A DNA stretch of 64,000 bases from Methanobrevibacter sp. (GTDB taxonomy: Archaea > Methanobacteriota > Methanobacteria > Methanobacteriales > Methanobacteriaceae). Where the stretch lies: NCBI RefSeq assembly GCF_030539875.1, contig NZ_JAUNXI010000011.1, positions 1 through 64,000 on the forward strand, in the 5' to 3' direction. Both the position numbers and the translations under genes were made by a program. This document shows, one piece after another, positions 1 to 64,000 of the stretch; position 1 is the first letter of the stretch, and the number at the start of each line of letters is the position of its first letter. Under the pieces are notes generated by a model. The model was not told the origin of the DNA. It saw only the letters and a program-made list of their open reading frames with translations, and searched no databases.

Positions 1-78
1 TGGTTGCTCCAATAAATTAAGTTTGATCCAAATCACTTAAGTTTTTGAAAGAGCCTTGTTAAATTATTGAGGTTTGAA

Positions 79-1245
79 ATGTTATACAATACGCTTGGAA
101 AAACTAATCTTAAAGTTTCAAGACTCGGTTTTGGAACTATGAGACTTCCCACAATTAATTCCAATGCTGACATTGACGAAGTTCAAGCAGCTGAAATGTT
201 AAAGTATGGAATTGAAAATGGAATAAACATAATCGATACGGCATTTCCTTACCACAGCAAGGAGCTTGACGGTAACGGAAACAGTGAAAGGTTTGTCGGT
301 AAATTTTTAAAAGAAAACAGCATGAGAGACGAAATAATACTCCAGACAAAATCCCCCTCCTGGTTAATGGAGGAAAAATCTGACTTTGAGAGATATTTAG
401 ACATTCAGCTTGAGAAACTGCAAACTGATTATGTTGATATTTATCTCCTTCACTCATTAACCGTCCCTGATTGGAACAAGGTGGAAAATTTAGGCGTTCT
501 TGACTTTTTGGATGACTGTTTAAGCAGCGGAAAAGTCAGGCACATCGGATTCTCATCACATGTCGAAATAGATTATTTAATTGAGATACTTGACTCCTAT
601 CCGAAATGGGAAGTTGCATTAACCCAGATGAATTATCTTGATGAATATTACCAGTCAGGAATAATGGGCCTCAATTATCTAAAGGACATAAATGTTGGAA
701 GCATGATTATGGAACCTCTCCGCGGAGGAAGATTAGTTCAAAATATACCAAGTGAAGTTCAGCAATTATGGAATACCTCAGAAAAGAAAAGAAGTCCTGT
801 CGAATGGGCTCTGCAGTATTTATGGAATAGAGATGACGTTGATTGTGTTTTAAGCGGAATGACCAACTTAAACCAGGTGAAAGAAAATATCAAAATCGCC
901 TCTGCTGAAGACATTATCAGTGAGGGAGATAATGAATTAATCAGAGAAGTTGCAAGAACTTACAGAACATTTCTTGGAAACGACTGTACCAGATGCGGCT
1001 ATTGCATGCCCTGCCCCCATGGAGTCGACATCATAAACTGCCTAACAGAATATAACATTGCACATATGATGAATGACCCTAAAGCAAGCGCCATGCAATA
1101 TTTTTCACTGATAGATGAAGATTCAAGAGCAGACAGCTGCATTAACTGTGAAGAGTGCATACCATTTTGTACACAGATGTTGAATATCCCGGAAGAACTT
1201 GAAAAGGTGCACGAGTATTTCGGTGAGAAATTTGATCATTTCTGA
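79..1245 (+). CDS. Aldo/keto reductase with C-terminal 4Fe-4S ferredoxin domain
   Basis: The N-terminal two thirds read as an aldo/keto reductase TIM barrel: RLGFGTMRLP near the start, the DTAFPYH segment carrying the catalytic Asp/Tyr region, and GFSSH and MEPLRGG later. The last 90 residues contain two Cys clusters (CTRCGYCMPCPHG and CINCEECIPFC) that should bind [4Fe-4S] clusters. This is the domain order of the Fe-S aldo/keto reductases found in anaerobes, for which no firm substrate is known. I chose ATG 79 over the in-frame TTG at 67 because a GAGGT ribosome binding site (69-73) lies inside the longer version. A ThiF-like gene follows after 9 bases, so the two are probably co-transcribed. 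Confidence 0.85.
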   Translation: MLYNTLGKTNLKVSRLGFGTMRLPTINSNADIDEVQAAEMLKYGIENGINIIDTAFPYHSKELDGNGNSERFVGKFLKENSMRDEIILQTKSPSWLMEEKSDFERYLDIQLEKLQTDYVDIYLLHSLTVPDWNKVENLGVLDFLDDCLSSGKVRHIGFSSHVEIDYLIEILDSYPKWEVALTQMNYLDEYYQSGIMGLNYLKDINVGSMIMEPLRGGRLVQNIPSEVQQLWNTSEKKRSPVEWALQYLWNRDDVDCVLSGMTNLNQVKENIKIASAEDIISEGDNELIREVARTYRTFLGNDCTRCGYCMPCPHGVDIINCLTEYNIAHMMNDPKASAMQYFSLIDEDSRADSCINCEECIPFCTQMLNIPEELEKVHEYFGEKFDHF

Positions 1246-1254
1246 GGTGTAAAT

Positions 1255-2007
1255 ATGTCTAAAAAATTTAAAGATGATGATTACTGGCAGATAGCTTCCC
1301 GACAGATGAGCATTGTATGTGAAAGTGAACAGCAACGGTTTAAAGACTGCAAAATCACAGTAATAGGCTGCGGAGGCATTGGTGGAGAGACAATTGAAAT
1401 GCTTGCAAGAATGGGTGTTGGAGAACTTGTTTTAGTTGATGAAGATTCATTTGACTTATCCAACCTAAACAGACAGAATTTTGCAACAGTTGATGAAATC
1501 GGACAGGCAAAAAGTGAAGTTGCAGGTAAAAAGGTCAAGCTGATAAACCCTTTTGTTAAGGTAACCAGCTATAACGAGCACGTTGATGAGACAAACATTG
1601 ACAATATTATCGGAGACTCAGACATTGTTATTGATGCTCTGGACAATATACTTACAAGAGTAATTGTCTCAAGAAAGGCGAAAGAGAAAGGAATAGCTTA
1701 TGTTCACGGTGCAATTCATGGAACCTTAGGTCAAATTACAACATTCCTGCCAAATACCGAAAGTTATGAGGAAATGTTCAGCCTCCCCTCTTTTGAAAAG
1801 GAGCTTACAGACAGCATCATTGAAGAGCTTAAAAATGTCACATCAGGCATTCCTCCTGTAATAGGGCCGACTCCAAATTTAATAGGTTGTCTTCAGGCAT
1901 TTGAAGCTTATAAAATCATAACAGGAATCGGAAAAGTTACCGTCGCTCCGAAAATTTTAACATTTGACTTGCTGGATCTGGGTTCATTTTTACTGGATGA
2001 ATTCTAA
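1255..2007 (+). CDS. ThiF/HesA/MoeB-family E1-like adenylyltransferase
   Basis: This is a Rossmann-type adenylating domain of about 250 residues. The nucleotide motif VIGCGGIGGE is followed by an acidic strand end (LVLVDEDSFDLSNLNRQ), as in MoeB, ThiF and HesA, which adenylate the C-terminus of small ubiquitin-like sulfur carriers. The paired CxxC zinc motifs usual in MoeB/ThiF are not visible, which places it in the shorter HesA-like group. A GAGGTG ribosome binding site precedes the ATG. No sulfur-carrier gene is adjacent. A role in cofactor sulfur transfer is plausible because the window is rich in molybdopterin genes, but the substrate cannot be read from the sequence. Confidence 0.8.
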   Translation: MSKKFKDDDYWQIASRQMSIVCESEQQRFKDCKITVIGCGGIGGETIEMLARMGVGELVLVDEDSFDLSNLNRQNFATVDEIGQAKSEVAGKKVKLINPFVKVTSYNEHVDETNIDNIIGDSDIVIDALDNILTRVIVSRKAKEKGIAYVHGAIHGTLGQITTFLPNTESYEEMFSLPSFEKELTDSIIEELKNVTSGIPPVIGPTPNLIGCLQAFEAYKIITGIGKVTVAPKILTFDLLDLGSFLLDEF

Positions 2008-2167
2008 ACATTAAGTCAAGTTTTCATTCTTTTTTTGTTGTGATTTGAACAAAAATGTGTTAATTTCACAAAATACTATTATAATTTTCACTAAAAAAAA
2101 TTAAATCTGCACATTAATATACAAAAAAATTGTATAGAACTCCTATTCCAACTATTTTTTCAAAATC

Positions 2168-2178
2168 TTTATATACTA
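2168..2178 (+). promoter_or_regulatory. TATA box of glnA
   Basis: The TTTATATACTA stretch lies 25-45 bases upstream of the NrpR operator and about 80 bases before the glnA start. A second AT-rich candidate (ATTATAAATATAAAA) follows at 2183-2197, so the exact start of transcription is uncertain. Confidence 0.55.
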
Positions 2179-2202
2179 CCAGATTATAAATATAAAAGCA
2201 TT

Positions 2203-2216
2203 GGAATGATATTTCC
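2203..2216 (+). promoter_or_regulatory. NrpR operator in the glnA promoter
   Basis: The sequence is GGAA-TGATAT-TTCC, an exact match to GGAA-N6-TTCC, the operator established for the nitrogen repressor NrpR in Methanococcus maripaludis. It sits about 25-40 bases downstream of the TATA box, where bound repressor would block transcription start, and the nrpR gene lies directly downstream of glnA. Expected behaviour is repression under ammonia and release by 2-oxoglutarate. Confidence 0.85.
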
Positions 2217-2256
2217 GACGATGCTAATTAATCATATTAACTTGGAGCCTGATTCG

Positions 2257-3615
2257 ATGAGCGATATTCCAGAAGAAAAAATTGAAAAAATAACTGAAAA
2301 AATGAGAGAGGATAATATCAAATTTATCCGACTGCAATTTGTTGATATAAACGGTACTGTAAAAAACATCGTTATTCCATTTAAACCTGGCGATGATCTT
2401 AATGAATTGTTCAACGAAGGTATGTTGTTTGACGGCTCATCCATTGCAGGATTTGTTGGAGTAAACGACAGTGATTTAGTTTTAAAACCGGACATCAACA
2501 CCTACTCAAGACTTTCATGGAAACCTGAAGAATCTGCAACCTGCAGATTCATTTGTGATGTTTGGACTCCTGAAAAGAAACCATTTGCAGGAGACCCGAG
2601 AGGAGTGCTTAAAAAATCATTGTCCCATATTGCAAAAAGAGGGTTGAAATACAATATCGGTCCTGAACCGGAATTCTTTATTGTGGACATTGATGAAAAC
2701 GGATATCCTCTGCCTTACGACGAAGCAGGATACTTTGATGTAGAGCCTCTCGATAAAGGACCTGATTTCAGAAGAGAGTTAACCTTAAACCTGGAAGATT
2801 TGGACTTTGAAGTTGAAGCTTCCCACCACGAAGTGGCACCAGGTCAGAACGAAATTGCATTTAAATTTAAAGACGCACTAAAAACTGCTGATGCAGTAAT
2901 TACATTCAAGCAAGCTATCAAGGCCATTGTAGACAATATGGCTACTTTTGACCAGTTGGATTACAGAGTAACATTTATGCCAAAACCCTTCTTCGGAGTA
3001 AGCGGAAGTGGAATGCACTGTCACCAGTCTGTTTTTAAAGGAGACAAAAACCTATTTTCAGACCCTGATTCTGAAACAGGACTTTCAAAAGATGCCATTC
3101 ACTTTATGGGAGGACTTCTAAAACATGCCCCTGCAATTACCGCAATTACCAATCCTATCGTAAATTCATACAAGCGTTTAGTGCCTGGTTATGAAGCGCC
3201 GGTTTACAGAGCATACGGTTTTAGAAACAGATCAGCTTTAATCAGAGTTCCTGCAGCGAGAGGTAAAGCAACACGTATTGAGTACAGGTCCCCGGACCCT
3301 GCATGTAACCCTTACCTTGCATTTACAGTAATGCTTGAAGCAGGTATCGACGGTATTGTTAATAAGATTGACCCTGGTGAACCTATTGAGCTAGACATTT
3401 ATAAAATGAGCGAAGAGGAAAGGGAAGCGAGAGGAATTAAAGTTTTACCAACAAGTTTATGGGAAGCTTACCACACCCTTGAAGAGGATCCCCTAATACT
3501 TAATGCTTTAGGCCCTCACGTTAGTGAAAAATTCTTGGAACTTAAATATAAAGAATGGGACGAATACCGCGTACAGGTATTCGGATATGAGCAAAGAAAA
3601 TATTTGGATATCTAA
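2257..3615 (+). CDS. glnA: Glutamine synthetase type I
   Basis: The enzyme makes glutamine from glutamate, ammonia and ATP, the main ammonia-assimilation step. Signature segments are [16 protein letters not shown], the HHEVAPGQ metal/ammonia region, GSGMHCHQS and the ATP-binding RIEYRSPDP. The length of about 452 residues is that of prokaryotic GSI. The tyrosine adenylylation motif of the GSI-beta branch is not seen near the C-terminus, so control is probably by feedback and protein partners rather than adenylylation. I chose ATG 2257 because GGAG lies at 2244-2247. The longer reading frame would start inside the NrpR operator. nrpR follows after 55 bases. Confidence 0.96.
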
Positions 3616-3640
3616 TCCAGATATTGATTTTATTTTTTTT
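3599..3640 (+). terminator. Stop-codon-embedded terminator of glnA
   Basis: An 11-bp hairpin (AATATTTGGAT pairing with ATCCAGATATT, one G-U pair, 5-base loop) contains the TAA stop in its loop and 3' arm, and is followed by a T-rich run (TTTTATTTTTTTT). Confidence 0.65.
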
Positions 3641-3670
3641 AATTGACCTTTAATGTAGGGAGCTTTTTTT

Positions 3671-5353
3671 ATGTCAGAATCCGAGCATAGAATGATTGAA
3701 ATCTTAAGGATATTAAGTGAACAGGAAAAGCCAACAGGTTCCAAACTGATTGCTGATGAGCTTAAAAATAAAGGATTTAATCTTGGTGAACGTGCAGTCA
3801 GATACCATATGCAAATTTTAGATGAAAAGGGATATACCGAAAGAATAGGAAATTCCGGAAGGAACATAACCGCTCTTGGCCGTGAAAAATTAGAAAAGGG
3901 ACTGATTTATGACCAGGTAGATTTTATTCATTCAAAATTTGAGGAAATGATTTATTTAACTGACTTTAACTATATGACACAGGAAGGAAACGTGGTTGTA
4001 AATACATCGACCATTTATAATGAAGAATCAGTCGATATAATTAAAAGAGTTATTGAAAATGGTCTTTCTGTTAGCCCTTACATCAATTTAAATGATGCCG
4101 GCAAGGATGGGAAAATGGAAGTAACAACATTGTGCGGAACCACAATCGACGGGGTACTTCTCAATAAAGGAATCCCTTCACAGCCGCAATATGGAGGGCT
4201 TTTAAAAATCGAAGATTCTCAGCCCGTCAGATTCACCGAACTGATATCCTACAAAAAAACATCTGTAACTCCCCTTGATGCATTTTCAGCCAAGGGATTC
4301 ACATCTGTAATGGATGTTGTTGAAAATGGCGAGGGAATCATACCTGCAAATTTCAGACTGATACCTGGAATAGGACGGCAAAAAGCTATAGAAATCATCA
4401 ACAGACTGGACAAGATAGGAATCGGAGGAGCATTGGCCATTTCACAGGAAGGAAAAGACATACTAGGAATACCAGTACCTGAAGGAATGGTTGGAATAGC
4501 CGTTGTTGGAGGAATTACTCCATTTTGCGCAGTTCAGGAAGAAAACAAATACATTGAAATAAAAATTGCTGAAGAAATCAGGGATTTCAAAACATTATCC
4601 CCAATATCCACTAAAATCAGCCCTCTTTTAAAGGAAGCAAAAGCGATTCCCCAACCGAAAATATCATTTTTGCTTTCAAAAACATGGAATCTAATCCAGC
4701 AGGTTAATTTTGACATCGAAAAAAGAAAAGGAGACATAATATCCAATGTTTCATACATCAACAGGGATAAAATAGACATTGCCCTAAATATAATGGAAGA
4801 AACTTACAACAACAATCCAAAATATATTAATCCATATTATAAACTCATAAATCATCCAACAGATGATTCAAAAATAGGGCTGGCGACAATCTGCAGTTTA
4901 AGCATCGACGGAATTTTAATAGACAATGGAATAATGAGCACACCGAAATACGGAGGTTTGCTCGAACTAACAGAACCTCCATTGTTCATTGATTTAATCT
5001 CATATAACGGATCAACAGAAGATCCGCATAAAATCTTTTTGGCTAAAAATAGAACAGCAATAAGTGCAAACAATCATCCGAACAAGATTTTAGCCAGCTT
5101 TAAGGAAATTCCGTATATATCCCGCGAATATTGTGTCCATCTTTTAGATGTCCTAAACAATATAGGATTTTCAATATATAAAATTGGAAAGCCAAGAGAA
5201 CTGACATACAATGCAAAAGCAGACAATTATAACTTTGGTATTGTGACAGGCAGCGGTTTAAACACAATCGGTGCAATCAAAGAAAAAGGAATAGACGTTG
5301 AAGTTAAAGCCATTGAAAAACTACTGCCTTTTGAAAAAATGGACAGGTTGTAA
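3671..5353 (+). CDS. nrpR: NrpR, transcriptional repressor of nitrogen assimilation
   Basis: Residues 1-65 form a winged helix (recognition region around GERAVRYHMQILDEKGY). Two tandem copies of the NrpR effector domain follow, about residues 85-310 and 330-555. They share the landmarks TLCGTTIDGVLLNKGIPSQPQYGG and, in the second copy, a matching CSLSIDGILIDNG-TPKYGG stretch. NrpR binds GGAA-N6-TTCC operators and releases them when 2-oxoglutarate accumulates under nitrogen limitation. The 560-residue, two-domain form matches the single-chain version known from Methanococcus. A GGGAG ribosome binding site precedes ATG 3671. A perfect operator sits in front of glnA immediately upstream. Confidence 0.94.
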   Translation: MSESEHRMIEILRILSEQEKPTGSKLIADELKNKGFNLGERAVRYHMQILDEKGYTERIGNSGRNITALGREKLEKGLIYDQVDFIHSKFEEMIYLTDFNYMTQEGNVVVNTSTIYNEESVDIIKRVIENGLSVSPYINLNDAGKDGKMEVTTLCGTTIDGVLLNKGIPSQPQYGGLLKIEDSQPVRFTELISYKKTSVTPLDAFSAKGFTSVMDVVENGEGIIPANFRLIPGIGRQKAIEIINRLDKIGIGGALAISQEGKDILGIPVPEGMVGIAVVGGITPFCAVQEENKYIEIKIAEEIRDFKTLSPISTKISPLLKEAKAIPQPKISFLLSKTWNLIQQVNFDIEKRKGDIISNVSYINRDKIDIALNIMEETYNNNPKYINPYYKLINHPTDDSKIGLATICSLSIDGILIDNGIMSTPKYGGLLELTEPPLFIDLISYNGSTEDPHKIFLAKNRTAISANNHPNKILASFKEIPYISREYCVHLLDVLNNIGFSIYKIGKPRELTYNAKADNYNFGIVTGSGLNTIGAIKEKGIDVEVKAIEKLLPFEKMDRL

Positions 5354-5644
5354 CTAAAGTACAGTTACTTCCACTTTTTCACCATCACCAGGATAATGTA
5401 TAAATTCGATTATGTCATCTTCAACTTCATAAACATCAATTTCAACTGTAGAACCTAAACTGCTTTCATCAAGAGAAATCAACATTTTAAAGCCGGGTTT
5501 TCCAAAATACTCGGAAAAATCCATATTTAGGATTTCTCCTTCGGCAAAAATCCTGTTATATGAAATTTCAAGCCTATCATGAATTTTTACATTTTCTTTT
5601 AAATAATTTACAGCTTCACTAACAGTTAATTTTAATACTTTCAT
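5354..5644 (-). CDS. Small conserved archaeal protein, paralogue of the next gene (possibly DUF2097)
   Basis: This protein of about 96 residues has no catalytic motif I recognise. It aligns along its length with the gene immediately upstream: both share LEISYNRIFAxGE, an N-terminal VxYLKENVxxxDxLE pattern, and an acidic strand reading EIDxxEVEDD. The alternation suggests a small beta-rich fold with an N-terminal helix. From memory it resembles the archaeal DUF2097 family, but I cannot confirm that. ATG 5644 is chosen because GAGGTTGAT lies just ahead of it. It converges with nrpR, the two stop codons abutting. Confidence 0.7.
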   Translation of the reverse strand: MKVLKLTVSEAVNYLKENVKIHDRLEISYNRIFAEGEILNMDFSEYFGKPGFKMLISLDESSLGSTVEIDVYEVEDDIIEFIHYPGDGEKVEVTVL

Positions 5645-5765
5645 GATAATCAACCTCGAAATATAATATTAAACTACTAGTATATAAACTTGTTTGCATA
5701 TTTACGAACAAAATTATTTTTCAATGAAGCATCATCAAAAAAATAAACATTGAAAAAAGAGAAAA

Positions 5766-6056
5766 TTATAAAACTTCAATAATAAGTTCCTTATCGCCAC
5801 AGATATGGCGCATTTCAAGCAACTCGTCTTCAATTTCACTGAAATCGATTTCAACTGCCTGATTTAAAATTTCACCATTTAATTGAAGACTAACCCTATA
5901 ACCTTCACCGGTTTGTTCATCTTCTTCAGTAAAACCTAAAACTTCACCAGGAGCAAAAATACGGTTGTAAGAAATTTCTAAAGTGTCGCCAACTTCAACA
6001 TTATTTTTAACATAATCCAATGCGTCATCAAAACTCATTTCAACTTCTTCTACCAT
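5766..6056 (-). CDS. Small conserved archaeal protein, tandem paralogue (possibly DUF2097)
   Basis: A 96-residue acidic protein clearly related to its downstream neighbour (LEISYNRIFAPGEVL versus LEISYNRIFAEGEIL), so the pair arose by tandem duplication. It differs in its middle part and has a C-terminal Cys (RHICGDKE). AGGTTGAT precedes ATG 6056. The 110-base gap to the paralogue and the TATA-like DNA within it suggest each gene may have its own promoter. The function is unknown. The position between nrpR and fwdC gives no clear clue. Confidence 0.7.
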   Translation of the reverse strand: MVEEVEMSFDDALDYVKNNVEVGDTLEISYNRIFAPGEVLGFTEEDEQTGEGYRVSLQLNGEILNQAVEIDFSEIEDELLEMRHICGDKELIIEVL

Positions 6057-6075
6057 TTTATCAACCTATAGTCAT

Positions 6076-6111
6076 TAAAAAAAAAAGAAAAGAGAGGAAT
6101 TATAAATTCCT
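6076..6111 (-). terminator. Terminator of the fwd operon
   Basis: On the minus strand AGGAATT-TAT-AATTCCT forms a 7-bp hairpin that contains the fwdC TAA stop, followed by a run of pyrimidines ending in about ten T residues. Confidence 0.7.
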
Positions 6112-6966
6112 GTATTCTCTAATTGAAGTATATTCGTCGTCGAGTTCGCCGTAAGATGCTAATTTTTCTTTATTAGCTTCAGCGTCTAAGTAAAGGTTAC
6201 CTTTACCGTTAAGACCAATATCTCCAGTATATTTAATATATTTACCTTCGAATGTGATTCCGTCAACTTCAGGATTTACAACGATACCATCGAGAACGAA
6301 TCCTTCGAGTAATCTTCCAAGGAATCCGTGAATAATGATGTTACCGTTTTTCATTTGGCCTCCAGGCCAACGGTTAACGTCACCGTCAATTTCGATAATA
6401 CCTTTGGTCATGTGAATACCGGCCAAGATATCACAGTTACCTTTAACGTGAATTCTTCCACCAGTTAAACATTCACCACATTGTTTACCGGCATTACCAC
6501 CGACAACAATTTGTCCACCAGTCATACCTCTCCATTCACCGATGTAGGAAGCACCAGTGAATTCTTTGGTATTACCTTCAATTTCAAGGTATCCGCCAGA
6601 CATTTCTCTTCCAGCGTGAGCAGCAGCATCCCCTTTAACAAGAATGGATCCGCCAGACATTTCAGCACCTACGTGTAAATCTACACTGCTGTTACAGACG
6701 ATTTTTCCACCGCTCATTTTACAACCAATGTATTTTACTCTGTTTAAATCACCGTTGAGAATCATTTCAACTTCATCAGGTCCATTAGCTTCTCCTTCAA
6801 TGGTAATGTCGAAGAAATCGGTGATTGGGAATCTTGAATTTCCAATAGGAACTCCATATTTTGCGAAATCAGCTTCAGTCCAGGAGTAAATTTCATCAGG
6901 AATTAACTCATCAAATTCTAAAGCGATTGAAGAAGTTTTGATTTGATCAAAAGTTATTGTTTTCAA
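6100..6966 (-). CDS. fwdC: Formylmethanofuran dehydrogenase subunit C
   Basis: FwdC is a structural subunit of the tungsten/molybdenum enzyme that reduces CO2 to formylmethanofuran, the first step of methanogenesis. Its centre is a run of glycine-rich repeats ([46 protein letters not shown]) typical of the right-handed beta-helix shared with the C-terminal domain of glutamate synthase. It is the last gene of the operon. The start is probably TTG 6966, because the in-frame GTG at 6975 forms part of an AGGGGTG ribosome binding site with the right spacing to that TTG. Confidence 0.95.
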
Positions 6967-6977
6967 ATTAAACACCC

Positions 6978-8693
6978 CTATTTACCATCAACATCTATTC
7001 TAATTGGGTTAGATACGTAGTGGTCGTGTACTGGGTAGTTATCCCATTTAACTGAGTAGTATTGAGTAAAGAACGGCATAATGTTGTCGATAACTTTTTG
7101 TTCGTTTTGTTCCCATCCGTTTACGTTAACCCAAATGTTTTGACTTTCTTTAACTTTTACAATTTCTTTATCTTTTACTAAGATTTGACCATCTTTAATA
7201 GTGTAGTCAGCTACATTGAAACCTTGTTCAATTTCAGCATATTGTCTGGACGGATCAATATCATTAGGATTTATGTCATATACAGCAATGTCTGCTCTGT
7301 AACCAGGAGTGAGTGCACCTCTGTCAGTGAATCCGTAGATTTTAGCAGGAGCAGATCTGGAAATAGTTGCAATATCGTAGAAATCGTATTCTCTGTCGAG
7401 AGTTGGAAGAGTAGTTCTTTTTTCTACCCATTTGTGAACTTCTCTGTTTTCAATCATTTCCATTCTTCTGGTATTACTCATTAACCAAGAGATAATTCTA
7501 GGATATCTAGTGAACGGACCTGCATTAGGGTGGTCAGTAGTTAAACATACTTTCCATGGGTCATCAATGTGTAAGAACAATTCAAGACCAATAGCCCATT
7601 GTAAAGAGTTAACAGGGTTTTTACCTGAGTAAATACATGGGATAATACCTGCTGCGGTTTCACATTCAATATCTTTGTTGGTCCATTTTAAACCAGATAA
7701 TTTGAATAAGTCATATTCCATAGGAGCATCAGCAGTCATGGTTGTGGTTTCGTCTAAAGTAACTTGACCTACGTCACAGGTGACATGGTCGTGTTTGTTA
7801 ATGTATTTAGCGATTTCTTCTGCACCGGACGCTGCATCTTTCCAGCTGTTTCCAGTGTAAGCGTGGAATTGTAAGTGACAAAGGTGCATAACTTGATCTC
7901 TGATTTCAGCTGCTTTGGAACCTTTTTTAACGTTTTTAACAGCATCCATAGTTTCTATGGTGGTTGGCACGTTACCAGGGTGTCCTAAGTCGTTAGGGTG
8001 AATGTGAATAGAGTGAGGCAAGTTTAACATTTCGTTAGCTTTAGCTAAAGCTTGAATAACTTCTTTGGAAGTTACGTCAAAGTAAGGTGCTTTATCATTT
8101 ACACCATGTACGTTCATACCCCATCCCCATGCTTCACTTCCACATGGGTTTACGATTTTAATACCGTAACCTTTGGAGATTTTTAACCATGAAGAAACAA
8201 ATGCTGCGATGTCTTCAATATTGTTATCTTTTGCATATTCCAATACAAACCAGTTGTTACCGAATAATGGTAAAGCTGGAATATCGAGTTGAGGAATAGT
8301 TGCAATTTCTTCGTGAGTGTGTTTTGCTTCAAGAGGAGGCATAGCTGCTTCAACAACAGTACCATAACCTAATCTTGAATATCTGTAACCGGTTGCAGGA
8401 CAACTTGGAATAGAGAAACCAGATTCGGATCTTAAAACTTTAGTTTTTTGAGTAACACCCCTTCTGGAATCTTCAGGTCTGTATAACCTTCCAACTACTA
8501 ATTTAGGACCTGCAACGTGTGCGTGAGGGTCAATACCTGCTGGCATAACTATTTTATCAGTAACGTCTAAGACTTTAGCATCAGCAGATACATCATCTAC
8601 AATAATACCATCTTTAAACATAACGTCCTTTTTTTCACCGTTAATCTCATTAGCTGGGTCGTAGACAATACCGTTTTTAAGAATATATTCCAT
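6978..8693 (-). CDS. fwdA: Formylmethanofuran dehydrogenase subunit A
   Basis: An amidohydrolase-fold subunit of about 571 residues that joins formate and methanofuran at a binuclear zinc site. Visible ligand regions are HAHVAG near residue 55, the candidate carbamylated lysine in GYGIKIVNP, the [11 protein letters not shown] and [10 protein letters not shown] segments, and [10 protein letters not shown] with its catalytic Asp. The length fits the family. I start it at ATG 8693, preceded by AAGGTGATATA; the longer frame would add 12 residues overlapping fwdB. It sits between fwdB and fwdC. Confidence 0.96.
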
Positions 8694-8703
8694 TATATCA
8701 CCT

Positions 8704-10080
8704 TTAAAGTGCGTTTGGATTTGGCACATATTTTGGAGCTACGTTAGGCTCTTCTCTGAGTTTCATTACTCTTTCTTTTAATTCACGGACAATCCATTCG
8801 TCGTCACGACAGGTTTCAGGTTTGTCGATTGCTTTTCTCATGAAAATAGGAACTCCGTCCATACGGTAACTGGTACCGCCACATTCTACGCCTATGAATG
8901 AACCAGGCAATACAACATCAGCGAGTTCAGTTGATGGTCCCCAGTGAATATCGATTTGGATAACTGGAATGTCAGCTAAGTGTTGGTTTGCTCCATTAGG
9001 GAAGTGAGCACCAGGGTCAGCTGCAATAACCATGAAACAGTCAGGTTCTTTTCTGACCAATAAATCGATAGTGTTGGTTTCACCCATCATATATCTTGGG
9101 TAACCTCTACAGTAGTCAACACCGAAAGCAAATCCACATTCGAATGCCATGAAAATGTTGAATCCGTTTACGTTAAAGTGACCTCTCATTGGAGTAAGAC
9201 CCCATTTACTGTATTTGTTTAAGTCTTGAACCATTTTAATCGCAATATCAATGTTTCTTTGTTTTGATAAAGTGTGGGTTAAACCTAAACCGAAGAAGAG
9301 AACACCGAATTCTGCATTTTTCATTTCTTCAGCTAATTCGTAAATGTCTTCTTTAGGAATTCCGGAAATTACATCTTGATATAATTCTTTTCCTCTGAGT
9401 ACAGCTCTAATAGCATTGTAGAAACCGTAGTCTCCGTTTTGTTCGAATCCAATCCATTTGTCGGAACATTTTGCAGTATCTGAGAATTTTGGATCCATAG
9501 TTACGACAGTTCTGTCGAATCTTCCTCTTTGTCTGAAGTATCCACGACAGAAAGCAGCGTATCTTGCTAAGTGTCTAGGGTGAGAGTTCATAGCGTTACT
9601 TCCAGAGTAAACAAGCATGTCTGCTCTGTTTTGAACTTCCCCTAAGGTTTGAATAGGGTATCCAGCGTTTTGTACAGCTTGGAGAGAAGGTCCGTGACAG
9701 ATAGTAGCTTGGTTATCTAATACTGCACCAATGTATTCACCTAATGCTACTCCTTCTTTCATACATTCGGTTGAGGTTTCAGACCAACCGTAGAATACTG
9801 GTCTGATGGAATTAGCAATGTATTCAGCAGCTTTATCTAAAGCAGTATCCCAGTCAACTTCAGTGAGTTCTCCGTTTTCATCCCTAATCATTGGAACAAG
9901 TAATCTTTGATCCATATCTTCCATGATTTTACTTGCTCCTAATCTGCATGCGTGTCTTACAGCAACTACGTGATTATCTTTAACTAAGTAATCTAAATCA
10001 TCACAGTTACAACCACAGAATGCACAGGTACAATCTTCAACAATGTAATCATAATCAGTTACAGGTGGTTCATAAGTCAT
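8704..10080 (-). CDS. fwdB: Formylmethanofuran dehydrogenase subunit B (W/Mo-pterin catalytic subunit)
   Basis: This is the catalytic subunit that reduces CO2 to formate at a bis-pterin tungsten or molybdenum site. The N-terminal Cys cluster ([10 protein letters not shown]) binds the [4Fe-4S] centre. The metal ligand is the Cys in [13 protein letters not shown], about residue 128. It is a TGT codon, not TGA, so this is the cysteine and not the selenocysteine form. ATG 10080 is preferred over the TTG two codons earlier; AAGGAG lies ten bases upstream. The first codons overlap the end of fwdD. Sequence alone does not say whether tungsten or molybdenum is used. Confidence 0.96.
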
Positions 10081-10639
10081 GATCAATCAACTCCTTCCAT
10101 TTACGTCCATGATAAACAGGCAATTCGCCTAAAGAATCCATGTCTTCAACAACATCGTCTTCTTCTTCATCAACATATTTTTTGTATACCCATCTCATTA
10201 AGTCAGCCATGAGTAAAACTTTTCTGTCAGTTTTTTCAACAGTACAGTGGATACCTTTGTAAGTAGGGTCAGAACAGCAGTAAGTATCATGACTTACAAT
10301 AGTGTTAGCCCATGGACCTTTACAAATGAATACTGTACCTTCGTGAGGTGCGTCTCTTGATACTGCGCAGTTTACAACTACTTCACCAAAATCGGTTTTA
10401 ACAAGAACAGTATCCCAGTTATTTACACCTAATTTTGCCATGTCTCTTGGGTCCATGTAACAAGTACCGGAAGCATTTTTATATTCTTCTTTTAAAGTGG
10501 ATCCTCTTTTTTTACAAGCACCTTGGTAGATGTCTGATCCTGTGTTTAACATACATTTAAGAACATCTGTACTTCCTTCACCAGTAATTTTTACATCAGG
10601 CACGACAGGTTTTTCTAAATAAGTATTAGCATAATGCAT
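10070..10639 (-). CDS. fwdD: Formylmethanofuran dehydrogenase subunit D
   Basis: FwdD is the molybdopterin-dinucleotide-binding beta-barrel subunit that pairs with FwdB; in other pterin enzymes the two are one chain. The N-terminal [12 protein letters not shown] and the middle [17 protein letters not shown] match the domain, followed by [20 protein letters not shown]. The C-terminal part is an acidic tail. GGGGG precedes ATG 10639. It overlaps fwdB by about ten bases, consistent with translational coupling of the two halves of the catalytic unit. Confidence 0.95.
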
Positions 10640-10652
10640 TATATAATCCCCC

Positions 10653-10883
10653 TTATTCTAACCATATTGCGTTTACTGGGCAAAACATTTGACATGTTCC
10701 ACACTTTTCACATTTTTCAGCACTGAAAAGTTTGATAAATCCATTTTCAACCATCATAATAACTTCTTCAGTCTTTGCACCATTACCACCAGCATTTTCA
10801 GGACTGATAGCTGCGTTAACAGGACATGCAATTACACAAATTCCACATCCTAAACAATTATCTTGATTAACTTTAAGTTCCAT
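10653..10883 (-). CDS. fwdG: Formylmethanofuran dehydrogenase subunit G (2x[4Fe-4S] ferredoxin)
   Basis: A 76-residue dicluster ferredoxin with the two motifs [15 protein letters not shown] and [15 protein letters not shown]. It feeds electrons from the polyferredoxin FwdF to the FwdBD pterin site. GGTGAT precedes the ATG. It lies between fwdF and fwdD, the usual place in Methanobacteriales. Confidence 0.94.
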
Positions 10884-10891
10884 CCAATCAC

Positions 10892-11989
10892 CTAGTCTTT
10901 AATAGCATCTAAAGCTTCTTTCCAAGTAGTAGAGTTAATAGGAGTGTGATCAACTTCAGTTCTTTTTACAGTAATAGCACCGTTAGGACATGCTTTTGCA
11001 CATGCTTTACAACGTACACAGAATTCGTCGAAAGCAGTTACATGTTCCATTCTAGAACCAGGACCAGCAGATACAGGGAATGCTAAAGCATTACATTGAC
11101 AGACATCTACACAAGCACCACAAGCTTGACATTTTTCATCGTCAACTTCAATACTACCTTCAAATGGTTTTTTAACTTTTGCTGCATCAGTAGGACATAC
11201 TCCTTCACACCATCCGCAGTAAACACAGAGTTCTGAGTCAATGACAGAATTTCCAGTAACAACAGCATCTGAAGGATTTAAGTCATATTCACCATAGTTA
11301 CATGCTCTACAAATTGCTTTGATAGCATTGGTAGGACAAGATTTTTTACATACAAGACAGTATACACATGCATCTTTGTCAATAACAATGGATTCCTTGC
11401 CGGTTTCGTGATCTACGATAATAGCTTCTGCAGGACATAATTCTTCACATACGCCACAGTAGATACATTCATCTTCATCAACATCAATTTCACCAGTTAC
11501 TAAATCAGCACGGTTTGGTAATATTCTGTCGATGACGATTGCATCACGAGGACATGCAATTTCACATCTTTTACAGTAAACACATTCATCGTCATCAATT
11601 TCTGAGAAAGCAATATAGTGAGGATATGCTTCAATTTCTTTAATCGGTACGTCGTCAATAGTTAATACTAATGCATCAACAGGACATAATCCGCTGCACA
11701 TACCACATAATACACATTTACTTTCGTCAATGCTTATTCTTTGAACATCAAAGTCTTCTTTGAAGTTTTGTGCAATTTTTTCATGTCCACTGAAGTAAAC
11801 GTCATTTGAAATTCTGTGACGAGCATCGACAGCAATCGCGTTTAATGTAATTGCTTCAACAGGACAAGTAGATTCACAAATCCCACAACCTAAACAGACA
11901 TGGTCGTTGAATGACAAGTTTCTAACTTCGTCTGCAGACCTTGTGATGTCAAAGTTATTGTCTTTAACCTCTTTTAAATTTCTAATCAT
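10892..11989 (-). CDS. fwdF: Formylmethanofuran dehydrogenase subunit F (polyferredoxin)
   Basis: A 365-residue polyferredoxin in which CxxCxxCxxxC clusters recur, for example CLGCGICESTCPVEA, CVLCGMCSGLCPVDA, CVYCKRCEIACPRDA, CIYCGVCEELCPAEA, CVYCLVCKKSCP, CVYCGWCEGVCP, CQACGACVDVCQ and CVRCKACAKACP. This gives eight [4Fe-4S] sites. It wires the Fwd core to heterodisulfide reductase or ferredoxin. GGAGAT precedes the ATG. The start overlaps the last codons of the HTH-ferredoxin gene, so the two are translationally coupled. Confidence 0.96.
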   Translation of the reverse strand: MIRNLKEVKDNNFDITRSADEVRNLSFNDHVCLGCGICESTCPVEAITLNAIAVDARHRISNDVYFSGHEKIAQNFKEDFDVQRISIDESKCVLCGMCSGLCPVDALVLTIDDVPIKEIEAYPHYIAFSEIDDDECVYCKRCEIACPRDAIVIDRILPNRADLVTGEIDVDEDECIYCGVCEELCPAEAIIVDHETGKESIVIDKDACVYCLVCKKSCPTNAIKAICRACNYGEYDLNPSDAVVTGNSVIDSELCVYCGWCEGVCPTDAAKVKKPFEGSIEVDDEKCQACGACVDVCQCNALAFPVSAGPGSRMEHVTAFDEFCVRCKACAKACPNGAITVKRTEVDHTPINSTTWKEALDAIKD

Positions 11990-12440
11990 ATTTAATCTCC
12001 AAAATTTTTATAGAATTAGTTGGGCATTCATCTTCACAAAGCTGACAACCACAACATTGTATGGAGTCTGCATGCGCTTTTAATGACTCTAATTTAATAG
12101 CATTCATCGTACATGCATTTACACATAAGCCGCAACCAATACAAGAATCTTCCACCATTGCTTCAAAATCTCTTTCTCGGCAAATATTCACAATTTTACG
12201 ACTCTTTTCCGGTTCATTAAATATAGCTTCAGTCATTTTTAAAAAATCTTTGGGAGACAAGTCGATGATTGTTCTTGCAACATCAATAGAGTTCCAAGAC
12301 AGATTTCTACCATTTAAATAATGAGAAATAGTAGAACGATCAACACCCAGCTCATCAGCAATTTCTTGATGACTTTTTCCAGCATCTTTTAATTTGACGG
12401 CTGCCAAATATTTTAAACCAGATGCAATATGTTTCGGCAT
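11982..12440 (-). CDS. fwdH: HTH-ferredoxin protein, first gene of the fwd operon (FwdH position)
   Basis: The gene has the position of fwdH in the Methanothermobacter fwd operon. The N-terminal 45 residues are a helix-turn-helix (SHQEIADELGVDRSTISHYLNG), and the C-terminal half holds two 4Fe-4S motifs (CIGCGLCVNACTMNA and CCGCQLCEDECPTNS). Such a protein could sense iron-sulfur or redox state and regulate the operon it heads. ATG 12440 is chosen because GGTGG lies just ahead; the longer start at 12452 falls inside the 19-bp palindrome. The regulatory role is an inference. It may instead, or also, be an electron carrier of the Fwd complex. Confidence 0.85.
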   Translation of the reverse strand: MPKHIASGLKYLAAVKLKDAGKSHQEIADELGVDRSTISHYLNGRNLSWNSIDVARTIIDLSPKDFLKMTEAIFNEPEKSRKIVNICRERDFEAMVEDSCIGCGLCVNACTMNAIKLESLKAHADSIQCCGCQLCEDECPTNSIKILEIKYD

Positions 12441-12450
12441 TTGAACCACC

Positions 12451-12469
12451 ATGTGTAATGATTACACAT
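12451..12469. promoter_or_regulatory. 19-bp palindromic operator in front of fwdH
   Basis: This is a perfect inverted repeat, ATGTGTAAT-G-ATTACACAT. It lies 10-29 bases upstream of the chosen fwdH start and about 25 bases downstream of the minus-strand TATA box, so it should cover the transcription start. A second palindrome of the same size and pattern sits at the other end of the interval. Confidence 0.75.
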
Positions 12470-12475
12470 ATGTTT

Positions 12476-12490
12476 ACTTATATAAATATA
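12476..12490 (-). promoter_or_regulatory. TATA box of the fwd operon
   Basis: Read on the minus strand this is TATATTTATATAAGT, the only strong TATA-like element at the right distance from the fwdH start. Confidence 0.5.
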
Positions 12491-12529
12491 GTTACCTACT
12501 AGAATAAAGACACAATATTTATATATAAC

Positions 12530-12546
12530 TGTGGTAAAGCTACACA
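12530..12546. promoter_or_regulatory. Degenerate third copy of the palindrome
   Basis: TGTGGTAAAGCTACACA keeps the right half (CTACACA) of the 19-bp palindromes exactly but only part of the left half. It could be a weak auxiliary site. Confidence 0.35.
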
Positions 12547-12774
12547 ATTTTTTTTTAAAAAATCAATTAAAAAAGTTAAAACAGCAAAATAAGAAAGTAA
12601 GACAGTATATTATGAAAAATAGAAAATAATTGAATTCAAATATCATAATAAAATTACATCATTCCTTTATTTGTGAAAAAAATAGAAAATATAATCATGA
12701 TTAGTAATAAAAATTTAGGTAAAAAGTATTAAAGATTTGCTGAAAAATAAGAAAATGCATTTGGCGGAAATATG

Positions 12775-12793
12775 ATGTGTAGTAACTACACAT
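12775..12793. promoter_or_regulatory. 19-bp palindromic operator upstream of mobB/moaA
   Basis: A perfect inverted repeat, ATGTGTAGT-A-ACTACACAT, identical in size to the one at the fwd promoter. It differs at one position of each arm plus the centre. It lies 67 bases upstream of the mobB start, ahead of the likely TATA box, unlike its partner, which covers the start of transcription. Confidence 0.75.
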
Positions 12794-12859
12794 AACTCTT
12801 TTAGAAATTATTAATTAATAAAAAAAATAAATATATAATAATACTATAGGGGGAGAATA

Positions 12860-13897
12860 ATGAAAATAGTATCTATTGTTGGAAAGAAAAATACAGGCAA
12901 AACATCACTAACTGTAAAAGTTATTGAAGAGCTCAAAAAAAGAGGCTATAACGTAGCATCCATTAAACATTCCCATCACACGATGGAAATGGATAAAGAG
13001 AATACGGATACCTGGAAACACAAGCAAGCCGGATCCAGTGTTGTGGTAGGTATTGGTTCTACAACCTTCTTTAACGTGAGAAAAGAAATGGATTTGAACA
13101 GACTGCTATTCTTAATAAAACATATGGACACTGTTGATTTTGTTGTAATTGAAGGATTTAAAAGATACAACTATCCGAAAGTCGCAACATCACCTGATGT
13201 AGTTGATGAATACACAATTAAAGAAGTTGATTCATTTTCAATTGATAATGAAGGAATAAAAGACCTGGCAGACATTATTGAAGAGAGATCCCATGATATT
13301 GTAGACACATTATTTGCAAACAACTGCGGTTTCAATAACGGTGAAGCCATTGCATCAGAGATTCGCTGTGGAAATCTAAGTGCTGAAGATTTGGATAATG
13401 TATCAAGTTATCTTTCAATTGATGGTAATGTAGTTGGCCTAAACAGGTTTGTCAGCGATTATCTAAAGCAGAATGTCCTTGGCGTTATCAATACATTGAA
13501 TTTGGATGAATATAATGTTGAAGATATTTCAAACATTGAATTAATAATTCCGGGTGAACCCCTTAAACAAACCCCTATTGATGCAAAATGCACCATTCTA
13601 GTTAACAACAGGAATCTTGAAATCAATATGTTTGCAAACAACATAATTGCAAACTCCATAAAAGGAATGATTAACTCGATTAAAACAGAACCTGACGTGA
13701 AAAAAATCAATGTTGACATCACCAACATCAAAGGAGATGATTTGGAAAATGCCGACATTGAACTCAAAACAAATGGCCATGATGTGGAAATCAACAAATT
13801 CACTCAGGGAATATTGAAAGAAACTATTTTTGCAGTTGTAAACTCCCTAAAAATCGATGAAGAAATTGAAGAATTGAAAATAAAAGTGGAAGAATGA
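12860..13897 (+). CDS. mobB: MobB-like molybdopterin-guanine dinucleotide protein with three C-terminal repeats
   Basis: Residues 1-150 match MobB, the GTP-binding helper of MGD formation: P-loop GKKNTGKTS (8-16), SIKHSHH (35-40) and VVIEGFKRY. Residues 153-180 look like a decayed Fe-S domain: NNCGFNN and [11 protein letters not shown] stand where a CGxCGxxxC pattern would be expected. Three related segments follow at about 185-230, 245-288 and 300-343. Each has a short strand, a helix ([57 protein letters not shown]) and a final strand. The usual MobB is only about 165 residues. moaA follows after 4 bases. Confidence 0.85.
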
Positions 13898-13901
13898 TTA
13901 T

Positions 13902-14834
13902 ATGCTTGAAGATGTAGTTAAAGACAAATATAAAAGGCCAATTCTTTCACTTAGAATCACAATAACAAATAGATGTAATGAAAACTGCATATACTGCCAT
14001 CATGACGGAATGGTTTCGTCAAAAGATGAAATGACCCCGGATGAATTATATCTGATAACTAAAATAGCTAAAAAAATTGGAGTTAGAAAAATCAGACTTT
14101 CCGGCGGAGACCCGTTGGTTAGAAAGGACATTGTGGAAATTGTTGAAAAGATTGCAAGTCTTGATTTTAAAGATATTTCCCTCACAACAAACGGAGTGCT
14201 GCTTGAAAAATATGCTGAAGATTTAAAAAAAGCTGGATTGGACAGAGTCAATGTCAGTTTAGATACTCTAAAAAGAGATACATATAAATTTGTAACCAAT
14301 ATGGATTATTTAAATGAAGCAAAAGCAGGGATACTAAAAGCTGTTGAAGTGGGATTGTATCCTGTTAAAATAAACATGGTAATAATGAAAGATATTAACG
14401 TTGATGAAATAAAAGACATGTTTATGTTCTGCAGACAGCACGGCATCATTCTTCAGCTGATTGAATTGATTGAAAGCGAAAATTGTGAGGATGATAAATT
14501 CAGCGATGAATATCACTATCCTTTAGACCCTATTGAAAAAACGTTAGCAGATATGGCTGATGATGTTTATGAACGCAAGTTTATGCAGGGCCGTAAAAAA
14601 TATTACATTAACGATGGTGAAATCGAAATAGTCAGACCGGTAGATAACTCTAAATTCTGTGCAAACTGTTCCAGATTAAGGATTACACCAGACGGTAAAA
14701 TAAAACCTTGTTTGCTTAGAAATGATAATCTTGTAGAATTGATTAATCATGTCAGAAATGGTAAAAGTGAAGAAGAACTTGAAGAAATCTTCATAAAGGG
14801 CATCAACAAGCGCGAACCATTTAACAAGGATTAA
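13902..14834 (+). CDS. moaA: GTP 3',8-cyclase, molybdopterin synthesis
   Basis: A radical SAM enzyme that starts molybdopterin synthesis by rearranging GTP. The N-terminal CNENCIYC motif binds the SAM cluster. The glycine-rich [11 protein letters not shown] and SLTTNGVLL follow. The C-terminal [19 protein letters not shown] provides the three Cys of the second, substrate-binding cluster. The length of 310 residues is normal for archaea. It forms an operon with mobB; moaC is elsewhere in the window (46.2 kb). Expression is probably tied to the palindrome upstream of mobB. Confidence 0.95.
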
Positions 14835-14903
14835 TTCAATTATATTATTATTTTTTTGAAAAAATATATAACAATGTTATTTCAAACATTAAAAAAATAA
14901 AAC

Positions 14904-14930
14904 GGATGAAAGGGAAGAACCCTTAAATCC
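14904..14930 (-). terminator. Terminator of fdhB
   Basis: On the minus strand, GGAT-TT-AAGGG-TTCTT-CCCTT-TC-ATCC folds into a two-part stem that includes the fdhB stop, followed by GTTTTATTTTTTT. Confidence 0.65.
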
Positions 14931-16128
14931 ATTTAGCTTTGGATACGTGATCAGTGAATGGAAGTGGATCATCACTGCCCATTCCTGGGATGTATCCGTA
15001 GATGTCTCTTACTTTGTTGTTTATAGTACTCCATACTTTAGCAACAGGGATTTCAGATGGACATACTTCGGAACATTGACCGCAGTTTGTACATGCATCA
15101 ACCATGTGTACTAAACGAGTTAAGTGGAAGAATGGAGCTGCAGGAGTGTATCCACCAGGTACCCATTCAGGTCCTTCTGCTTCAAGACAGCAGTCTTCAC
15201 AGAAACATAATGGACATGCTTCACGACAACCGTAACATTTCATACATTTGGAGAATTCTTCTTCGTACATGTGGAATACATCAATAATATCTCCAGTAGT
15301 ACCTGCATAATCAACTTCTTTCTTCTCGGTGGACTCTTTGAGCATGAAGTTATTAATGTTTTCCCTAATTTTGATACCTTTTTCTTCAGGCGCGGTAGTT
15401 TCAATTAAACCAGCTTCAATAACTTTGTCTAATACTTCTGCACCTTTGTCGGAAAATACTTCTACGAAGGTAGCTTTTCCGGTTAAAGGACCAATAACTC
15501 CCCAGTTACCTAAAGCTAAGTCAGCGTTTGAAGGAATTTTAAGATTACATCTTTGACAGTTTTCTCTTCTACCCATACCTTGTTCTTCTAACTCACTGAT
15601 AGCAATACCTTTTTCACCGTCAGCAGTTTCCATAATGAGTTTACCTTTAGAAATTTCCTCTTTGACAACATCTTTAGGATCTAATTCATATACATCTCTA
15701 ATCATGTTCATGGTAGGAACAGGTGACATTGTTCCTCCACAATTTACACCAATCATAATCACGTTATCTTCGATGATTTTTCCTTTTTTCATTAATTCTC
15801 TGATGGTCATTGCATCACAAGGTTTACATGCAACTGCAAGTTTCATGTCTCTTGCACCATCTAAGTATTTGGATACGAATTTAGCAATGTTTAAAGTACC
15901 ACAGTGAATTGATCCAGCAGTTTTAATAACATCTGCAGGGTCAGTTACGAGAATTGGAACACCGTCATAAATATCGTAACCTTCAGTTACACCTACTACA
16001 CCGTCAACGATACCTTCTTCTAATAAGTATTTCATGATGGTAGTTACTACACCACCGTACTCTCCTTTTTCTTTGATATCTTCGATAGCGGAGTATGCGT
16101 AGTACATATCGTTAATTTTTGCGCTCAT
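14923..16128 (-). CDS. fdhB: Formate dehydrogenase beta subunit (F420-reducing)
   Basis: FdhB carries FAD and [4Fe-4S] clusters and passes electrons from the FdhA site to coenzyme F420. The N-terminal half is the FrhB/FdhB F420 domain ([42 protein letters not shown]; a [20 protein letters not shown] stretch). The C-terminal third has ferredoxin motifs [14 protein letters not shown] and [22 protein letters not shown] precedes the ATG, and fdhA ends 17 bases upstream, so the two are co-transcribed. Confidence 0.95.
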
Positions 16129-16145
16129 TTAAATCTACTCCTCGT

Positions 16146-18311
16146 TTATTTACCTACTTTAATGGATGTAGTAGCCATGTTTTCAGCTTTAATTTCAGTG
16201 TCTGTACCATCTTTGTAGACTTCTCCTTTCATTATACGTTTTTCAGGGAGTTTTTCTACGTTAATAGCACAAGCTTTTAATTCAACCATTTTAGATTTAG
16301 GGTCGAAAGAATCGGAGTTAGTTAATACGTTTGCAGCACATTCTACAAAGTGCATTGGGATGTTTACAATACCTTCTTTAATAATATCAGTTACACGTGC
16401 AGGAATTGCAATTTCTCCTCTTCTTGAGTAAGCTCTTACAACTTCACCATCGATAATTCCTCTTTCTTTAGCATCTTTAGAGTTAATTTCGATGAATCCG
16501 GTTTTTACCTCATTACTTAAGGTTTCACATCTTCTGGTCATAGCAGCGTGATAGTGGAACAATACTCTGGTAGTGGTTAAGAGTAATGGATATTCTTCAT
16601 CAGGAGTTTCAACAGGTCCTTTGTGTTCTAATGCTTGGAAAATACCTAATCCGTCAGGGTGTGCGAATTTTTCTTTGTGCATTAATGGTTGACATGGATC
16701 ATCTTCAGAAGGACAAGGCCAGTGAAGTGCTTCAGGAGTGTCTAATCTTTCACGGTTCATACCTGCCATGATAGGAGCACATTCTCTGATTTCTTCAAAG
16801 ATTTCTTCAGCAGATTCATAGTGGAATAATGGTCTTGGTACGCCCATTCTAACTGCGATTTCTTCCATAATTTTCCAATCTACCCATGCGCCTTCAGGAG
16901 GTTCTTGAGCTTTGTGTAAGCATTGTACTCTTCTTTCACCGCTTGTGAAAGTACCTTCTTGTTCACCCCAACCTGCTGCAGGCAATACAACATCAGCACA
17001 TTGTGCAGTATCGGTTAAGAAACATTCTTGTACGACTAACATGTCTAAGTTTGCAAGTGCTTCTTTGGTGTGTTGTACATCTGCATCAGAGAGAACTGGG
17101 TCTTCCCCGTGGATGTATAATACTTTTAAGTCACCAGCGTGAGCTGCATTCATCATTTCAACTAAAGTTAAACCAGGAGTTGCAGGTAAGTTTACTTCAT
17201 AACCTTCACCGCTGTAGTAGTCGTTGAACCATGCGGTAGTTTCTGGGTCTGCAACTTTTCTGTATCCTACATAATCAGAAGGCAATGCTCCCATATCACA
17301 AGCACCTTGTACGTTGTTTTGTCCTCTTAATGGGTTTACACCAGTACCCATTTTACCAATGTTACCGGTTAACATTGCAAGGTTTGCAGTAGACATTACG
17401 TTGTCAGCACCGTGGGAGTGTTCGGTAATACCTAATGAGTATACAATAGCTGCTCTTTCAGCGGATGCATATTCAACAGCTAAGTGTTCAATAGTTTCAG
17501 GTTTGATGCCGGTAATTTCAGAAGCCATATCCAAAGTGTATTTTTGAACAACTTCTTTCATTTCTTCATAACCTTTTGTTCTGTTAGCGATGAATTCGTC
17601 ATCTTGCAAGTCTTTGTCGATGATGACTTTAATCATAGCGTTCATTAAAGCTACGTCAGTACCGGTTTCAAATTGAACATATTCGTCTGCGAGTTTAGCA
17701 GTAGGAGTGAATCTTGGGTCCAATACTACTAATTTTGCACCGTTCTTTTTAGCTTGAATAATTTTACGACCGAATAATGGATGAGCTTCCATGTTGTTGG
17801 ATCCGATACAGAAGATGTAATCAGCTTCTTTAATACTGTCGAATCCGTTGGTCATAGCACCTGATCCGAAGGTGGTTGCTAAACCTGCTACGGTAGGACC
17901 GTGACAGATACGAGCACAGTGGTCTACGTTTTGAGTACCACAAGCTACTCTTGCTAATTTTTGAGTGATGTAAATGTTTTCGTTAGGAGAACGAGCACAT
18001 GCGTAGAATCCAACTTTGTTTGGATCTTCATCTGATACTTCTTTAAGTTTGTTAGCAACTAAGTCTAATGCTTCGTCCCAGGAAGCTTCTCTAAATTCCC
18101 CATTTTCTTTTATTAAAGGAGTAGATAATCTGTCTTCCCTATTAATAAATTGATATCCAAAGTTTCCTTTTGGACATACTTTACCCTCGTTTACAGGGCT
18201 TCTTTTTAAAGGTTCTACACCAACAATTTTTTCGTCTTTTACAACGAAATTGAGTCCACATCCGGTACCACAGTATGGACAGATTGTTGGAACATATTTT
18301 ATTTCAACCAT
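16146..18311 (-). CDS. fdhA: Formate dehydrogenase alpha subunit (Mo/W-pterin)
   Basis: The catalytic subunit that oxidises formate to CO2. The N-terminal cluster is CPYCGTGC (Cys11, 14, 18) with Cys46 as fourth ligand. The metal-binding residue is Cys136 in [10 protein letters not shown], so this is a cysteine and not a selenocysteine enzyme. [14 protein letters not shown] and the C-terminal pterin-binding barrel are present. At 721 residues it is slightly long, with a poorly conserved C-terminal extension. GGAGAT lies ahead of ATG 18311. A hairpin terminator separates it from fdhC, so fdhAB may have its own promoter. Confidence 0.96.
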
Positions 18312-18354
18312 TTTATAATCTCCAAAATGTATTTTATTATAAATAATTTAAAAA

Positions 18355-18376
18355 AGAAGCTTAAAAAAAAGCTTCT
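18355..18376 (-). terminator. Hairpin between fdhC and fdhA
   Basis: On the minus strand AGAAGC and GCTTCT pair around a T-rich loop and are followed by TTTTTT. It lies 20 bases after the fdhC stop and 44 bases before the fdhA start, so it should end or attenuate the fdhC transcript. An AT-rich TATA-like stretch (ATTATAAATAATTT) sits between it and fdhA. Confidence 0.55.
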
Positions 18377-18395
18377 AAAAGTTCATTATACTATT

Positions 18396-19202
18396 TTATT
18401 CTTTGAGATAGGTGTACCAATAGATACAAGCTACAAAGAGTCCCCCACCAATAATGTTACCGATAGTAACTGGTATTAAGTTGTTAATGATAATAGTACT
18501 CCAGGTTACACCATTAGCACCTAAGAACATACCTAATGGGATGAAGAACATGTTTGCTACACTGTGCTCAAATCCAATACATACAAACGCCATGATTGGG
18601 AACCAAATACCAACGATTTTACCGATGATATCATCAGATGCATTAGCTAACCATACAGCTAAACATACAAGCCAGTTACATCCAATAGCTTTAATCATAG
18701 CAGTTAGGAATGGCATAGTAACTTTACCTTCAGCTACTGCAATAGCTTTAGCAGAAATAGCATATGCTGGTGCTGCGGTATCAACAGGAGTAATTCCTCC
18801 CATGAAAGCAAGAACGTAAGCTACAAATAAAGCACCTACGAAGTTAAATATCCAACTAATTACCCAATTTTTAGCAAGACCTCCAACGGAAGCACTACCA
18901 TCTAAAACACCAACAGTCATGAACATTACATTTCCAGTGAAGAGTTCAGATCCTGCAAGAACAACAATGATCAAACCTACAGGGAACACTGCACCAAATA
19001 CAAATTTTTCTAAACCAATAGGAGCGCCTGCGTTTAACATGCCTGCGCTTGCAACAACCGCTAATAAACCACCAAATGCAATATATGCACCTGCTAAGAA
19101 GGAAAGCAATATTACATTAACAATATTTGCGGATTCTTTTACACCAGCAGTATTTGATATTGCTTTCGCAGTATCAACTGGACTTTTAAATGATGAACTC
19201 AT
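18396..19202 (-). CDS. fdhC: Formate transporter, FNT family
   Basis: A membrane protein of 268 residues with about six hydrophobic spans, matching the formate/nitrite transporter family. Recognisable parts are [16 protein letters not shown] in the first span, [29 protein letters not shown] and the [15 protein letters not shown] segment. It imports formate for the FdhAB enzyme encoded just downstream. The 426-base upstream region and the hairpin after its stop suggest separate control of transporter and enzyme. Confidence 0.95.
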
Positions 19203-19572
19203 TATATCAACCTCTTTATTCCCTTAATATTAAATTTTAATAATACTAATGAATTCCACATGACAAATAGGTTTTCAAAGTATTATGATAATATGTATAC
19301 TGTATCTATATATAAAGGATTTACCATTAGAAAATAAAAGAAATATTTAAATATGACCTATAATTTAAATTAAATGTAATGATAAAACATGATGAATTAA
19401 GTAATATCATGAAAAAAAACTTATTTTTATTAAATTCCATTTCAAATGAACTTCAATTATTAAATCATATTGATTAAATCGATGAAAAGTATTAATGGAC
19501 ATTTTATAAAAACCATATCAGAATATAAACAACTTAAAAGCAGGTTAATATAAATATTAAACAATCTAAACA
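19203..19572. other. Intergenic region upstream of fdhC
   Basis: The stretch is very AT-rich and holds the fdhC promoter (TATATATAGATAC on the minus strand around 19305-19317). An in-frame 32-codon reading frame on the plus strand (19379-19477) has no ribosome binding site, and I do not call it a gene. No palindrome like those at fwd/mob is present. Confidence 0.5.
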
Positions 19573-19615
19573 TAAAAAAAGAAAAGAAATAGCTGTTAAA
19601 AATATATTCTAACAG
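19573..19615 (-). terminator. Terminator of fmdE
   Basis: On the minus strand CTGTTA and TAACAG pair around an AT-rich loop, followed by a T-rich stretch ending in seven T. It starts 14 bases after the stop. Confidence 0.6.
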
Positions 19616-19628
19616 ACATCAATCGAAT

Positions 19629-20198
19629 TTATTCAACGGTTTCATAATATGATTCATCAGCACATGACTTGCAAATTGATTTTCCCGCTCTAAGCAGATG
19701 ATAATTATCAGTTATTTTTTCACAACACTCACTGCACCATGAAGTAGTATGGTCTCCTCCAGGTTGTTGAGCTTCATTAAAAGGCTTTACTTTAACTTTT
19801 TCAACATTGAATAATTCTTCAGGAGGAGTTATTCTAAATCTCTCAACCATTTCTTCCCTGGTTTCTTTTGTTTTATTTTTTTTATTGGCATCTGCATCAG
19901 AAACCCTGTATGCTTCACCAGTATCCATATTATAAAAAGTGGCTGCAAATCTTCCGTAATATACCAGTTTTAAAGATCTCTTACCAATTGTGCATTTAGT
20001 TACAGACTGAATCCCGTCAGCTGTGCATCTCTCATTTTCCAAAATTACAATTAAATTCTTATGTCTTTTATTTAGCTCCATTCCCAACAATTCAAGACCG
20101 TACATACCTAACTTGGTTCCAATAGCAATGCCTCCACAAAGTTCACCATGAAACTCAACTGCTTTTTTCAACTGTTCGTCATAATCTTCAATATTCAT
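19629..20198 (-). CDS. fmdE: FmdE-family protein with zinc ribbon
   Basis: The N-terminal domain matches FmdE (formylmethanofuran dehydrogenase subunit E family): FHGELCGGIAIG, the ENERCTADGIQSVTKCTIG core with its conserved Cys, and LVYYGRFAATFY. The C-terminus is a zinc ribbon (CSECC ... CKSCADE). Family members are found with molybdenum formylmethanofuran dehydrogenases, but the biochemical role is not settled. It is not in the fwd operon. It stands alone beside fdhC and divergent from fdhD, which suggests a link to molybdenum/tungsten enzyme maturation. GGAGGT precedes the start. Confidence 0.9.
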   Translation of the reverse strand: MNIEDYDEQLKKAVEFHGELCGGIAIGTKLGMYGLELLGMELNKRHKNLIVILENERCTADGIQSVTKCTIGKRSLKLVYYGRFAATFYNMDTGEAYRVSDADANKKNKTKETREEMVERFRITPPEELFNVEKVKVKPFNEAQQPGGDHTTSWCSECCEKITDNYHLLRAGKSICKSCADESYYETVE

Positions 20199-20284
20199 AA
20201 CATGACCTCCTTTAAATTAATATAGATATCAGACATTATATAATATTATTATATGATTCGAAAATATCAGTTGAGGATGAAAGT

Positions 20285-21034
20285 ATGAAAATTGAAGAAA
20301 TCGATGCAATTCAATATAAAAATAATCAACATCATGAAGTTAAAGAAAAAGTTGTAAAAGATGAAACTATTACTTTAACCATTAATAAAAGCATTTCACG
20401 CAGTCTTTCAGCAATTGAAGAATCCCTTAAAGAATTTGCAGCCGGATATTTAATTAATGAAAATATGATTAAATCAATGGACGATATTAAAAACCTGGAA
20501 ATTGACGGCCCCCAAATTAATGTGGAAATTGATGACAGGCTGCTTAAAACAAACGAAACAGTCCTGTGTTCGGATTCTGCAGGAGGATGGAGAAGTAAAA
20601 TTAAAGAAGTAATTCCTGTTGAATCAGATTTTAAAGTCAGCGTTAATGAACTGATTGAGAGAATTAACGAATTAAAAGAAAATGCTGAAATCTGGCAGGC
20701 AACAGGAGGAACACATGTGGCAGGGATTGTGCATAACGGCAAATTTGTTGTAAAAGAAGATGTGAGCCGCCATGTAGCAGTTGACAAGGTAATTGGGTAC
20801 GGAATACTAAACGGTTTTGATTTAAAAAATTCCTATGTGATTTACAGTGGAAGAATGCCTGCAGACATGGTAATAAAAATGACCCGAGCAGGAGTTCCTG
20901 TTTTAGCATCAAACGCAGCTCCCGCTAATTCGGGATATAACATTGCAAAAAAAGGAAATATTACATTAGTCGGATTTTTAAGAGGGCAGCGCTGTAATAT
21001 ATATAATAATCAGAATAGAGTAATTTTTGACTGA
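20285..21034 (+). CDS. fdhD: FdhD-family sulfurtransferase for formate dehydrogenase
   Basis: FdhD moves sulfur to the pterin metal site of formate dehydrogenase. The active-site loop reads LCSDSAGGW, with a single Cys in place of the CxxC pair of E. coli FdhD. Further family landmarks are WQATGGTHVAG, DVSRHVAVDKVIGYG, YSGRMPADMV and PVLASNAAPAN. The length of 249 residues is typical. GAGGAT lies ahead of ATG 20285. It is divergent from fmdE and close to the fdh genes, supporting a role in their maturation. Confidence 0.93.
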   Translation: MKIEEIDAIQYKNNQHHEVKEKVVKDETITLTINKSISRSLSAIEESLKEFAAGYLINENMIKSMDDIKNLEIDGPQINVEIDDRLLKTNETVLCSDSAGGWRSKIKEVIPVESDFKVSVNELIERINELKENAEIWQATGGTHVAGIVHNGKFVVKEDVSRHVAVDKVIGYGILNGFDLKNSYVIYSGRMPADMVIKMTRAGVPVLASNAAPANSGYNIAKKGNITLVGFLRGQRCNIYNNQNRVIFD

Positions 21035-21042
21035 ATTACTCT
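21017..21042. terminator. Shared hairpin between convergent fdhD and hxlB
   Basis: AGAGTAATT and AATTACTCT pair perfectly around an 8-base loop holding the fdhD TGA region. The hxlB stop lies in the other arm. There is no T-run, so it may act in both directions as a barrier. Confidence 0.5.
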
Positions 21043-21626
21043 AAAACAGTATGTCTTGCTTTTAAATCACTTTCTGTCTGGTGCATTTTTTCCATTAGTT
21101 CAGAAACAATTGCATCCAAGAACACCAAAGTTGTTAATTCAAATGCAGTACCTAAAGGAGTTAAAGAAGTGTAGTTTCCATGAATTTGACGTTTCATATA
21201 ATTTTCATCATCGACTTCTTTTTTAGTCCTTCCTTTAACAAGAATATAAGCATCAGCCAACTGCCCCAAAGTGGATTCGGGATAAGATGTTAAAGCTAAA
21301 ACTTTTGAACCTCTATTTTTAGCTATTTTTGCCGCTGATACAATAGTGTTTGTTTCACCGGAACCGGAAATCGCTATAATACAGTCATCTTCATAAATAG
21401 CCGGAGAAATGGTTTCCCCTACAACATATGCACTTAAACCTAAATGCATCAATCTCATTGCAAATGCTTTAGCCGCAAGCCCTGACCTTCCAGCACCTGT
21501 AACAAAGATATTTTTAGATTCAATAATAATATTTTCAAATTCATCAATCGCCTGTTCATCCAAAAGTTCTTCAGCCTTTTTAATGTTGTTCAATATTGTC
21601 TCAATAGAAGATTTCATTATGTCCAT
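21036..21626 (-). CDS. hxlB: 6-phospho-3-hexuloisomerase
   Basis: A SIS-domain isomerase: FVTGAGRSGLAAKAFAMRLMH, DCIIAISGSGETNTIVSAAK and ALTSYPESTLGQLAD are the sugar-phosphate-binding segments. PLGTAFELT near the C-terminus is typical of PHI. In methanogens the enzyme interconverts hexulose 6-phosphate and fructose 6-phosphate in the ribulose monophosphate route that supplies pentoses. The partner hexulose-phosphate synthase is not adjacent. No clear ribosome binding site precedes the ATG, and a second ATG lies 9 bases inside. Confidence 0.92.
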   Translation of the reverse strand: MDIMKSSIETILNNIKKAEELLDEQAIDEFENIIIESKNIFVTGAGRSGLAAKAFAMRLMHLGLSAYVVGETISPAIYEDDCIIAISGSGETNTIVSAAKIAKNRGSKVLALTSYPESTLGQLADAYILVKGRTKKEVDDENYMKRQIHGNYTSLTPLGTAFELTTLVFLDAIVSELMEKMHQTESDLKARHTVLE

Positions 21627-21684
21627 TTTTATCTATTCCAAAAATCGATATTATTAATTATGATTAAAATTTTATTTATAATTG

Positions 21685-22551
21685 ATGGAATTCAATAGTA
21701 AAGGATTGATAAGTTTAGAGATAAATGGCAATGTCTACGGATATAAATTATATGAAAGTTTAGAATCCCTATCCAAAACCAAATCCCAGAGAAGATCTGC
21801 AAAAGAGTTAAACATATCCCATACAGTATTTAATAGAAGGATGCTTAAAGCAGAAGAAAAATTAGGCTTTAAAATTACTCAAAAAATAGGAAACGGCACT
21901 GCACTTACTCCGGAAGGATTGGAATTATTGAATGAGTTTAGAAAATATGCACTTCAAATCGAAAAAACTTCTTTTATCAGCATAGTTGGAGGACATATAA
22001 GTGCGGGCCTTTTGGAAAGTATTGACCTGCCATTTAAAACAAGCATATACAGCAGCAATGATAAAGACGCTTTTGAGTTAGCTAAAAGAGGAGTTGTTGA
22101 CATATTGGCATTGGACGATCCGCTAATAGCTTTTGAAAAAGATTTGAATTTTTTCCCGATAGCTTACGATTATCTGGTTCTTATTTCAAGCCAGGGGACA
22201 GAAAAAATAGAAAGCATTTCCGATTTGGAGGGACTTGATTTTATAGAAGTGTCTGGGTCAGCTCAAAGGCTTGCCTGGAATAGTTTAAAACATTATGATA
22301 TAAAGTTCAACATTAAAGAAAAGGTAAACTCACAATTTGATGCTTATAAACGGGTCAGAAGCTCTAAAAATCTACATACATTTTTAAATGCCAGTTATTT
22401 TAAAGGAAATGAACTGCTGAAATTTGACACTCAGCATGTAATCAGTTTAGTTAAAGTTAACGAAGATAACTCCGAAATCGATGAACTTATAAGATATTTA
22501 ACAAAAGAGGGTCAGAAGGACATTGAAAAGCAGGGTTTTGCACCTATGTAA
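21685..22551 (+). CDS. ModE-like winged-helix regulator with substrate-binding domain
   Basis: The first 85 residues match the ModE/LysR type of helix-turn-helix, opening with LEINGNVYGYKLYESLESLSKTKSQRRSAKEL and ending in ALTPEGLELL. Residues 95-285 look like a periplasmic-binding-protein fold (ISIVGGHISAGLLE; KRGVVDILALDDPLIAF; VSGSAQRLAWNSL). No TOBE molybdate domain is visible, so the ligand is uncertain. Placement beside fdhD, fmdE and hxlB makes molybdate, tungstate or formate metabolism possible signals, but this is inference. The in-frame TTG one codon upstream is less likely than ATG 21685. Confidence 0.8.
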   Translation: MEFNSKGLISLEINGNVYGYKLYESLESLSKTKSQRRSAKELNISHTVFNRRMLKAEEKLGFKITQKIGNGTALTPEGLELLNEFRKYALQIEKTSFISIVGGHISAGLLESIDLPFKTSIYSSNDKDAFELAKRGVVDILALDDPLIAFEKDLNFFPIAYDYLVLISSQGTEKIESISDLEGLDFIEVSGSAQRLAWNSLKHYDIKFNIKEKVNSQFDAYKRVRSSKNLHTFLNASYFKGNELLKFDTQHVISLVKVNEDNSEIDELIRYLTKEGQKDIEKQGFAPM

Positions 22552-22717
22552 CATTACTTTTCAGATGCTCTTAGAAAAATAAAATTACTATTATATAATA
22601 TTATATAAGTAACAGGATACGACAAAATTTTTTCGTGATTTAACGTTTAGATGAATTTTCAAAACATTAAATAACGATAAAGAACAATATTTAAATGAAA
22701 AATTTAAAGGAGATACT

Positions 22718-23632
22718 ATGGCAAAAAACAGAGATTTACTAGCGATTGGCCACTCTGCTCATGATTACATTATTAGAGTGCCTGAATTTCCAAAGGCGAA
22801 CTTTTCAGCTCCAATTACAAATATGGAAACATTCAATGGAGGAGCAGCTGCAAATGTTGCCTGTGTTGGAGCTAAATTAGGATTAAGAACTTCACTGGTT
22901 TCAGCTGTTGGAGGAGATTTCAAAAAGACTGAATATTATGAACATATGCAGAATTTAGGTATTGACACAGATTCACTGATTATTGTTCCCGGCGAGGCAA
23001 CACCTACCGCATTTGTTTTAACCGATGATAATGAAGACCAGATCAGCTACTTCTATTGGGGAGCTGCCCGTGAATTTGCAGAAAGCAAAGTGCCTACATC
23101 TGCAATTAAAAACACAGAAGCAATACATTTAGCAACAGGAGACCCTAATTTCAATTGGAAATGCTCTGAAGAAGCAAAAAATGAAGATTTGCTTGTTTCA
23201 TTCGATCCTGGCCAAGACCTTGGCATGTACACCACCAAAAAACTAAAAGAAGTTATTGAAAATACAACAATTCTTTTTGGAAATCATCATGAAATCGAAA
23301 GGATTTTAGAATCATTGGAAGTGGATTTAAACGGACTGCTCGAAATAGGACCAAAAATAGTTGTTAAAACCTGCGGCGCTAACGGTAGTGAAATTTACTC
23401 AACTGAAGAAAAAATAAAAATTGACTCTGTTAAAAGGGAAGCTATTGACCCAACAGGTGCTGGAGATTCCTATAGAGCAGGATTTTTATCAAGATTCCTA
23501 AATGGCGAGTCATTAGAAGAATCTGCCAAATTTGCTTCATCAGTATCATCTTTTATTGTTGAGCATAAGGGTTGCCAAACCAATATGCCTACTTTTGATG
23601 AGGCATTTGAAAGAATGAATGGATTTTACTAA
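22718..23632 (+). CDS. PfkB-family kinase (probably nucleoside kinase)
   Basis: A ribokinase-family fold: the N-terminal GHSAHDYIIRVPEFPKA, the substrate motif ETFNGGAAANVA and the C-terminal signature DPTGAGDSYRAGF with its catalytic Asp. The overall pattern is closest to the archaeal nucleoside kinase described from Methanocaldococcus jannaschii, which phosphorylates inosine, guanosine and cytidine, among others. Other sugar substrates cannot be excluded. AAAGGAGA is a strong ribosome binding site ahead of the ATG. It is a single-gene unit. Confidence 0.85.
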   Translation: MAKNRDLLAIGHSAHDYIIRVPEFPKANFSAPITNMETFNGGAAANVACVGAKLGLRTSLVSAVGGDFKKTEYYEHMQNLGIDTDSLIIVPGEATPTAFVLTDDNEDQISYFYWGAAREFAESKVPTSAIKNTEAIHLATGDPNFNWKCSEEAKNEDLLVSFDPGQDLGMYTTKKLKEVIENTTILFGNHHEIERILESLEVDLNGLLEIGPKIVVKTCGANGSEIYSTEEKIKIDSVKREAIDPTGAGDSYRAGFLSRFLNGESLEESAKFASSVSSFIVEHKGCQTNMPTFDEAFERMNGFY

Positions 23633-23874
23633 ATCTATTCTTCGTTACTTTTTTTTAAACTACACTTTATTTTTATCAAAACAACTTTATTTTCCCAATA
23701 CAAATCTGAAAATACTATTTTTTCAAAAATAATTGAAATATATCAATATTATTTTAATTAGAAAATAACCAACTAATTTAAATACTAATAAGTAAATATA
23801 AAAAATTATCAAATTGATATGAGAAAAAATTAAACTTGATTGTTATAAATCTCATTTGAACATAAAGTGATAAC

Positions 23875-25173
23875 ATGACCCAAATTAGTGATGCAAAAAA
23901 AGGAATTTTGACAGAAGAAATGAAACATGTTGCAAAAATAGAAAATGTTTCAGAAGATTTTATTTTAAAATCAGTAGCCCAAGGGACTATAGTAATACCA
24001 AGCAATGTAAACAGAGACATTGAAGCTTCCGGTATCGGTGCAGGACTTAGAACAAAAGTAAACGCAACCGTCGGAACCTCAACAGATATTGTTGACTTTG
24101 ATGAAGAGGTATTGAAAGCTCAAATTGCAATTGACCATGGCGCAGACTGTTTAATGGAATTAAGTATTGGCGGAGATTTAGACGTAATTAGAAGAAGAGT
24201 TCTTGACATGTCTCCATTGCCTGTAGGTTCAGTACCGGTTTATCAGGCAGCTATCGAAAGAATTAGAAAAGACGGTTCTGTAATTTACATGGAAGAAGAA
24301 GATTTGTTTAAAACCATCGAAAAACAGGCAAAAGACGGTATTGACTTCATGGCAGTTCACAGCAGTATCAACATTGAAACTTTAACCAGACTCAAAAGGC
24401 AAGGCCGTGTAACCGGACTCGTATCCCGTGGAGGATCATTTATGTCCGGATGGATTGTTGAAAACGAAAAAGAAAATCCGTTATACTCAAACTTTGACTA
24501 TGTTTTAGAAATCGCTAAAGAACATGACGTTGTTCTTTCACTTGCAAACGGTATGAGAGCAGGATCAATTGCCGATTCAACTGACAGAGCCCAAATACAA
24601 GAATTGATCATTTTAGGAGAATTAATCGACAGGTCCCGTGAAGCAGGAGTGCAATGTATGATTGAAGGACCTGGACACATCCCAATTAACGAAATCCCAA
24701 CAAACGTCATGATTCAAAAGAAAATGTGTTCCAACGCTCCTTTCTATATGCTCGGACCTATTGTATGTGATGTGGCACCTGGTTATGACCACATCGTATC
24801 TGCAATCGGTGCGGCATCTTCTGCAAAAGCAGGAGCTGATTTCATATGTTATGTGACTCCTGCAGAACACCTTGCCCTTCCAAACCCTGACGATGTAAGG
24901 GAAGGAGTAATTGCAACAAAGATTGGAGCTTATGCAGGTGACCTTGCAACCGGTACAGTAGACGGATCACAAGATTTGGCTATGGCTGAAGCCCGTAAAA
25001 AACTTGATTGGGAAGCACAATACTCATGTGCAATGTTTCCTGAAGCTGCACGTGCAAAAAGAAACCAAAGACCTCCTGAAGAAGAAGACACATGTACAAT
25101 GTGCGGAAATTACTGTGCAGTGAAAATCGTAAACGAATGGTTGGACAAATCCGATTCCGACTTAATCAAATAG
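23875..25173 (+). CDS. thiC: Phosphomethylpyrimidine synthase
   Basis: ThiC is a radical SAM enzyme that turns aminoimidazole ribotide into the pyrimidine of thiamine. Recognisable segments are [44 protein letters not shown] and [13 protein letters not shown]. The C-terminal CTMCGNYC provides the cluster Cys in the unusual CxxCx4C-type spacing of this family. At 432 residues it is the shorter archaeal form. GTGAT precedes the ATG. I looked for a TPP riboswitch in the 242-base leader and saw none. Confidence 0.96.
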
Positions 25174-25205
25174 ATAGATTCCTATCTATTTTATTCTTTT
25201 TTTAA
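25169..25205 (+). terminator. Stop-codon-embedded terminator of thiC
   Basis: AATAGATAG-ATTC-CTATCTATT forms a 9-bp hairpin that includes the TAG stop and is followed by TTATTCTTTTTTT. Confidence 0.7.
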
Positions 25206-25509
25206 TTTTAATTTTACCATTACCGCAAAACTATTTTATATTTAATTAAATAACCGTAATTAAAAGGCATGACTATAAAAGCATCATCTCCGATAAAATC
25301 AGACAAAAGAATATCATGAGAAATAAATGAAAATGCTTAAACATAACTCGGATAATGATGCACCGTTTCTAAAAATCAGTGAATTTGAGTCATGCAAATA
25401 CAAACTTCACAACATGACATTTTACTTAATCTTTTTATATAAATAACAACAGATAGTATTATAATATAACTTATTTTATGATAATTTTTTTATTGAATGG
25501 TGAATTTAA
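25206..25509. other. Intergenic region between thiC and lysS, with a possible structured RNA
   Basis: A TATA-like stretch (TTTTATATTTAATT, about 25232-25245) is followed by a long-range inverted repeat at 25281-25361. The lysS promoter appears separate (TTTTTATATAAA, about 25433-25444). No open reading frame is convincing. Confidence 0.4.
25281..25361 (+). ncRNA. Candidate small structured RNA
   Basis: GCATCAT-CT-CCGA (25281-25293) can pair with TCGG-ATA-ATGATGC (25348-25361), giving a 7+4 bp interrupted stem closing a loop of about 54 bases. It lies downstream of its own TATA-like element and upstream of the lysS promoter. There is no terminator after it, and chance pairing remains possible. 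Confidence 0.2.
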
Positions 25510-27093
25510 ATGACACATTGGATTGAAAATGTAGCTAATGAACTAGCAAAAAGAGATGTAGAAGAACATGTTATTGCAAGTGGAACCTCTATTTCAGGTT
25601 CAATTCACATTGGAAACTCTTGCGACATATTTATCGCTAACGCAATTGGAAAAAAAATAAGAGAACTTGGAAAAGAAGCAAAAACAATATGGATTGCAGA
25701 TGACCACGACCCCTTAAGAAAAGTTCCGTTCCCTCTTCCTGAAGATTATGATAAATACTTAGGTATGCCGTACTCAATTATTCCATGTCCTGACGGCTGC
25801 TGTGCCAACTTTGTAGAACACTTTGAAAAGCCTTTACTTTCAGTGATGGACGATTATGGAATTGAAATGGAAACAAAATCCGGTTTTGAAATGTATAAAA
25901 ACGGAGATTATGATGAGTACATCAGAACTTCCCTTGAAAAAGTTGAAGAAATCAAAGAAATCTTCAATGAATACAGAAGAGAACCTTTAGCAGATGACTG
26001 GTTACCATACAATCCGATTTGTGACGAATGTGGACGTGTAAATACAACTTATGCTTATGACTACGACGGAGACATCATCAAATATAGATGTGAATGTGGA
26101 CATGAAGGTGAAATGGACATTAAAACTGGTAACGGTAAACTTACATGGAGAGTGGAATGGGCTGCAAGATGGAAAATCTTTGGAACCACATGCGAACCGT
26201 TCGGAAAAGACCATGCAGCCAGCGGAGGATCATATGATGTGAGCAGCATCATTTCAGAAAAAATATTTGATTATCCTGCACCTTTCCCAGTGCCATATGA
26301 ATGGATTACACTTGACGGCGAAGCAATGAGTAAATCTCACGGAGTATTCTTTGCTCCTGAAGAATGGTTAAAAATTGGACCTGCAGAAAGTCTCAACTAT
26401 TATTTATTTAGATCCAAACCAATGAAAGCAAAAGATTTCTCACCAAAAATGCCTTTCCTGGACTTTATTGACCAATTCGATACTGTTGAAAAAGTATTCT
26501 ACGGTGAAGAAGAAGCTCCATCTGAAAAAGAAGGTAAAAAATTCAAAGAAATCTATGAAATCAGTCAAATTAATGAAGGAAGCCCATTACCTTTCAGACC
26601 TCCATTTAGATTCTTAGTTAATGCTTATCAAATTGCAGGAGACGATTTGGAAAAAATCTTTGCAATTTTAAAAAGAAATTCCCAATTAACTAAAAGTTTT
26701 AAAGACAAGGAATTCGGCGACTTAACCGAAGCGGAATTAGCACAGTACCGCGAAAGGGTTGACAATGTAATTTACTGGTTAGACACTTACGCACCTAAAT
26801 TTGTGAAATTCCAAGTGCAGGAGAAAAATATTCCTAAATTGCCATTAACTGATGAACAAACTAAATTCTTAACAGATTTGGCCGATTTAATGGAAAATAA
26901 TGAATTCGGTGATGCAACTGAATTGCACGATGCAATGTATGAAATCTTAGAAGGTCAGGAACTGAAACCTCAAAAAGGATTCCAGGCTATTTATAAAATG
27001 ATTCTTGGTCAAAAACAAGGTCCTAGAGCTGCATCATTCCTGTTAAGCTTAGATAAAGATTTCGTGGTAAAAAGATTAAGACAAGAAGCTTAA
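25510..27093 (+). CDS. lysS: Lysyl-tRNA synthetase, class I
   Basis: Archaeal-type class I LysRS: the HIGH-equivalent SIHIGNSCD near residue 32, the KMSKS-equivalent GEAMSKSHG, and the zinc-binding segment CDECGRVN...CECGHEG. The length of 527 residues is as expected. This enzyme is unrelated to the class II LysRS of bacteria and eukaryotes. GGTGA precedes the ATG. It is a single gene with its own terminator. Confidence 0.97.
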
Positions 27094-27115
27094 TCTTTTA
27101 ATTTTTCTTTTTATT
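27071..27115 (+). terminator. Stop-codon-embedded terminator of lysS
   Basis: AAAGATTAAG pairs with CTTAATCTTT across an 8-base loop. The TAA stop lies in the 3' arm, and TTTTTCTTTTTATTTT follows. Confidence 0.7.
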
Positions 27116-27123
27116 TTAAATAA

Positions 27124-27501
27124 TCACAATAAAGTCTTAAATTCTTTTTTCATCAAAGTGCCGTCAACAAATTTATAATCCAATTTTTCAAATATTTCAA
27201 CTAAAATATCTTCACGGCTATCAAAACTGACAACAATGCTTTTGAATTCATAATCAATAGCTATTTTTTCAAGCTGCCTGATTAATTTATAGGCTATTTT
27301 TTCTCGGTTATCACGGGAATTTAAAAATAATGTGGTAATTTCAGCAGAGTCACAGCCATATACTTTAAAGCTAGTGCATCCCACAGTTTTTTTAGAATTC
27401 ATCAAAAGCAAGACTACCTGCGGTTCTTCCAAAATAGCTCCAAAAGATTTGCAAAAATCAATGAATCTTTCATCTCTCTCATCTGTTACAATAATCTCCA
27501 T
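27124..27501 (-). CDS. GNAT-like acetyltransferase
   Basis: A 125-residue protein with the strand/helix pattern of GNAT N-acetyltransferases: VVLLLMNSKKTVGCTSFKVY, then SAEITTLFLNSRDNREKIAYKLIRQLEK, which corresponds to the acetyl-CoA-binding strand and helix, and the late FEKLDYKFVDGTLMKKE motif. The usual RxxGxG/A pyrophosphate loop is replaced by RDNREKI, so binding may be altered. It follows the cytosine deaminase without a gap. GAGG precedes the ATG. The substrate is unknown. Confidence 0.65.
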   Translation of the reverse strand: MEIIVTDERDERFIDFCKSFGAILEEPQVVLLLMNSKKTVGCTSFKVYGCDSAEITTLFLNSRDNREKIAYKLIRQLEKIAIDYEFKSIVVSFDSREDILVEIFEKLDYKFVDGTLMKKEFKTLL

Positions 27502-27972
27502 TTATACTGCCTCAGTAGTAAATCCAACTTTTTTAAGTTCTTCTTCCCACATTTCAGGATTATCTGATATGAATTTTAAAAATAAGTCCCTGCACTTTAA
27601 ATTATTCAATACAACAACATCAACACCATTGCACTGAAGAAAATTTTCAGCACCAATAAGAGTAGTGTTCTCACCGATAACGACACGGGAGATATTATAC
27701 AGTATTACAGCTCCGGAACACATCGGGCAGGGAGATAATGTGGTATAAAGTGTGCATTTGGTATAATCCTCATAGTTTAGGCGACCTGCGTTTTCAAGCA
27801 CATCCATTTCTGCATGTAAAACTACAGAATTGTTTTGAATTAACCTGTTATGTCCTCTGGATATGATTTCATCATCTTTAACCAGAACTGCCCCAATAGG
27901 AAGCCCTCCTTCATCTAAAGATTTTTCAGCCTCCCTAATAGCTTCTTGCATAAAATAGTTGTCTTTTGTCAT
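27502..27972 (-). CDS. Cytosine deaminase of the yeast FCY1 type
   Basis: A zinc-dependent deaminase of 156 residues with the ligands HAEMDVLENAGRL and SPCPMCSGAVILY. The whole chain follows yeast cytosine deaminase closely: GGLPIGAVLV, RGHNRLIQ, YTKCTLYTTLSPC, RVVIGENTT, FLQCNGVDVVVL and a C-terminal WEEE near residue 148. The reaction is cytosine to uracil, feeding pyrimidine salvage. A hairpin terminator of the preceding gene ends 2 bases before its ATG, so its own promoter must lie within that gene or it relies on read-through. Confidence 0.85.
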   Translation of the reverse strand: MTKDNYFMQEAIREAEKSLDEGGLPIGAVLVKDDEIISRGHNRLIQNNSVVLHAEMDVLENAGRLNYEDYTKCTLYTTLSPCPMCSGAVILYNISRVVIGENTTLIGAENFLQCNGVDVVVLNNLKCRDLFLKFISDNPEMWEEELKKVGFTTEAV

Positions 27973-27973
27973 T

Positions 27974-28005
27974 TTAAAAAAAAGATTAGATGAAATTAAT
28001 CATCT
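27974..28005 (-). terminator. Terminator of the coiled-coil gene
   Basis: On the minus strand AGATGA-TTAATT-TCATCT forms a hairpin that includes part of the stop codon, followed by AATC and eight T. It directly abuts the cytosine deaminase start. Confidence 0.6.
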
Positions 28006-29062
28006 ATTTAAATCTTTTAAATAATCCCTTGTTGGATTCTTTTTCCAATGCGTCTTCAAGTTTTACAATCTGCTTTTTCAAATCAGAAATTGTTTTGGTG
28101 GAATCGTTGGATAATTTATTAAGGCTACTTTCTTTAAGCTTAAGCTGGGTGGTAAGTGATGAGATTTCTTTTTTAAGCCCATCAATTTCATTTTTGAATT
28201 TTTGGTCAACTTCATCCTTGTAGTTGCCGATTTCAATTATTTCCTCCCTTAGCTTGCCAAGTTCTTCAGAAAGGCTTTTATTTTCTTTTAAAACATTATC
28301 CAATTCTGATTTTGCATCAGCTAATTTGCTAGATAAATCATTATTTTCCTTTTTCAAATCGTCGATATTTACTGAATTGAGTTTTTCCCTATATTCATCA
28401 ATTTTAGCTTCCAACTCTTCTTTAATATTGTTTATTTCCGCTTCAAATTTATCTGCCCTTACTTTATTAACTGCACCTTCAGCACCAATTTTTCCAATTT
28501 GGCTGCTTAAATCTGCATTAATATCTAACTGATCAAAGTATTTCCTAGTGCTTTTTTCAAGCGCATCGGTTAATTCATCCTTAAGACCTTTTAATTTAGT
28601 GTTTTCTTTTTTAAGGTTAGGAATTACTTTGTTAGTCAAATAGTTGAGTTCACTAGATTGATTAGACAATTTCTTTTCTTTTTCACTTAATTTATTTTTC
28701 AAATTATCTAAAATAGTGGAATCGGTTTCTGATGTTTTATCTTCTGCAAGTTCTTCTTCGGAGCCATCAGCAGTTTCCTCTTCAGAACCTTCATCAACAA
28801 CCTCTTCTTCAGCCGGTTTCTCTTCAGAATCTTCAACAGTTTCCTCCTGAGAATCCTCATCAACTACTTCTTTAGAATGTTCTTCAACTGGTTCCTCAGG
28901 AGTTTCTTCAATTTTTTCAGCAACAGGTTCTTCAACTACCGGCTTTTCAACAACTTCCTGAGTCTGTTCTTCAGCGGCTTTTTTACTTTCACGTTTAATT
29001 TTGTCCAAGTCTAATTTCATTTTGCTACCGTACATAGCATTAAGTGGTTTTTTTTCTGACAT
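28004..29062 (-). CDS. Acidic N-terminal / coiled-coil protein
   Basis: No family is recognised. After a short basic start (about 30 residues), residues 30-110 are an acidic, low-complexity repeat of EEP/VEE/EEET units. Residues 115-340 are a long coiled coil rich in K, E, L and N, with clear heptads and a final FKRF tail. No signal peptide or membrane span is present, so it should be cytoplasmic. ATG 29062 is chosen since GGTGAT precedes it. It is divergent from polD2. A scaffold role is conceivable but unsupported. Confidence 0.8.
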   Translation of the reverse strand: MSEKKPLNAMYGSKMKLDLDKIKRESKKAAEEQTQEVVEKPVVEEPVAEKIEETPEEPVEEHSKEVVDEDSQEETVEDSEEKPAEEEVVDEGSEEETADGSEEELAEDKTSETDSTILDNLKNKLSEKEKKLSNQSSELNYLTNKVIPNLKKENTKLKGLKDELTDALEKSTRKYFDQLDINADLSSQIGKIGAEGAVNKVRADKFEAEINNIKEELEAKIDEYREKLNSVNIDDLKKENNDLSSKLADAKSELDNVLKENKSLSEELGKLREEIIEIGNYKDEVDQKFKNEIDGLKKEISSLTTQLKLKESSLNKLSNDSTKTISDLKKQIVKLEDALEKESNKGLFKRFK

Positions 29063-29252
29063 TAAAATCACCAAAATAGCAATATTAATTAAAAGTTCGA
29101 CTACAAATTACACTTAAAAATTTAGATTTTGCAATATTTAAGTATTATTAAATTTGAAATTCAATTTTGATTTTTGAATAATTACAAACATTATTAAATC
29201 AGTAAAAACAATAGATTACATGTGAATTAATTTTATAAATTGTGGCGATACC

Positions 29253-32200
29253 ATGGATTATTTTGATAGATTAGAAGCTGATACCCATCACCTATACGAC
29301 ATTGCCAATAAAGCCAGATCCAGAGGATTAGATGTTGAATTGGAAACAGAAGTGCCTCTTGCAAAGGATTTAGCTGAAAGAGTAGAAGGGCTTGTAGGTC
29401 CTAAAGGTGTAGCTCAAAGAATTAAAGAATTAGAACAGAATATTACAAGAGAGGAAGTTGCTTTTGAAATTGCTGCTGAAATTGCATCAGGTGAGTTTGA
29501 GCTTACCGGTGAAAAGGCAGATTGGGACACAGAACAAAGATGTGATCAGGGCTTGAGAACAGCATTAGCCATTCTTACAGAAGGAGTTGTGGCAGCACCC
29601 CTTGAAGGAATTTCTCAAGTGAAAATTAAAGAGAATTTTGATGGAACAAAATATATTGGAGTATATTTCGCAGGACCTATCAGAAGTGCCGGAGGTACAG
29701 CAGCAGCGCTGGCTGTACTTTTAGGAGATAAAATCAGACAAGCAATAGGCATTGATGCATTCAAACCTATTGATGATGAAATTGAAAGGTATGTTGAAGA
29801 AGTTGAATTATATGAATCTGAAGTTACTAATCTCCAGTACTCACCAACACCAGAAGAAGTGAGATTTGCTGCAACCCATATTCCTGTTGAAGTTTCAGGA
29901 GAACAAACTGACCAAGTAGAAGTATCGCATAGAGATTTGGAACGTGTTGAAACAAATAACATCCGTGGTGGAGCATTACTTGCGATGGTTGAAGGAGTGA
30001 TTCAAAAATCCAAAAAGATTAAAAAGATCTCCAATAAATTAGGTCTTAATTGGGACTGGCTTGAAGAATACTCAAAACCTAAAAAAGACGATTCAAAAAA
30101 GGATGACATCGATTCCGATATTGTAAGTGAACCCAAATATATTCAGGATATTATTGGCGGAAGGCCTATTCTCGGATATCCCTCTGAAAAAGGGGCGTTC
30201 AGATTAAGATATGGAAGGTCAAGAAACACCGGCCTTGCAACTATGGGAGTTCACCCTGCAACAATGACATTGCTTGAATTTTTAGCTGTCGGAACACAGC
30301 TTAAAATTGAATACCCCGGAAAAGGAAACTGTGTAGTGCCGGTAGATTCGATTGAAGGACCTACTGTTAAACTTAAAAACGGAGATGTCCTAATTCTGGA
30401 TTCCATAAAACAGGCACGTGAAGTTAAAAAGGATGTTGTTGAAATATTGTTCCTGGGAGACATGCTTGTTGCATTTGGAGAATTTTTAAGAAACAACCAG
30501 CCACTGTATCCCTCAGGATGGTGTGAAGAATGGTGGATTCAGTTATTAATGAAAAGTGAAAATTTCGATGGGGAAAATAACGATTTGGATTTGCATAAAC
30601 TAGAATATGATTATCTCACCTCAATCGAGGCGTTTACCTTATCTAAAAACTATAACATTCCACTTCATCCAAAATACACTTACTGTTATAATGATGTTAC
30701 TATTGACGATTTAAATTCATTAATTGATTTGATTGAAAAATGCAAATCAACATATAAACAGGATGAAGGAATCAAACTTGATTTGTCATATCAAAAAAGA
30801 GTTCTAGAAGCAATTGGCGTTCCACATCTTGTGCGCGACAATAAAATTATCATTGATAAAGACCATTCTTATGCTCTTTTAGTAACATTATCTAAAAAAC
30901 TGCCAAAAAGAGAAACCACACTTGAAGCTTTAAATGAGGTTTCACCGGTTGAAATTAAAAATAAAGCTCCGGCATATATCGGCACTCGTGTAGGTCGTCC
31001 TGAAAAATCGAAAGAAAGATTGATGAGACCTGCACCCCATGGTTTAATTCCGATTGGAAATAATGGAGGTGCCAGACGTCTTGTAGCAACTGCCGCTAAA
31101 AAAGGAAATATTAAAGTGGATATTTCTAGAAGAAAATGTACAAACCCCGAATGTGGAATAAGTTCCTTTGGAGCCCTTTGCCCTAAATGCGGCAGCCCAA
31201 CCGAAATGGGAAAACCGTCTCAGAAAAATATCCCACTTGGAGCGATGCTTAAAAAGGCATCAGACAACGTTAAAGTGAGACGTGTCGATGAAGTTAAAGG
31301 CGTAATCGGCATGATTTCAGAATCTAAATTGCCAGAACCTATTGAGAAGGGGATACTCAGATCAAAACATGAAGTATTCACTTTTAAAGATGGAACAATA
31401 AGACACGACTCAACAGATTTGCCGCTTACCCATTTTATTCCAAAAGAAATCGGAGTCAGTGTTGAAAAGCTGTTGGAAATGGGTTATGAAAAAGACTGTT
31501 ATGGAAATCCGATTGAAAATGAAGAGCAAATTATCGAGCTTAGAGTTCAGGATATTGTTATTTCAGACAACTGCGGAGAATATTTACTGCGCACTGCACA
31601 ATTCATTGACGACGAGCTTAAAAGATATTATCATATGGATCCGTTTTATAATGTTAAAGAAAAAAGCGATTTAATCGGACATTTAGTAGCAGGACTTGCA
31701 CCTCACACCTCAGCAGGAGTTCTTGGAAGAATTGTAGGATTTACAAAAGCATTAGGTTGCTATGCCCATCCATACTTCCATTCAGCCAAACGTAGGAACT
31801 GTGACAGTGATGAGGATGCAGTAATGTTGTTATTAGATGCATTAATCAACTTTTCAAAATCATATTTACCAAACACTAGAGGAGGAAGTATGGATGCTCC
31901 TTTAGTTTTATCTTCAAGAATCGACCCGGAAGAGATAGATGACGAATCTCACAACCTAGATATTTTTGAAAGATTCCCTGTTGAGTTTTATGAAGAAACA
32001 TATACTCCACACAAACCTGCGGATGTTTTAAAATACATTGACAATGTAGAAATGCATTTAGGAACACCTGAACAGTATGAAGGATTAATGTTTTCCCACC
32101 ATACATCAAACATCCATGCAGGACCGACAGTTTGTCTTTATAAAAGATTGCCTTCAATGAGAGAGAAAGTTGAAGCTCAGATTGCCCTTGCTGAAAGTAT

Positions 32201-32549
32201 TAGGGCGGTGGACCAAAGAGGAGTAGTGGAAAAAGTATTATCTTCACATTTCTTGCCCGACATTATGGGCAACTCAAGAGCGTTTTCAAAACAGAAAGTA
32301 AGATGCACAAAATGTGGTGCCAAATACAGAAGAATGCCCCTTACTGGAAAATGCAGGTGCGGAGGCAATTTGATTCTATCTGTTTCAAAAGGGTCAGTTA
32401 CCAAATATCTTGAGATATCACAAGAGCTTGTTAATAGATATCCTGTTTCCCATTACCTAAAACAGCGTTTAGAAATCCAGGAATATGGTATTAATTCGTT
32501 GTTTGAAAGTGACAAGTCAAAACAGAGCTCTTTAGACATATTTTTCTAA
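29253..32549 (+). CDS. polD2: DNA polymerase D large subunit (DP2)
   Basis: The catalytic subunit of archaeal replicative polymerase D, 1098 residues and intein-free. N-terminal IKENFDGTKYIGVYFAGPIRSAGGTAAA, the KSKKIKK region and YGRSRNTGLA are typical. The double-psi-barrel active site appears as RNCDSDEDAVML. Zinc clusters are CTNPECG...CPKCG and CTKCGAKYRR...CRCGG. The extreme C-terminus reads QSSLDIFF, a PIP box for binding PCNA. The small subunit DP1 is not in this window. Confidence 0.97.
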   Translation: MDYFDRLEADTHHLYDIANKARSRGLDVELETEVPLAKDLAERVEGLVGPKGVAQRIKELEQNITREEVAFEIAAEIASGEFELTGEKADWDTEQRCDQGLRTALAILTEGVVAAPLEGISQVKIKENFDGTKYIGVYFAGPIRSAGGTAAALAVLLGDKIRQAIGIDAFKPIDDEIERYVEEVELYESEVTNLQYSPTPEEVRFAATHIPVEVSGEQTDQVEVSHRDLERVETNNIRGGALLAMVEGVIQKSKKIKKISNKLGLNWDWLEEYSKPKKDDSKKDDIDSDIVSEPKYIQDIIGGRPILGYPSEKGAFRLRYGRSRNTGLATMGVHPATMTLLEFLAVGTQLKIEYPGKGNCVVPVDSIEGPTVKLKNGDVLILDSIKQAREVKKDVVEILFLGDMLVAFGEFLRNNQPLYPSGWCEEWWIQLLMKSENFDGENNDLDLHKLEYDYLTSIEAFTLSKNYNIPLHPKYTYCYNDVTIDDLNSLIDLIEKCKSTYKQDEGIKLDLSYQKRVLEAIGVPHLVRDNKIIIDKDHSYALLVTLSKKLPKRETTLEALNEVSPVEIKNKAPAYIGTRVGRPEKSKERLMRPAPHGLIPIGNNGGARRLVATAAKKGNIKVDISRRKCTNPECGISSFGALCPKCGSPTEMGKPSQKNIPLGAMLKKASDNVKVRRVDEVKGVIGMISESKLPEPIEKGILRSKHEVFTFKDGTIRHDSTDLPLTHFIPKEIGVSVEKLLEMGYEKDCYGNPIENEEQIIELRVQDIVISDNCGEYLLRTAQFIDDELKRYYHMDPFYNVKEKSDLIGHLVAGLAPHTSAGVLGRIVGFTKALGCYAHPYFHSAKRRNCDSDEDAVMLLLDALINFSKSYLPNTRGGSMDAPLVLSSRIDPEEIDDESHNLDIFERFPVEFYEETYTPHKPADVLKYIDNVEMHLGTPEQYEGLMFSHHTSNIHAGPTVCLYKRLPSMREKVEAQIALAESIRAVDQRGVVEKVLSSHFLPDIMGNSRAFSKQKVRCTKCGAKYRRMPLTGKCRCGGNLILSVSKGSVTKYLEISQELVNRYPVSHYLKQRLEIQEYGINSLFESDKSKQSSLDIFF

Positions 32550-32562
32550 AGAGTTACTTTTC
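32528..32562 (+). terminator. Stop-codon-embedded terminator of polD2
   Basis: CTCTTTAGA pairs with TCTAAAGAG across an 8-base loop. The 3' arm carries the TAA stop and is followed by TTACTTTT. Confidence 0.55.
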
Positions 32563-32629
32563 AAATGCTCTTGGAATTTTATTTTTTAATATAAGAAAGA
32601 TAATAAAATTTAGAATAAAGAATAATATT

Positions 32630-32647
32630 GTTCGAATAAAGACGAAC
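32630..32647. promoter_or_regulatory. Upstream operator of nrdD (GTTCG-N8-CGAAC)
   Basis: An inverted repeat with 5-bp arms and an 8-base spacer ends one base before the TATA box of nrdD. An identical arrangement recurs 54 bases downstream. Confidence 0.65.
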
Positions 32648-32648
32648 A

Positions 32649-32658
32649 TTTTATATAC
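32649..32658 (+). promoter_or_regulatory. TATA box of nrdD
   Basis: TTTTATATAC lies between the two GTTCG-N8-CGAAC repeats. Transcription would start near 32683, giving a leader of about 110 bases. Confidence 0.55.
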
Positions 32659-32683
32659 AATTAAATCCAATGTATCTATAGAA

Positions 32684-32701
32684 GTTCGCAATAGTACGAA
32701 C
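32684..32701. promoter_or_regulatory. Downstream operator of nrdD (GTTCG-N8-CGAAC)
   Basis: The second copy (GTTCG-CAATAGTA-CGAAC) lies at the predicted transcription start. The spacing of the half-sites equals that of TTCGTA-N4-TACGAA, which I recall as the motif proposed for the redox regulator MsvR. Confidence 0.65.
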
Positions 32702-32795
32702 GATTATTATACATGATTGACAAATATAATAGTACTTACAGAGCATGGCTCCTGTTTATGATTATATTTAATAAAATATGAAAATGGTGTGTTAA

Positions 32796-35114
32796 ATGGA
32801 AAAACTTTCAGAATTAGGAAACAACTTAAATGAATCCGTCAAAATCAACGTTGAAAAGAATAACGGAATCAAAGAGAGATTCAGTTATGAAAAATTAGTA
32901 AAATCATTAGTAATGGTAGAAACTCCTTTTTTTGAATCCGATAAAATCGTAGCAACCGTCGTATCCCAATTATACGATGGAATTAAAACAAAAGAAATTA
33001 AAAAAATTGTTTACGAATGTCTAGAAGATATCGATTCAGAAATTGCAAATAAATATTTGGCAAGTACAAGATTAAAAGTACGTACTTCAAGAGACACAAT
33101 TGAAGCATTTGACTTGTCAAAAATTGCCAATACCCTAATTGAAGAGACAGGAGCAAGCCAAGAAACAGCTTTTGAAATTGCAACAGAAACCTGGAAAGAA
33201 CTCAAAAAATTAAACGTGGAATACTTAACTGCCCCAATGATTAGGGAAATTGTTAACACAAAATTAGTAGAATACGGATTAGAAGACTTGAGAAGCCGTT
33301 ACACCCGTTTAGGTATTCCAGTATACAACATTACCAACTTAATCGAAAATGGTAACAGAGATAACGCAAATATGATTCACAACCCTGAAAGTATTCACAA
33401 ACATGTAGCAGACGAAGCATTGAAGCAATACGCTCTTTTAAAAATGCTTCCGGCACACTTAGCAGATGCACACATGTCCGGGGACATTCACATTCACGAC
33501 TTGGAATTCTTTGCAGGAAGACCTCTAAACTGTATGCAACATGATATTAGAACTTTCATCAAATACGGACTTAAAGTGGACGGTACCGGTGACCACACCT
33601 CCATTGCAGGAGCGCCAAACCACATGGAAACTTTAATGAACCATACCGGTGAAATTATGCTTGCAGCACAACAAAACATGTCCGGAGGACAAGGAATGTC
33701 TCTTTGGAACGTATTTGTAGCACCATTTGCAAGAGGCAGAACCTACGAAGAAATCAAACAATCAGTACAAATGCTTGTTTACAACTTAAATATGGCATAC
33801 GCTGCAAGAGGATCACAAGTTCCATTTACAAGTATGGCATTAGAATTTGGTGTGCCGGATTTCTTAAAAGAAGAAACCGCATACGGACCGAAAGGTGAAG
33901 TAGTTGGAACCTATGCTGACTTTGAAGAAGAAACCAGATTAATTCAAAGAGCATTCACTGAAACTTTACTTGAAGGAGATAATGAAGGAAAACCTCATTT
34001 ATTCCCAAATACCATTTATACCCTCCGTAAAGAAACAATGACCAGTGAATACGAAGAAGACATCCGATTAGTTCACGAATTATCTGCAAAATATGGTTCC
34101 TCCTACTTTGTAAACATGTTCCCTAAATACAGAGGACAAATGGCTAACTACATGGGTTGTAGAACCTGTTTACAGGATACCTGGACTGGTGACTGGGACC
34201 AGGATTGTTTAAGAACCGGTAACCTTGCATACGTTACATTAAACTTACCTAGAATTGGATATCAGTCCAAGGATGAAAGTCAAGTATTTGAATACTTAGA
34301 TGAATACATGGATTTAGCTGTTGAAACATTAATGCTTAGAAGAGAACAAGGATTAAAATGTTTAAATGATTTCCACATTTTACCATTCCTAAAGCAAAAA
34401 GTAGCTGAAGACTCATACTACAGAATCCAAAATTCAACTTTATCATTCGGTTTTGTTGGACTTAATGAAATGTTATCCTCCCTATTCGGCGAAGGTATTG
34501 AAAACAGTGATTCAAACAAATTTGGTGTAAAATGTATTGACTACATTAATGATAGAGCTAACCAATTGAAAGATGAAACCGGACTCAGATGGTCTGTTCT
34601 TCAAACTCCTGCTGAATCTACTGCTTATAGATTCGCTACTCTTGATAAAAAACAATATGGAGACCAAGCTATTATACAAGGTGATGGAAATGCGAATTAC
34701 TACACCAACTCCTCACATGTGCCTGTAGATACAGGCCTTTCACTTATTGAAAAAATCAAAATCGAAGAACAGTACCACAGCATCACTCCTGGAGGACACA
34801 TTTTCCATGCATTCATGGGAGAATCTTACTCTGATCCGGATTCATTAATGAGTTTAACTAATAAAATTGCTAAAAAATCAGATATCGGATTCTGGGCTTA
34901 CAGCTCAGCACTAAGTTTCTGTCTTAAATGTAAAACCTTAATGAAAGGATTGAACAATTCTTGCCCTACCTGTCATGAACAAGAGGACGTGGAATGGTAT
35001 GACAGAATTACCGGATATGTACAGCAAGTTGGGCGTGCAAAATCTGCATCCGGCGGATGGAATCCGGGTAAACGCCAAGAACTTATTGACAGAAGAAGAT
35101 TTGAAGATAACTAA
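32796..35114 (+). CDS. nrdD: Anaerobic ribonucleoside-triphosphate reductase (class III)
   Basis: The glycyl-radical enzyme makes dNTPs under anoxic conditions. It begins with an ATP-cone domain (residues about 25-115, KERFSYEKLVKSL). The body carries HIHDLEFF, NCMQHD and MGCRTCL, the latter holding active-site Cys. Near the C-terminus a zinc site CLKCKTL...CPTC precedes RITGYVQQVG, the RxxGY glycyl-radical motif. The activase NrdG is not adjacent. GGTG precedes the ATG. Two matched operators flank the TATA box. Confidence 0.96.
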   Translation: MEKLSELGNNLNESVKINVEKNNGIKERFSYEKLVKSLVMVETPFFESDKIVATVVSQLYDGIKTKEIKKIVYECLEDIDSEIANKYLASTRLKVRTSRDTIEAFDLSKIANTLIEETGASQETAFEIATETWKELKKLNVEYLTAPMIREIVNTKLVEYGLEDLRSRYTRLGIPVYNITNLIENGNRDNANMIHNPESIHKHVADEALKQYALLKMLPAHLADAHMSGDIHIHDLEFFAGRPLNCMQHDIRTFIKYGLKVDGTGDHTSIAGAPNHMETLMNHTGEIMLAAQQNMSGGQGMSLWNVFVAPFARGRTYEEIKQSVQMLVYNLNMAYAARGSQVPFTSMALEFGVPDFLKEETAYGPKGEVVGTYADFEEETRLIQRAFTETLLEGDNEGKPHLFPNTIYTLRKETMTSEYEEDIRLVHELSAKYGSSYFVNMFPKYRGQMANYMGCRTCLQDTWTGDWDQDCLRTGNLAYVTLNLPRIGYQSKDESQVFEYLDEYMDLAVETLMLRREQGLKCLNDFHILPFLKQKVAEDSYYRIQNSTLSFGFVGLNEMLSSLFGEGIENSDSNKFGVKCIDYINDRANQLKDETGLRWSVLQTPAESTAYRFATLDKKQYGDQAIIQGDGNANYYTNSSHVPVDTGLSLIEKIKIEEQYHSITPGGHIFHAFMGESYSDPDSLMSLTNKIAKKSDIGFWAYSSALSFCLKCKTLMKGLNNSCPTCHEQEDVEWYDRITGYVQQVGRAKSASGGWNPGKRQELIDRRRFEDN

Positions 35115-35139
35115 ACCGTTATCTTCACACACCATTTTT
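35103..35139 (+). terminator. Stop-codon-embedded terminator of nrdD
   Basis: GAAGATAAC-TAAACC-GTTATCTTC is a perfect 9-bp hairpin with the TAA stop in the loop. A short T-run follows after ACACACCA. Confidence 0.6.
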
Positions 35140-35707
35140 AAAACACCATACCTCCATGACAATTTTAAAGAGCCGATTTTTTGTTTAATGAATAATGTTT
35201 TTCTTAAATTGTTGTTTAGTTATAGTAAATACTCTTACTGAAACCAATGAATAACAATGCATCTCACAATCATTTAAAGAACTAAATATAATGTTATATA
35301 GTTTAAAATCATAAAAGGCATTATATATTTTCTCTACAGTTTTTAACCGGAGATTCCGCTTATGGATACAGCCCATATAGGCGTTATATTATTATCGGAG
35401 TTTTTTTATCAATAACAACAATTTTTTACAATAAACTCAAAAATCTTTTAAAATTTTAAATGTTGAACGTCATGCAACATGAGTTATTATATCCAAACTC
35501 CCCATTAATAATAAAATAGCGAGTAAAATAATTAGCCTGCAATGTTTCATGCCGATTCGGCAAGCAATGTCAAGGAAACAAATAGCAGTTATGTTCTTAT
35601 GTTTCCGGAGAAAATAAAACAATAAAAATGACAATTCAAATCAGTAAAATTTCAAGAAGATTTTCATCAGGGCTGAAAAACTAAAAGTATATTAATAGCA
35701 TTAAACT
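35140..35707. other. Gene-poor region between nrdD and the eL21 operon
   Basis: No intact gene is seen. A 38-codon open stretch at 35343-35459 (plus strand, no start codon) has a protein-like composition, including TGDSAYGYSPYRR and a hydrophobic IIIGVFLSITTIF, and may be the tail of a decayed gene. A perfect TGCCGA-T-TCGGCA palindrome lies at 35550-35562 in DNA that is GC-richer than its surroundings. Confidence 0.4.
35343..35459 (+). pseudogene. Possible C-terminal remnant of a decayed gene
   Basis: Open frame of 38 codons ending in TAA with no ATG, GTG or TTG start context and no promoter. Its composition (Gly/Tyr/Arg-rich, then a hydrophobic run and KLKNLLKF) looks coding rather than random. 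The family is not recognised. Confidence 0.2.
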
Positions 35708-35710
35708 AAA

Positions 35711-35720
35711 ATTATAATAT
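35711..35720 (+). promoter_or_regulatory. Probable TATA box of the eL21 operon
   Basis: ATTATAATAT about 45 bases upstream of the leader hairpin would place the transcription start near 35742 and give a leader of roughly 110 bases, long for this genome. Confidence 0.4.
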
Positions 35721-35758
35721 TATCATATTACTGAGTGATAATGCTATTATTTTCACAT

Positions 35759-35813
35759 TCTATGTTACTAGTATTTATGGGCAATTTTAATACTAGGCAG
35801 CTGATAACATAGA
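35759..35813 (+). promoter_or_regulatory. Long stem-loop in the eL21 leader
   Basis: TCTATGTTA-CTAGTATT pairs with AATACTAG-(8-base bulge GCAGCTGA)-TAACATAGA around a 13-base loop. That gives 17 paired bases with a single bulge. It lies 42 bases ahead of the eL21 start codon, inside the predicted leader. Confidence 0.5.
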
Positions 35814-35855
35814 TTAATTAATTTAATACCCAGACAGTTAATAAGAGGTAATATA

Positions 35856-36146
35856 ATGCAAAGATCAAGAGGATTAAAAAGTAGATCAAGAAAAAAAATG
35901 ACTAAAACCCAAAGACCGGGTAGAACAAACCCAATTACTAATAGAATGCAAAGATTCGAAGAAGGAGACTTAGTCCACGTTACCATTAATCCAAGTATCC
36001 AAAAAGGACAGCCTGCTCCTAGATTCCATGGTAAAACTGGAAAAATCACTGGTCAAAAAGGTAAAGCTTACATCGTATCCTTAAAAGAAGGAAATAAAGC
36101 AAAAGAATTGATTGTAAGACCTGACCACCTAAAATTACAAAAATGA
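35856..36146 (+). CDS. rpl21e: 50S ribosomal protein eL21 (L21e)
   Basis: A 96-residue basic protein: the N-terminal [19 protein letters not shown] and the SH3-like core ([31 protein letters not shown]) are characteristic of eL21, a large-subunit protein shared by archaea and eukaryotes. GAGGT precedes the ATG. It begins a cluster with rpo4, DUF655, ksgA and a methyltransferase, a gene order I know to recur in archaea. Confidence 0.97.
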
Positions 36147-36496
36147 TTTCTATGATTGGAAAAGAAATTATTGAAAGTGAACCGATTCATGGTGCCGAAG
36201 TAAAAAAAGTTCTTGAAGATTATTCACAAGACAATGAATTAACTTACGAACAGAACATTGCTTTAAATCACATTTCAAGATTTAAAAGATACTCACTTGA
36301 AGATTCACAGGAAATCTTTGAAAAGCTTCAAAGTGAATTTGATTTAAGAAGCAAGGTTGCAGCCCACATTGTTGACTTAGCACCAAAAGATTTAGCAGAT
36401 TTAAGATTAATTTTTGCTAAAGAACCGGTGAAAATTGAAAATGAAACAATGGAAAAAATTCTTGAGTTCTTAGAACAATACAGTCTTGAAGAATAG
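36143..36496 (+). CDS. rpo4: RNA polymerase subunit Rpo4 (RpoF)
   Basis: Rpo4 pairs with Rpo7 in the stalk of archaeal RNA polymerase. The 117-residue chain has an N-terminal strand ([18 protein letters not shown]) and a C-terminal HRDC-like helical part ending [19 protein letters not shown], which is typical. Its ATG overlaps the eL21 stop (ATGA). ATG 36152 is an alternative start three codons in. Co-transcription with eL21 is clear. Confidence 0.92.
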
Positions 36497-36520
36497 TTTT
36501 TTACTATTCACTCTTTTTTT
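36491..36520 (+). terminator. Stop-codon-embedded terminator of rpo4
   Basis: GAATAGT-TTTTT-ACTATTC holds the TAG stop and is followed by ACTCTTTTTTTATT. It would end the eL21-rpo4 transcript before the DUF655 gene. Confidence 0.65.
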
Positions 36521-36719
36521 ATTATTTTGACTATTCACCAAAGAAGCATTACAGGTATTTTTCAAAAGTTGCTTTTTGAGTTTTGCCAAAGGCCTTTTTT
36601 TATAATTTTATTATTAAAAACAGTTTTTTTAGATATCTTTATTATACTTAAAAAATAAAGTTATTAAATAGTTTACATTATATAGCTAATATAGCTTATA
36701 AAAACAATAGTGAGTGATA

Positions 36720-37355
36720 ATGATGGTTGATAATAAAAAAAGAAATGAAAGAAAACCAACTATAAAAAAAGAACAATATGCAGTTGTTCTTGATTATCTA
36801 AGTCGTGGATATGTTAAGTCAGATATGTCTAAATTTGGCGGCAAACCTATTGCTCAAGCTATTGGTACAGAACAATTCACTTTACTCGAATTAACTCCTA
36901 AAAAAGGTGTCGATTTAGAAATACAAGACACTGTATACATCGGAAAAGGAGAAAGAGATAAAATATCAAGAGTACTTGGGAAATTAGATTTTGAAAGATT
37001 AACCGCAACAAGTAGAATCGAATTGGACTATGCGATTCGAGATATTGTTGAAGCAAATGAAGCTAAATATGTTGAATTTTTCAATACAACAGAGTCAGTT
37101 AGTACAAGGCTCCATACACTTGAATTGATTCCAGGAATCGGTAAAAAATACATGTGGGACATTATCAATGCTAGAGAAGAAAAACCTTTCGAAAGCTTTA
37201 AAGATATAACAGAAAGACTCCCGACATTAACTGATCCTGCAGGGATGATTGCAAATAGAGTTAAACAGGAACTAGATAGGAATGTTAGCAGAAGAGGTAA
37301 AAGTAAGTATTATATTTTTACACAAGCCCCAAGAGAACATAAAAATTCAAGATAA
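36720..37355 (+). CDS. DUF655 family nucleic-acid-binding protein
   Basis: A conserved archaeal protein of about 210 residues. The N-terminal part is basic with an S1/OB-like segment (EQYAVVLDYLSRGY; DTVYIGKGERDKISRVLG). The C-terminal part has a helix-hairpin-helix motif (LELIPGIGKKYMWDIINAREEKPF), which suggests RNA or DNA binding. The precise role is unknown. Location between rpo4 and ksgA implies a ribosome or rRNA-related function. The start is ATG 36720 or 36723, behind GTGAGTGATA; the in-frame GTG 36714 belongs to that ribosome binding site. Confidence 0.85.
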   Translation: MMVDNKKRNERKPTIKKEQYAVVLDYLSRGYVKSDMSKFGGKPIAQAIGTEQFTLLELTPKKGVDLEIQDTVYIGKGERDKISRVLGKLDFERLTATSRIELDYAIRDIVEANEAKYVEFFNTTESVSTRLHTLELIPGIGKKYMWDIINAREEKPFESFKDITERLPTLTDPAGMIANRVKQELDRNVSRRGKSKYYIFTQAPREHKNSR

Positions 37356-37363
37356 GTGATAAA

Positions 37364-38236
37364 TTGAATAATGAACCTTCCCAATCCCTGTCTAAGGTGA
37401 CTAAAAATATTTTAAACAAACATGGGATAAAGTTAAACAAAAATCTTGGTCAGAATTATTTAATTGATAAAAATAAACGAGACCAGATAATTAACTTTGG
37501 AAACATTAATAAAAATGATGTGGTCTTAGAAATTGGAACCGGGATAGGAACATTAACAATTGAACTTGCCAAAAAAGCTAAAAAGGTAATAGCTATCGAA
37601 CAAGATGAAAATATCTCTAAAATATTAGCTAAACGACTTAAAGACGAAAAAATAGATAATGTAGAATTGATTAATGATGATGCCTTAAATGTTGAATTTC
37701 CGGAATTCAACAAAATCATATCTAATCTACCTTATCAAATTTCATCACCGATTACTTTTAAATTTTTAAATTATGATTTTGATCTGGCCATTCTTATGTA
37801 TCAAAAAGAATTTGCCAGCCGTATGAATGGAAAGATAGGAACTAAAGACTACTCAAGACTTTCTGCAATGCTATATTTCAAATGCAATGTTGAAAAGCTA
37901 ACAGACGTAAGTTCCGAAAGTTTTATTCCAAAACCAAAAATTGACTCGACCGTTGTTAAATTAACACCAAAAGAAAATAAAATTTCAGATGAGGATTTTG
38001 AAATTTACTCTAATTTCACAAAAGCACTATTCCAACATAGAAACAAAAAAATACGCAATGCTTTAATCGATTCCAGACACATTATAACAAGTCTTGATAA
38101 AAAAGAAATGAAAAAACTGATAAATGATGTTGAATCTGAAAAAATAAATGAATATCTCAAAAAAAGAGTGGTTGCAATTACTCCTGAAGAGATACTGTTT
38201 TTATCAAAAGAATTAAACTCAATCTTTATGAATTGA
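37364..38236 (+). CDS. ksgA: 16S rRNA dimethyladenosine transferase (KsgA/RsmA)
   Basis: KsgA dimethylates two adjacent adenines near the 3' end of 16S rRNA. Motifs are NKNLGQNYLIDKN at the start, the SAM loop EIGTGIGTLTIEL, the acidic IAIEQD and the catalytic SNLPYQISSPI (NLPY). The start is a TTG with GTGAT three bases before it; no earlier ATG fits. It ends overlapping the next gene. Confidence 0.95.
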   Translation: MNNEPSQSLSKVTKNILNKHGIKLNKNLGQNYLIDKNKRDQIINFGNINKNDVVLEIGTGIGTLTIELAKKAKKVIAIEQDENISKILAKRLKDEKIDNVELINDDALNVEFPEFNKIISNLPYQISSPITFKFLNYDFDLAILMYQKEFASRMNGKIGTKDYSRLSAMLYFKCNVEKLTDVSSESFIPKPKIDSTVVKLTPKENKISDEDFEIYSNFTKALFQHRNKKIRNALIDSRHIITSLDKKEMKKLINDVESEKINEYLKKRVVAITPEEILFLSKELNSIFMN

Positions 38237-38241
38237 TTACT

Positions 38242-38826
38242 ATGAGCGATTTTATAATTAATATTGATGAAAATGTTTACATTCCAGCTGAAGACAGCTA
38301 TTTATTAGCTGATAATCTAGAAATTAAGGAAGGACAAAGCGTTTTAGAAATCGGAACAGGATCGGGCATTGTTGCAATGTATGCTTCAAGACTGACAGAT
38401 AAAATTACAGTGACAGATATTAATTTTGACGCTTGTGAACTTGCACGGAAAAACTTCAGGGAAAACAATATCAAGAATATTGAGATTTTGTTTGGAAATC
38501 TCTTTGAGCCTGTCAAAAATAGAAAGTTTGATGTAATTTTATTTAATACTCCATATCTGCCTACCGAAGATGGTGAAGTTTTTGATGACACTATAAATTA
38601 TGCATTCGATGGTGGATTAGACGGCAGGAAAGTGATAGATGTTTTTTTAAATGAAGTGGGAAATCATTTAAATGATGGAGGAATTGTCCAGTTGATTCAG
38701 TCTTCACTATCTGGCAATGAAGAAACTTTGGAAAAATTAGACAGATTGGGTTTTGTTGCAGAAATCGCGAAAAAAGAGCACTTCTTTTTTGAAGACATTA
38801 CATTAATCAATGCATATAAAATTTAA
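38242..38826 (+). CDS. HemK/PrmC-like protein methyltransferase
   Basis: A SAM-dependent methyltransferase of 194 residues in the archaeal HemK2/Mtq2 group, which methylates the glutamine of the GGQ motif in release factor aRF1. The SAM loop is LEIGTGSGIVAM. The catalytic motif reads NTPYLP where the family normally has NPPYLP, a conservative change that keeps the key Asn and Tyr. ATG 38242 overlaps the end of ksgA. The substrate is inferred from family. Confidence 0.85.
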   Translation: MSDFIINIDENVYIPAEDSYLLADNLEIKEGQSVLEIGTGSGIVAMYASRLTDKITVTDINFDACELARKNFRENNIKNIEILFGNLFEPVKNRKFDVILFNTPYLPTEDGEVFDDTINYAFDGGLDGRKVIDVFLNEVGNHLNDGGIVQLIQSSLSGNEETLEKLDRLGFVAEIAKKEHFFFEDITLINAYKI

Positions 38827-38829
38827 AAA

Positions 38830-38847
38830 GGAGAATTAAAATTCTCC
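38830..38847. terminator. Bidirectional hairpin between convergent genes
   Basis: GGAGAATT-AA-AATTCTCC is a perfect palindrome between the methyltransferase stop and the dapF stop, usable from both sides, with A/T runs on its left. Confidence 0.55.
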
Positions 38848-39696
38848 GTCATAAACAAGCTCTGCCGGACCTTCCATGAAAGCTCCAAGAGCATCATCTT
38901 TTTCATATACTCCGAACTTCAAGTCTCCGCCAGGTAAATGAAGTAACACATCACTGCCAAATAAACCCAGTTTATAACCGGAAATTGCTGTAGAGGTTGC
39001 TCCGGTACCGCAAGCAAGTGTTACGCCTGCACCCCTCTCCCATGTAATCATTTTGCCTTCGTTTTTAGAGATTACTTCTACAAAATGCACATTGATTTTT
39101 TCGGGAAACACCTCATGTGCTTCAATAGCCGGACCGTATCTGTTAATGTCAATTTCATCCACATCATCAACAAAAATAATTGCATGAGGATTTCCAACGC
39201 TGATGGCTGTCAGGTTAAATGTTGTATCTAAAACTTCCAACTTGCCGTCTAAAAATTCATCCTCATCACTATCCATCGGAATTTCAGGAGTTTTAAATGT
39301 TGACAATCCCATGTCCACCTTAAATAAAACCGGTTCATCACCATCAAGGGTAATTTCGATTGTTTTAATTCCCGCTCTTGTTTCAACAGTCATTTTTTCC
39401 TGTTTTAAAATGCCTTTTCTGTAAACAAAATCTCCAAAACATCTTATGCCGTTTCCGCACATTTCAGCTTCGCTTCCATCTGGATTAAACATCCTATATC
39501 CGATATCCGCAACTTCAGAAGGTTCTACAAATAAAACACCATCCCCTCCTACACCGAAGTTTCTGTGGCATAACATCCTGCATGCTTCAGGCTTGTCCTC
39601 CTCAGAGATAACTTTTCCTTTTGTCTCATCAATTATTGGAAAGTCATTGCCTATTCCATGCATTTTTGAAAATTTTAATCCCTTTAATTCCATCAT
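38836..39696 (-). CDS. dapF: Diaminopimelate epimerase
   Basis: DapF converts LL- to meso-diaminopimelate. The two catalytic cysteines lie in AEMCGNGIRCFG and TLACGTGATST. FSKMHGIGNDFPI opens the chain. The start may be the second ATG (39693). lysA precedes it by 9 bases in the same operon, so the pair completes lysine synthesis from diaminopimelate. Confidence 0.96.
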   Translation of the reverse strand: MMELKGLKFSKMHGIGNDFPIIDETKGKVISEEDKPEACRMLCHRNFGVGGDGVLFVEPSEVADIGYRMFNPDGSEAEMCGNGIRCFGDFVYRKGILKQEKMTVETRAGIKTIEITLDGDEPVLFKVDMGLSTFKTPEIPMDSDEDEFLDGKLEVLDTTFNLTAISVGNPHAIIFVDDVDEIDINRYGPAIEAHEVFPEKINVHFVEVISKNEGKMITWERGAGVTLACGTGATSTAISGYKLGLFGSDVLLHLPGGDLKFGVYEKDDALGAFMEGPAELVYDGEF

Positions 39697-39705
39697 GTTA
39701 TCAGC

Positions 39706-40989
39706 TTATTTTAAGTGTGGAGGAATTCTTTGTTTTGCGTATAAATCTTCAAAGGTTTCCCTTTCACGAACAAGAGAACATTTTCCATCAGTTACAAGGA
39801 CTTCAGAAGCTAAAGGTCTTGAATTATAGTTTGAAGACATGGTAAAACCATATGCTCCCGCATTTAAAATACCCAATACATCCCCTTCTTTAACTTCAGG
39901 CATTAATCTGTCACGTGCAAACAGATCCCCAGACTCACAAACATTTCCTGCAATATCCACTTCCTGAGTGTTTTCAAGATCCATTCTGCTTGCATCAACA
40001 ATATGGTGGTATGAATCATACATTGCAGGCCTTAAAAGTGTGTGGAAACCTGCATCCACACCGATGAATTTTCTGTAACTTTGTTTAATGCTGTTAACAG
40101 TTACTAAAAGAACGCTTGCATCCCCAACCAGATATCTGCCAGGTTCAAGATACATTGTAGGATTTCCCATGTCATATTGTTCTAATTTTTCCTTAAATAA
40201 TCCGATATTGACCTGTGCAAATTTATCCAAATCAAGAAGGTTTTCTTCAGGAGTGTAAGGAATACCTACTCCTCCACCAAAATCAACAAATTCAAAATCG
40301 ATTCCTGCTTCCTGATGAACTTTACCTGCAATATCCATAGTAGATTCAATAGCCAGTTTAAATGGTTCCGGATCTAAAATACCTGATCCGATATGAGAAT
40401 GCATACCGATAGGGTTAAATCCTAATTCTTTTGCCATTTCATATACTTCAACAGCTTCGGATTCCATAATTCCAAATTTACTCATTACCCCTCCGGTAAT
40501 ACAGTGGTCGTGGTGCCCCGCACCTACCATCGGATTTACTCTAAATGATATTTTTAATCCTTCAGGATCAACAACACCCGCCAATCTTTTAAGTGCAGAT
40601 ACAGAGTCAATATTTAAAACTGCACCTTCATCATGGACAAATTTCAATTCATCATCGGTGATGTTATTGCCTGTAAATAATATCCTGTCTCCTGAAAATC
40701 CGAGCATTTTTGAAATATGGACTTCACCCGGAGAAACTGCGTCAACACAACAGCCTTCACTTTCTAAAATTTTCATTACTGCAAGGTTGGTGTTGGCTTT
40801 GCATGCATAGAATACTTTAAAATCAGAGTAATATTTTGAAAAAGTTGAGTAAAATCTATTATAGTTATCCCTTATTCTATTTTCATCGATTACATAAGTT
40901 GGAGTTCCAAATTCATCTGCAATGTCAATTGCATCTGCTCCACCAATATCCAAATGATTTTTATCATTGACTTTAATATTTAAATCCAT
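39706..40989 (-). CDS. lysA: Diaminopimelate decarboxylase
   Basis: A PLP enzyme (fold type III) making lysine from meso-diaminopimelate. The PLP lysine is in [10 protein letters not shown], the phosphate-binding glycines in [12 protein letters not shown], and the C-terminal active-site Cys in [13 protein letters not shown]. The length of 427 residues is usual. It is the first gene of the lysA-dapF operon. Confidence 0.96.
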
Positions 40990-41122
40990 AGTAAAAAAAC
41001 TCCTAAAAAAGTTACATTATAGATTTAGTTATCTTTTTTAAGCTATTTAAAACTAATGAAGGAAATTTGTTTTCCGTTTAAATTAATTAATAGGAAATTA
41101 AAAATAAATACCAGGTGAGAAA

Positions 41123-41527
41123 ATGAACAAATTTTTTGGTCTTACAGTCAGAGCCGTAATTAAAAATAATGACGGTGAAATTTTAATCCTCAAAAGACAT
41201 CCCATGTCTAAGACAGACCCTGAAATGTGGGAACTTCCAGGAGGAAAAGTGGAAAATGGAGAAGAATTCACTACTGCACTAATTCGTGAAATAAAAGAAG
41301 AAACCAATCTTGATTGCAAAATAGGAGATTTTTATGAAGCTGTGCAGAACAATTACTCCCATAAAAGAACATTGCAGCTGGTGATGTATTTAGACAATGT
41401 AGAAGGCAACATCAAAATAAGTGAGGAGCACACAGAGTTTATGTGGGCAAACACAGATAAAATAAGAACACTTGAAATATCCAGTTCATTGAAAAAAACA
41501 TTGGCAAAAAGGAATTGGGAAATCTAA
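41123..41527 (+). CDS. NUDIX hydrolase
   Basis: A 134-residue NUDIX protein. The NUDIX box is intact (GGKVENGEEFTTALIREIKEETNL), holding the metal-binding REIKEE. The N-terminal FGLTVRAVIKNNDGEILILKRHP is like the MutT/ADP-ribose types. The substrate is not readable. GGTGAG precedes the ATG. It converges with the zinc-ribbon gene and overlaps it by 4 bases. Confidence 0.88.
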   Translation: MNKFFGLTVRAVIKNNDGEILILKRHPMSKTDPEMWELPGGKVENGEEFTTALIREIKEETNLDCKIGDFYEAVQNNYSHKRTLQLVMYLDNVEGNIKISEEHTEFMWANTDKIRTLEISSSLKKTLAKRNWEI

Positions 41528-42231
41528 TCAACCATTTTTGCATCAGTTGCAATTAGATAACCTTCCCTGCATTTTGGACATAAGAAATACTCTTCATCAA
41601 ATGAATGAAGATTTCCCCGGCAGCCGGGACAATTGTAATTGTAGTCAAACAGCAGAACTGTTAGGTCATGAGTATGCTGCTTAAGAATATATCTTATTGA
41701 ATCCTCATCAATGTCATCCTGATTTTGCATTACAACGAATTTATTGATTTGTTTTTTACAGTCCTCACAGTAATAACCATAATACCGACCCCAAAAACTA
41801 TATTCATTATTATTTACAAAATCATGAGCGTATGAATCTTCAATTATAAAATTACCTTGTTTATCAAATGCAAATTCTTTTTGTGATTTTAATTTCAGAT
41901 TTTTTGAGCAATAAATGCAATTCTGAAACTTGTTGTCAAATTTGATAATCTTAAGACCGCAGCCATAATCTTCAATTATATTAATAATTTCTTCATTGCT
42001 CAATTTTGATGAATTTTCTGAAATTGAAAATTCCCTAACAGTGCTTTGACAGTCATAACAATAATATTCATAATAATAACCGCTGACCAATGCTTTTGAC
42101 ATCTCCCTAGAAGTCATCAGCACCAACATTGAAACACTGATTTCAAGATTTTTATCAATCCAGAATACTTCCAGATCATGAATATGTTCATAGCCGCAGA
42201 CATCACATTCATATCTGATAAACTGACCCAT
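41524..42231 (-). CDS. Protein with six CxxC motifs in a duplicated zinc-ribbon arrangement
   Basis: No family is recognised. The chain has six CxxC pairs (CDVC, CYDC, CIYC, CEDC, CPGC, CPKC). Two related halves are visible: YYYEYYCYDCQSTVREF with a helix and FDNKFQNCIYCSKNL, and then GRYYGYYCEDCKKQINKF with a helix and FDYNYNCPGCRGNL. Each half would form a split zinc ribbon. This resembles an internal duplication. It lies 8 bases downstream of argD in the same direction, probably as an operon, but gives no clue to function. Confidence 0.75.
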   Translation of the reverse strand: MGQFIRYECDVCGYEHIHDLEVFWIDKNLEISVSMLVLMTSREMSKALVSGYYYEYYCYDCQSTVREFSISENSSKLSNEEIINIIEDYGCGLKIIKFDNKFQNCIYCSKNLKLKSQKEFAFDKQGNFIIEDSYAHDFVNNNEYSFWGRYYGYYCEDCKKQINKFVVMQNQDDIDEDSIRYILKQHTHDLTVLLFDYNYNCPGCRGNLHSFDEEYFLCPKCREGYLIATDAKMVD

Positions 42232-42239
42232 ACTAAAAC

Positions 42240-43400
42240 CTATAATATTTCATCTAAAGCCTTGACAAAAACATCGATGTCTTCTTTAGTAATTATTAAT
42301 GGAGGAACAAATCTTAAAACATTTCCGGCAGTGCAGTTAATTAAAAATCCTGCTTCCCTTAGTTTATCAACATATTCCGCACCAGGTTTAGTTAATTCCA
42401 AACCGATAATTAATCCTTTGCCCCTTACTTCAGAAATAATTTCTTTATCTAATTTTTTCAGTTCACCGATAAAGTAATCGCCGACTTCATTAACATTATC
42501 CAATATGCCATTATCAATGATTTCATCTAAAACAGCGTTTGCCGCCGCACACACAAGCGGTCCGCCACCAAATGTAGTTCCATGATCTCCAGGTACAAAT
42601 GCACCAGCCACTTTTTCGGTTGCAAGAATTCCTCCCATAGGAACTCCTCCTCCGATACCTTTAGCCATTGTCATAATATCCGGCTTAACGCCGAATAATT
42701 CATGTGCAAATAATGTTCCGCATCTTCCAAATCCTGTTTGAACTTCATCTACAATAAAAACAATATCCTTCTCATTGCAGATTTTTTCAATTTCTTTTAA
42801 ATAATCTGCATCCGGAACATTGACTCCTCCTTCACCCTGAATCGGTTCTACAATAATGGCTGCAGTATTTTCGGTTATTGCTTCTTTGATAGCTTCAATA
42901 TCATTATACGGAACATTAATAAATCCTTTTGGCATTACCGCTTTAAATGGTTCGTGATATTCTTCATGTCCTGTTGCTGCAAGAGTCATTAATGTTCTTC
43001 CGTGGAACGAATCGACAGTAGAAATAATTTCACTTTTGCCTGTGTATTTTACGGCTAATTTTATAGCTCCCTCATTAGCCTCAGCACCGCTGTTTGCATA
43101 AAATATTCTATCAAATGCAGTTAAATCAATTAATTTTTTAGCATATAACAATGCAGGCTCATTATAATAAATACTTGAAATGTGAATGAGTTTTTCAGCT
43201 TGATCTTGTATGGCTTTTACAAGTTTTGGATGATTATGGCCTAATGCATTTACAGCAATCCCTGCAAACATGTCCAAATATTCATTTCCGTCAATGTCGG
43301 TAACTTTAACACCTTCACCATGGTCAAGAACGAGAGGTTGTCTTGTGAAAGTGTTTATGAAATAATCATCTTCAATTTTAATTAATTCGTGAGTATTCAT
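42240..43400 (-). CDS. argD: Acetylornithine aminotransferase
   Basis: A class III PLP aminotransferase of arginine synthesis (N-acetylglutamate semialdehyde to N-acetylornithine). FIVDEVQTGFGRCG and the PLP lysine in TMAKGIGGGVPMGG are clear, and YANSGAEANEGAIKLA marks the substrate/PLP region. The length is normal at 386. The enzyme may also act on succinyldiaminopimelate, as ArgD does in some species. Confidence 0.93.
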   Translation of the reverse strand: MNTHELIKIEDDYFINTFTRQPLVLDHGEGVKVTDIDGNEYLDMFAGIAVNALGHNHPKLVKAIQDQAEKLIHISSIYYNEPALLYAKKLIDLTAFDRIFYANSGAEANEGAIKLAVKYTGKSEIISTVDSFHGRTLMTLAATGHEEYHEPFKAVMPKGFINVPYNDIEAIKEAITENTAAIIVEPIQGEGGVNVPDADYLKEIEKICNEKDIVFIVDEVQTGFGRCGTLFAHELFGVKPDIMTMAKGIGGGVPMGGILATEKVAGAFVPGDHGTTFGGGPLVCAAANAVLDEIIDNGILDNVNEVGDYFIGELKKLDKEIISEVRGKGLIIGLELTKPGAEYVDKLREAGFLINCTAGNVLRFVPPLIITKEDIDVFVKALDEIL

Positions 43401-43471
43401 TTTATCCTTCCATAAACTATTTAATCATTAATATTTATAGTATTAATGTTATTTAAAAATTAGGTGATAAA

Positions 43472-43903
43472 ATGAAAGTCGCAATAATCAAAACCGATAA
43501 AGGGGATATTGAACTTGAATTATTCCCAAATGAAGCACCTGGAACTGTAGCAAACTTTGAAAAACTAATCAAAGAAGGATTTTATGACGGATTAACTTTC
43601 CACAGAGTCATCCCCAACTTTGTAATTCAAGGAGGATGTCCTGTTGGAAACGGTACTGGCGGACCTGGTTACACTATCAAATGTGAAACTGAAGGAAACC
43701 CTCACAGACACGGAACCGGTGCATTATCCATGGCACACGCTGGAAAAGATACTGGTGGAAGCCAATTCTTTATTACCCACTGCCCACAACCACACTTAGA
43801 CGGAGTACACACCGTATTCGGTCAAGTTATCAAAGGTCAGGATGTTGTTGACGCCATTAAACAAGGCGATAAAATGAACAAAGTGACCGTAGAAGAAAGA
43901 TAA
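43472..43903 (+). CDS. Cyclophilin-type peptidyl-prolyl isomerase
   Basis: A 143-residue single-domain cyclophilin without signal peptide, so cytoplasmic. [15 protein letters not shown] holds the catalytic Arg and Phe, and [20 protein letters not shown] and [12 protein letters not shown] complete the active site. GGTGAT precedes the ATG. The last residues and TAA stop form part of a terminator hairpin. Confidence 0.95.
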
Positions 43904-43926
43904 ACTTATCTTTCTCATTTTTATTT
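43894..43926 (+). terminator. Stop-codon-embedded terminator of the cyclophilin gene
   Basis: AGAAAGATAA mirrors TTATCTTTCT around the TAA stop, followed by CATTTTTATTTT. Confidence 0.65.
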
Positions 43927-44214
43927 TACCAACATATTTTCAAAAAAGTTATTTCAAGAATTTAGAAAAATTTAATGCTGATTTTCACTACTTTTGATTT
44001 AATCCTTAAAGTTTTTAAAAACAGATTTGCAGACCTCACCTCAGAATTATAAAAACAGTTCCACCTATGATGAATATAATATGATAACGGTGCTGCCAAA
44101 TAATACTTTCAGATATCAGATGTGAAAGGGATTAACATCAAATCAGAGTTTTCACTAAAACATAACCTCCTGCATCAACAATCATTGTAGGATATCGATA
44201 TTCTGCAGTTATCC
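43927..44214. other. Intergenic region downstream of the cyclophilin gene
   Basis: No gene is called. On the minus strand, 44145-44217 contains a short open stretch reading PTMIVDAGGYVLVKTLI that could be a decayed gene end, but nothing else supports it. Confidence 0.4.
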
Positions 44215-45129
44215 TTATTTTAGCTTATCCATTAAGCCCGATTTTCTTGCATAATGAAACATGTATAATTGAACATAACCTGCATTATTGCCAAATTCTT
44301 CCATTCCAAATTCCCTTACCTTAGAAACACTAATATCTGCACCGTCAAAGTACAAATATGATACAATACGTTTTATCCATACATCTGATGGAAACGCTTC
44401 CCTAAAGTTAAATCCATAAAGCAATATGCAATCGGCTACCTTTGGGCCTACACCCGGAACTTTTATGATGGTTTCAAATGCCTCGTCATAACTCATTTTC
44501 GGAATTTCTGAAAGGTCAATTTCAAGTGTAAAAAGTTCAGTTGCTTTTCTGATATATGGTGCCCTATATCCAACACCGCACTCTTTTAAATTGTTTTTAC
44601 ACTTGCAAATATCATCTGCATCTGTCAAGCCATATTCTTCATCATCATCTAAGAAGACCTTTTGAAGAGTTGAAATATCTGGAAACGTGTAAAATCCATT
44701 ATATTCGCAACCCCATTTCTGTTTAATATCTGAAATTGACTTTGTCCAGCGTTTTATAGAATTATTTGCAGAACAAATCGAAGAAATAACACATTCAAAT
44801 GGATTCGGGGCTAAAAATAGTCTTAAACCATTGCAAAACTCAGACATTTCAGCCAGTTCTGCATGATTTGATAAATATTTATAAAATTTATTTAAGTCAA
44901 AATTTAAATCATATACATGATTCAAACAGGAGATGGCGTCTTTTTGGGATATATCTCCAGCATAGTTAAAATCTAGAAATTCATCTGATTGTTTAACATC
45001 AAAAATAACAGGTTCGTTATTAACTAAAATAACTTCACTGTAGGAATCGTTCACTTTCTTCCAGGCAGGCTGTGATGTTTGGCCCGAAATTTGGGTTAAT
45101 TCTAAATCGATTGGAGAATTTATTATCAT
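44215..45129 (-). CDS. OGG1-like 8-oxoguanine DNA glycosylase
   Basis: A 304-residue helix-hairpin-helix glycosylase of the OGG1 branch. The N-terminal [14 protein letters not shown] matches the TLxxGQ motif of OGG1. [17 protein letters not shown] is the HhH region with the catalytic Lys (position as in OGG1), followed by [12 protein letters not shown] with the GPD-type Asp. Predicted role: excision of oxidised guanine from DNA. The start ATG overlaps the hisF stop by 4 bases, so they are translationally coupled. Confidence 0.85.
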
Positions 45130-45950
45130 AAACGAACAGCAACATTATTTTCTTTTAAGTATTCTTTTACTTCGCCGATGGAATACTGATTAAAGTGGAA
45201 TATACTGGCTGCAAGTGCTGCACTAACATCAGTTTTTTCAAATACTTCAAGAATATCTTTTGGTTCACCAACACCGCCACTTGCAATAATCGGAATATCA
45301 ACAGCGTCGTTAATAGCTTTATTTAAGTCTATATCATATCCATTTTGAGTTCCATCCCCATCCATACTTGTCAAAAGGATTTCACCAGCACCTAACTCCT
45401 GACATCTCTGTGCCCACTGAATTGCGTCAATGCCTGTAAACTCACGTCCGCCATAAATGCTTGAATCAAACCAGCAAAAACCCTTATCGGTTTCGACAAC
45501 AGTTTTGTCAGGCACATCATCCGGATGTGAAACATATCTTCTTTTTGCATCAATTCCAATAACAACTGCCTGTGATCCGACAACTTTTGAAGCTTCTGTT
45601 AACAGTTCAGGATTTTTGATAGCTGCAGTGTTGGTGGAGCATTTATCGGCTCCTGCCCTAAGCATTTTAATATAATCTTCAACGCGTCTGATTCCACCGC
45701 CTACACAAATAGGCATGAATACATTTTCAGTCAATCTGTCAATAACATCCGCCATTGTAGCGCGCCTTTCATGTGATGCTGTAATGTCCAATACAACAAT
45801 TTCATCAGCACCTTCCTCATAGTATCTTGTTGCAAGATCTACCGGGTTTCCGGCATATTTAATCTCTTTAAACTCAACGCCTTTTACAACCCTGCCTTCC
45901 GGAACTTGCAGGTCACAATCCAGACAGGGAATAATTCTTTTAGTTAACAT
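45126..45950 (-). CDS. hisF: Imidazole glycerol phosphate synthase, cyclase subunit
   Basis: HisF forms imidazole glycerol phosphate in histidine synthesis together with HisH. It is a TIM barrel with [21 protein letters not shown] and [11 protein letters not shown] at the first strands, the catalytic Asp positions in both halves, and [13 protein letters not shown] and [10 protein letters not shown]. At 274 residues it is slightly longer than the bacterial form, with a small insertion after [12 protein letters not shown]. hisH is not nearby. Confidence 0.95.
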
Positions 45951-45959
45951 TTTATCAAA

Positions 45960-45997
45960 AAAAAAAAAGATGTATTGTTTTTAAAAAAAAAAACAAT
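45960..45997 (-). terminator. Terminator of secG
   Basis: On the minus strand ATTGTTTTT and AAAAACAAT pair around an A/T loop and are followed by ACATC and a run of twelve T. It lies between the secG stop and hisF. Confidence 0.55.
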
Positions 45998-45998
45998 A

Positions 45999-46160
45999 TT
46001 AAGCTGAATATCTTAAAACGAAACATAAAATAGCTATAATAACTGTAGCTACAACAACATGTTCAGGAGAAAGTTTTGGTCCGAGACTTTCTTCATCAAA
46101 GTATCTTACTAAACCTGCACCTGTTTGAGGCATAGAAATCTTATCATTTTTTTTACCCAT
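45999..46160 (-). CDS. secG: Preprotein translocase subunit SecG / Sec61-beta
   Basis: A 53-residue small membrane protein. MPQTGAGLVRYFDEE in the cytoplasmic N-terminal half and a single C-terminal hydrophobic span (HVVVATVIIAILCFVLRY) are exactly the archaeal Sec61-beta pattern. It joins SecY and SecE in the protein-export channel. GGGAGAT precedes the ATG, and a TATA-like element (CTTATATAC on the minus strand, about 46215-46223) suggests its own promoter after moaC. Confidence 0.92.
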   Translation of the reverse strand: MGKKNDKISMPQTGAGLVRYFDEESLGPKLSPEHVVVATVIIAILCFVLRYSA

Positions 46161-46226
46161 AATAATCTCCCATAATAATTAATAAATAATAATGCTTATA
46201 CTTATTTTCTTTATAGTATATAAGTT

Positions 46227-46694
46227 TTAAATTTTTTCTTTCTTTATTACTTGAATATCACTGATTTTCGTATCAGGATATTGTCCATTTTCATCTTTTT
46301 CAACTGCTTTAACCATATCCCATACAGTGAGTAATGCCACACTTACACCAGTAATGGCTTCCATTTCAACACCGGTTTTGCCCAATGTGTTTACTGCACA
46401 TGTAGCAATGATTTCATCATCTTTTACTTCAAAATCCAGTTCAATACCTGTTAATGCCAATGGATGGCAGAGGGGGATTATTGAAGAGGTATTTTTAACT
46501 GCTTGAATTCCTGCAATTTGAGCAGTTGTTAAAACATTTCCCTTTTTAATTTCTTCGTTTTGAATTAAATCAATTGTAGTTTTATCTAAGAATATGCTGC
46601 CCTTTGCAATAGCTCTTCTTTTTTGATCAGGTTTTTCACCTACTTCAACCATGTGCACTCCAGTTTCTGTTAAATGTGTAAATTTTTCTGCCAT
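46227..46694 (-). CDS. moaC: Cyclic pyranopterin monophosphate synthase
   Basis: MoaC completes the first step of molybdopterin synthesis started by MoaA. The motifs RRAIAKGSI, AGIQAVKNTSSIIPLCHPLALTG (metal/substrate region) and GKTGVEMEAITGVSVALLT are diagnostic, and the length of 155 is normal. It follows pus10 after 5 bases in what looks like the ffh-pus10-moaC operon, far from moaA (13.9 kb). Confidence 0.96.
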   Translation of the reverse strand: MAEKFTHLTETGVHMVEVGEKPDQKRRAIAKGSIFLDKTTIDLIQNEEIKKGNVLTTAQIAGIQAVKNTSSIIPLCHPLALTGIELDFEVKDDEIIATCAVNTLGKTGVEMEAITGVSVALLTVWDMVKAVEKDENGQYPDTKISDIQVIKKEKI

Positions 46695-46699
46695 ATTAT

Positions 46700-47908
46700 C
46701 TATTTCTCACTTACTTCCATTACATCCAATTGCTGACAAATTGTCCCAACACCCAATATTTCACTTACATTTGGCTTGCTTCTTCCTTCATCGCCGGAAA
46801 TCAATTCCTTAATATATAATCCTCCTTCTGTTTTAATAGTCAGACTAAAATGTTTATCGTCGATTATTTCATAAGATAAATCTAAAACATGTTTGATACG
46901 TGTTTTATCAGCACGTCTTCTCATTACTCTTAAAGGAGTTTGTTGATGAATTTCATCTAATTTTAGCAATTCATCAAGTTTTGATTCATCGAAGTTTTCA
47001 TCACATTCGACTATTGCATTATAAATTTTATAAGCGTCGGGTGAAGACTGTTTGATTTCCGCTTTCCTGCTTCTTTTACATAAATGCAGGTTATGATAAG
47101 CGGTTTTACCTTCATTAATTTTATTTACATCCTCTTCTATTTTAGGCAAATCAATATTTCTTATTATAGGTTCCTTAATTTCCAATACAAATGGCCTTCC
47201 GGAACCCAGCATCAAAACATCAATGTCTTCACGACCCGCACCATGGAATTTAGCTTCCCTTCCTTTAGTTAAAGTCAATACATGCTCGGAAATTAGTTCT
47301 TCAACTGAATTAGGATATTGCTTTCCTGTGAAGTTGCACACTTCACATCCCCTTCCCTTACATTTGGTACATGGCCACTTAGTTTGCGGAATTCCTCTTT
47401 GGAATTTATTATATTTGCCTTCAATATATAACGGATTAATCTGAATTTTAACTTTCACATCACCTGTCAGGTTAATATTAAAAACAATGTCCTGATTTTC
47501 AAATCCTGCTTCTTTATCATAAATTTCCCAGATTCCAAGACCAATTAATCTGTTTATTTCTTTTTTTATGGTCTCAACTGTTAAATTGAATTTTTCAGAC
47601 AGCGCATCATCACGCTCCTGGATGTCTTTAGGAATCTTTGAACCAACTAAAAATGTTTCAAATTCAATGCCTAGGTGATTGATTTTATCATCGATTTTCT
47701 TATATAGCTCATCATTAATTTTATCAAAGATATTATTGCAAATCACACAATCAACATCATCTAAATTAATATTTAGTTCATTGCAGACTTTATCTGCTCT
47801 TTCAATGTTATTGTTGCCTTCTATTGTTTTAGATAATTTGCGCCCAAGACAACTTTTACAGATTTTGCCGTCAGTTTCATCTAAAATTTGTTTTGCAAGC
47901 TCATACAT
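46700..47908 (-). CDS. pus10: tRNA pseudouridine synthase Pus10
   Basis: Pus10 makes pseudouridine 54 and 55 in archaeal tRNA. The N-terminal THUMP-like part has zinc Cys pairs (CKSCLGRKL and CVICNNI, plus CTKCKGRGCEVC further on). The catalytic core reads EAKFHGAGREDIDVLMLG, with the catalytic Asp, and RPFVLEIKEP. At 402 residues it is as expected. It starts 1 base after the ffh stop. Confidence 0.95.
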   Translation of the reverse strand: MYELAKQILDETDGKICKSCLGRKLSKTIEGNNNIERADKVCNELNINLDDVDCVICNNIFDKINDELYKKIDDKINHLGIEFETFLVGSKIPKDIQERDDALSEKFNLTVETIKKEINRLIGLGIWEIYDKEAGFENQDIVFNINLTGDVKVKIQINPLYIEGKYNKFQRGIPQTKWPCTKCKGRGCEVCNFTGKQYPNSVEELISEHVLTLTKGREAKFHGAGREDIDVLMLGSGRPFVLEIKEPIIRNIDLPKIEEDVNKINEGKTAYHNLHLCKRSRKAEIKQSSPDAYKIYNAIVECDENFDESKLDELLKLDEIHQQTPLRVMRRRADKTRIKHVLDLSYEIIDDKHFSLTIKTEGGLYIKELISGDEGRSKPNVSEILGVGTICQQLDVMEVSEK

Positions 47909-47909
47909 G

Positions 47910-49253
47910 TTATCTATTCATAAATTGTCCCATCATACGGTTCATAGCACCGCCGCTTAAACGGCCGCCACGTTTTCCGATTCCTTTCATGGTCTTTTTA
48001 GTGTTATTATAATATTTTAAAAGTTCTTTTACATCACTTTCATCAACACCGGAACCTCTGGCGATTCTCTGAATGCGGGATTGTTTGATTATTTTTGGAT
48101 TTAGCATCTCTTCTTCGGTCATGGAAGACATCATAATCTTGTAGGACTCAAGTTTTTCCTCAGTCATTTTAGAAGCTTCTTTTGGGATTTTATTTCCCAT
48201 TCCCGGAATCATGTTTAAAACCTGTTGCATTGGCCCCATCTTATTCATCATTTCGAATTGGTTTTTCATATCCATCAATGTGAATTTACCGGTAAGCATA
48301 TTGGTCATTGTTTTTTCTGCAATATCCTCATCAATATTTTCTTCAGCTTTTTCAATAAGGGATTTTATATCTCCCATACCAAGCAGTCTTGAAATAAATC
48401 TTTCAGGGTCAAATAATTCAAAGTCGTCAATTCTCTCACCAGTACCTATGAATTTAATTGGAGCACCGGTTTCTGCAACAGCAGACATTGCACCCCCACC
48501 TTTTGCAGAACCGTCTAATTTTGTAATAATGATTGACCCAATATCGGTGGCTTGTGAGAATGCTTTTGCCTGTTCGCCTGCTTGCTGACCTATTGTTCCA
48601 TCAATGACTAAAATGGCTTCGTTCGGATTAATGATATCATCTAATTCATCCATCTCAGCAATTAAATCTTCTTCCTGTTTGTGCCTACCTGCAGTATCGA
48701 AAATAATGACTTTCCTATTTTTAAATTCCTGCAAACCTTTTCTAGCCAAATCAAGAGCATCCTTATTGTCAGGATCCCCATATAAAGGAACATCCATCTC
48801 TTCGGTTAATTGCTTTAATTGAACATAAGCTGCAGGCCTCCATGTGTCGGTACAGACTACAGCAGGGTTGAAACCTTTTTTTTGTAAGTATCTGCATAAT
48901 TTACCGATGGTGGTTGTTTTACCACTACCCTGAAGACCCAAGAATAAAATTTTGTAAGGCCTTTCATTGATATCCAAACCAACAGTTTCACTGCCTAAAA
49001 GATTTACCATTTCCTCATAGATAATTGTTATAACATGTTCCCTTGGAGTAATTCCCTTTGGCGGTTCTTCTTCAAGAGACCTCTTTTCAATTTTTTTTGA
49101 TAAATCTTGGACCAATTTAATATTAACGTCAGATTGAATTAAAGCACGTTGTATGTCTCTTACTATTTCTTTAATAGTTTTTTTATCAATAACAGACATC
49201 CCTACTAACTTTTTCATCGTATTAGTAAGATTTTCTCCTAAATTTCCAAGCAT
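47910..49253 (-). CDS. ffh: Signal recognition particle protein SRP54
   Basis: SRP54 targets membrane proteins co-translationally. The N-domain is followed by a GTPase ([48 protein letters not shown]) and the methionine-rich M domain ([39 protein letters not shown]), which binds 7S RNA and signal peptides. I choose ATG 49253, preceded by GTGAT. The 7S RNA gene is not seen in this window. Confidence 0.97.
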
Positions 49254-49349
49254 ATTAATCACTTATAATAATTCTTAATTAACAAAACTATATAATAATA
49301 TTAGGTTATATTTATAATTAATATGTTTTAATAATTTGTGTGTGAGATT

Positions 49350-49919
49350 ATGTTAGAAGAAATAAAAAAATCTTTAGAAGCATCCCCAATTGTAAAAAAA
49401 GGTGATTATAACTATTTTGTAAATCCTATAAGCGATGGTATTCCAGCTATGGACCCAAAAATGCTTAGAGAATTAACATTATCAATTTATAAACATGCTG
49501 ACTTAAATGTTGATAAAATTGTTGCTGTTGAATCTATGGGAATACATTTGGCTACTGCATTATCCCTTGCAACCGACATCCCATTTGTTATTGTCCGAAA
49601 GAGAGAATATGGTCTTGAAGGAGAAAGAAAGGTTAAGCAGAAAACCGGATACGGTTCATCAAACCTTTACATAAACGATATACACCCCGGTGAAAGGATT
49701 TTGCTCATTGACGATGTTGTAAGTACTGGTGGAACATTAATGGCTTTGTTAGAGACTTTGAAAGAATTAGACATAGAAATTAAAACTACTGTTGCCGTTA
49801 TCGAAAAAGGCGAAGGCAAACACATCGTGGAAGAAAAAACAGGCATGAAAGTCCTATCCCTCGTTACATTAGATGTTATTGATGGAAAAGTAGTTATTCA
49901 AAAAACAATCGAAGATTAA
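49350..49919 (+). CDS. hpt: Hypoxanthine/guanine-type phosphoribosyltransferase
   Basis: An archaeal purine phosphoribosyltransferase of 189 residues. The PRPP loop is [28 protein letters not shown] and [15 protein letters not shown] match the archaeal HPRT group (related to APRT). It salvages hypoxanthine and possibly guanine. ATG 49350 follows GTGAG. dph2 follows after 1 base, starting an operon-like series. Confidence 0.9.
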
Positions 49920-49920
49920 A

Positions 49921-50925
49921 ATGTCAATGTATGAAATGGATTTGGACAAGGCAATCCGTAAAATAAATTCAATTGATGCTCAAACTGTTGGACTTCAGTT
50001 TCCGGAAGGTTTAAAGATTCAGGCCATAAAAATAGCTAAGGAAATTGAAGAGGAAACCGATGCTACAGTCATCATATCAGGAGACCCGTGTTTTGGAGCT
50101 TGTGATGTTAGTGACTATAAAATGAAAGGTTCTGTCGATTTAATCATTCATTACGGACACACCCCACTTCCATTAAAATACAGCGTTCCAACATTGTTTA
50201 TCGAAGCATTTTCAAATATAGATATTAAAAAAGACCTTGAAAAATCTTTAGAATACCTGAAAAACGATAATAGAATAGGACTTGTAACGACAACACAACA
50301 CCTGCATCTTTTAAATGAAATAAAAGACTTCCTAGAAGATAATGGAAAAGAAGTGGTTCTGGGATCATCCAAATCAACCAGAAAGGGTCAGGTATTGGGA
50401 TGTAACTTTTCATCCATAAAAGACTTGGATGTTGATGTTATCCTATTTATCGGCAGCGGAAATTTCCACCCTTTGGGGATTAAACTGTTTTCAAATACCC
50501 CAGTACTTGCTTTAGACCCATACAATAGTGAAATCAGAAGTATGGATGAATATGCAGATAAGATTTTAAGAATTAGATTTGCAAGAATTGTTAAGGCCCG
50601 CAGCGCTGAAAAATGGGGAATTCTAGTATCTACAAAAGAAGGCCAATACAGGATGGCATTGGCAAAGGAAATTAAAAAAATTCTAGAAGATGCAGATATG
50701 GAAGCTTACATCATTTTAGTGGATAATGTCTCACCAGATATTTTACTTCCATATTTAGAATTGGATGCTTTTGTTGTAAGCGCCTGTCCGAGAATTGCAA
50801 TTGACGATTCGCAAATGTATAAAAAACCATTATTAACACCGCAGGAATTGGAAATTGTGTTAAACAAGCGTGAATGGGAAAATTATCAACTGGATGAAAT
50901 CCTATTCCATGAACGTTATAAATAA
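49921..50925 (+). CDS. dph2: Diphthamide synthesis protein Dph2
   Basis: Archaeal Dph2 is a non-canonical SAM enzyme that moves a 3-amino-3-carboxypropyl group to the diphthamide histidine of EF2. The three cluster-binding cysteines are well separated, in [18 protein letters not shown] and [11 protein letters not shown], as the family requires. FPEGLKIQA near the start is also conserved. At 334 residues it is normal. It has almost no gap to hpt. Confidence 0.95.
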
Positions 50926-51000
50926 TATTTAAATATTAATATCAATATAATTATTATATTAAAGAAAGTTTTATAAACTCTTTATTTTGGTGATTTTAAT

Positions 51001-51570
51001 ATGAGTATAGAAAAAAAAACAATTGTAATGCCTGGAGATAAACTAGGAATTATCGAACAGTATCTTCCGGGAGTGGGTACTTATGATGACAATGGTGAAA
51101 TCAAATCATCAGTACTTGGAAATGTTAAAATTAATCAAAAAATGAAGGTTATTTCTGTTGTGTCAGATGCCAAACCTGCTCTTTTAAAAGTTGGAGATAT
51201 AGTATACGGCCAAATAACTGATTTAAAACCACAAAGAGCAAGCGTTAAAATCGAATGTATTAAAGATAATGGAAGGCCGTTAGCATTGCCTTACATGGGC
51301 GCAATACATATTTCACAAGCTAAAAAAGATTATTTGGAAAAATTATCCGATGCTTTTAGAATAGGAGACATTATTCAGGGAAAAGTTGTTAAAATTACTG
51401 GAGATAATGTCGATTTAGGTAGTATAGATGATGATTGTGGCGTGATAAAAGCTATGTGCACCCGTTGTAGAGATTTCATGCATACTACACAAAAAGAAAA
51501 TGAACTTCAATGCAATACTTGTAATAAAAAAGAAAAACGTAAAGTATCTACAAACTACATTAATGGTTAA
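51001..51570 (+). CDS. csl4: Exosome subunit Csl4
   Basis: An RNA-binding cap subunit of the archaeal exosome. It has an N-terminal beta domain (PGDKLGIIEQYLPGVGTYDDNG), a central S1 domain (VGDIVYGQIT...GAIHISQ...FRIGDIIQGKVVKI) and a C-terminal zinc ribbon (CTRCRDF...CNTCNKKEKR). rpo11 follows after 14 bases. The neighbouring dph2-csl4-rpo11-tfs arrangement recurs in archaea. Confidence 0.95.
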   Translation: MSIEKKTIVMPGDKLGIIEQYLPGVGTYDDNGEIKSSVLGNVKINQKMKVISVVSDAKPALLKVGDIVYGQITDLKPQRASVKIECIKDNGRPLALPYMGAIHISQAKKDYLEKLSDAFRIGDIIQGKVVKITGDNVDLGSIDDDCGVIKAMCTRCRDFMHTTQKENELQCNTCNKKEKRKVSTNYING

Positions 51571-51584
51571 TTAAGGTTGATAAA

Positions 51585-51866
51585 ATGGAAAACTTTGAAA
51601 TTATTGAAGATAAAACTTTAGAATTGACTTTTGTTGTAAAAGATGAAAGTCACGGAGTTTGCAACGCATTAAGACACATTTTAATGCAAAATCCTGATGT
51701 TGAATATGCTGTTTATAATATTGATCACCCTCTTACTGGAAAACCAGAAATGACTATTAAAACAAAAAGAGGCAAAAGACCAAGAAACGCATTGCAAAAG
51801 GCAGCAAAAGAACTCCAAAAAGAAAGTGCTGAATTTAAAAAACTTATTGATGAAGCTTTCGAGTAA
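51585..51866 (+). CDS. rpo11: RNA polymerase subunit Rpo11 (RpoL)
   Basis: A 93-residue subunit that pairs with Rpo3 to nucleate RNA polymerase assembly. KDESHGVCNALRHILMQNPDVEYAVYNIDHPL is the archaeal/eukaryotic AC19-like signature. The C-terminus is a basic and acidic helix. GGTTGAT precedes the ATG. It is co-transcribed with csl4. Confidence 0.96.
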   Translation: MENFEIIEDKTLELTFVVKDESHGVCNALRHILMQNPDVEYAVYNIDHPLTGKPEMTIKTKRGKRPRNALQKAAKELQKESAEFKKLIDEAFE

Positions 51867-51895
51867 GCTTCCAATATTACTTTTTTAGTGGTTTG

Positions 51896-52318
51896 ATGGC
51901 AAAATACAAGATTCCATCCATAACAACCGATATTTTTATTTTTGATGAAAATTTTAATTTTATTTTAATTAAAAGAAAAAATAATCCTTATAAAAATCAT
52001 TGGGCGTTACCTGGAGGATTTGTTGAGTACGGTGAATGTGTAGAAACTGCCGCAATAAGGGAAGCAAAAGAAGAAACAAACATTGACGTTGAACTAAAAG
52101 ATTTAGTTAATGTTTACTCAAATCCCGACAGAGACCCAAGAGGACATACAATAACAATAGCATATACTGCAAAAGGGGATTTTAGTACTGGAAAAGCTGA
52201 TAGTGATGCTTGTGATATTCATATATTTTCACCAGCCAAACTTGATGAAATCAATCTTGCTTTCGACCATGCGAAAATAATAAAAGACTGCTTAAATAAA
52301 GTTAAAAGTGAAAAATAA
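51896..52318 (+). CDS. NUDIX hydrolase (ADP-ribose pyrophosphatase-like)
   Basis: A 140-residue NUDIX protein with a complete box (GGFVEYGECVETAAIREAKEETNI). ITTDIFIFDENFNFILIKRKNNPYKNHWALPGGF and YSNPDRDPRGHTITIAYTA are typical of ADP-ribose pyrophosphatases. ATG 51896 is preferred over the overlapping TTG 51893. It is probably in the csl4-rpo11 transcript. The substrate is inferred. Confidence 0.88.
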   Translation: MAKYKIPSITTDIFIFDENFNFILIKRKNNPYKNHWALPGGFVEYGECVETAAIREAKEETNIDVELKDLVNVYSNPDRDPRGHTITIAYTAKGDFSTGKADSDACDIHIFSPAKLDEINLAFDHAKIIKDCLNKVKSEK

Positions 52319-52393
52319 TGGCATATATTTAAATAATTTAAAGAAAAAATTATTGTAATATATAAACTATAAGATTTAAAAGGGGGAAATTAA

Positions 52394-52708
52394 ATGGATT
52401 TCTGTCCTAAATGTGGAGCAATGATGGGTCCTGTTGACGGAGTTTTGAAATGCAATAGTTGCGGATATTCAGAGGAAAAAACTATTGATGATGATAAATA
52501 TAAAGTTTCAAAGAAAATTGAAGCAAAGGAAACTGTTAAAATGATGGGTGAAGATGTAGACGTCAACCCTAGAACAGAAGAAACCTGTCCTGAATGTGGA
52601 AACAACACTGCTACCTACAAATTATTACAAACTCGTAGTGCTGATGAAGCACCTACCCGTATTTTCAAATGTACAAAATGTAAGCATACCTGGAGAGCGT
52701 ATGACTAA
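52394..52708 (+). CDS. tfs: Transcription elongation factor TFS
   Basis: A 104-residue homologue of TFIIS and RPB9. The N-terminal zinc ribbon is CPKCGAMM...CNSCGYS, and the C-terminal one CPECGNNT...CTKCKHTW. The acidic hairpin that enters the polymerase is RSADEAPT, so RNA-cleavage activity is expected. GGGGG precedes the ATG. The acidic membrane protein gene follows after 13 bases. Confidence 0.96.
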   Translation: MDFCPKCGAMMGPVDGVLKCNSCGYSEEKTIDDDKYKVSKKIEAKETVKMMGEDVDVNPRTEETCPECGNNTATYKLLQTRSADEAPTRIFKCTKCKHTWRAYD

Positions 52709-52721
52709 TTGAGGGTTTTTT

Positions 52722-53681
52722 ATGAAAGATTCTAAAGAAAAGGAACATAGAATTTCTAATTTAAAAGACTTGATAAACAACATTAAAGACGATAATGTTA
52801 AGTCTGATTTGCAGGAAGAGGATACTGAATTGATTAATTATTTTAATGAAGATCCTGTGGATTTTGATGCATTGGAAATAGATGACGAATTTATTTACCA
52901 TCCTGATGAGGATAAAGATGATTCTGTGAATTTAGAAGAAATTCCTATCGATGAAGATTTCATAATAAAAACTCCAAAAGAAGAATTAGAAGAATCAGTC
53001 GAAATATCTGATTTTGAAGAAACAGAAGACGTTATGGGTGACTTAAGCGAAAACTTCGATTACTTTGTTAACGCCAAAATAGGAAAAACACCTATTTTGG
53101 CAATTATTAGTTCAATATTGGGCGTTATATTCGTAATAACCTCCATTTTCATTTTCGAATCCAGAAGTGATAGAGTAATAGATAATGTGGCCTCCGGTGA
53201 AACAAACGTTGCTTTTGTTATAGTCCTTGCAATGGGAATTTTATTGTTACTCTACGGAATATACAGAATATTCAATATGAAAAATCCAATCGCTTCAATA
53301 ACAAACAGCATCAATGATGTTGATTTAAAAGACGAAAAAGAAAAAGACACAGTTTTAAAGGAAGAAACTGAAAAAATCATTCCTAAAAGCAATATCCCCC
53401 TAGATAAAGAATCCTACAAAATAGGGGAATTTAACATAGGTGATTTGAAAAATAAATTTAAAAAACCAACTCCTTCTAAAGAATCTCCCCTCGAAGAAGA
53501 AGAAATTGATGACATTCCTCCGGCTAAAAAGAAAGATGAAGACAAAAAAGAATTGACTGCTGAAGAAATTGAAGATATTGAATACAAACAAACACAGCTC
53601 GATTCTGAAAGTATCGACGATATTTTTGCTGAAGTAGAAGATATTGATGAGATATCCGCTGATTCTAAAAAAGATAAATAA
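52722..53681 (+). CDS. Acidic membrane protein of unknown function
   Basis: No family is recognised. Residues 1-120 are highly charged and acidic (EEDTELIN, DEDKDD, EELEES). Two hydrophobic spans follow at about 124-147 (TPILAIISSILGVIFVITSI) and 163-186 (VAFVIVLAMGILLLLYGIY). The C-terminal 130 residues are again charged, rich in K, D and E. Both charged parts should be cytoplasmic if the spans form a hairpin. It lies in line with tfs and just ahead of tRNA-Arg. Confidence 0.75.
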   Translation: MKDSKEKEHRISNLKDLINNIKDDNVKSDLQEEDTELINYFNEDPVDFDALEIDDEFIYHPDEDKDDSVNLEEIPIDEDFIIKTPKEELEESVEISDFEETEDVMGDLSENFDYFVNAKIGKTPILAIISSILGVIFVITSIFIFESRSDRVIDNVASGETNVAFVIVLAMGILLLLYGIYRIFNMKNPIASITNSINDVDLKDEKEKDTVLKEETEKIIPKSNIPLDKESYKIGEFNIGDLKNKFKKPTPSKESPLEEEEIDDIPPAKKKDEDKKELTAEEIEDIEYKQTQLDSESIDDIFAEVEDIDEISADSKKDK

Positions 53682-53697
53682 TAATATTTTGTTTTTT

Positions 53698-53771
53698 GGG
53701 CCTGTAGTCTAGTCAGGAATGACGCAGGACTTCGGATCCTGAGATCGGGGGTTCAAATCCCTCCAGGTCCG
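53698..53771 (+). tRNA. tRNA-Arg (anticodon TCG)
   Basis: The cloverleaf is complete: acceptor stem GGGCCTG pairs with CAGGTCC (one G-U), D-arm GTC/GAC, anticodon stem CAGGA/TCCTG with loop CTTCGGA (anticodon TCG), and T-arm GGGGG/CCCTC with loop TTCAAAT. The discriminator base is G, and CCA is not encoded. There is no intron. It reads CGA codons (and CGG by wobble). Confidence 0.9.
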
Positions 53772-53777
53772 TTAATT

Positions 53778-55601
53778 TTAAAGTCTTACAATAGCTTCCT
53801 TGAAAAAGTCAGGAATTAAAGATCTATACATCGGACTTTTGAATAACATGTTAATATCGCTGTCAATAATGTAAGTGTAGCAGGAATCATCTTCTGCCCT
53901 CATTCCACGACCATATGCCTGCATTAAAGTCATTACAGTTTTATATGCATACCATTTCTTATCACGTTTCATCCTCATATTAACCTGCTTATCTCCAAGA
54001 TATGGGAAAGGCATTTTATAAATAACTTGAAATCTACACTTATCATATGGCAAATCCACACCTTCACCCATAGATGGTGAAACCAAAACCAAAGGATTTT
54101 CATCTTTTTCAAAGAAATCCAAAATCTGTTCCCTGTTTTTTGATGTATGGGAAATTAGCCTTGAATTGTATAGATTGTTAGTAATATATTGTTGACATTT
54201 GTAACTGTGCGTGTGAATTAGACCCTTATCCCCCTCATGTTTTTTTAATATCTCCTGCAAAATAGGGATTGTTTTTGGAGCGGTGTTTTTAATCCTGTTT
54301 GCAGACATTTTTCCGGCTAAATTAAGAATAATAGGTCTTTTTTCCTTTGTAAAAGGACTGTCAACTTTTATATGATAAACCTCATTTGGATTTAATCCCA
54401 GCCATTTGGAAAACATTTTATGAGACAAAATAGTTGCACTCATAAAAATGACAACATCCCCATATTTCAACAAGTTATTTTTGGCGTAATGATGAACTCT
54501 TAATGGTTTAAATGTGACGCCTGACTCTTCTGCATCGATTACCCAGTTTCCAGGTTCTTTGTCAAGGCTATTTTTAAGAGATTTTAATCTGGAAATAGTT
54601 GACCTGATTCTGTCGGCTTTATTTTTACTTACATCCTTTAAATCGATATCTTCATAAGAATCCCTGATTGCTTCAATTTCCATTTTCCAGTCTTCAAGTT
54701 CACCATCCTTTAAGGTTTCAGGTGAAATTCTCTTGTTAATATCATTTTCAAGAGTCCTATTATACAATGTAACCTCCATTGTAGACATTAATTTATTTTC
54801 AATATTGTGGGCCTCATCTAAAATGAGCAAGGAACGGGTTCCGAAATGTTTAACATAATTAAGCTCAACGATTGCATAATCATAATTCATTAAAGTAATT
54901 GGGGAATTGACAGCATTGGCTTTCTGATTCCAATAATGGCAATGTCCGCTAGACTGATAAAATACTGTTCCACCAGATGAGTCTTCAAAAGCCAATTCTG
55001 CATCCAATGTTGGGTTTTTGGCAACGCCGTACGGGCAGAAAAACTTACTTGAGGTAGGTGTTGTTTTACAAGCGCCCATATCACAACTTGACTCCAGATT
55101 ATCCTGCAGGCAGGCAAAATTGCCCCTTCCCTTAACCAATGGGAATTGAAATTCGTTGGAATACTGTGACTGCAACTGTTTTGTCATGGTTAAAATGTAG
55201 GCAGATTCATACATTTTAGCAAGTGTTGTAGCTATTGCAGATTTGCCGATACCTGTTCCTGCTTCCAGTATTATGTATTTATAACCTTTCTTTATTGCAT
55301 CATTAATATTTTGAATAATCTCAAGTTGACCCTCTCTAGGCTCATCAAATGGAAAGTTTTCAATTATCTCATCATCAATATTAGGATGTAGCTCTTTTAT
55401 ATAAGCTGCAGTTCCTTCATCAAGTTTATAATCATCTACCGAATACACTTCAGGAATCTCATCATCCAGAATTGACGAGCTGCGAGGTTTTGAAAAACTG
55501 AATAAATTTGTTGAAGCTTTTGATTCCTTTCTAGGATATTTTCCGCAAGTACAATTACTTTTTAACATTCCGCAATTTGGACAAAACATAGAATTTGACA
55601 T
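53778..55601 (-). CDS. DinG/XPD-family Fe-S DNA helicase
   Basis: A superfamily 2 helicase of about 607 residues. Walker A is ILEAGTGIGKSAIA and the DEAH box LLILDEAHN. Four cysteines in FACLQDNLESSCDMGACKTTP...FFCPYG form the Fe-S cluster of XPD/DinG helicases. The N-terminus has an extra zinc ribbon (CPNCGMLKSNCTCG). Motif VI near the C-terminus is MQAYGRGMRAEDD. The start is ATG 55601; the longer frame would add 24 hydrophobic residues. No ribosome binding site is seen, so a leaderless transcript is likely. Confidence 0.9.
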   Translation of the reverse strand: MSNSMFCPNCGMLKSNCTCGKYPRKESKASTNLFSFSKPRSSSILDDEIPEVYSVDDYKLDEGTAAYIKELHPNIDDEIIENFPFDEPREGQLEIIQNINDAIKKGYKYIILEAGTGIGKSAIATTLAKMYESAYILTMTKQLQSQYSNEFQFPLVKGRGNFACLQDNLESSCDMGACKTTPTSSKFFCPYGVAKNPTLDAELAFEDSSGGTVFYQSSGHCHYWNQKANAVNSPITLMNYDYAIVELNYVKHFGTRSLLILDEAHNIENKLMSTMEVTLYNRTLENDINKRISPETLKDGELEDWKMEIEAIRDSYEDIDLKDVSKNKADRIRSTISRLKSLKNSLDKEPGNWVIDAEESGVTFKPLRVHHYAKNNLLKYGDVVIFMSATILSHKMFSKWLGLNPNEVYHIKVDSPFTKEKRPIILNLAGKMSANRIKNTAPKTIPILQEILKKHEGDKGLIHTHSYKCQQYITNNLYNSRLISHTSKNREQILDFFEKDENPLVLVSPSMGEGVDLPYDKCRFQVIYKMPFPYLGDKQVNMRMKRDKKWYAYKTVMTLMQAYGRGMRAEDDSCYTYIIDSDINMLFKSPMYRSLIPDFFKEAIVRL

Positions 55602-55697
55602 TAAACATATATTAGATAGGTATAATATAAATAAATTATAGAAAGAGCATTTGCAAAATAACAAACAAAACAAAGAATTGTAAATTAAAGTGATTAT

Positions 55698-56402
55698 ATG
55701 GTAAAAAAAGGAAAATTAATAGGAATTGGTGTTGGACCTGGAGATACTGAATTATTAACTTTAAAAGCTGCAAAGGTTTTAAAGACTGTCCCTGTGGTTT
55801 TTTCACCAAAATCATCTAAAGAAAAAGAAAGTATTGCATTGTCTATTGTTAGACCTGTCCTTAAAGAAAGAAAAGATTATAAAAAAGTAATGATTGTTGA
55901 ACCTATTTTTCCTATGATTGAAAATAAAGAAGAACTTAAAAAAGTATGGAAAAGTGCATCTGAACTGATTGCACAATATCTCAACACAGGAAGAGATGTT
56001 GCATTTATTACACTTGGAGATACTTCAATATTCAGCACTTATTCTTATGTTCAAAAAATATTAAAAGATGAATACGAAATAGAAACTATTCCTGGAATCA
56101 CATCATTTACTGCATGTGCCGCTACTAAAAATGAAGCATTGGTGGAGCAAAATGAAATATTGACTATTGTTCCGAAAATCGATGACAGACTAAAACAGGT
56201 TTTAGAATACAGTGATTCCGTTGTTCTTATGAAAGCATCAAGAAACACTTCCAAACTTGAATCAAAAATTGAAAACGACAAAAGGAAAAAAGAGATTTAT
56301 TCAGTGCAGAACTGCACCCGTGAAAATGAAAAAATAATTGAAGGATTTTCTCACGAAAAACCCTACCTTACAACAACCGTCATAAAATTTAGAGATGATT
56401 AA
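55698..56402 (+). CDS. cbiL: Precorrin-2/cobalt-factor II C20-methyltransferase
   Basis: A tetrapyrrole methylase of cobalamin synthesis: GKLIGIGVGPGDTELLTLKAAKVLK at the N-terminus and FITLGDTSIFSTYSYV identify CobI/CbiL within the SAM-dependent family. The length of 234 is normal. GTGAT precedes the ATG. It stands alone here and converges with the V4R regulator gene, overlapping it by 4 bases. Confidence 0.94.
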   Translation: MVKKGKLIGIGVGPGDTELLTLKAAKVLKTVPVVFSPKSSKEKESIALSIVRPVLKERKDYKKVMIVEPIFPMIENKEELKKVWKSASELIAQYLNTGRDVAFITLGDTSIFSTYSYVQKILKDEYEIETIPGITSFTACAATKNEALVEQNEILTIVPKIDDRLKQVLEYSDSVVLMKASRNTSKLESKIENDKRKKEIYSVQNCTRENEKIIEGFSHEKPYLTTTVIKFRDD

Positions 56403-57169
56403 TAAGTTTTTATGCTTTGAGGCTCTATCTCAAACATACACTTCTGATCACCCATTGTATAACATTGAGTTTCAATAACCCTTACAGGTAGATTGAAGAA
56501 TAGTGTGAATAAACCTTCAAAAATCCCTGTGTCTAAAAAACAGGCAGGTTTTCCTGTTTTTGGAAGTAATTCACATTCAAAGCAGTCATAGGTTGTGACT
56601 TTAATTGTTTGACCTATCTCAAAGGTCAGTCTACCTAAACCTTTATTTTCCCAAAAATTAGCTAAATTATTCATAAACACTTCCAAATCATCATCATATA
56701 GTTTATAAAAAAGGGATTTGCCGATTTGATTTCCTGTTGATTGTAAAATCGGATCAATATTGATTCCTTCTTGAATAAGCATTGCTTTTAAGGTGTGGAA
56801 CAGTAAAGTTGAAAATTGAGCCTCTTCATCAACAATGTGTTTTATCAAATAATCCGATTGAGTCTCTTCAATTTTTTTAGGTTCGGTAATGTTTACAGAA
56901 CCTATAAATTTAGAATTTAGGTAGAATATTTTTTTTCTATTATCAGCAGGATTGACCCTATAAGAAATGATTCCAGTTTCTCTTAAACTTTTCAAGTGAA
57001 CTGAAACTGTAGATTTGGATTTTCCGACATTACTAACAATTTCATCGAATTCCATGTCTCTGTCCCTAAGCATTTCAAGAATTATGAGTTTTACCGGACT
57101 TTTTATAACATTAATACCAAATTTTTCATTTAAGTCTGAAAATATTTGAATAGGTTTTTGTTCGTTCAT
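56399..57169 (-). CDS. ArsR-type HTH regulator with V4R domain (MsvR-like)
   Basis: Residues 20-95 are a winged helix (MEFDEIVSNVGKSKSTVSVHLKSLRETGIISYRV). Residues 110-250 match the V4R (4-vinyl reductase) domain (GNQIGKSLFYKLYDDD; FWENKGLGRLTFEIG). Five cysteines (196, 199, 210, 236, 244) lie in its last third. This domain order is that of MsvR, a redox-sensing regulator described from Methanothermobacter and Methanosarcina. It may be MsvR or a paralogue. A strong GGGGGG precedes the ATG. No TTCG-N8-CGAA site lies in its own promoter. Confidence 0.8.
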   Translation of the reverse strand: MNEQKPIQIFSDLNEKFGINVIKSPVKLIILEMLRDRDMEFDEIVSNVGKSKSTVSVHLKSLRETGIISYRVNPADNRKKIFYLNSKFIGSVNITEPKKIEETQSDYLIKHIVDEEAQFSTLLFHTLKAMLIQEGINIDPILQSTGNQIGKSLFYKLYDDDLEVFMNNLANFWENKGLGRLTFEIGQTIKVTTYDCFECELLPKTGKPACFLDTGIFEGLFTLFFNLPVRVIETQCYTMGDQKCMFEIEPQSIKTY

Positions 57170-57643
57170 AGCTGCCCCCCAGAATGTATAGATATATATG
57201 ATAAGTATTAGTTAATAAATATAACTATTTCATATAAATTAAACAAAATTATAAAAAATGTATAAAATAATTATACAAAAACAAAAAATAAAAATAAAAA
57301 TAATACGAACTGTTCGTTTAAATCATAAAAAAAATTTCCGATGATAATAATTTTCAGGTGCTAAAAACACAGATGCATAATTTATTTTTTGATAAATGAA
57401 TCTTTGAATTTTAGTGGATTTGCCAAATAATGCTTTGAATTCACGTTGGGCTAAAATGTTTAATAAATACACAGATGTTTTTTTAAATTCAACCATAGTT
57501 ACTTGTCATCTTTTTTTCTTCAACTACTGTAAGCTAAGATTTACAGACAATATGGAATTCTAACTGAATATACATATACCTACGGTTTTCATCACTAAAA
57601 ATTCGATTAAAGGTTTTTCTTTAAATAATAAAATTCATATAAA
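57170..57643. other. Gene-poor region upstream of the V4R regulator
   Basis: It holds the regulator's promoter (TATA-like ATCATATATATC on the minus strand), then leader repeat copy A and AT-rich DNA. A 57-codon minus-strand reading frame (57323-57496) lacks a ribosome binding site and half of it is repeat sequence, so I do not call it a gene. Confidence 0.45.
57301..57420 (+). repeat. Leader-like repeat, copy A
   Basis: Begins with ACGAA-CTG-TTCGT (57305-57317), followed by ATAAAAAAA, TTTCCGATGAT, a TCAGGTGCTAAAA segment and TTTATTTTTTGATAA. The same elements occur in the same order in copies B and D. No gene follows it directly. Confidence 0.6.
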
Positions 57644-57765
57644 TACGAACAATAGTATAAAACTTATAAAAAAGTTCCGATGATTACAAATTCCATCATT
57701 AAAACTCTGATAGCGAATTTATTTTTTGGCAATTATAAATTTTTGGAGGTTGTTCAAAATCTTGA
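57633..57765 (+). repeat. Leader-like repeat, copy B
   Basis: ATACGAACAATAGTATAAAACTTATAAAAAAGTTCCGATGAT is nearly identical to copy D over about 40 bases; the right half of the ACGAA-N3-TTCGT palindrome has decayed. It continues ATTAAAACTCTGATA, TTTATTTTTTG and ATTATAAATTTTTGGAGGTTGTTCAAA. It stands directly in front of the broken ATPase gene, so it is probably that gene's promoter and leader. Confidence 0.65.
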
Positions 57766-57819
57766 TTTTTATTATGCAAATAAGTCACATAATATAATGC
57801 AAAGTTGCACAACAATTAT

Positions 57820-58870
57820 ATGAAGCCTAGACTTATTGATGAATGGCAGATGGCTCCTATTTTATGGGATGCAATGAGAAATAGTGTTGATGAACTTCAT
57901 GAAGATGGATTATACATCCTGACAGGTTCAACTACCATTGATGAAGCGGAAATAATGCATACCGGCACAGGTAGAATCCACAGAGTTCTTATAAGAACAA
58001 TGAGCCTTTATGAAAGCAGTGAATCAAATGGTAAAATTTCAATTTTAGAACAATTTAAAAATCCTGATATGAATATCAATGGCATTAGTTCTGATTTAAA
58101 TGTTAACGATGTAATCTTTGCTGCATGTAGAGGAGGTTGGCCTGAAAGTTTAAATAAAAAATCCGAAAAGGCACAACTGTTCGTGGCAAAGTCTTATGTG
58201 AAAAACATTTGTGAAATCAATGTGTCCTCCTTTGATGATGTTAAACGTGACCCCCAAAAAGTAAGGAAAATATTGAAATCATATTCCAGAAACATTTCCA
58301 CATTAGCGTCAAACTCAACTATTCTAGCAGACATAAATTCTGAACTTAGTATCAGTAAAAATACCCATTATAATTATACCAATGCGTTAAAGAGACTATT
58401 TGTCATAGAGGATGTTCCGGCATGGTCTCCAAACATACGATCCAAAAGTCAGATCAACACCTAAAAAAGAATTTATCGACCCGTCAATTGCAGTTGCTTC
58501 TCTAGGTTTATCTCCGCAAAGCCTAATAGATGATTTGAACACATTCTGTTTTATTTTTGAAACATTATGCATCAGGGACTTAAGAATTTATACAAGTGAG
58601 AAATTGGGAGAAATTTCTTACTATAGGGATAGAAATGGTTTAGAAGCTGATTGTGTAATACATTTAGAAAATGGAGATTATGCTTTGATTGAATTTAAAC
58701 TTGGCAGTGCTGAAATAGAAAAAGGAGCTAAAAACTTATTAAAATTAAAAAATTTGTTAAAAGAGAGGAAATTCAAAGAACCTAAATTTTTAGCAGTTAT
58801 TACAGGGGGCAAATTCGCTTATACCACAGAAGATGATGTAAAAGTAATTCCAATAGGCTGCCTACGTTGA
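57820..58870 (+). pseudogene. Truncated, frameshifted AAA ATPase (AAA_14 / DUF4143 type)
   Basis: The frame opens at KPRLIDEWQMAPILWDA, which is the Walker B region of this ATPase family. The 80-90 residues with the Walker A loop are missing. LTGSTTIDEAEIMHTGTGRIHRVLIRTMSLYESSESNGKI is otherwise well preserved. A frameshift near 58445-58452 moves the reading from NIRSK to VRSTPKKEFIDPSIAVASLGL. The C-terminal nuclease-like DUF4143 part (DRNGLEADCVIHLENGDYALIEFKLG) then runs to the stop. Intact members are 400-450 residues. It cannot make a working ATPase. Confidence 0.85.
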
Positions 58871-59367
58871 TATAAAGACTAGAGGTACTAACAGATACAA
58901 CTTCGGCAATGTCGGGTCAATCGGAGGAGAAGATGGATATCATAGCATATGACCCAAGCCGGATACTCAGATATCACAGAAGAGGAATACATAAGAGAAA
59001 ACAATAATATCCAGTCACCATTATCTGAGGATATGCTGATTGAACAAGGAAAAAATCAGCAATGCAAACCCTATTAACTTTCATATTCCCATTGTTCTGG
59101 ATGGATGCGCCGGCAAAATTAGTGGGATATTTCGCAAGAGTATTCACTAAAGGATTCAAATACGACTAGGAGGATGGAAGTCCGGCTACAATGAAAACAA
59201 TGGATGTGGCAAATTTCTTAATTAGTGCAGGAAGTAACTATGAAGATTTAAAAAATGATGGGAAACTAAAAGCATTAGAAACAATATTCATAAGACCGTA
59301 TGCTGGAAAAACCAAAAAAAAACTAATATCCACATATTTGATGAAACCTCTTATCATAAATAACTAA
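58871..59367 (+). pseudogene. Decayed coding sequence of unrecognised origin
   Basis: Protein-like fragments in several frames: a short TRGTNRYNFGNVGSIGGEDGYHS piece, a 42-codon frame from 58949, and a longer frame from ATG 59062 to TAA 59367 that is interrupted by one TAG at about 59167. The last part reads VANFLISAGSNYEDLKNDGKLKA. The base composition is less AT-rich than the flanking DNA. I do not recognise the family. Confidence 0.4.
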
Positions 59368-59721
59368 TATTAAATAATCGTGAAAATTATAAGTTGAAAT
59401 CTAAAATAGGCAAAAATACAAACTAATCTTATTTTATGGTTTGAAACGAATGTTTACGAACAATTCGTATGAAACGTATGATATAGTTCGCAGCCTTATC
59501 AATTTGAACCACAAAAACTCTACTAAAAAATTTATTCTAATTAATTATAAACTTTTTGAAAGTCATTTTAAACCGTGAATTTGATTAAATAAATCATCAT
59601 TAACATTAATGGCTAGAATATTGAAAATAAGAGTTAAAAAACCTATATCAAGAAGTTTTAAAAATTAACATGTGATGTGGATGTTAAAAAAAGAAATGTG
59701 TTAACATAATGTTAACATAAT
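59368..59721. other. Intergenic region holding leader repeat copy C
   Basis: No gene. AT-rich DNA with repeat copy C and about 150 bases without features ahead of the split-barrel gene's stop codon. Confidence 0.5.
59445..59570 (+). repeat. Leader-like repeat, copy C (most diverged)
   Basis: Carries the longest form of the palindrome, TACGAA-CAA-TTCGTA (59455-59469), then a variant of the common series (ATAGTTCGCAGCCTTATCAATTT, AAAAACTCTACTA, TTATAAACTTTTTGAAAG). Extra TACGAA-like half-sites lie on both sides. It is not in front of any gene on its strand. Confidence 0.45.
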
Positions 59722-60126
59722 TTAAATTTCATAAACTTTTGGAGGCTCTCCGGAAAAGTCAGCAATGGTTGCTTTACCTTCTTTAATGGTAAATACTTCA
59801 AATATCGGATTGTCACCGGATTCATATAATGTCTTTACAAGATCATTTGCATCAATTACCTTTTGCTTGATTTCCAAATCATCGACGAATTCCACTTTTC
59901 CGGCAATTCTGAGCCATTGGAATTCGGGAGTGGCTGCAGTCATTTCAAAGTTAGGGTTTGCATCCAATTCCTTGTACATTGGCTTTTGGTTGCTGGTACA
60001 GAAGTATGGTTTATCATCTTCTGCAAAGTAGAATAGTATAGGCCTTACTTTTGCGTTTCCATCAAGTCCTATAGTTGCGAGATATTGCTGAGGGTTTTCA
60101 GTTAAGAATTTGATTACATCTTTCAT
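59722..60126 (-). CDS. Pyridoxamine 5'-phosphate oxidase-like flavin-binding split-barrel protein
   Basis: A 134-residue split barrel: ENPQQYLATIGLDGNAKVRPILFYF at the N-terminus and YFCTSNQKPMYKELDANPNFEMTA are the FMN- or F420-binding strands. The family includes small flavin oxidoreductases acting in anaerobes; the substrate is unknown. It is divergent from the HxlR-Macro-SirTM group. A 12-bp inverted repeat lies 18 bases upstream of its start. Confidence 0.85.
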   Translation of the reverse strand: MKDVIKFLTENPQQYLATIGLDGNAKVRPILFYFAEDDKPYFCTSNQKPMYKELDANPNFEMTAATPEFQWLRIAGKVEFVDDLEIKQKVIDANDLVKTLYESGDNPIFEVFTIKEGKATIADFSGEPPKVYEI

Positions 60127-60143
60127 TTATATCACCTTAATTT

Positions 60144-60180
60144 ATTAATACTAAATCGTTTTATTTTATTTAGTATTAAT
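60144..60180. promoter_or_regulatory. 12-bp inverted repeat at the split-barrel gene promoter
   Basis: ATTAATACTAAA and TTTAGTATTAAT are perfect complements 13 bases apart. The site lies 18 bases upstream of the split-barrel start codon, where it could overlap transcription start. Confidence 0.55.
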
Positions 60181-60214
60181 TATAAATTAGTTTTATGGCA
60201 AATATAAGCTTTTT

Positions 60215-60230
60215 GTTACTTTAAAGTTAC
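60215..60230. promoter_or_regulatory. Direct GTTAC half-sites, one helical turn apart
   Basis: GTTAC occurs at 60215 and 60226, 11 bases apart, in the same orientation. The same half-site makes the inverted repeat 23 bases further on. Confidence 0.4.
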
Positions 60231-60248
60231 TAATAATTGATTATAGCG

Positions 60249-60272
60249 TTTAGTTACTTTTACGTAACTAAA
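60249..60272. promoter_or_regulatory. Probable HxlR-type operator (TTTAGTTAC-N6-GTAACTAAA)
   Basis: A perfect 9-bp inverted repeat with a 6-base spacer, 56 bases ahead of the hxlR-type gene. With the direct GTTAC sites beside it, this makes a compact array suitable for autoregulation by the winged-helix dimer encoded downstream. Confidence 0.6.
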
Positions 60273-60327
60273 ATTTTATTAATAATCGCCAATAGATAAA
60301 TTCATATCCAAATGGAAAAGTGATATT

Positions 60328-60702
60328 ATGGCTAAATTCGAAAGCAATTACTGTCCAGTAAACGAAACCTTAAAAATCATCAGCGGAAAATGGCACTTTC
60401 TAATCATTAGGGATCTGTTCTTCGGCAAAAAAAGATTCAAAGAATTCAAGGAGGATAAACCTAAATTAAGCAATAAGGTTTTAACCGAATGCTTAAAAGA
60501 TTTGGAATCAAATGGACTGATTTCAAAAACCAATATGGATGACTCCAAAATAACAGAATATTGCCTGACTGAAGAAGGAAAAAGAATGAATAGAATCCTT
60601 TATGAACTGGCCATATTCACTTTAAAAAAAGATGATTCCGCAACAGATGCCGAATCTGATGAATTTATAAAGATTTTTAAAGACACATTAGATATTGATT
60701 AA
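60328..60702 (+). CDS. HxlR-family transcriptional regulator
   Basis: A 124-residue winged-helix protein with the HxlR pattern: an N-terminal Cys (CPVNETLKIISGKWHFLIIRDL), RFKEFKEDKPKLSNKVLTECLKDLESNGLI and the wing (KITEYCLTEEGK). In many HxlR regulators the N-terminal Cys senses aldehydes, thiols or oxidants. GTGAT precedes the ATG. The macrodomain gene follows after 23 bases, so the regulator probably controls the ADP-ribosylation genes. Confidence 0.9.
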   Translation: MAKFESNYCPVNETLKIISGKWHFLIIRDLFFGKKRFKEFKEDKPKLSNKVLTECLKDLESNGLISKTNMDDSKITEYCLTEEGKRMNRILYELAIFTLKKDDSATDAESDEFIKIFKDTLDID

Positions 60703-60725
60703 ATTATTCGACTAAGGAGAATTAG

Positions 60726-61502
60726 ATGAGTAGAGAAGAACAACTTGATTTTCTAATTAATTATTTGATTGATGAGAGAAATGAAACTATTGAAATTCCA
60801 AAAGACTACAAAGCTAAAAGAAATCTGCTTCGCTCTTTAATGAATGTAAGAATGCCCTTAAAAATTTCAGACGAATTTTTAAAAGTTCAGGATGATTTCT
60901 TAACTGCCGAAACATTAGGAAAAGATTTGACTTCAGTTGAGGATATAACTGATGTCAACGGCAAAATCATGCTTTGGCAGGGAGATATTGTAACTTTGAA
61001 AGTTGACGGGATTGTCAATGCGGCAAATTCAAAATTATTAGGTTGTTTTATTCCCCTTCACAATTGCATTGACAACCTGATTCACTCAGTAGCCGGATTG
61101 CAGCTCAGAGAGGAATGCAACAGCATGATGCAGCTACAAGGACACGACGAAGAAGTGGGCAAAGCCAAAATCACAAGTGCCTATAATCTGCCTTCAAAAT
61201 ATGTGATTCATACTGTTGGCCCCGCAATCCCTCATGACTCAAAACCTTCCAAAAGCGATTGTGAAGCATTAGAGAATTGCTATAGGTCTTGTTTGGAAAT
61301 TGCAAGTGAAAATAATTTAGAGTCATTGGCATTTTGTGGCATTTCAACTGGAGTGTTTAATTTTCCACAGGATTTGGCGGCTAAAATAGCTACTGATACC
61401 GTTAGAGAGTATTTGAATTCAAATAAAACCAGTTTGAAGCATGTGATTTTTGACGTGTTTTCAGATGAAAGCTATACAACATATAAGGATTTATTGTTTT
61501 AG
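60726..61502 (+). CDS. Zinc-dependent macrodomain ADP-ribosyl hydrolase (SirTM-linked MacroD type)
   Basis: The N-terminal 80 residues are the helical extension typical of the macrodomain proteins encoded beside SirTM. The ADP-ribose-binding macrodomain has [18 protein letters not shown] and [38 protein letters not shown] gives the zinc ligands (Cys107, His112, Cys114) of this subclass. The expected reaction is removal of mono-ADP-ribose from proteins modified by SirTM. It has a GGAGA ribosome binding site, and the SirTM gene follows after 9 bases. Confidence 0.92.
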
Positions 61503-61511
61503 GAGAAAAAT

Positions 61512-62363
61512 ATGAAACATTTCACTAAAAGATTAGACAAGGCATATGACACCATTAATGATGGGGACTATATTCTTGTTGGTGCAGGTGCGGGATTTTC
61601 TGCAGCTGCAGGCATTGAATATTCAGGAAAACGTTTTGAAGATAATTTCAAGGATTTCATTGAGAAATATGGTTTGACTGACATGTATTCTTCCGGATTT
61701 TATCCATTCAAAACTTCCGAGGAAAAATGGGCATACTGGTCCCGTCATGTTTATATGAACAGGTATTCTGTTGGGAAAACCAGATTATATGAACAGCTAT
61801 TGGAACTGGTTGGAGATAAGGAGTATTTTGTGCTGACAACCAATGTAGAACATCAATTTTGGATAAATGGTTTTGAAGACAATAGGATTTTTGCAACTCA
61901 GGGTGACTACGGCCTTTTCCAATGCAGCGAACCCTGCCATGAAAAACTATATTCAAATAAGGATTTTGTTTTTAAAGCTGTTCGAAACATTAACGATTGT
62001 AGAATCCCCACTGATTTAATACCGAAGTGTCCGGTCTGCGGAAAAGAAATGGCCTTGAATCTAAGGGTTGACAATACATTTGTTGAAGATGAAAAATGGA
62101 TGGAAATGTATAATAATTATTCTAAATATTTAGAACATGCTGATGAAGACAGAAACATCGTATTTTTAGAGTTGGGCGTTGGCTTTAACACACCTTCAAT
62201 AATAAGATATCCATTTGAACAGATGACCTATGAAAATCCAAACACCACATTAATTAGGTTAAACAGAAGTTCATCGCAGGCAATATCTCAAAACAAAGAT
62301 AAAACAATTTGTTTTGATGAAAAAATTTCAGAAATATTTGCATATTGGCTTTCGAGGATTTAA
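61512..62363 (+). CDS. SirTM-class sirtuin (protein ADP-ribosyltransferase)
   Basis: A Sir2-fold NAD-dependent enzyme in the macrodomain-linked class M. The nucleotide loop is LVGAGAGFSAAAGI (residues 22-35). The catalytic strand TTNVEHQF (Asn111, His114) matches the class, where modification rather than deacetylation is known. Four Cys (138, 142, 173, 176) bind zinc. In Staphylococcus and Streptococcus such enzymes ADP-ribosylate a lipoylated GcvH-like protein. No gcvH-L or lplA gene is visible here, so the target must differ or be elsewhere. GGAG precedes the ATG. Confidence 0.92.
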   Translation: MKHFTKRLDKAYDTINDGDYILVGAGAGFSAAAGIEYSGKRFEDNFKDFIEKYGLTDMYSSGFYPFKTSEEKWAYWSRHVYMNRYSVGKTRLYEQLLELVGDKEYFVLTTNVEHQFWINGFEDNRIFATQGDYGLFQCSEPCHEKLYSNKDFVFKAVRNINDCRIPTDLIPKCPVCGKEMALNLRVDNTFVEDEKWMEMYNNYSKYLEHADEDRNIVFLELGVGFNTPSIIRYPFEQMTYENPNTTLIRLNRSSSQAISQNKDKTICFDEKISEIFAYWLSRI

Positions 62364-62434
62364 ATTATTTTTTTAAGTTTCTTGTGTTTTCAAGAATCCA
62401 GAAATATTCATATAATGAAGAACAAATTATAATC

Positions 62435-63331
62435 ATGAATGTGTTAATCACTGAAAAAGAAGTGAAAAATGTAATTACAAAATCAAATCTGCCGGTGTGT
62501 GACTTTTCAGTAAATCCATATTTAGGCTGTCTTCATGCATGTAAATACTGCTATGCCTCCTTCATGAAATGCTTTTCAAAACACACAGAACCCTGGGGAG
62601 AATTTTTGGATATAAAATACTGGGATGAAATTAAAAATCCTCATAAATATGATGGAAAAACAATGTTTATCAGCTCAGTTACTGATCCATACCAACCACT
62701 TGAAGAAAAATATGAAAGAACAAAAACATTGCTGGAACAATTACAAGGTGCCAATGTAGGATTGAGCATTGCAACAAAATCCGATTTGATACTAAGAGAT
62801 TTGGATTTGTTGAAATCATTTGAAAACGTTAGAGTTTCTTTTTCAATCAATACTTTAGATGAAAACTTTAAAAATGATATGGATGATGCTGTAAGTATAA
62901 AAAGACGCCTTAAAGCCATGAAAACATTATATGATGAAGGAATTAGAACAACATGTTTTATCTCACCAATATTTCCTGAAATTACTGATGTTCCATCCAT
63001 TATTAACAAAACCAAAGATTATTGCAATTTGATTTGGCTTGAAAATTTAAACTTGAGGGGCGACTATAAATCAACCATCTTAAATTATATTAAAGAAAAT
63101 TATCCTGATTTATTTCCATTATATGATTTGACATATAATAAAAAAGATAGAGGCTATTGGAAGAGTCTGAATAATGAACTTAAGGAATACTGCGAAAATC
63201 AAGGATTGCTGTATCTTAGGGATGATGACTCTATCATACATCCTTTTGATGAACCGCCAATTGTTGTAAATTATTTCTATCATGAAGAAATAACAAAAAC
63301 TGCAAAAAGAAGAAATAACAGACATCATTAG
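62435..63331 (+). CDS. Radical SAM protein (SplB-like, COG1533 type)
   Basis: A 298-residue radical SAM protein: NPYLGCLHACKYCYASF carries the cluster Cys (32, 36, 39), followed by FISSVTDPYQPLEEKYERT and SIATKSDLILRDLDLL. This is the pattern of the spore-photoproduct-lyase-like group whose functions are mostly unknown. I start it at ATG 62435; the longer frame would overlap the SirTM gene by 19 bases with poor ribosome binding. Same direction and a 71-base gap make it a likely, not certain, member of the SirTM operon. Confidence 0.85.
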   Translation: MNVLITEKEVKNVITKSNLPVCDFSVNPYLGCLHACKYCYASFMKCFSKHTEPWGEFLDIKYWDEIKNPHKYDGKTMFISSVTDPYQPLEEKYERTKTLLEQLQGANVGLSIATKSDLILRDLDLLKSFENVRVSFSINTLDENFKNDMDDAVSIKRRLKAMKTLYDEGIRTTCFISPIFPEITDVPSIINKTKDYCNLIWLENLNLRGDYKSTILNYIKENYPDLFPLYDLTYNKKDRGYWKSLNNELKEYCENQGLLYLRDDDSIIHPFDEPPIVVNYFYHEEITKTAKRRNNRHH

Positions 63332-63647
63332 CTATTCAAAACATGAGGAATGATAAGTTGGAAACAATTAAAATATTATCAGTTAATGAATAAGCTTCAC
63401 AATCCAATTCTCTGTTAATATTAACATCAGTTAAGCTATTGAAAACTAACTTTTAAAAACAATTCCATATAAATAAACCCTAAAATAACACGAACAATTC
63501 GTATAAAACTTATAAAAAAGTTCTGATACTTATCAATTTTCAGCACTAAAACTCTGATATGTAATTTATTTTTTGATGATTATAAAATTTTGGAAGGTAT
63601 TTCAAACCTCAATTTATATTGTTGGAATTGTAGCAACTTAATCCAAT
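63332..63647. other. Intergenic region holding leader repeat copy D
   Basis: No gene. It contains a short AT-rich stretch, repeat copy D and the 3' flank of a minus-strand ATPase gene. Confidence 0.5.
63461..63612 (+). repeat. Leader-like repeat, copy D
   Basis: The best preserved copy: a CCATATAAATA TATA-like box, ACGAA-CAA-TTCGT (63490-63502), ATAAAACTTATAAAAAAGTTCTGAT, ACTAAAACTCTGATA, TTTATTTTTTGATGATTATAAAATTTTGGAAGG and TTTCAAA. It points toward the 3' end of the ATPase gene on the other strand, so it no longer serves a gene here. Confidence 0.65.
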
Positions 63648-64000
63648 TTACATTAATGAAAATGTTTTAATTGGAATGAATACTACCCCATCATCTTTAA
63701 CAATACTTTGAGTTTTATTTGAAATTACAATTCCAAAATCAGAATTATATTTATTCATAGCATTTTTTATTTGCCTTTTATTTTTATCACCAATACCCAC
63801 TTCAATAGGAATTATATCTCCCATAATTGTATTAATTAAAAAATCAACATTACTCTTTTTCCTTGAATCATAGAATATTCCAAAATCCCTTTTAGTTTTC
63901 TCTTTCATCATGAATAATGAAGAGGCAACATAATTTTCCAGTAATGATCCAAAATAATCTCCTTTAGTTTGTGTTGATTGGCCATTTAATTGATAAATGC
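63648..64000 (-). CDS. AAA ATPase of the DUF4143 type, C-terminal part (cut by window end)
   Basis: The minus-strand frame stays open to the window edge, so the gene continues beyond it and the internal ATG at 63911 is not its start. LLENYVASSLFMMKEK, the RKKSNVDFLI segment and IIPIEVGIGDKNKRQIKNAM are the restriction-nuclease-like DUF4143 domain with its acidic and Lys-type residues. The ATPase half lies outside. It is a second member of the family broken at 57.8 kb, but of a different subgroup in sequence. Confidence 0.75.
   Translation of the reverse strand, partial: IYQLNGQSTQTKGDYFGSLLENYVASSLFMMKEKTKRDFGIFYDSRKKSNVDFLINTIMGDIIPIEVGIGDKNKRQIKNAMNKYNSDFGIVISNKTQSIVKDDGVVFIPIKTFSLM

Follow-up and report, generated by a model that had tools for sequence, protein, structure and literature searches.

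The ThiR-like and GfcR-like regulators of archaea share one plan, in which an N-terminal helix-turn-helix (HTH) is joined to a metabolic domain that acts as sensor, a ThiN domain in the former and a phosphoribosyltransferase in the latter. FNR, IscR/NsrR and SoxR resemble the protein considered here in the cluster-gated DNA binding that we propose for it; to our knowledge, none of them contains a bacterial-type 2[4Fe-4S] ferredoxin domain, and their HTHs are of different families. Tfx of Methanothermobacter is likewise a DNA-binding protein of formylmethanofuran dehydrogenase genes, but it acts on fmdECB and we know of no Fe-S domain in it. In the dominant methanogens of gut and rumen, carbon is committed to methane when CO2 is reduced to formylmethanofuran. 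In the portion of PMC3087415 available to us, Tfx is described as molybdate/tungstate-linked, and FwdH is listed as an enzyme subunit, part of FwdA-DFGH, with no mention of an HTH. The literature searched, outside which the primary papers on the fwd operon and Tfx lie, yielded no description of the control of the tungsten-enzyme fwd operon, and FwdH appeared there only as a listed enzyme subunit. FwdH is thus a named gene that is functionally undescribed; what is new here is its reading as a regulator, the architecture of its putative operators and the proposal that the ferredoxin is a sensor.

The window analysed is a stretch of 64,000 nucleotides from Methanobrevibacter sp. It contains an fwd operon in the order H-F-G-D-B-A-C (fwdHFGDBAC), with fwdH as its first gene, co-directional with fwdF, in agreement with the earlier note. 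The genes of the locus are as follows.

6100 to 6975, minus strand: fwdC (ORF and orthologues; name assigned by eye).
6978 to 8729, minus strand: fwdA (ORF and orthologues; name assigned by eye).
8704 to 10086, minus strand: fwdB (ORF and orthologues).
10070 to 10639, minus strand: fwdD (profile and PDB matches).
10653 to 10883, minus strand: fwdG, ferredoxin subunit (PDB 5t5i_G, E 6e-20).
10892 to 11989, minus strand: fwdF, polyferredoxin subunit (NCBIfam NF042909).
11982 to 12440, minus strand: fwdH, HTH plus 2[4Fe-4S] ferredoxin protein, 152 aa when counted from M5, the conserved start within a 156-aa ORF.
12860 to 13897, plus strand: divergent mobB-like molybdopterin-guanine dinucleotide biosynthesis gene (Pfam MobB, 2.8e-31).
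13902 to 14834, plus strand: moaA-like radical SAM gene (ORF, name given by eye from sequence), which adjoins fwdH in relatives.

From its first ATG the fwdH ORF spans 11982-12452 (minus strand), but M5 is the residue that is invariant as start in an alignment with the relatives, and the gene is therefore taken as 11982-12440, the same coordinates as were first noted.

We think it probable that FwdH, rather than being an enzyme subunit, is a local transcription factor dedicated to the fwd operon and the molybdopterin genes, and that it probably works as an autorepressor. The earlier note had proposed an iron-sulfur- or redox-gated autoregulator. Autoregulation is well supported, though indirectly, by an operator geometry that is fixed across the class, locus specificity, a single-copy HTH and the joint absence of fwdH and its sites in one genus, whereas redox gating is put forward only because the eight ligand cysteines are invariant. 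From these sequence patterns we infer specific DNA binding by FwdH and its possible gating by an iron-sulfur cluster or redox state, together with the sign of regulation and the signal.

The fusion of an HTH to two 4Fe-4S motifs, read originally from the sequence of the window, is borne out by Pfam, by a structural model and by a fold match. With residues counted from M5, the two parts of the protein are:

12264 to 12434, minus strand: predicted DNA-binding part, residues 3-59 (Pfam HTH_3, AF2 model, conservation).
11997 to 12167, minus strand: 2[4Fe-4S] ferredoxin part, residues 92-148 (Pfam, model, fold match, conservation).

The N-terminus is a Cro/XRE-like HTH (Pfam HTH_3, E 4.3e-6, 27.1 bits against a cut-off of 23), and the C-terminus matches Pfam Fer4 (E 1.9e-10); at E<=0.001, HTH_3 matches 49 of 51 FwdH orthologues and Fer4 all 51. 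An AlphaFold model built from 51 sequences (mean pLDDT 94, pTM 0.87) has both domains visible, with helices at 3-19, 24-31, 35-42, 49-59, 63-74 and 77-87 followed by the strands and helices of a ferredoxin fold; an earlier run with 14 sequences gave a poor Fe-S part (mean pLDDT 58.5). Structure prediction, suggested at the outset as a check on the N-terminus, thus returns an HTH there, with helices 24-31 and 35-42, the recognition helix being RSTISHYL. A chance match to an HTH is ruled out by the model together with the HTH_3 matches in 49/51 orthologues. Because a fold search with the full model gave the ferredoxin part alone among the best matches listed, the evidence for the HTH fold comes from Pfam, the model and an HTH-only profile, which against the PDB finds DNA-binding proteins (11 sequences at E<=0.1; best E 3.5e-5, chain DBP48). 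The ferredoxin part aligns with the clostridial 2[4Fe-4S] ferredoxin 1fca (Z 8.0, rmsd 1.4, 55 residues aligned). Its ligands form two CxxCxxCxxxC motifs (C100, C103, C106 and C110; C129, C132, C135 and C139), and all eight cysteines are invariant in 51/51 sequences. An extra cysteine, Cys130, is the neighbour of a cluster ligand of the second motif (CCGC, residues 129-132, 12045-12056) in 50/51 sequences.

By its sequence, the HTH is of a common kind, distantly related to that of ThiN-type archaeal regulators: the HTH profile finds ThiN-type proteins (E 4e-7 to 7e-6; ThiN named by eye), and NCBIfam PRK02277 matches FwdH weakly (E 1.9e-4, 21.1 bits against a cut-off of 115). The sensor domain of FwdH, by contrast, would be a ferredoxin in place of ThiN or a phosphoribosyltransferase. 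No CRP-, Rrf2- or MerR-type match is present among all 15 Pfam matches at E<=0.001 or among the 25 of 50 NCBIfam matches listed.

A profile search detects FwdH in 111 of the 151 genomes of the phylum, as a single copy in all but two, and the combined HTH and ferredoxin architecture was found in genomes of the class Methanobacteria only, including Methanothermobacter. In a search of 61 genomes, 58 match at E<=0.001, a number of them through the ferredoxin only; full-length FwdH occurs in the genus of the window, in two other families of the order and in one further genome of the class. The HTH profile has one match per genome in 6/6 genomes, and therefore no close paralogue competes with FwdH. 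Beyond the class, a non-exhaustive search returned ferredoxin-part or HTH-part matches and no protein with both. This search covered one 5-genome phylum with the whole profile, where nearly all matches were to the ferredoxin part only, 148 genomes of another phylum with the HTH profile, where the matches were ThiN-type proteins, and a genome contig scan with 80 of 221 matches listed.

The Methanothermobacter protein (MTH1553 / MTBMA_c01390) is an orthologue that heads the fwd operon. Whether the HTH is general, and extends to Methanothermobacter, had been raised in the earlier note; it does, since HTH and 2[4Fe-4S] parts are both present in the FwdH of G047, a genome assigned to Methanothermobacter on the strength of its FwdF (725 bits over 332 residues against 9sw6 FwdF). 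FwdH of G047 is 55% identical to the window protein, and the proteins of family f2 are 54-57% identical over residues 5-156 in the numbering of the 156-aa ORF. The Methanothermobacter gene order is given as HFGDACB in the available part of PMC3087415, compared with HFGDBAC here.

The region upstream of fwdH contains the following elements.

12452 to 12468, no strand: putative operator O2, TGTGTAATGATTACACA, in the fwdH leader beside the ribosome-binding sequence.
12519 to 12529, minus strand: presumed BRE/TATA box of the fwd operon, conserved ATATATAA (alignment, assigned by eye).
12530 to 12546, no strand: putative operator O1, on the minus strand TGTGTAGCTTTACCACA, 78 bp upstream of O2 and abutting the BRE/TATA box.
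12776 to 12792, no strand: third (far) putative operator, TGTGTAGTAACTACACA, at a distance of 67 bp from mobB and of about 336 bp from fwdH, upstream of both.

O2 is the same palindrome as the one recognized initially at 12451-12469, ATGTGTAATGATTACACAT, which is indeed symmetric except for its central base; the copy at 12776-12792 and the weaker O1 at 12530-12546 are additional to it. Matches to the motif at <=2 mismatches number three in the window against 0.31 expected, O1 being a weak copy here and stronger in many relatives. The 17-bp consensus is TGTG(T)(A/G)N5(T/C)(A)CACA, and its half-sites, TGTGTA/TACACA, are 11 bp apart from centre to centre, or one turn, as for a dimer. Relative to the conserved ATG, O1 lies at about -105 and O2 at about -27, and the O1-O2 spacing of 77-79 bp is maintained while much of the intervening DNA drifts. 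The motif occupies fixed positions upstream of fwdH in 30 loci of the genus of the window, and it does the same in families f2, f3 and, weakly, f4, and in 67 named loci. In an alignment of 17 genus-level intergenic regions the conserved islands are the far site, O1, the TATA region and O2. Between the far site and O1, relatives (L053-L092) have more conserved inverted repeats (TTTAGG..CCTAAA and GTAATAC..GTATTAC), which are absent or weak in the window; the window's copy of the far site lacks a TTAGG-N5-CCTAA repeat that accompanies this site in relatives. A scan of the region for sigma-type promoters was set aside as inapplicable to archaea.

These positions suggest how FwdH might act. A FwdH dimer, its two recognition helices about one helical turn apart, would bind the 17-bp palindrome. 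It would occupy O1, in contact with the BRE that directly precedes the fwd TATA box, as well as O2 in the leader, and occupancy of the two would block TFB/TBP or the polymerase, so that the result would probably be autorepression of fwdHFGDBAC. Repression is favoured because O1 is at the BRE and O2 is in the leader; the end of O1 is the start of the BRE, and the presumed start site precedes O2, both placements being made by eye from the TATA box. The third site would extend FwdH control to the divergent mobB-moaA genes of molybdopterin synthesis and would match the supply of cofactor to that of enzyme. The far site is present at 40 of the 43 loci that have a divergent upstream mobB and at 12 of the 32 that do not; a link with mobB is therefore likely, though not an exclusive one.

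O1, just upstream of the BRE, is positioned like the sites of archaeal activators such as Ptr2. FwdH could accordingly be an activator that recruits TBP/TFB from O1, a variant of the preferred reading whose likelihood overlaps with it; we regard activation as possible but not likely. The tungsten enzyme is described as formed constitutively in the accessible part of PMC3087415, and an enzyme that must be abundant would suit activation. However, there is hardly any gap between O1 and the BRE, and O2 is placed like a roadblock, in the leader and past the expected start (judged by eye).

The same description of constitutive formation bears on the signal. It argues against strong regulation, at least by metal, and makes tungstate an unlikely signal, although homeostatic autorepression would look constitutive. 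In the autorepressor model the C-terminal 2[4Fe-4S] ferredoxin would be the sensor: DNA binding would be set by cluster occupancy or by the redox state of the clusters, which would equilibrate with the low-potential ferredoxin pool. Candidate signals may be cluster supply, redox poise or oxygen. More tentatively, FwdH might sense the supply of low-potential ferredoxin, in effect of electrons from H2 or formate, its own clusters equilibrating with the pool from which CO2 reduction is fed, and so set transcription of the fwd genes, for the first enzyme of methanogenesis, and of the genes for its pterin cofactor. If so, FwdH would found a new regulator class and could be the H2 sensor, which the part of PMC3087415 at hand describes as not yet found.

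It is also conceivable, but unlikely, that another regulator binds the palindromes and that FwdH is a mere neighbour whose HTH binds elsewhere. Several observations bear on this point and on the preferred reading. The 84 loci were reduced to 26 representative lineages of <80% identity (greedy choice, ungapped; loci with <135 upstream bases excluded). An O1-O2 pair at 77-79 bp with a score >=9/12 occurs in 19 of these lineages, against a mean of 0.017 and a maximum of 2 in 300 shuffles; at >=8 the figures are 22/26 (shuffle mean 0.76, maximum 5), and at >=10 they are 16/26 (mean 0, maximum 0). The scoring scheme derives from sites at fwdH loci, which aids its own statistics, and it is partly circular for that reason. 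Among all 84 loci the pair is present in 62 at >=9, and 12 lack it at >=8 while still encoding FwdH, as another regulator would allow. In 32 near-complete genomes the exact motif has 28 matches, against 0 for the reversed pattern. Locus specificity speaks against another regulator, for 26 of the 28 matches are at the fwdH locus (25 within 550 bp and one 2 kb off beside mobB; coordinates compared by eye). The two others, in two related genomes of one genus, could be taken in its favour; they (L178:1501-1517 and L179) lie away from fwdH, about 110 bp before an ORF for a 228-aa methyltransferase-like protein (by eye). Nine of the 32 genomes, all with FwdH, have no exact match. A chance repeat is ruled out as the origin of the palindrome by the excess in the window, by locus specificity and by the O1-O2 pair relative to shuffles. 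A wide regulon is unsupported, near-matches at <=1 mismatch in the window's genome numbering 6 against 7 for the reversed control, and an exact motif at C13:51250 falls inside a long adhesin-like ORF (by eye).

Two further facts count against another regulator. First, the conserved gene that immediately follows the sites is fwdH, which encodes an HTH. Second, the O1-O2 pair and FwdH are jointly absent from two genomes of another genus, probably Methanosphaera (G130 and G131). These keep fwdG, D, B, A and C at 47-63% identity, while fwdH and fwdF are not at the locus; the sole fwdH match in this check (E 8e-5) is to the ferredoxin part of another protein. Their fwd contig has no motif match at <=1 mismatch. 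Single matches at score >=9 number 24 and 15 in 15 kb each, which is background-like, though one of the two genomes has three that overlap, about 145 bp upstream of fwdG. Twelve FwdH-less genomes of the window's genus were rejected as a test of co-loss, since all 12 also lack an FwdB orthologue (best matches only E 4e-14 to 6e-17, FdhA-like by eye), and therefore the fwd locus is missing or cut there, probably by an assembly gap.

We consider it improbable that FwdH is an electron-transfer subunit of formylmethanofuran dehydrogenase with its HTH a relic or a protein-docking module. Its place as first gene of the operon, its ferredoxin fold and its listing in PMC3087415, of which a part was available, agree with such a role. 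However, although 5t5i, 5t5m and 5t61 contain as chains relatives of FwdF, FwdG and FwdD of the same operon (F and G also in 9sw6), no PDB chain matches FwdH beyond its generic ferredoxin part, and Methanothermobacter FwdH itself matches no PDB chain at E<=1e-12. In the solved Fwd complexes the chains are A, B, C, D, F and G, with no FwdH among them. Of the double role of subunit and regulator envisaged in the earlier note, the subunit half is therefore unsupported. The native M. wolfei enzyme consists of FwdA, BD, C and FG in the available part of PMC11656701, and the word FwdH is absent from the text of that paper. A weak association of FwdH would be compatible with its absence from purified complexes. 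Unlike a relic, the recognition helix (35-42) is the most conserved of seven segments measured, with a mean column identity of 0.96 and 6/8 columns invariant in 51 sequences; the means are 0.74 for the ferredoxin part and 0.60-0.65 for the linker helices.

That O2 is instead an RNA hairpin controlling translation from the leader is very improbable, since this short inverted repeat, although directly before the ribosome-binding sequence, has a stem of only 8 bp that is A/T-rich, and the motif has further copies that the fwd transcript is not expected to include, O1 (ahead of the TATA box) and the far site.

If FwdH is a regulator, it should be reassigned from 'enzyme subunit' to 'regulator', and a true 2[4Fe-4S] ferredoxin fused with an HTH would be a sensing design. 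The conserved HTH-ferredoxin protein and its putative operators then lead to a precise model of which signal, electrons, Fe-S supply or oxygen, sets the first step.

Finally, we note some features of the surroundings. The MobB-like protein, at 345 aa, exceeds the length of MobB, and its Pfam match spans residues 2-110 only; part of the remainder is similar to MobB/FeS-type NCBIfam models, below their cut-offs. Formate dehydrogenase-like and formate/nitrite transporter-like genes (14923-19202, by eye) adjoin the fwd-mobB-moaA locus. Farther on, 21682-22551 encodes a LysR-type HTH protein (Pfam HTH_1, E 2.6e-6), and a similar protein is encoded near the fwd genes in G131 (by eye). The genome of the window has a second FwdF-like polyferredoxin gene (340 aa; G000:C7, L187:2297-4051), preceded by a small ferredoxin and situated behind a PPAT-like gene (by eye); checked as a further target, it has no operator in front. 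In some relatives (e.g., L188), a second FwdF-like gene lies between mobB and fwdH, with one site on either side.

Follow-up and report, generated by a model that had tools for sequence, protein, structure and literature searches.

Major gut and rumen methanogens enter hydrogenotrophic methanogenesis through the reaction of formylmethanofuran dehydrogenase. In the 64,000-nucleotide stretch of Methanobrevibacter sp. DNA analysed here (the window), the fwd operon, which encodes the enzyme for this initial step from CO2 to methane, is divided from divergent mobB-moaA genes by an interval carrying matched palindromes, raising the question of whether one regulator acts at both promoters and, if so, which protein it is. 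On the minus strand, the operon runs in the order fwdH-F-G-D-B-A-C (6100-12440). It comprises fwdH (11982..12440), encoding an HTH region (residues about 18-50) and a 2[4Fe-4S] ferredoxin domain, with Pfam HTH_3 and Fer4 over cut-off; fwdF for a polyferredoxin (10892..11989; NF042909, 432.7 bits, cut-off 375); a fwdG-like gene for a small ferredoxin (10653..10883; a 76-aa ORF with two CxxCxxC motifs, named by position); fwdD (10070..10639; NF042908, 115.1 bits, below the cut-off of 175, with a Molydop_binding domain); fwdB for the molybdopterin subunit (8704..10086; TIGR03129, 557.6 bits, cut-off 327.8); fwdA (6978..8729; TIGR03121, 811.3 bits, cut-off 392.75); and fwdC (6100..6975; TIGR03122, 252.7 bits, cut-off 130.65). 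The plus strand carries mobB (12860..13897; TIGR00176, 118.1 bits, cut-off 76.2; PF03205) followed by moaA (13902..14834; TIGR02668, 382.2 bits, cut-off 325.25). By position and homology, the first fwd gene of the window is assigned to FwdH; the accessible text of PMC3087415 gives the Methanothermobacter order as fwdHFGDACB, which differs from that of the window. The FwdB protein encoded here is just 50-52% identical to its best matches in genus g19, and an NrpR-type nitrogen regulator (PF01995, PF08461) is encoded at 3671-5353 on the opposite strand, 3' of the fwd operon.

The interval holds three putative operators that form a single site family, TGTGT-N7-ACACA. Operators A (12451..12469) and C (12775..12793, upstream of mobB) are perfect 9-1-9 palindromes of the same size with centres 324 bp apart, just as the original prediction described them, and the degenerate third copy that it mentioned is operator B (12530..12546; TGTGGTAAAGCTACACA), one mismatch from TGTGTN7ACACA and 246 bp from C, start to start. 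The form TGTGTARTNAYTACACA has two exact matches in the window's own genome (1.82 Mb, 40 contigs), namely A and C, while the looser TGTGTN7ACACA has four, including these two. Three perfect 9-1-9 palindromes occur in the window, versus a mean of 0.68 and a maximum of 4 in 200 first-order Markov simulations; at 0.68 per 64 kb one such palindrome alone is unremarkable, and a similar pair no more than 500 bp apart arose in 0/200 simulations. Weaker matches elsewhere in the same genome (C13:51250, C5:91218, and C10:819) had no recognisable molybdopterin ORF in the surrounding ORF lists and were taken as background. The AT-rich intergenic spacer also contains a 14-bp direct repeat, AAAAATAGAAAATA, at 12615-12628 and 12678-12691, 63 bp apart, which is probably due to chance.

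How the sites relate to the fwd promoter depends on where fwdH begins. An ATG lies at 12452, inside palindrome A, and had been a candidate start; as this upstream ATG is out of frame in four loci from other genera (L104, L105, L109, and L116), translation most likely begins at the ATG at 12440. This start would make the minus-strand GGTGG at 12446-12450, part of the conserved block CACATGGTGG, the ribosome-binding site (RBS), which A abuts. Among 105 aligned fwd promoters, 90 have a TATATA-type element that begins 2-4 bp past B, and in the window B ends 2 bp upstream of the corresponding minus-strand element, the inferred TATA box (12517..12527). With the TATA box beside B across genera, transcription probably starts near -56, which would place A within the 5' leader of fwdH and not, as originally proposed, over the transcription start itself.

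To assess whether the sites are conserved, we searched for the pattern in Methanobrevibacter and other Methanobacteriales. FwdH was matched at E<=1e-14 in 110/150 genomes of the order and in 111/151 genomes of a phylum search with one genome more, as one copy in 109 genomes and two copies in 2. From 109 of the 110 FwdH-positive genomes we collected 110 fwdH loci (30 from the search and 80 fetched), leaving out a second fwdH copy in G051 and a partial match in G078; dropping L122, which has too little upstream sequence, gave 109 usable fwd promoters from 16 genera. A set of 41 named loci served as a source of names only. At no more than one mismatch, A (starting -27 to -31 from the first ATG) was present in 74/109 promoters and B (about -103..-109) in 91/109, with both found in 59 loci and at least one in 106, and the two lie 77-78 bp apart in 72/76 loci. 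This revealed that the site is conserved upstream of fwd, with A or B found in 15/16 genera, and that the degenerate copy B has the best-conserved position of the three across the order. Among slid control windows, 0/545 reached even two mismatches at A and 2/540 reached one mismatch at B; slid windows for C catch neighbouring sites, and C gains no support from this control. The three promoters with neither A nor B are L083, the g10 locus, which has a distal site only, and L059 and L060, in which A has decayed to 4 mismatches and B to 3 though FwdH is intact; the genome of L059 may be that of M. smithii. A was also absent from the g9 loci that were read.

The sites are concentrated where an autoregulated operator would be expected, as dyads at the promoter of fwdH itself that are conserved in relatives. 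Across the 110 loci, 257 sites with no more than one mismatch fall within 44.9 kb of fwd leader (-430..-10) versus 21 in 412 kb of non-leader sequence, a 112-fold difference in density; of these 21, 12 are no more than 156 bp from the start of a mobB gene. A count across 16 genomes gave 31 exact sites versus 7 for the reversed control; 14 are in fwd or mobB promoters and 17 elsewhere, two of the latter in the genome of a Methanosphaera (G117). Taken together, the conserved operators of the fwd promoter, which in this genus also reach mobB-moaA, are almost certainly a regulatory feature.

The palindromes might instead act as RNA, folding into hairpins within the fwd leader and thereby controlling how well the transcript is translated or how stable it is. 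The position of A in the inferred leader against the RBS fits this, as does the location of its right half within the most conserved block. However, the inferred promoter has B and C on its upstream side, mobB uses this motif in the opposite direction, and A is often lost while B stays (B without A, 32/109 loci). An Rfam scan of 12300-12960 gave one match, with an E value of 0.54 and a score well below the gathering threshold. We therefore rejected an RNA element, a highly improbable explanation of the palindromes, on this sub-threshold match and the placement of B and C.

The original prediction also held that the palindromes tie the fwd operon to the mobB-moaA operon. C (about -352) occurs chiefly in the window's genus, where 46/48 loci with a visible divergent mobB have a site with no more than one mismatch within 170 bp of the mobB start. 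In nine more genomes of this genus mobB lies farther from fwdH, is on another contig, or fwdH was not found, and 7/9 keep such a site within 400 bp of the distant mobB (300 bp for G047); the exceptions are G090, with a two-mismatch site, and G074, with none. The site thus follows mobB in this genus, and one locus of g3 (L068) likewise has a site just upstream of a divergent mobB. In contrast, across eleven other genera (12 genomes) mobB was without a site save for a single-mismatch match at -240 in G002, in a check where the start codon was approximate in 6/12 genomes and less than 235 bp of upstream sequence was available in 2/12. As judged from these genomes, the mobB-site link is not order-wide, and the older and wider association of the sites is with the fwd promoter itself rather than with mobB. 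The proposed tie is partly supported: both promoters carry members of a single site family, relatives conserve it in this interval, and the link with mobB stands for the window's genus.

C need not be a mobB site alone. In L021, L046, L057, and L062 the divergent gene is replaced by a polyferredoxin gene pointing toward fwdH, and C is kept at about -350 to -362. This near-fixed distance from B even without the divergent gene suggests that C is more than a mobB site and is probably also a distal site of the fwd promoter, possibly one that takes part in DNA looping there. In one of three g15 loci (L087), the divergent gene is the cofactor gene moeA and an exact TGTGTN7ACACA lies at -360, while in g9 loci L109 and L119, where mobB and moaA lie upstream and are codirectional with fwdH, sites are paired at about -386 and -410; these g9 sites are not in the B-C phase of the window's genus. 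Upstream of fwdH in L119 (genome G033), sites recur in tandem every 23 bp, at -408, -385, and -362. Within the window's genus, the B-C spacer has a median identity of 0.62 versus 0.55 when shuffled, which is near background, and its length is 227-231 bp in 45/50 loci, 233 bp in 1/50, and 239-240 bp in 4/50. The four longer spacers are on separate branches of the FwdH tree, not all of which are well supported, and apparently represent four independent changes of 10-11 bp, or one helical turn. As a sign of looping, perhaps with helical phasing, this spacing pattern is suggestive only.

Two further elements adjoin C. A second palindrome, TTTAGG-N4-CCTAAA, lies just downstream of C (about -334) in L032, L054, and many loci of the genus, though not in the window's own species. 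It has 2-14 copies in each of six genomes versus 0-3 for the reversed control, and one copy is upstream of feoA in G147 (G147:C1:1225144-1225205). This element is probably the box of an iron regulator, presumably DtxR-like, and its position beside C raises the possibility that fwd is also under iron control. Genus loci additionally conserve an inverted repeat, GTAATAC...GTATTAC in type, at about -294 to -264 from fwdH, between C and the unconserved part of the spacer.

To identify the protein that might bind these sites, we examined FwdH, whose gene is the first of the operon. FwdH matches the HTH_3 model of lambda-repressor/XRE-like proteins with 27.2 bits (cut-off 23), as do 45/46 of its homologues at E<=0.001. 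Residues R35, S36, T37, S39, H40, Y41, G44, and N46 of the recognition helix are invariant in sets of both 46 and 111 sequences, as are the eight cluster cysteines (C100, C103, C106, C110, C129, C132, C135, and C139); the linker, in contrast to the invariant helix and cysteines, averages 63% conservation across the 111 sequences. The predicted structure of full-length FwdH (pLDDT 93.5) has a ferredoxin domain that superposes on clostridial ferredoxin 1fca with a Z score of 8.2 (55 residues, 1.3 A). Among the 60 PDB matches listed for FwdH, none covered the HTH part. As the ferredoxin domain filled the full-length fold search, the HTH part was predicted and searched alone. The resulting AF2 model (pLDDT 91.1) matched known HTH folds weakly, with Foldseek E values of at least 0.19 and a best VIA-align Z score of 5.1 (49 residues, 2.4 A), and most of its structure matches were DNA-binding HTH proteins. 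In a sequence search, the HTH part alone matched only other HTH proteins, including 3clc (E 0.014).

The genus g12, which we take to be Methanosphaera, helps to distinguish between candidate binders. FwdH was found in 0/20 of its genomes, while fwdB was present in 19/20 and a ModE-like gene in 20/20. Methanosphaera keeps fwdDBAC; fwdF was not seen in the 12 fwd loci examined (9-17 kb), which had no site with no more than one mismatch and in 11/12 cases carried the ModE-like gene within the same stretch. FwdH and the sites are thus absent together where the ModE-like gene is kept, a pattern that favours FwdH and counts against the ModE-like protein, although the loss of fwdH and the sites may have been one deletion of the operon's front end. 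Of the two candidates named at the outset, the HTH-ferredoxin protein is thus favoured by co-inheritance and the ModE-like protein disfavoured by Methanosphaera. The one genome of a presumably Methanothermus-like organism (G150) has FwdH and no site with no more than one mismatch, and a core, TGTAGTNACTACA / TGTAGTAACTACA, remains upstream of a TATA-like stretch. Like the degenerate A and B of L059 and L060, the lack of both in L083, the missing A of g9, and the weak fold matches of the HTH part, this genome counts against FwdH as the binder. Two single-genome genera, G136 and G140 (91% and 89% complete), were without full-length FwdH, FwdB, and the ModE-like protein, possibly because CO2 reduction was lost there as well, or because the assemblies are incomplete.

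The ModE-like HTH protein (21682-22551) would, as the binder, sense molybdate or tungstate and control fwd together with the cofactor genes. Its gene lies within the same molybdenum-gene neighbourhood, 142/150 genomes have a match at E<=0.001 (weak in one case), and the 6-bp arms of the dyad are what a dimer of HTH proteins would be expected to bind. Set against this are the site-free Methanosphaera loci, a Pfam assignment comprising an HTH_1 domain only, and the share of exact sites in fwd or mobB promoters, although the remaining 17 may include a transport-gene target, and we regard ModE-like binding as distinctly unlikely. A regulator encoded outside the window and inherited like FwdH could also have left these traces, as co-inheritance cannot single out one protein. 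According to the accessible parts of PMC6120340 and PMC13135261, Methanosphaera lost molybdopterin synthesis, and one of the two reports that it keeps formylmethanofuran dehydrogenase genes; the former also has it losing further genes. With the cofactor genes gone as well, the loss of some other regulator would look no different. As the sites concentrate at an operon whose first gene encodes an HTH protein, and the FwdH recognition helix is invariant where the sites occur, such an outside regulator appears unlikely. Tfx, known to regulate the sister operon fmd, was ruled out as the binder by its distribution, being present in 5/149 genomes from two other genera and absent from the window's own genome and genus; both Tfx-bearing genera also have FwdH and the sites.

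We therefore favour the reading that the palindromes are operators of one local regulator, most likely FwdH, and consider FwdH the likely binder from comparative evidence. A FwdH dimer would recognise TGTGT half-sites in B, which adjoins the TATA box, in A within the 5' leader, and in the distal site C, and binding at B and A, aided by a DNA loop to C, would adjust transcription of fwdHFGDBAC. C, or a copy of it, would also serve mobB-moaA in this genus, so that a common control is proposed for the tungsten/molybdenum enzyme and the pterin cofactor that it needs. The [4Fe-4S] domain would be the likely sensor, of either cluster occupancy or low-potential electron supply. We have a modest preference for negative autoregulation over activation, given the contact of B with the TATA/BRE region and the position of A beyond the inferred transcription start. 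More tentatively, FwdH could be a bifunctional ferredoxin and transcription factor that sets fwd with the cofactor pathway through a looped three-operator promoter, its 2[4Fe-4S] domain reading low-potential electrons or docking on Fwd, in a circuit common to Methanobacteriales and lost by Methanosphaera on giving up CO2 reduction; we hold this fuller account to be possible but doubtful. A published table in the accessible text of PMC3087415 counts against a regulated fwd operon, as it describes the Methanothermobacter enzyme as 'formed constitutively'.

If FwdH is the regulator throughout the order, a listed enzyme subunit would be the first controller of the fwd operon found in the open-access literature, one that has a known operator sequence, carries its own iron-sulfur sensor, and is connected with the supply of the cofactor, and control of CO2 entry into methanogenesis would become directly testable. 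The accessible text of PMC3087415 lists FwdH among the Fwd enzyme subunits, as the first gene product of fwdHFGDACB in Methanothermobacter, whereas here it is read as a candidate regulator of its operon. A description of FwdH as a regulator was not found in the open-access literature, which excludes the original fwd and Tfx papers, and the suspicion that no site of this form has been described in methanogens agrees with that literature, outside which most subscription papers lie. An annotated arCOG with the domain architecture of FwdH is called a regulator, while its description, as far as accessible, gives no operator, target, or mechanism. Tfx of Methanothermobacter, whose gene adjoins the formylmethanofuran dehydrogenase operon fmdECB, binds DNA near the promoter of that operon (PMC3087415, accessible text), much as proposed here for FwdH. 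It differs in belonging to PF14601 and in its association with the isoenzyme operon fmd, while FwdH has a ferredoxin domain and no TFX_C match was reported for it in a Pfam search. ModE/TunR oxyanion regulators use dyad operators at molybdenum/tungsten enzyme and cofactor genes, much like the sites of the window, but the operator described here does not track the ModE-like gene, which Methanosphaera keeps while the loci examined lack sites. Controllers of the C.Esp1396I type (lambda-repressor/XRE) autoregulate and, to our knowledge, lack both an iron-sulfur domain and a distal operator associated with metabolic genes, but they resemble FwdH in being small HTH proteins whose own promoters carry operators in pairs (as in 3clc).

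Follow-up and report, generated by a model that had tools for sequence, protein, structure and literature searches.

A SirTM/Zinc-Macrodomain Pair with a Probable HxlR Regulator and Flavin Partner in Methanobrevibacter, and Its Radical SAM Neighbour

Introduction

GcvH-L was given in 2024 as the sole known substrate of SirTM, the class M sirtuin, and the target in minimal operons was still open at that time (PMC11490716). A locus of Methanobrevibacter sp., a gut-type methanogen, raises this question anew, as a SirTM gene and a zinc-dependent macrodomain (Macro) gene are found there with a regulator, a flavin protein and a radical SAM protein, and with no lipoyl carrier. A previous, sequence-only reading of this DNA proposed that a SplB-like radical SAM protein takes the place of the lipoyl carrier and ligase of the bacterial systems and possibly makes or repairs the target of SirTM. 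Which of these neighbours belong to the system, and what could the target be?

Organization of the Locus

The sequence analysed, referred to as the window, is a stretch of 64,000 nt from Methanobrevibacter sp. (GCF_030539875.1, NZ_JAUNXI010000011.1:1-64000), whose genome is 99.99% complete. All five genes (PPOX, HxlR, Macro, SirTM and radical SAM) were confirmed where the sequence-only reading had located them. The features are listed in Table 1.

Table 1. Genes and sequence elements of the SirTM locus (window coordinates).
Feature	Position	Strand	Remarks
PPOX / flavin split-barrel protein (NimA/Rv1155-like)	59722..60126	-	PF01243, 41.6 bits; divergent from HxlR; probable accessory gene
Perfect inverted repeat ATTAATACTAAAT-N11-ATTTAGTATTAAT	60144..60180	.	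Near PPOX start; possible second operator
Operator copy 1 GTTACTTTAAAGTTAC	60215..60230	+	GTTAC-N6-GTWAC
Operator copy 2 GTTACTTTTACGTAAC	60253..60268	+	GTTAC-N6-GTWAC
HxlR/DUF24-family regulator	60328..60702	+	PF01638, 72.6 bits; N-terminal redox-type cysteine C9 (NYCPV)
Zinc-dependent macrodomain, ADP-ribosyl hydrolase (eraser)	60726..61502	+	NF003163; MorMacro 8RSI
SirTM, class M sirtuin, ADP-ribosyltransferase (writer)	61512..62363	+	SpySirTM 5A3A
T7 run, possible archaeal transcription terminator	62368..62374	+	Sequence motif directly 3′ of SirTM stop
TATA-like ATTCATATA, possible leaderless promoter	62406..62414	+	Sequence motif ~25 nt 5′ of radical SAM ATG
Radical SAM protein rSAM_mob_pairB (TIGR04470)	62435..63331	+	PF04055; adjoins system, probably no member

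Judged from its sequence, the arrangement PPOX(-)/HxlR-Macro-SirTM(+) has at its core a minimal "class M" pair of sirtuin and zinc macrodomain, to which a regulator and a flavin partner are added. The locus is an ordinary example of the published minimal SirTM/Zn-Macro type; the results support the dedicated regulator with its operator and the recurring flavin partner as newly described and apparently unreported features, and SirTM together with HxlR was found in no paper in a literature search.

Writer and Eraser

The closest solved structure to SirTM is SpySirTM (PDB 5A3A, E 2e-53), while no match was obtained in Pfam or NCBIfam. Class M sirtuins are marked by a Q that replaces the catalytic H, together with an Asn, an Arg and zinc cysteines (PMC4518038). 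The window protein has QG (Q130-G131, in TQGDY) instead of HG, it retains the conserved N111 and R185, which correspond to the catalytic N118 and R192 of SpySirTM, and all four zinc cysteines (C138, C142, C173, and C176) are conserved. Macro scored 348 bits with the model NF003163 (protein-ADP-ribose hydrolase, cut-off 272), and among solved proteins it is closest to MorMacro (PDB 8RSI), to which it aligns end to end with 398 bits. The invariant positions of the zinc loop (G106-C107-F108, P110, H112, and C114-N117) are in place, as are the ribose contacts N101 and D116, in a numbering identical to that of MorMacro (PMC11490716). At the sequence level both proteins are intact, with every catalytic and zinc residue that was checked present, so that the complete pair of writer and eraser proposed earlier is borne out by family and structure matches and by signature residues.

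SirTM was found in 76 of 151 Methanobacteriales genomes, many of the relatives being metagenome-assembled genomes with mechanical ORF calls and partly non-independent loci, and almost every SirTM-bearing genome has Macro next to that gene. The genomic linkage that helps to define class M is therefore seen both in the window (Table 1) and in its relatives.

Some variants of the pair were also observed. In genus g9, tandem SirTM genes follow a single Macro gene (L097, 9503-11466); the second of them has lost the QG motif, reading NGDF there, together with part of the LELGVG region, and because of these losses it may lack catalytic function. Tandems of this kind also occur in G022, G034, and G039. 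In addition, the macrodomains of genus g12 (L095, L096, L102, and L103) nest with those of the Clostridia L072 and L074 in the Macro tree (support 100/99), which suggests that these methanogens gained Macro-SirTM from bacteria in a separate event.

The HxlR Regulator and Its Operator

The regulator has a winged-helix HxlR domain and a conserved N-terminal cysteine, as expected of the HxlR/DUF24 family. Its best solved matches are two HxlR/DUF24 redox regulators of Bacillus subtilis, HypR/YybR (4A5M) and YodB (5HS7). The match to HypR starts at the CP cysteine, C9, which aligns with HypR residue 14, and this cysteine is kept in all aligned homologues except one. The operator sequence and the regulated genes of HypR and YodB differ from those of the window regulator, whose redox response is predicted.

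HxlR adjoins Macro in 25 of the 27 named Methanobrevibacter loci (L045-L071). In bacteria, where 79 SirTM loci mostly from two orders were surveyed, neighbours were counted within five genes and the 80th locus (L080), from the archaeon Methanobrevibacter, was left out, HxlR lies near SirTM in 28 loci.

The motif GTTAC-N6-GTWAC was found three times in the window, both strands of the palindrome being counted, against 0.18 matches expected by chance. Two copies lie between PPOX and HxlR and both are kept in the relatives G047, G042, and G011, so that the operator array ascribed earlier to a regulator of its own is upheld. Strict matches occur 5′ of Macro in 35 of 46 archaeal loci, usually just ahead of a TATA box CATTTAAATA as judged by eye. 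When whole genomes were searched, G000, G047, and G040 each carried the GTTACTTTNNNGTWAC form at the Macro-SirTM promoter alone, and G042 carried it at its first SirTM locus, with the palindromic GTTACTTGAAGGTAAC at the second. A regulon search of the rest of the host genome detected the GTTACTTTNNNGTWAC form nowhere else, and the few loose matches were at chance level. HxlR is probably a dedicated local regulator, because the operator marks the SirTM promoter or promoters and almost nothing else genome-wide. Among bacterial HxlR loci the archaeal operator is mostly absent, with L073 and L078 as exceptions.

A further element upstream of PPOX, the inverted repeat of Table 1, has 13-nt arms that are 100% complementary and an 11-nt loop, and is largely, though not perfectly, kept in the three relatives. 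It is unlike the HxlR operator and may be the site of another regulator.

The Flavin Partner

The closest solved relative of the PPOX protein is 2IG6, of the NimC/NimA family. PPOX-HxlR-Macro-SirTM is conserved as a single block of ~2.7 kb in G047, G042, and G011, so that PPOX holds the same position in four genomes, counting that of the window. In genus g9 (L098), PPOX and HxlR are 93% and 69% identical to those of the window, whereas the Macro and SirTM next to them reach only 50-59% identity; this disparity suggests that PPOX and HxlR move jointly to SirTM loci. PPOX also lies 3′ of SirTM in genus g6 (L099 and L100), and PPOX or a PPOX-ferredoxin fusion lies 5′ of Macro in ~14 of the 79 bacterial loci. 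On the other hand, HxlR genes commonly neighbour flavin genes in any case, which counts against reading the linkage as specific, and PPOX is absent from most Methanobrevibacter SirTM loci, which makes it an optional, non-essential partner. The conserved block and the g9, g6 and bacterial loci together indicate that the flavin split-barrel protein probably belongs to the system, which the sequence-only reading had raised as a possibility in passing.

The Radical SAM Gene

The protein encoded downstream of SirTM matches the NCBIfam model TIGR04470 (rSAM_mob_pairB) with 423.1 bits, above the equivalog cut-off of 410; it is not SplB, and the label "SplB-like" is therefore loose. TIGR04470 was the only NCBIfam match above cut-off, with no SPL model among the matches. 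The host genome has no pair A partner (TIGR04471) above cut-off, only a single fragment of 19.8 bits against a cut-off of 355.

It may be asked whether this enzyme is a functional fourth member of the system, which would make or repair the SirTM substrate as an archaeal counterpart of the bacterial DUF1848 and DUF5131 proteins described below. Its gene runs in the same direction as SirTM and starts 71 nt downstream, as such a role would have it, but the survey of archaeal neighbourhoods speaks against membership. A strong pairB homologue beside SirTM was seen in the window alone and in none of the 75 other SirTM-bearing genomes among the 151 Methanobacteriales searched, and ~13 other genomes carry SirTM and the pairB gene on different contigs. 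The case is unique among 49 archaeal SirTM loci, none of the others having any CxxxCxxC protein within six genes of SirTM. HxlR recurs in these neighbourhoods and the radical SAM gene does not; it is unlinked to SirTM in every other archaeal genome examined, an outcome that the sequence-only reading had itself named as a refutation, and the proposal that it stands in for the lipoyl carrier and is tied to the SirTM target fails.

A Shine-Dalgarno sequence precedes HxlR, Macro, and SirTM but not the radical SAM gene, and the T7 run after SirTM and the TATA-like box, both called by eye on A+T-rich sequence, suggest that the latter is likely to have its own promoter. When the three closest relatives (G047, G042, and G011) were compared, homology spanned ~59672 to ~62368 and broke off where SirTM stops. 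Elsewhere in the host genome (L123, 4880-5300, contig C34), a decayed copy of the radical SAM gene, reduced to a 3′ part with 93% DNA identity, lies 3′ of the pst-phoU phosphate operon. A like remnant was found in five other genomes (L118-L122), though a cross-binned contig may be common to some of them. Given the decayed copy, the simplest reading is that the gene is mobile or has recently moved. Most likely, it is a chance neighbour of SirTM, a recent arrival with its own promoter.

Radical-SAM-Like Proteins in Bacterial SirTM Operons

The dismissal of the window's gene is weakened by the bacterial loci, as their SirTM operons include radical-SAM-like genes. DUF1848 lies within five genes of SirTM in 16 of the 79 loci (L075, L076, L158-L169, L172, and L236), and DUF5131 in 5 (L181, L187, L194, L196, and L199). 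Both families bear CxxxCxxC. The usual order is Macro(-3)DUF1848(3)SirTM, in which DUF1848 often overlaps Macro by 3-4 nt and ends 3 nt before SirTM, and it is often, to judge by this spacing, translationally coupled to both. Other orders are Macro-SirTM-DUF1848 (L165 and L169), DUF1848-Macro-SirTM (L075), SirTM-DUF1848 (L236), and a divergent one (L172), and the loci with DUF1848 are scattered over several branches of the Macro tree. No mention of DUF1848 or DUF5131, or of SirTM together with radical SAM, was found in the literature search. The linkage is a solid association, apparently unreported, of families other than that of the window's gene. PADLOC models (RTasDUF1848, of the DRT type, and the DUF5131-like PDC-M30B/M41B) match these operon partners, so the two families occur outside SirTM operons too.

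The Fe-S motifs are nearly alike, CMHLCKYCYAN in DUF1848 and CLHACKYCYAS in the window's radical SAM protein. When the DUF1848 profile was permuted so that the motif came first, its hhalign alignment with pairB lengthened from 19 to 188 columns, although the score remained the same as for the unpermuted motif match (49.9 in both). The structure model of DUF1848 is of moderate quality (pLDDT 65, and below 50 at the Fe-S end), and Foldseek gave weak matches to TIM-barrel and radical SAM structures, none of them, PDB matches included, with E below 1e-3. DUF1848 is possibly a circularly permuted radical SAM protein, which, because of the moderate model and weak matches, is to be taken as a suggestion only.

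The occurrence of DUF1848 and DUF5131 inside bacterial SirTM operons, in several gene orders and branches of the Macro tree, shows that the idea of a link between SirTM and Fe-S/radical SAM proteins is not empty: in its broad form it has an independent echo in bacteria, but not through the gene in the window. Weighed against the archaeal evidence, these parallels leave it unlikely that the window's enzyme is a fourth member. It is similarly doubtful that minimal SirTM/Zn-Macro systems are generally paired with Fe-S radical-SAM-type proteins that replace the lipoyl carrier, DUF1848 or DUF5131 in bacteria and a separately recruited rSAM_mob_pairB in this archaeon, and that SirTM would label the radical-SAM-type protein or its product.

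Proposed Function and Target

The reading preferred here, which we hold to be probable, is that PPOX/HxlR-Macro-SirTM, which is of the published minimal class M type, acts as a switch by reversible mono-ADP-ribosylation under its own redox-type HxlR, with the radical SAM gene as a recent neighbour. In this scheme, an oxidant or electrophile would modify Cys9 of HxlR, and the modified regulator would leave GTTAC-N6-GTWAC and allow expression of PPOX and Macro-SirTM. SirTM would then move ADP-ribose from NAD onto an acidic residue of a non-lipoylated protein, from which Macro would remove it. The PPOX flavoprotein may play the role of OYE and LLM of the staphylococcal/streptococcal operon, and would be the first candidate target. 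We infer the trigger, the binding of HxlR to the operator, and the target.

It might instead be supposed that SirTM and Macro serve in defence, or in the manner of a toxin-antitoxin pair, and not in stress regulation, as the module moves between genomes and the PADLOC models named above (RTasDUF1848 of DRT; DUF5131-like) match its bacterial operon partners. However, Macro, SirTM, and the window's radical SAM protein gave no match at all when scanned with PADLOC, and a redox regulator of the HxlR type with flavin proteins as partners indicates redox control, which renders a defence role very improbable.

With regard to the target, neither GcvH nor an LplA/LipB catalytic domain was detected in the host genome, and the target is therefore not a lipoyl GcvH. 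The absence of a lipoyl carrier and ligase, noticed before at the locus, thus extends to the whole genome, and the check for a GcvH-L/LplA pair elsewhere that could serve SirTM found none. The operon does not belong to the extended type, which has GcvH-L and LplA2 in operon or genome, but to the minimal one, the pair without lipoyl carrier or ligase. True GcvH was found in no Methanobacteriales genome searched; the weak GCV_H matches across the order are nearly all ORFs of ~575 aa that resemble, and presumably encode, biotin-carrier proteins. That a lipoyl carrier encoded elsewhere still serves the system, as in staphylococci and streptococci (PMC4518038), has next to no likelihood in the face of these searches and of MorMacro, from the minimal operon of M. 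oralis, which cannot demodify lipoylated SpyGcvH-L (PMC11490716), and is refuted for the host genome unless the assembly is missing the genes. Of the suggested archaeal version with another target, a non-lipoyl target stands, but it was already implied by published work and is not new; the link of that target to radical SAM does not stand.

Comparison with Known Systems

An archaeal minimal Zn-Macro/SirTM operon without GcvH-L has already been published for Methanobrevibacter oralis (MorMacro, PDB 8RSI-8RSK; PMC11490716). It is from the same genus-level group and has the same Macro-SirTM pair with no GcvH-L/LplA in the operon; the available part of that paper describes the pair alone, to which the window adds HxlR, operator, and PPOX. 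The extended operon of S. aureus and S. pyogenes (PMC4518038) likewise combines writer and eraser with linked flavin oxidoreductases in a setting of oxidative stress, but it has GcvH-L, LplA2, OYE, and LLM where the window has HxlR and PPOX. The bacterial minimal operons with DUF1848 or DUF5131 share the Macro-SirTM pair, often a divergent HxlR, and an Fe-S/radical-SAM-like gene beside SirTM, whereas that gene is of another protein family and tightly coupled in translation, the radical SAM gene of the window being loosely spaced. As for rSAM_mob_pairB itself, the window protein scores above the family cut-off, but its genome is without the pair A partner.

The locus offers a lipoyl-free host together with a dedicated regulator and operator that would show when to look for the SirTM substrate. 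Candidate partners are PPOX in the window and, in bacteria, DUF1848, DUF5131, PPOX-ferredoxin, and cupin proteins. The DUF1848/DUF5131 linkage may offer a more promising route to the missing substrate and merits separate study.

Other Features of the Window

An AAA_14/DUF4143-type ATPase is encoded in two overlapping frames (57805-58464 and 58412-58870) and is probably a frameshifted pseudogene. In addition, a dispersed intergenic repeat of ~115-140 bp (AACAATTCGTAT...), with copies 75-82% identical, was found at 59455-59570, 63465-63606, 57642-57758, and 57286-57393; it lies on both sides of the block from PPOX to the radical SAM gene, and further copies flank the block of G047.
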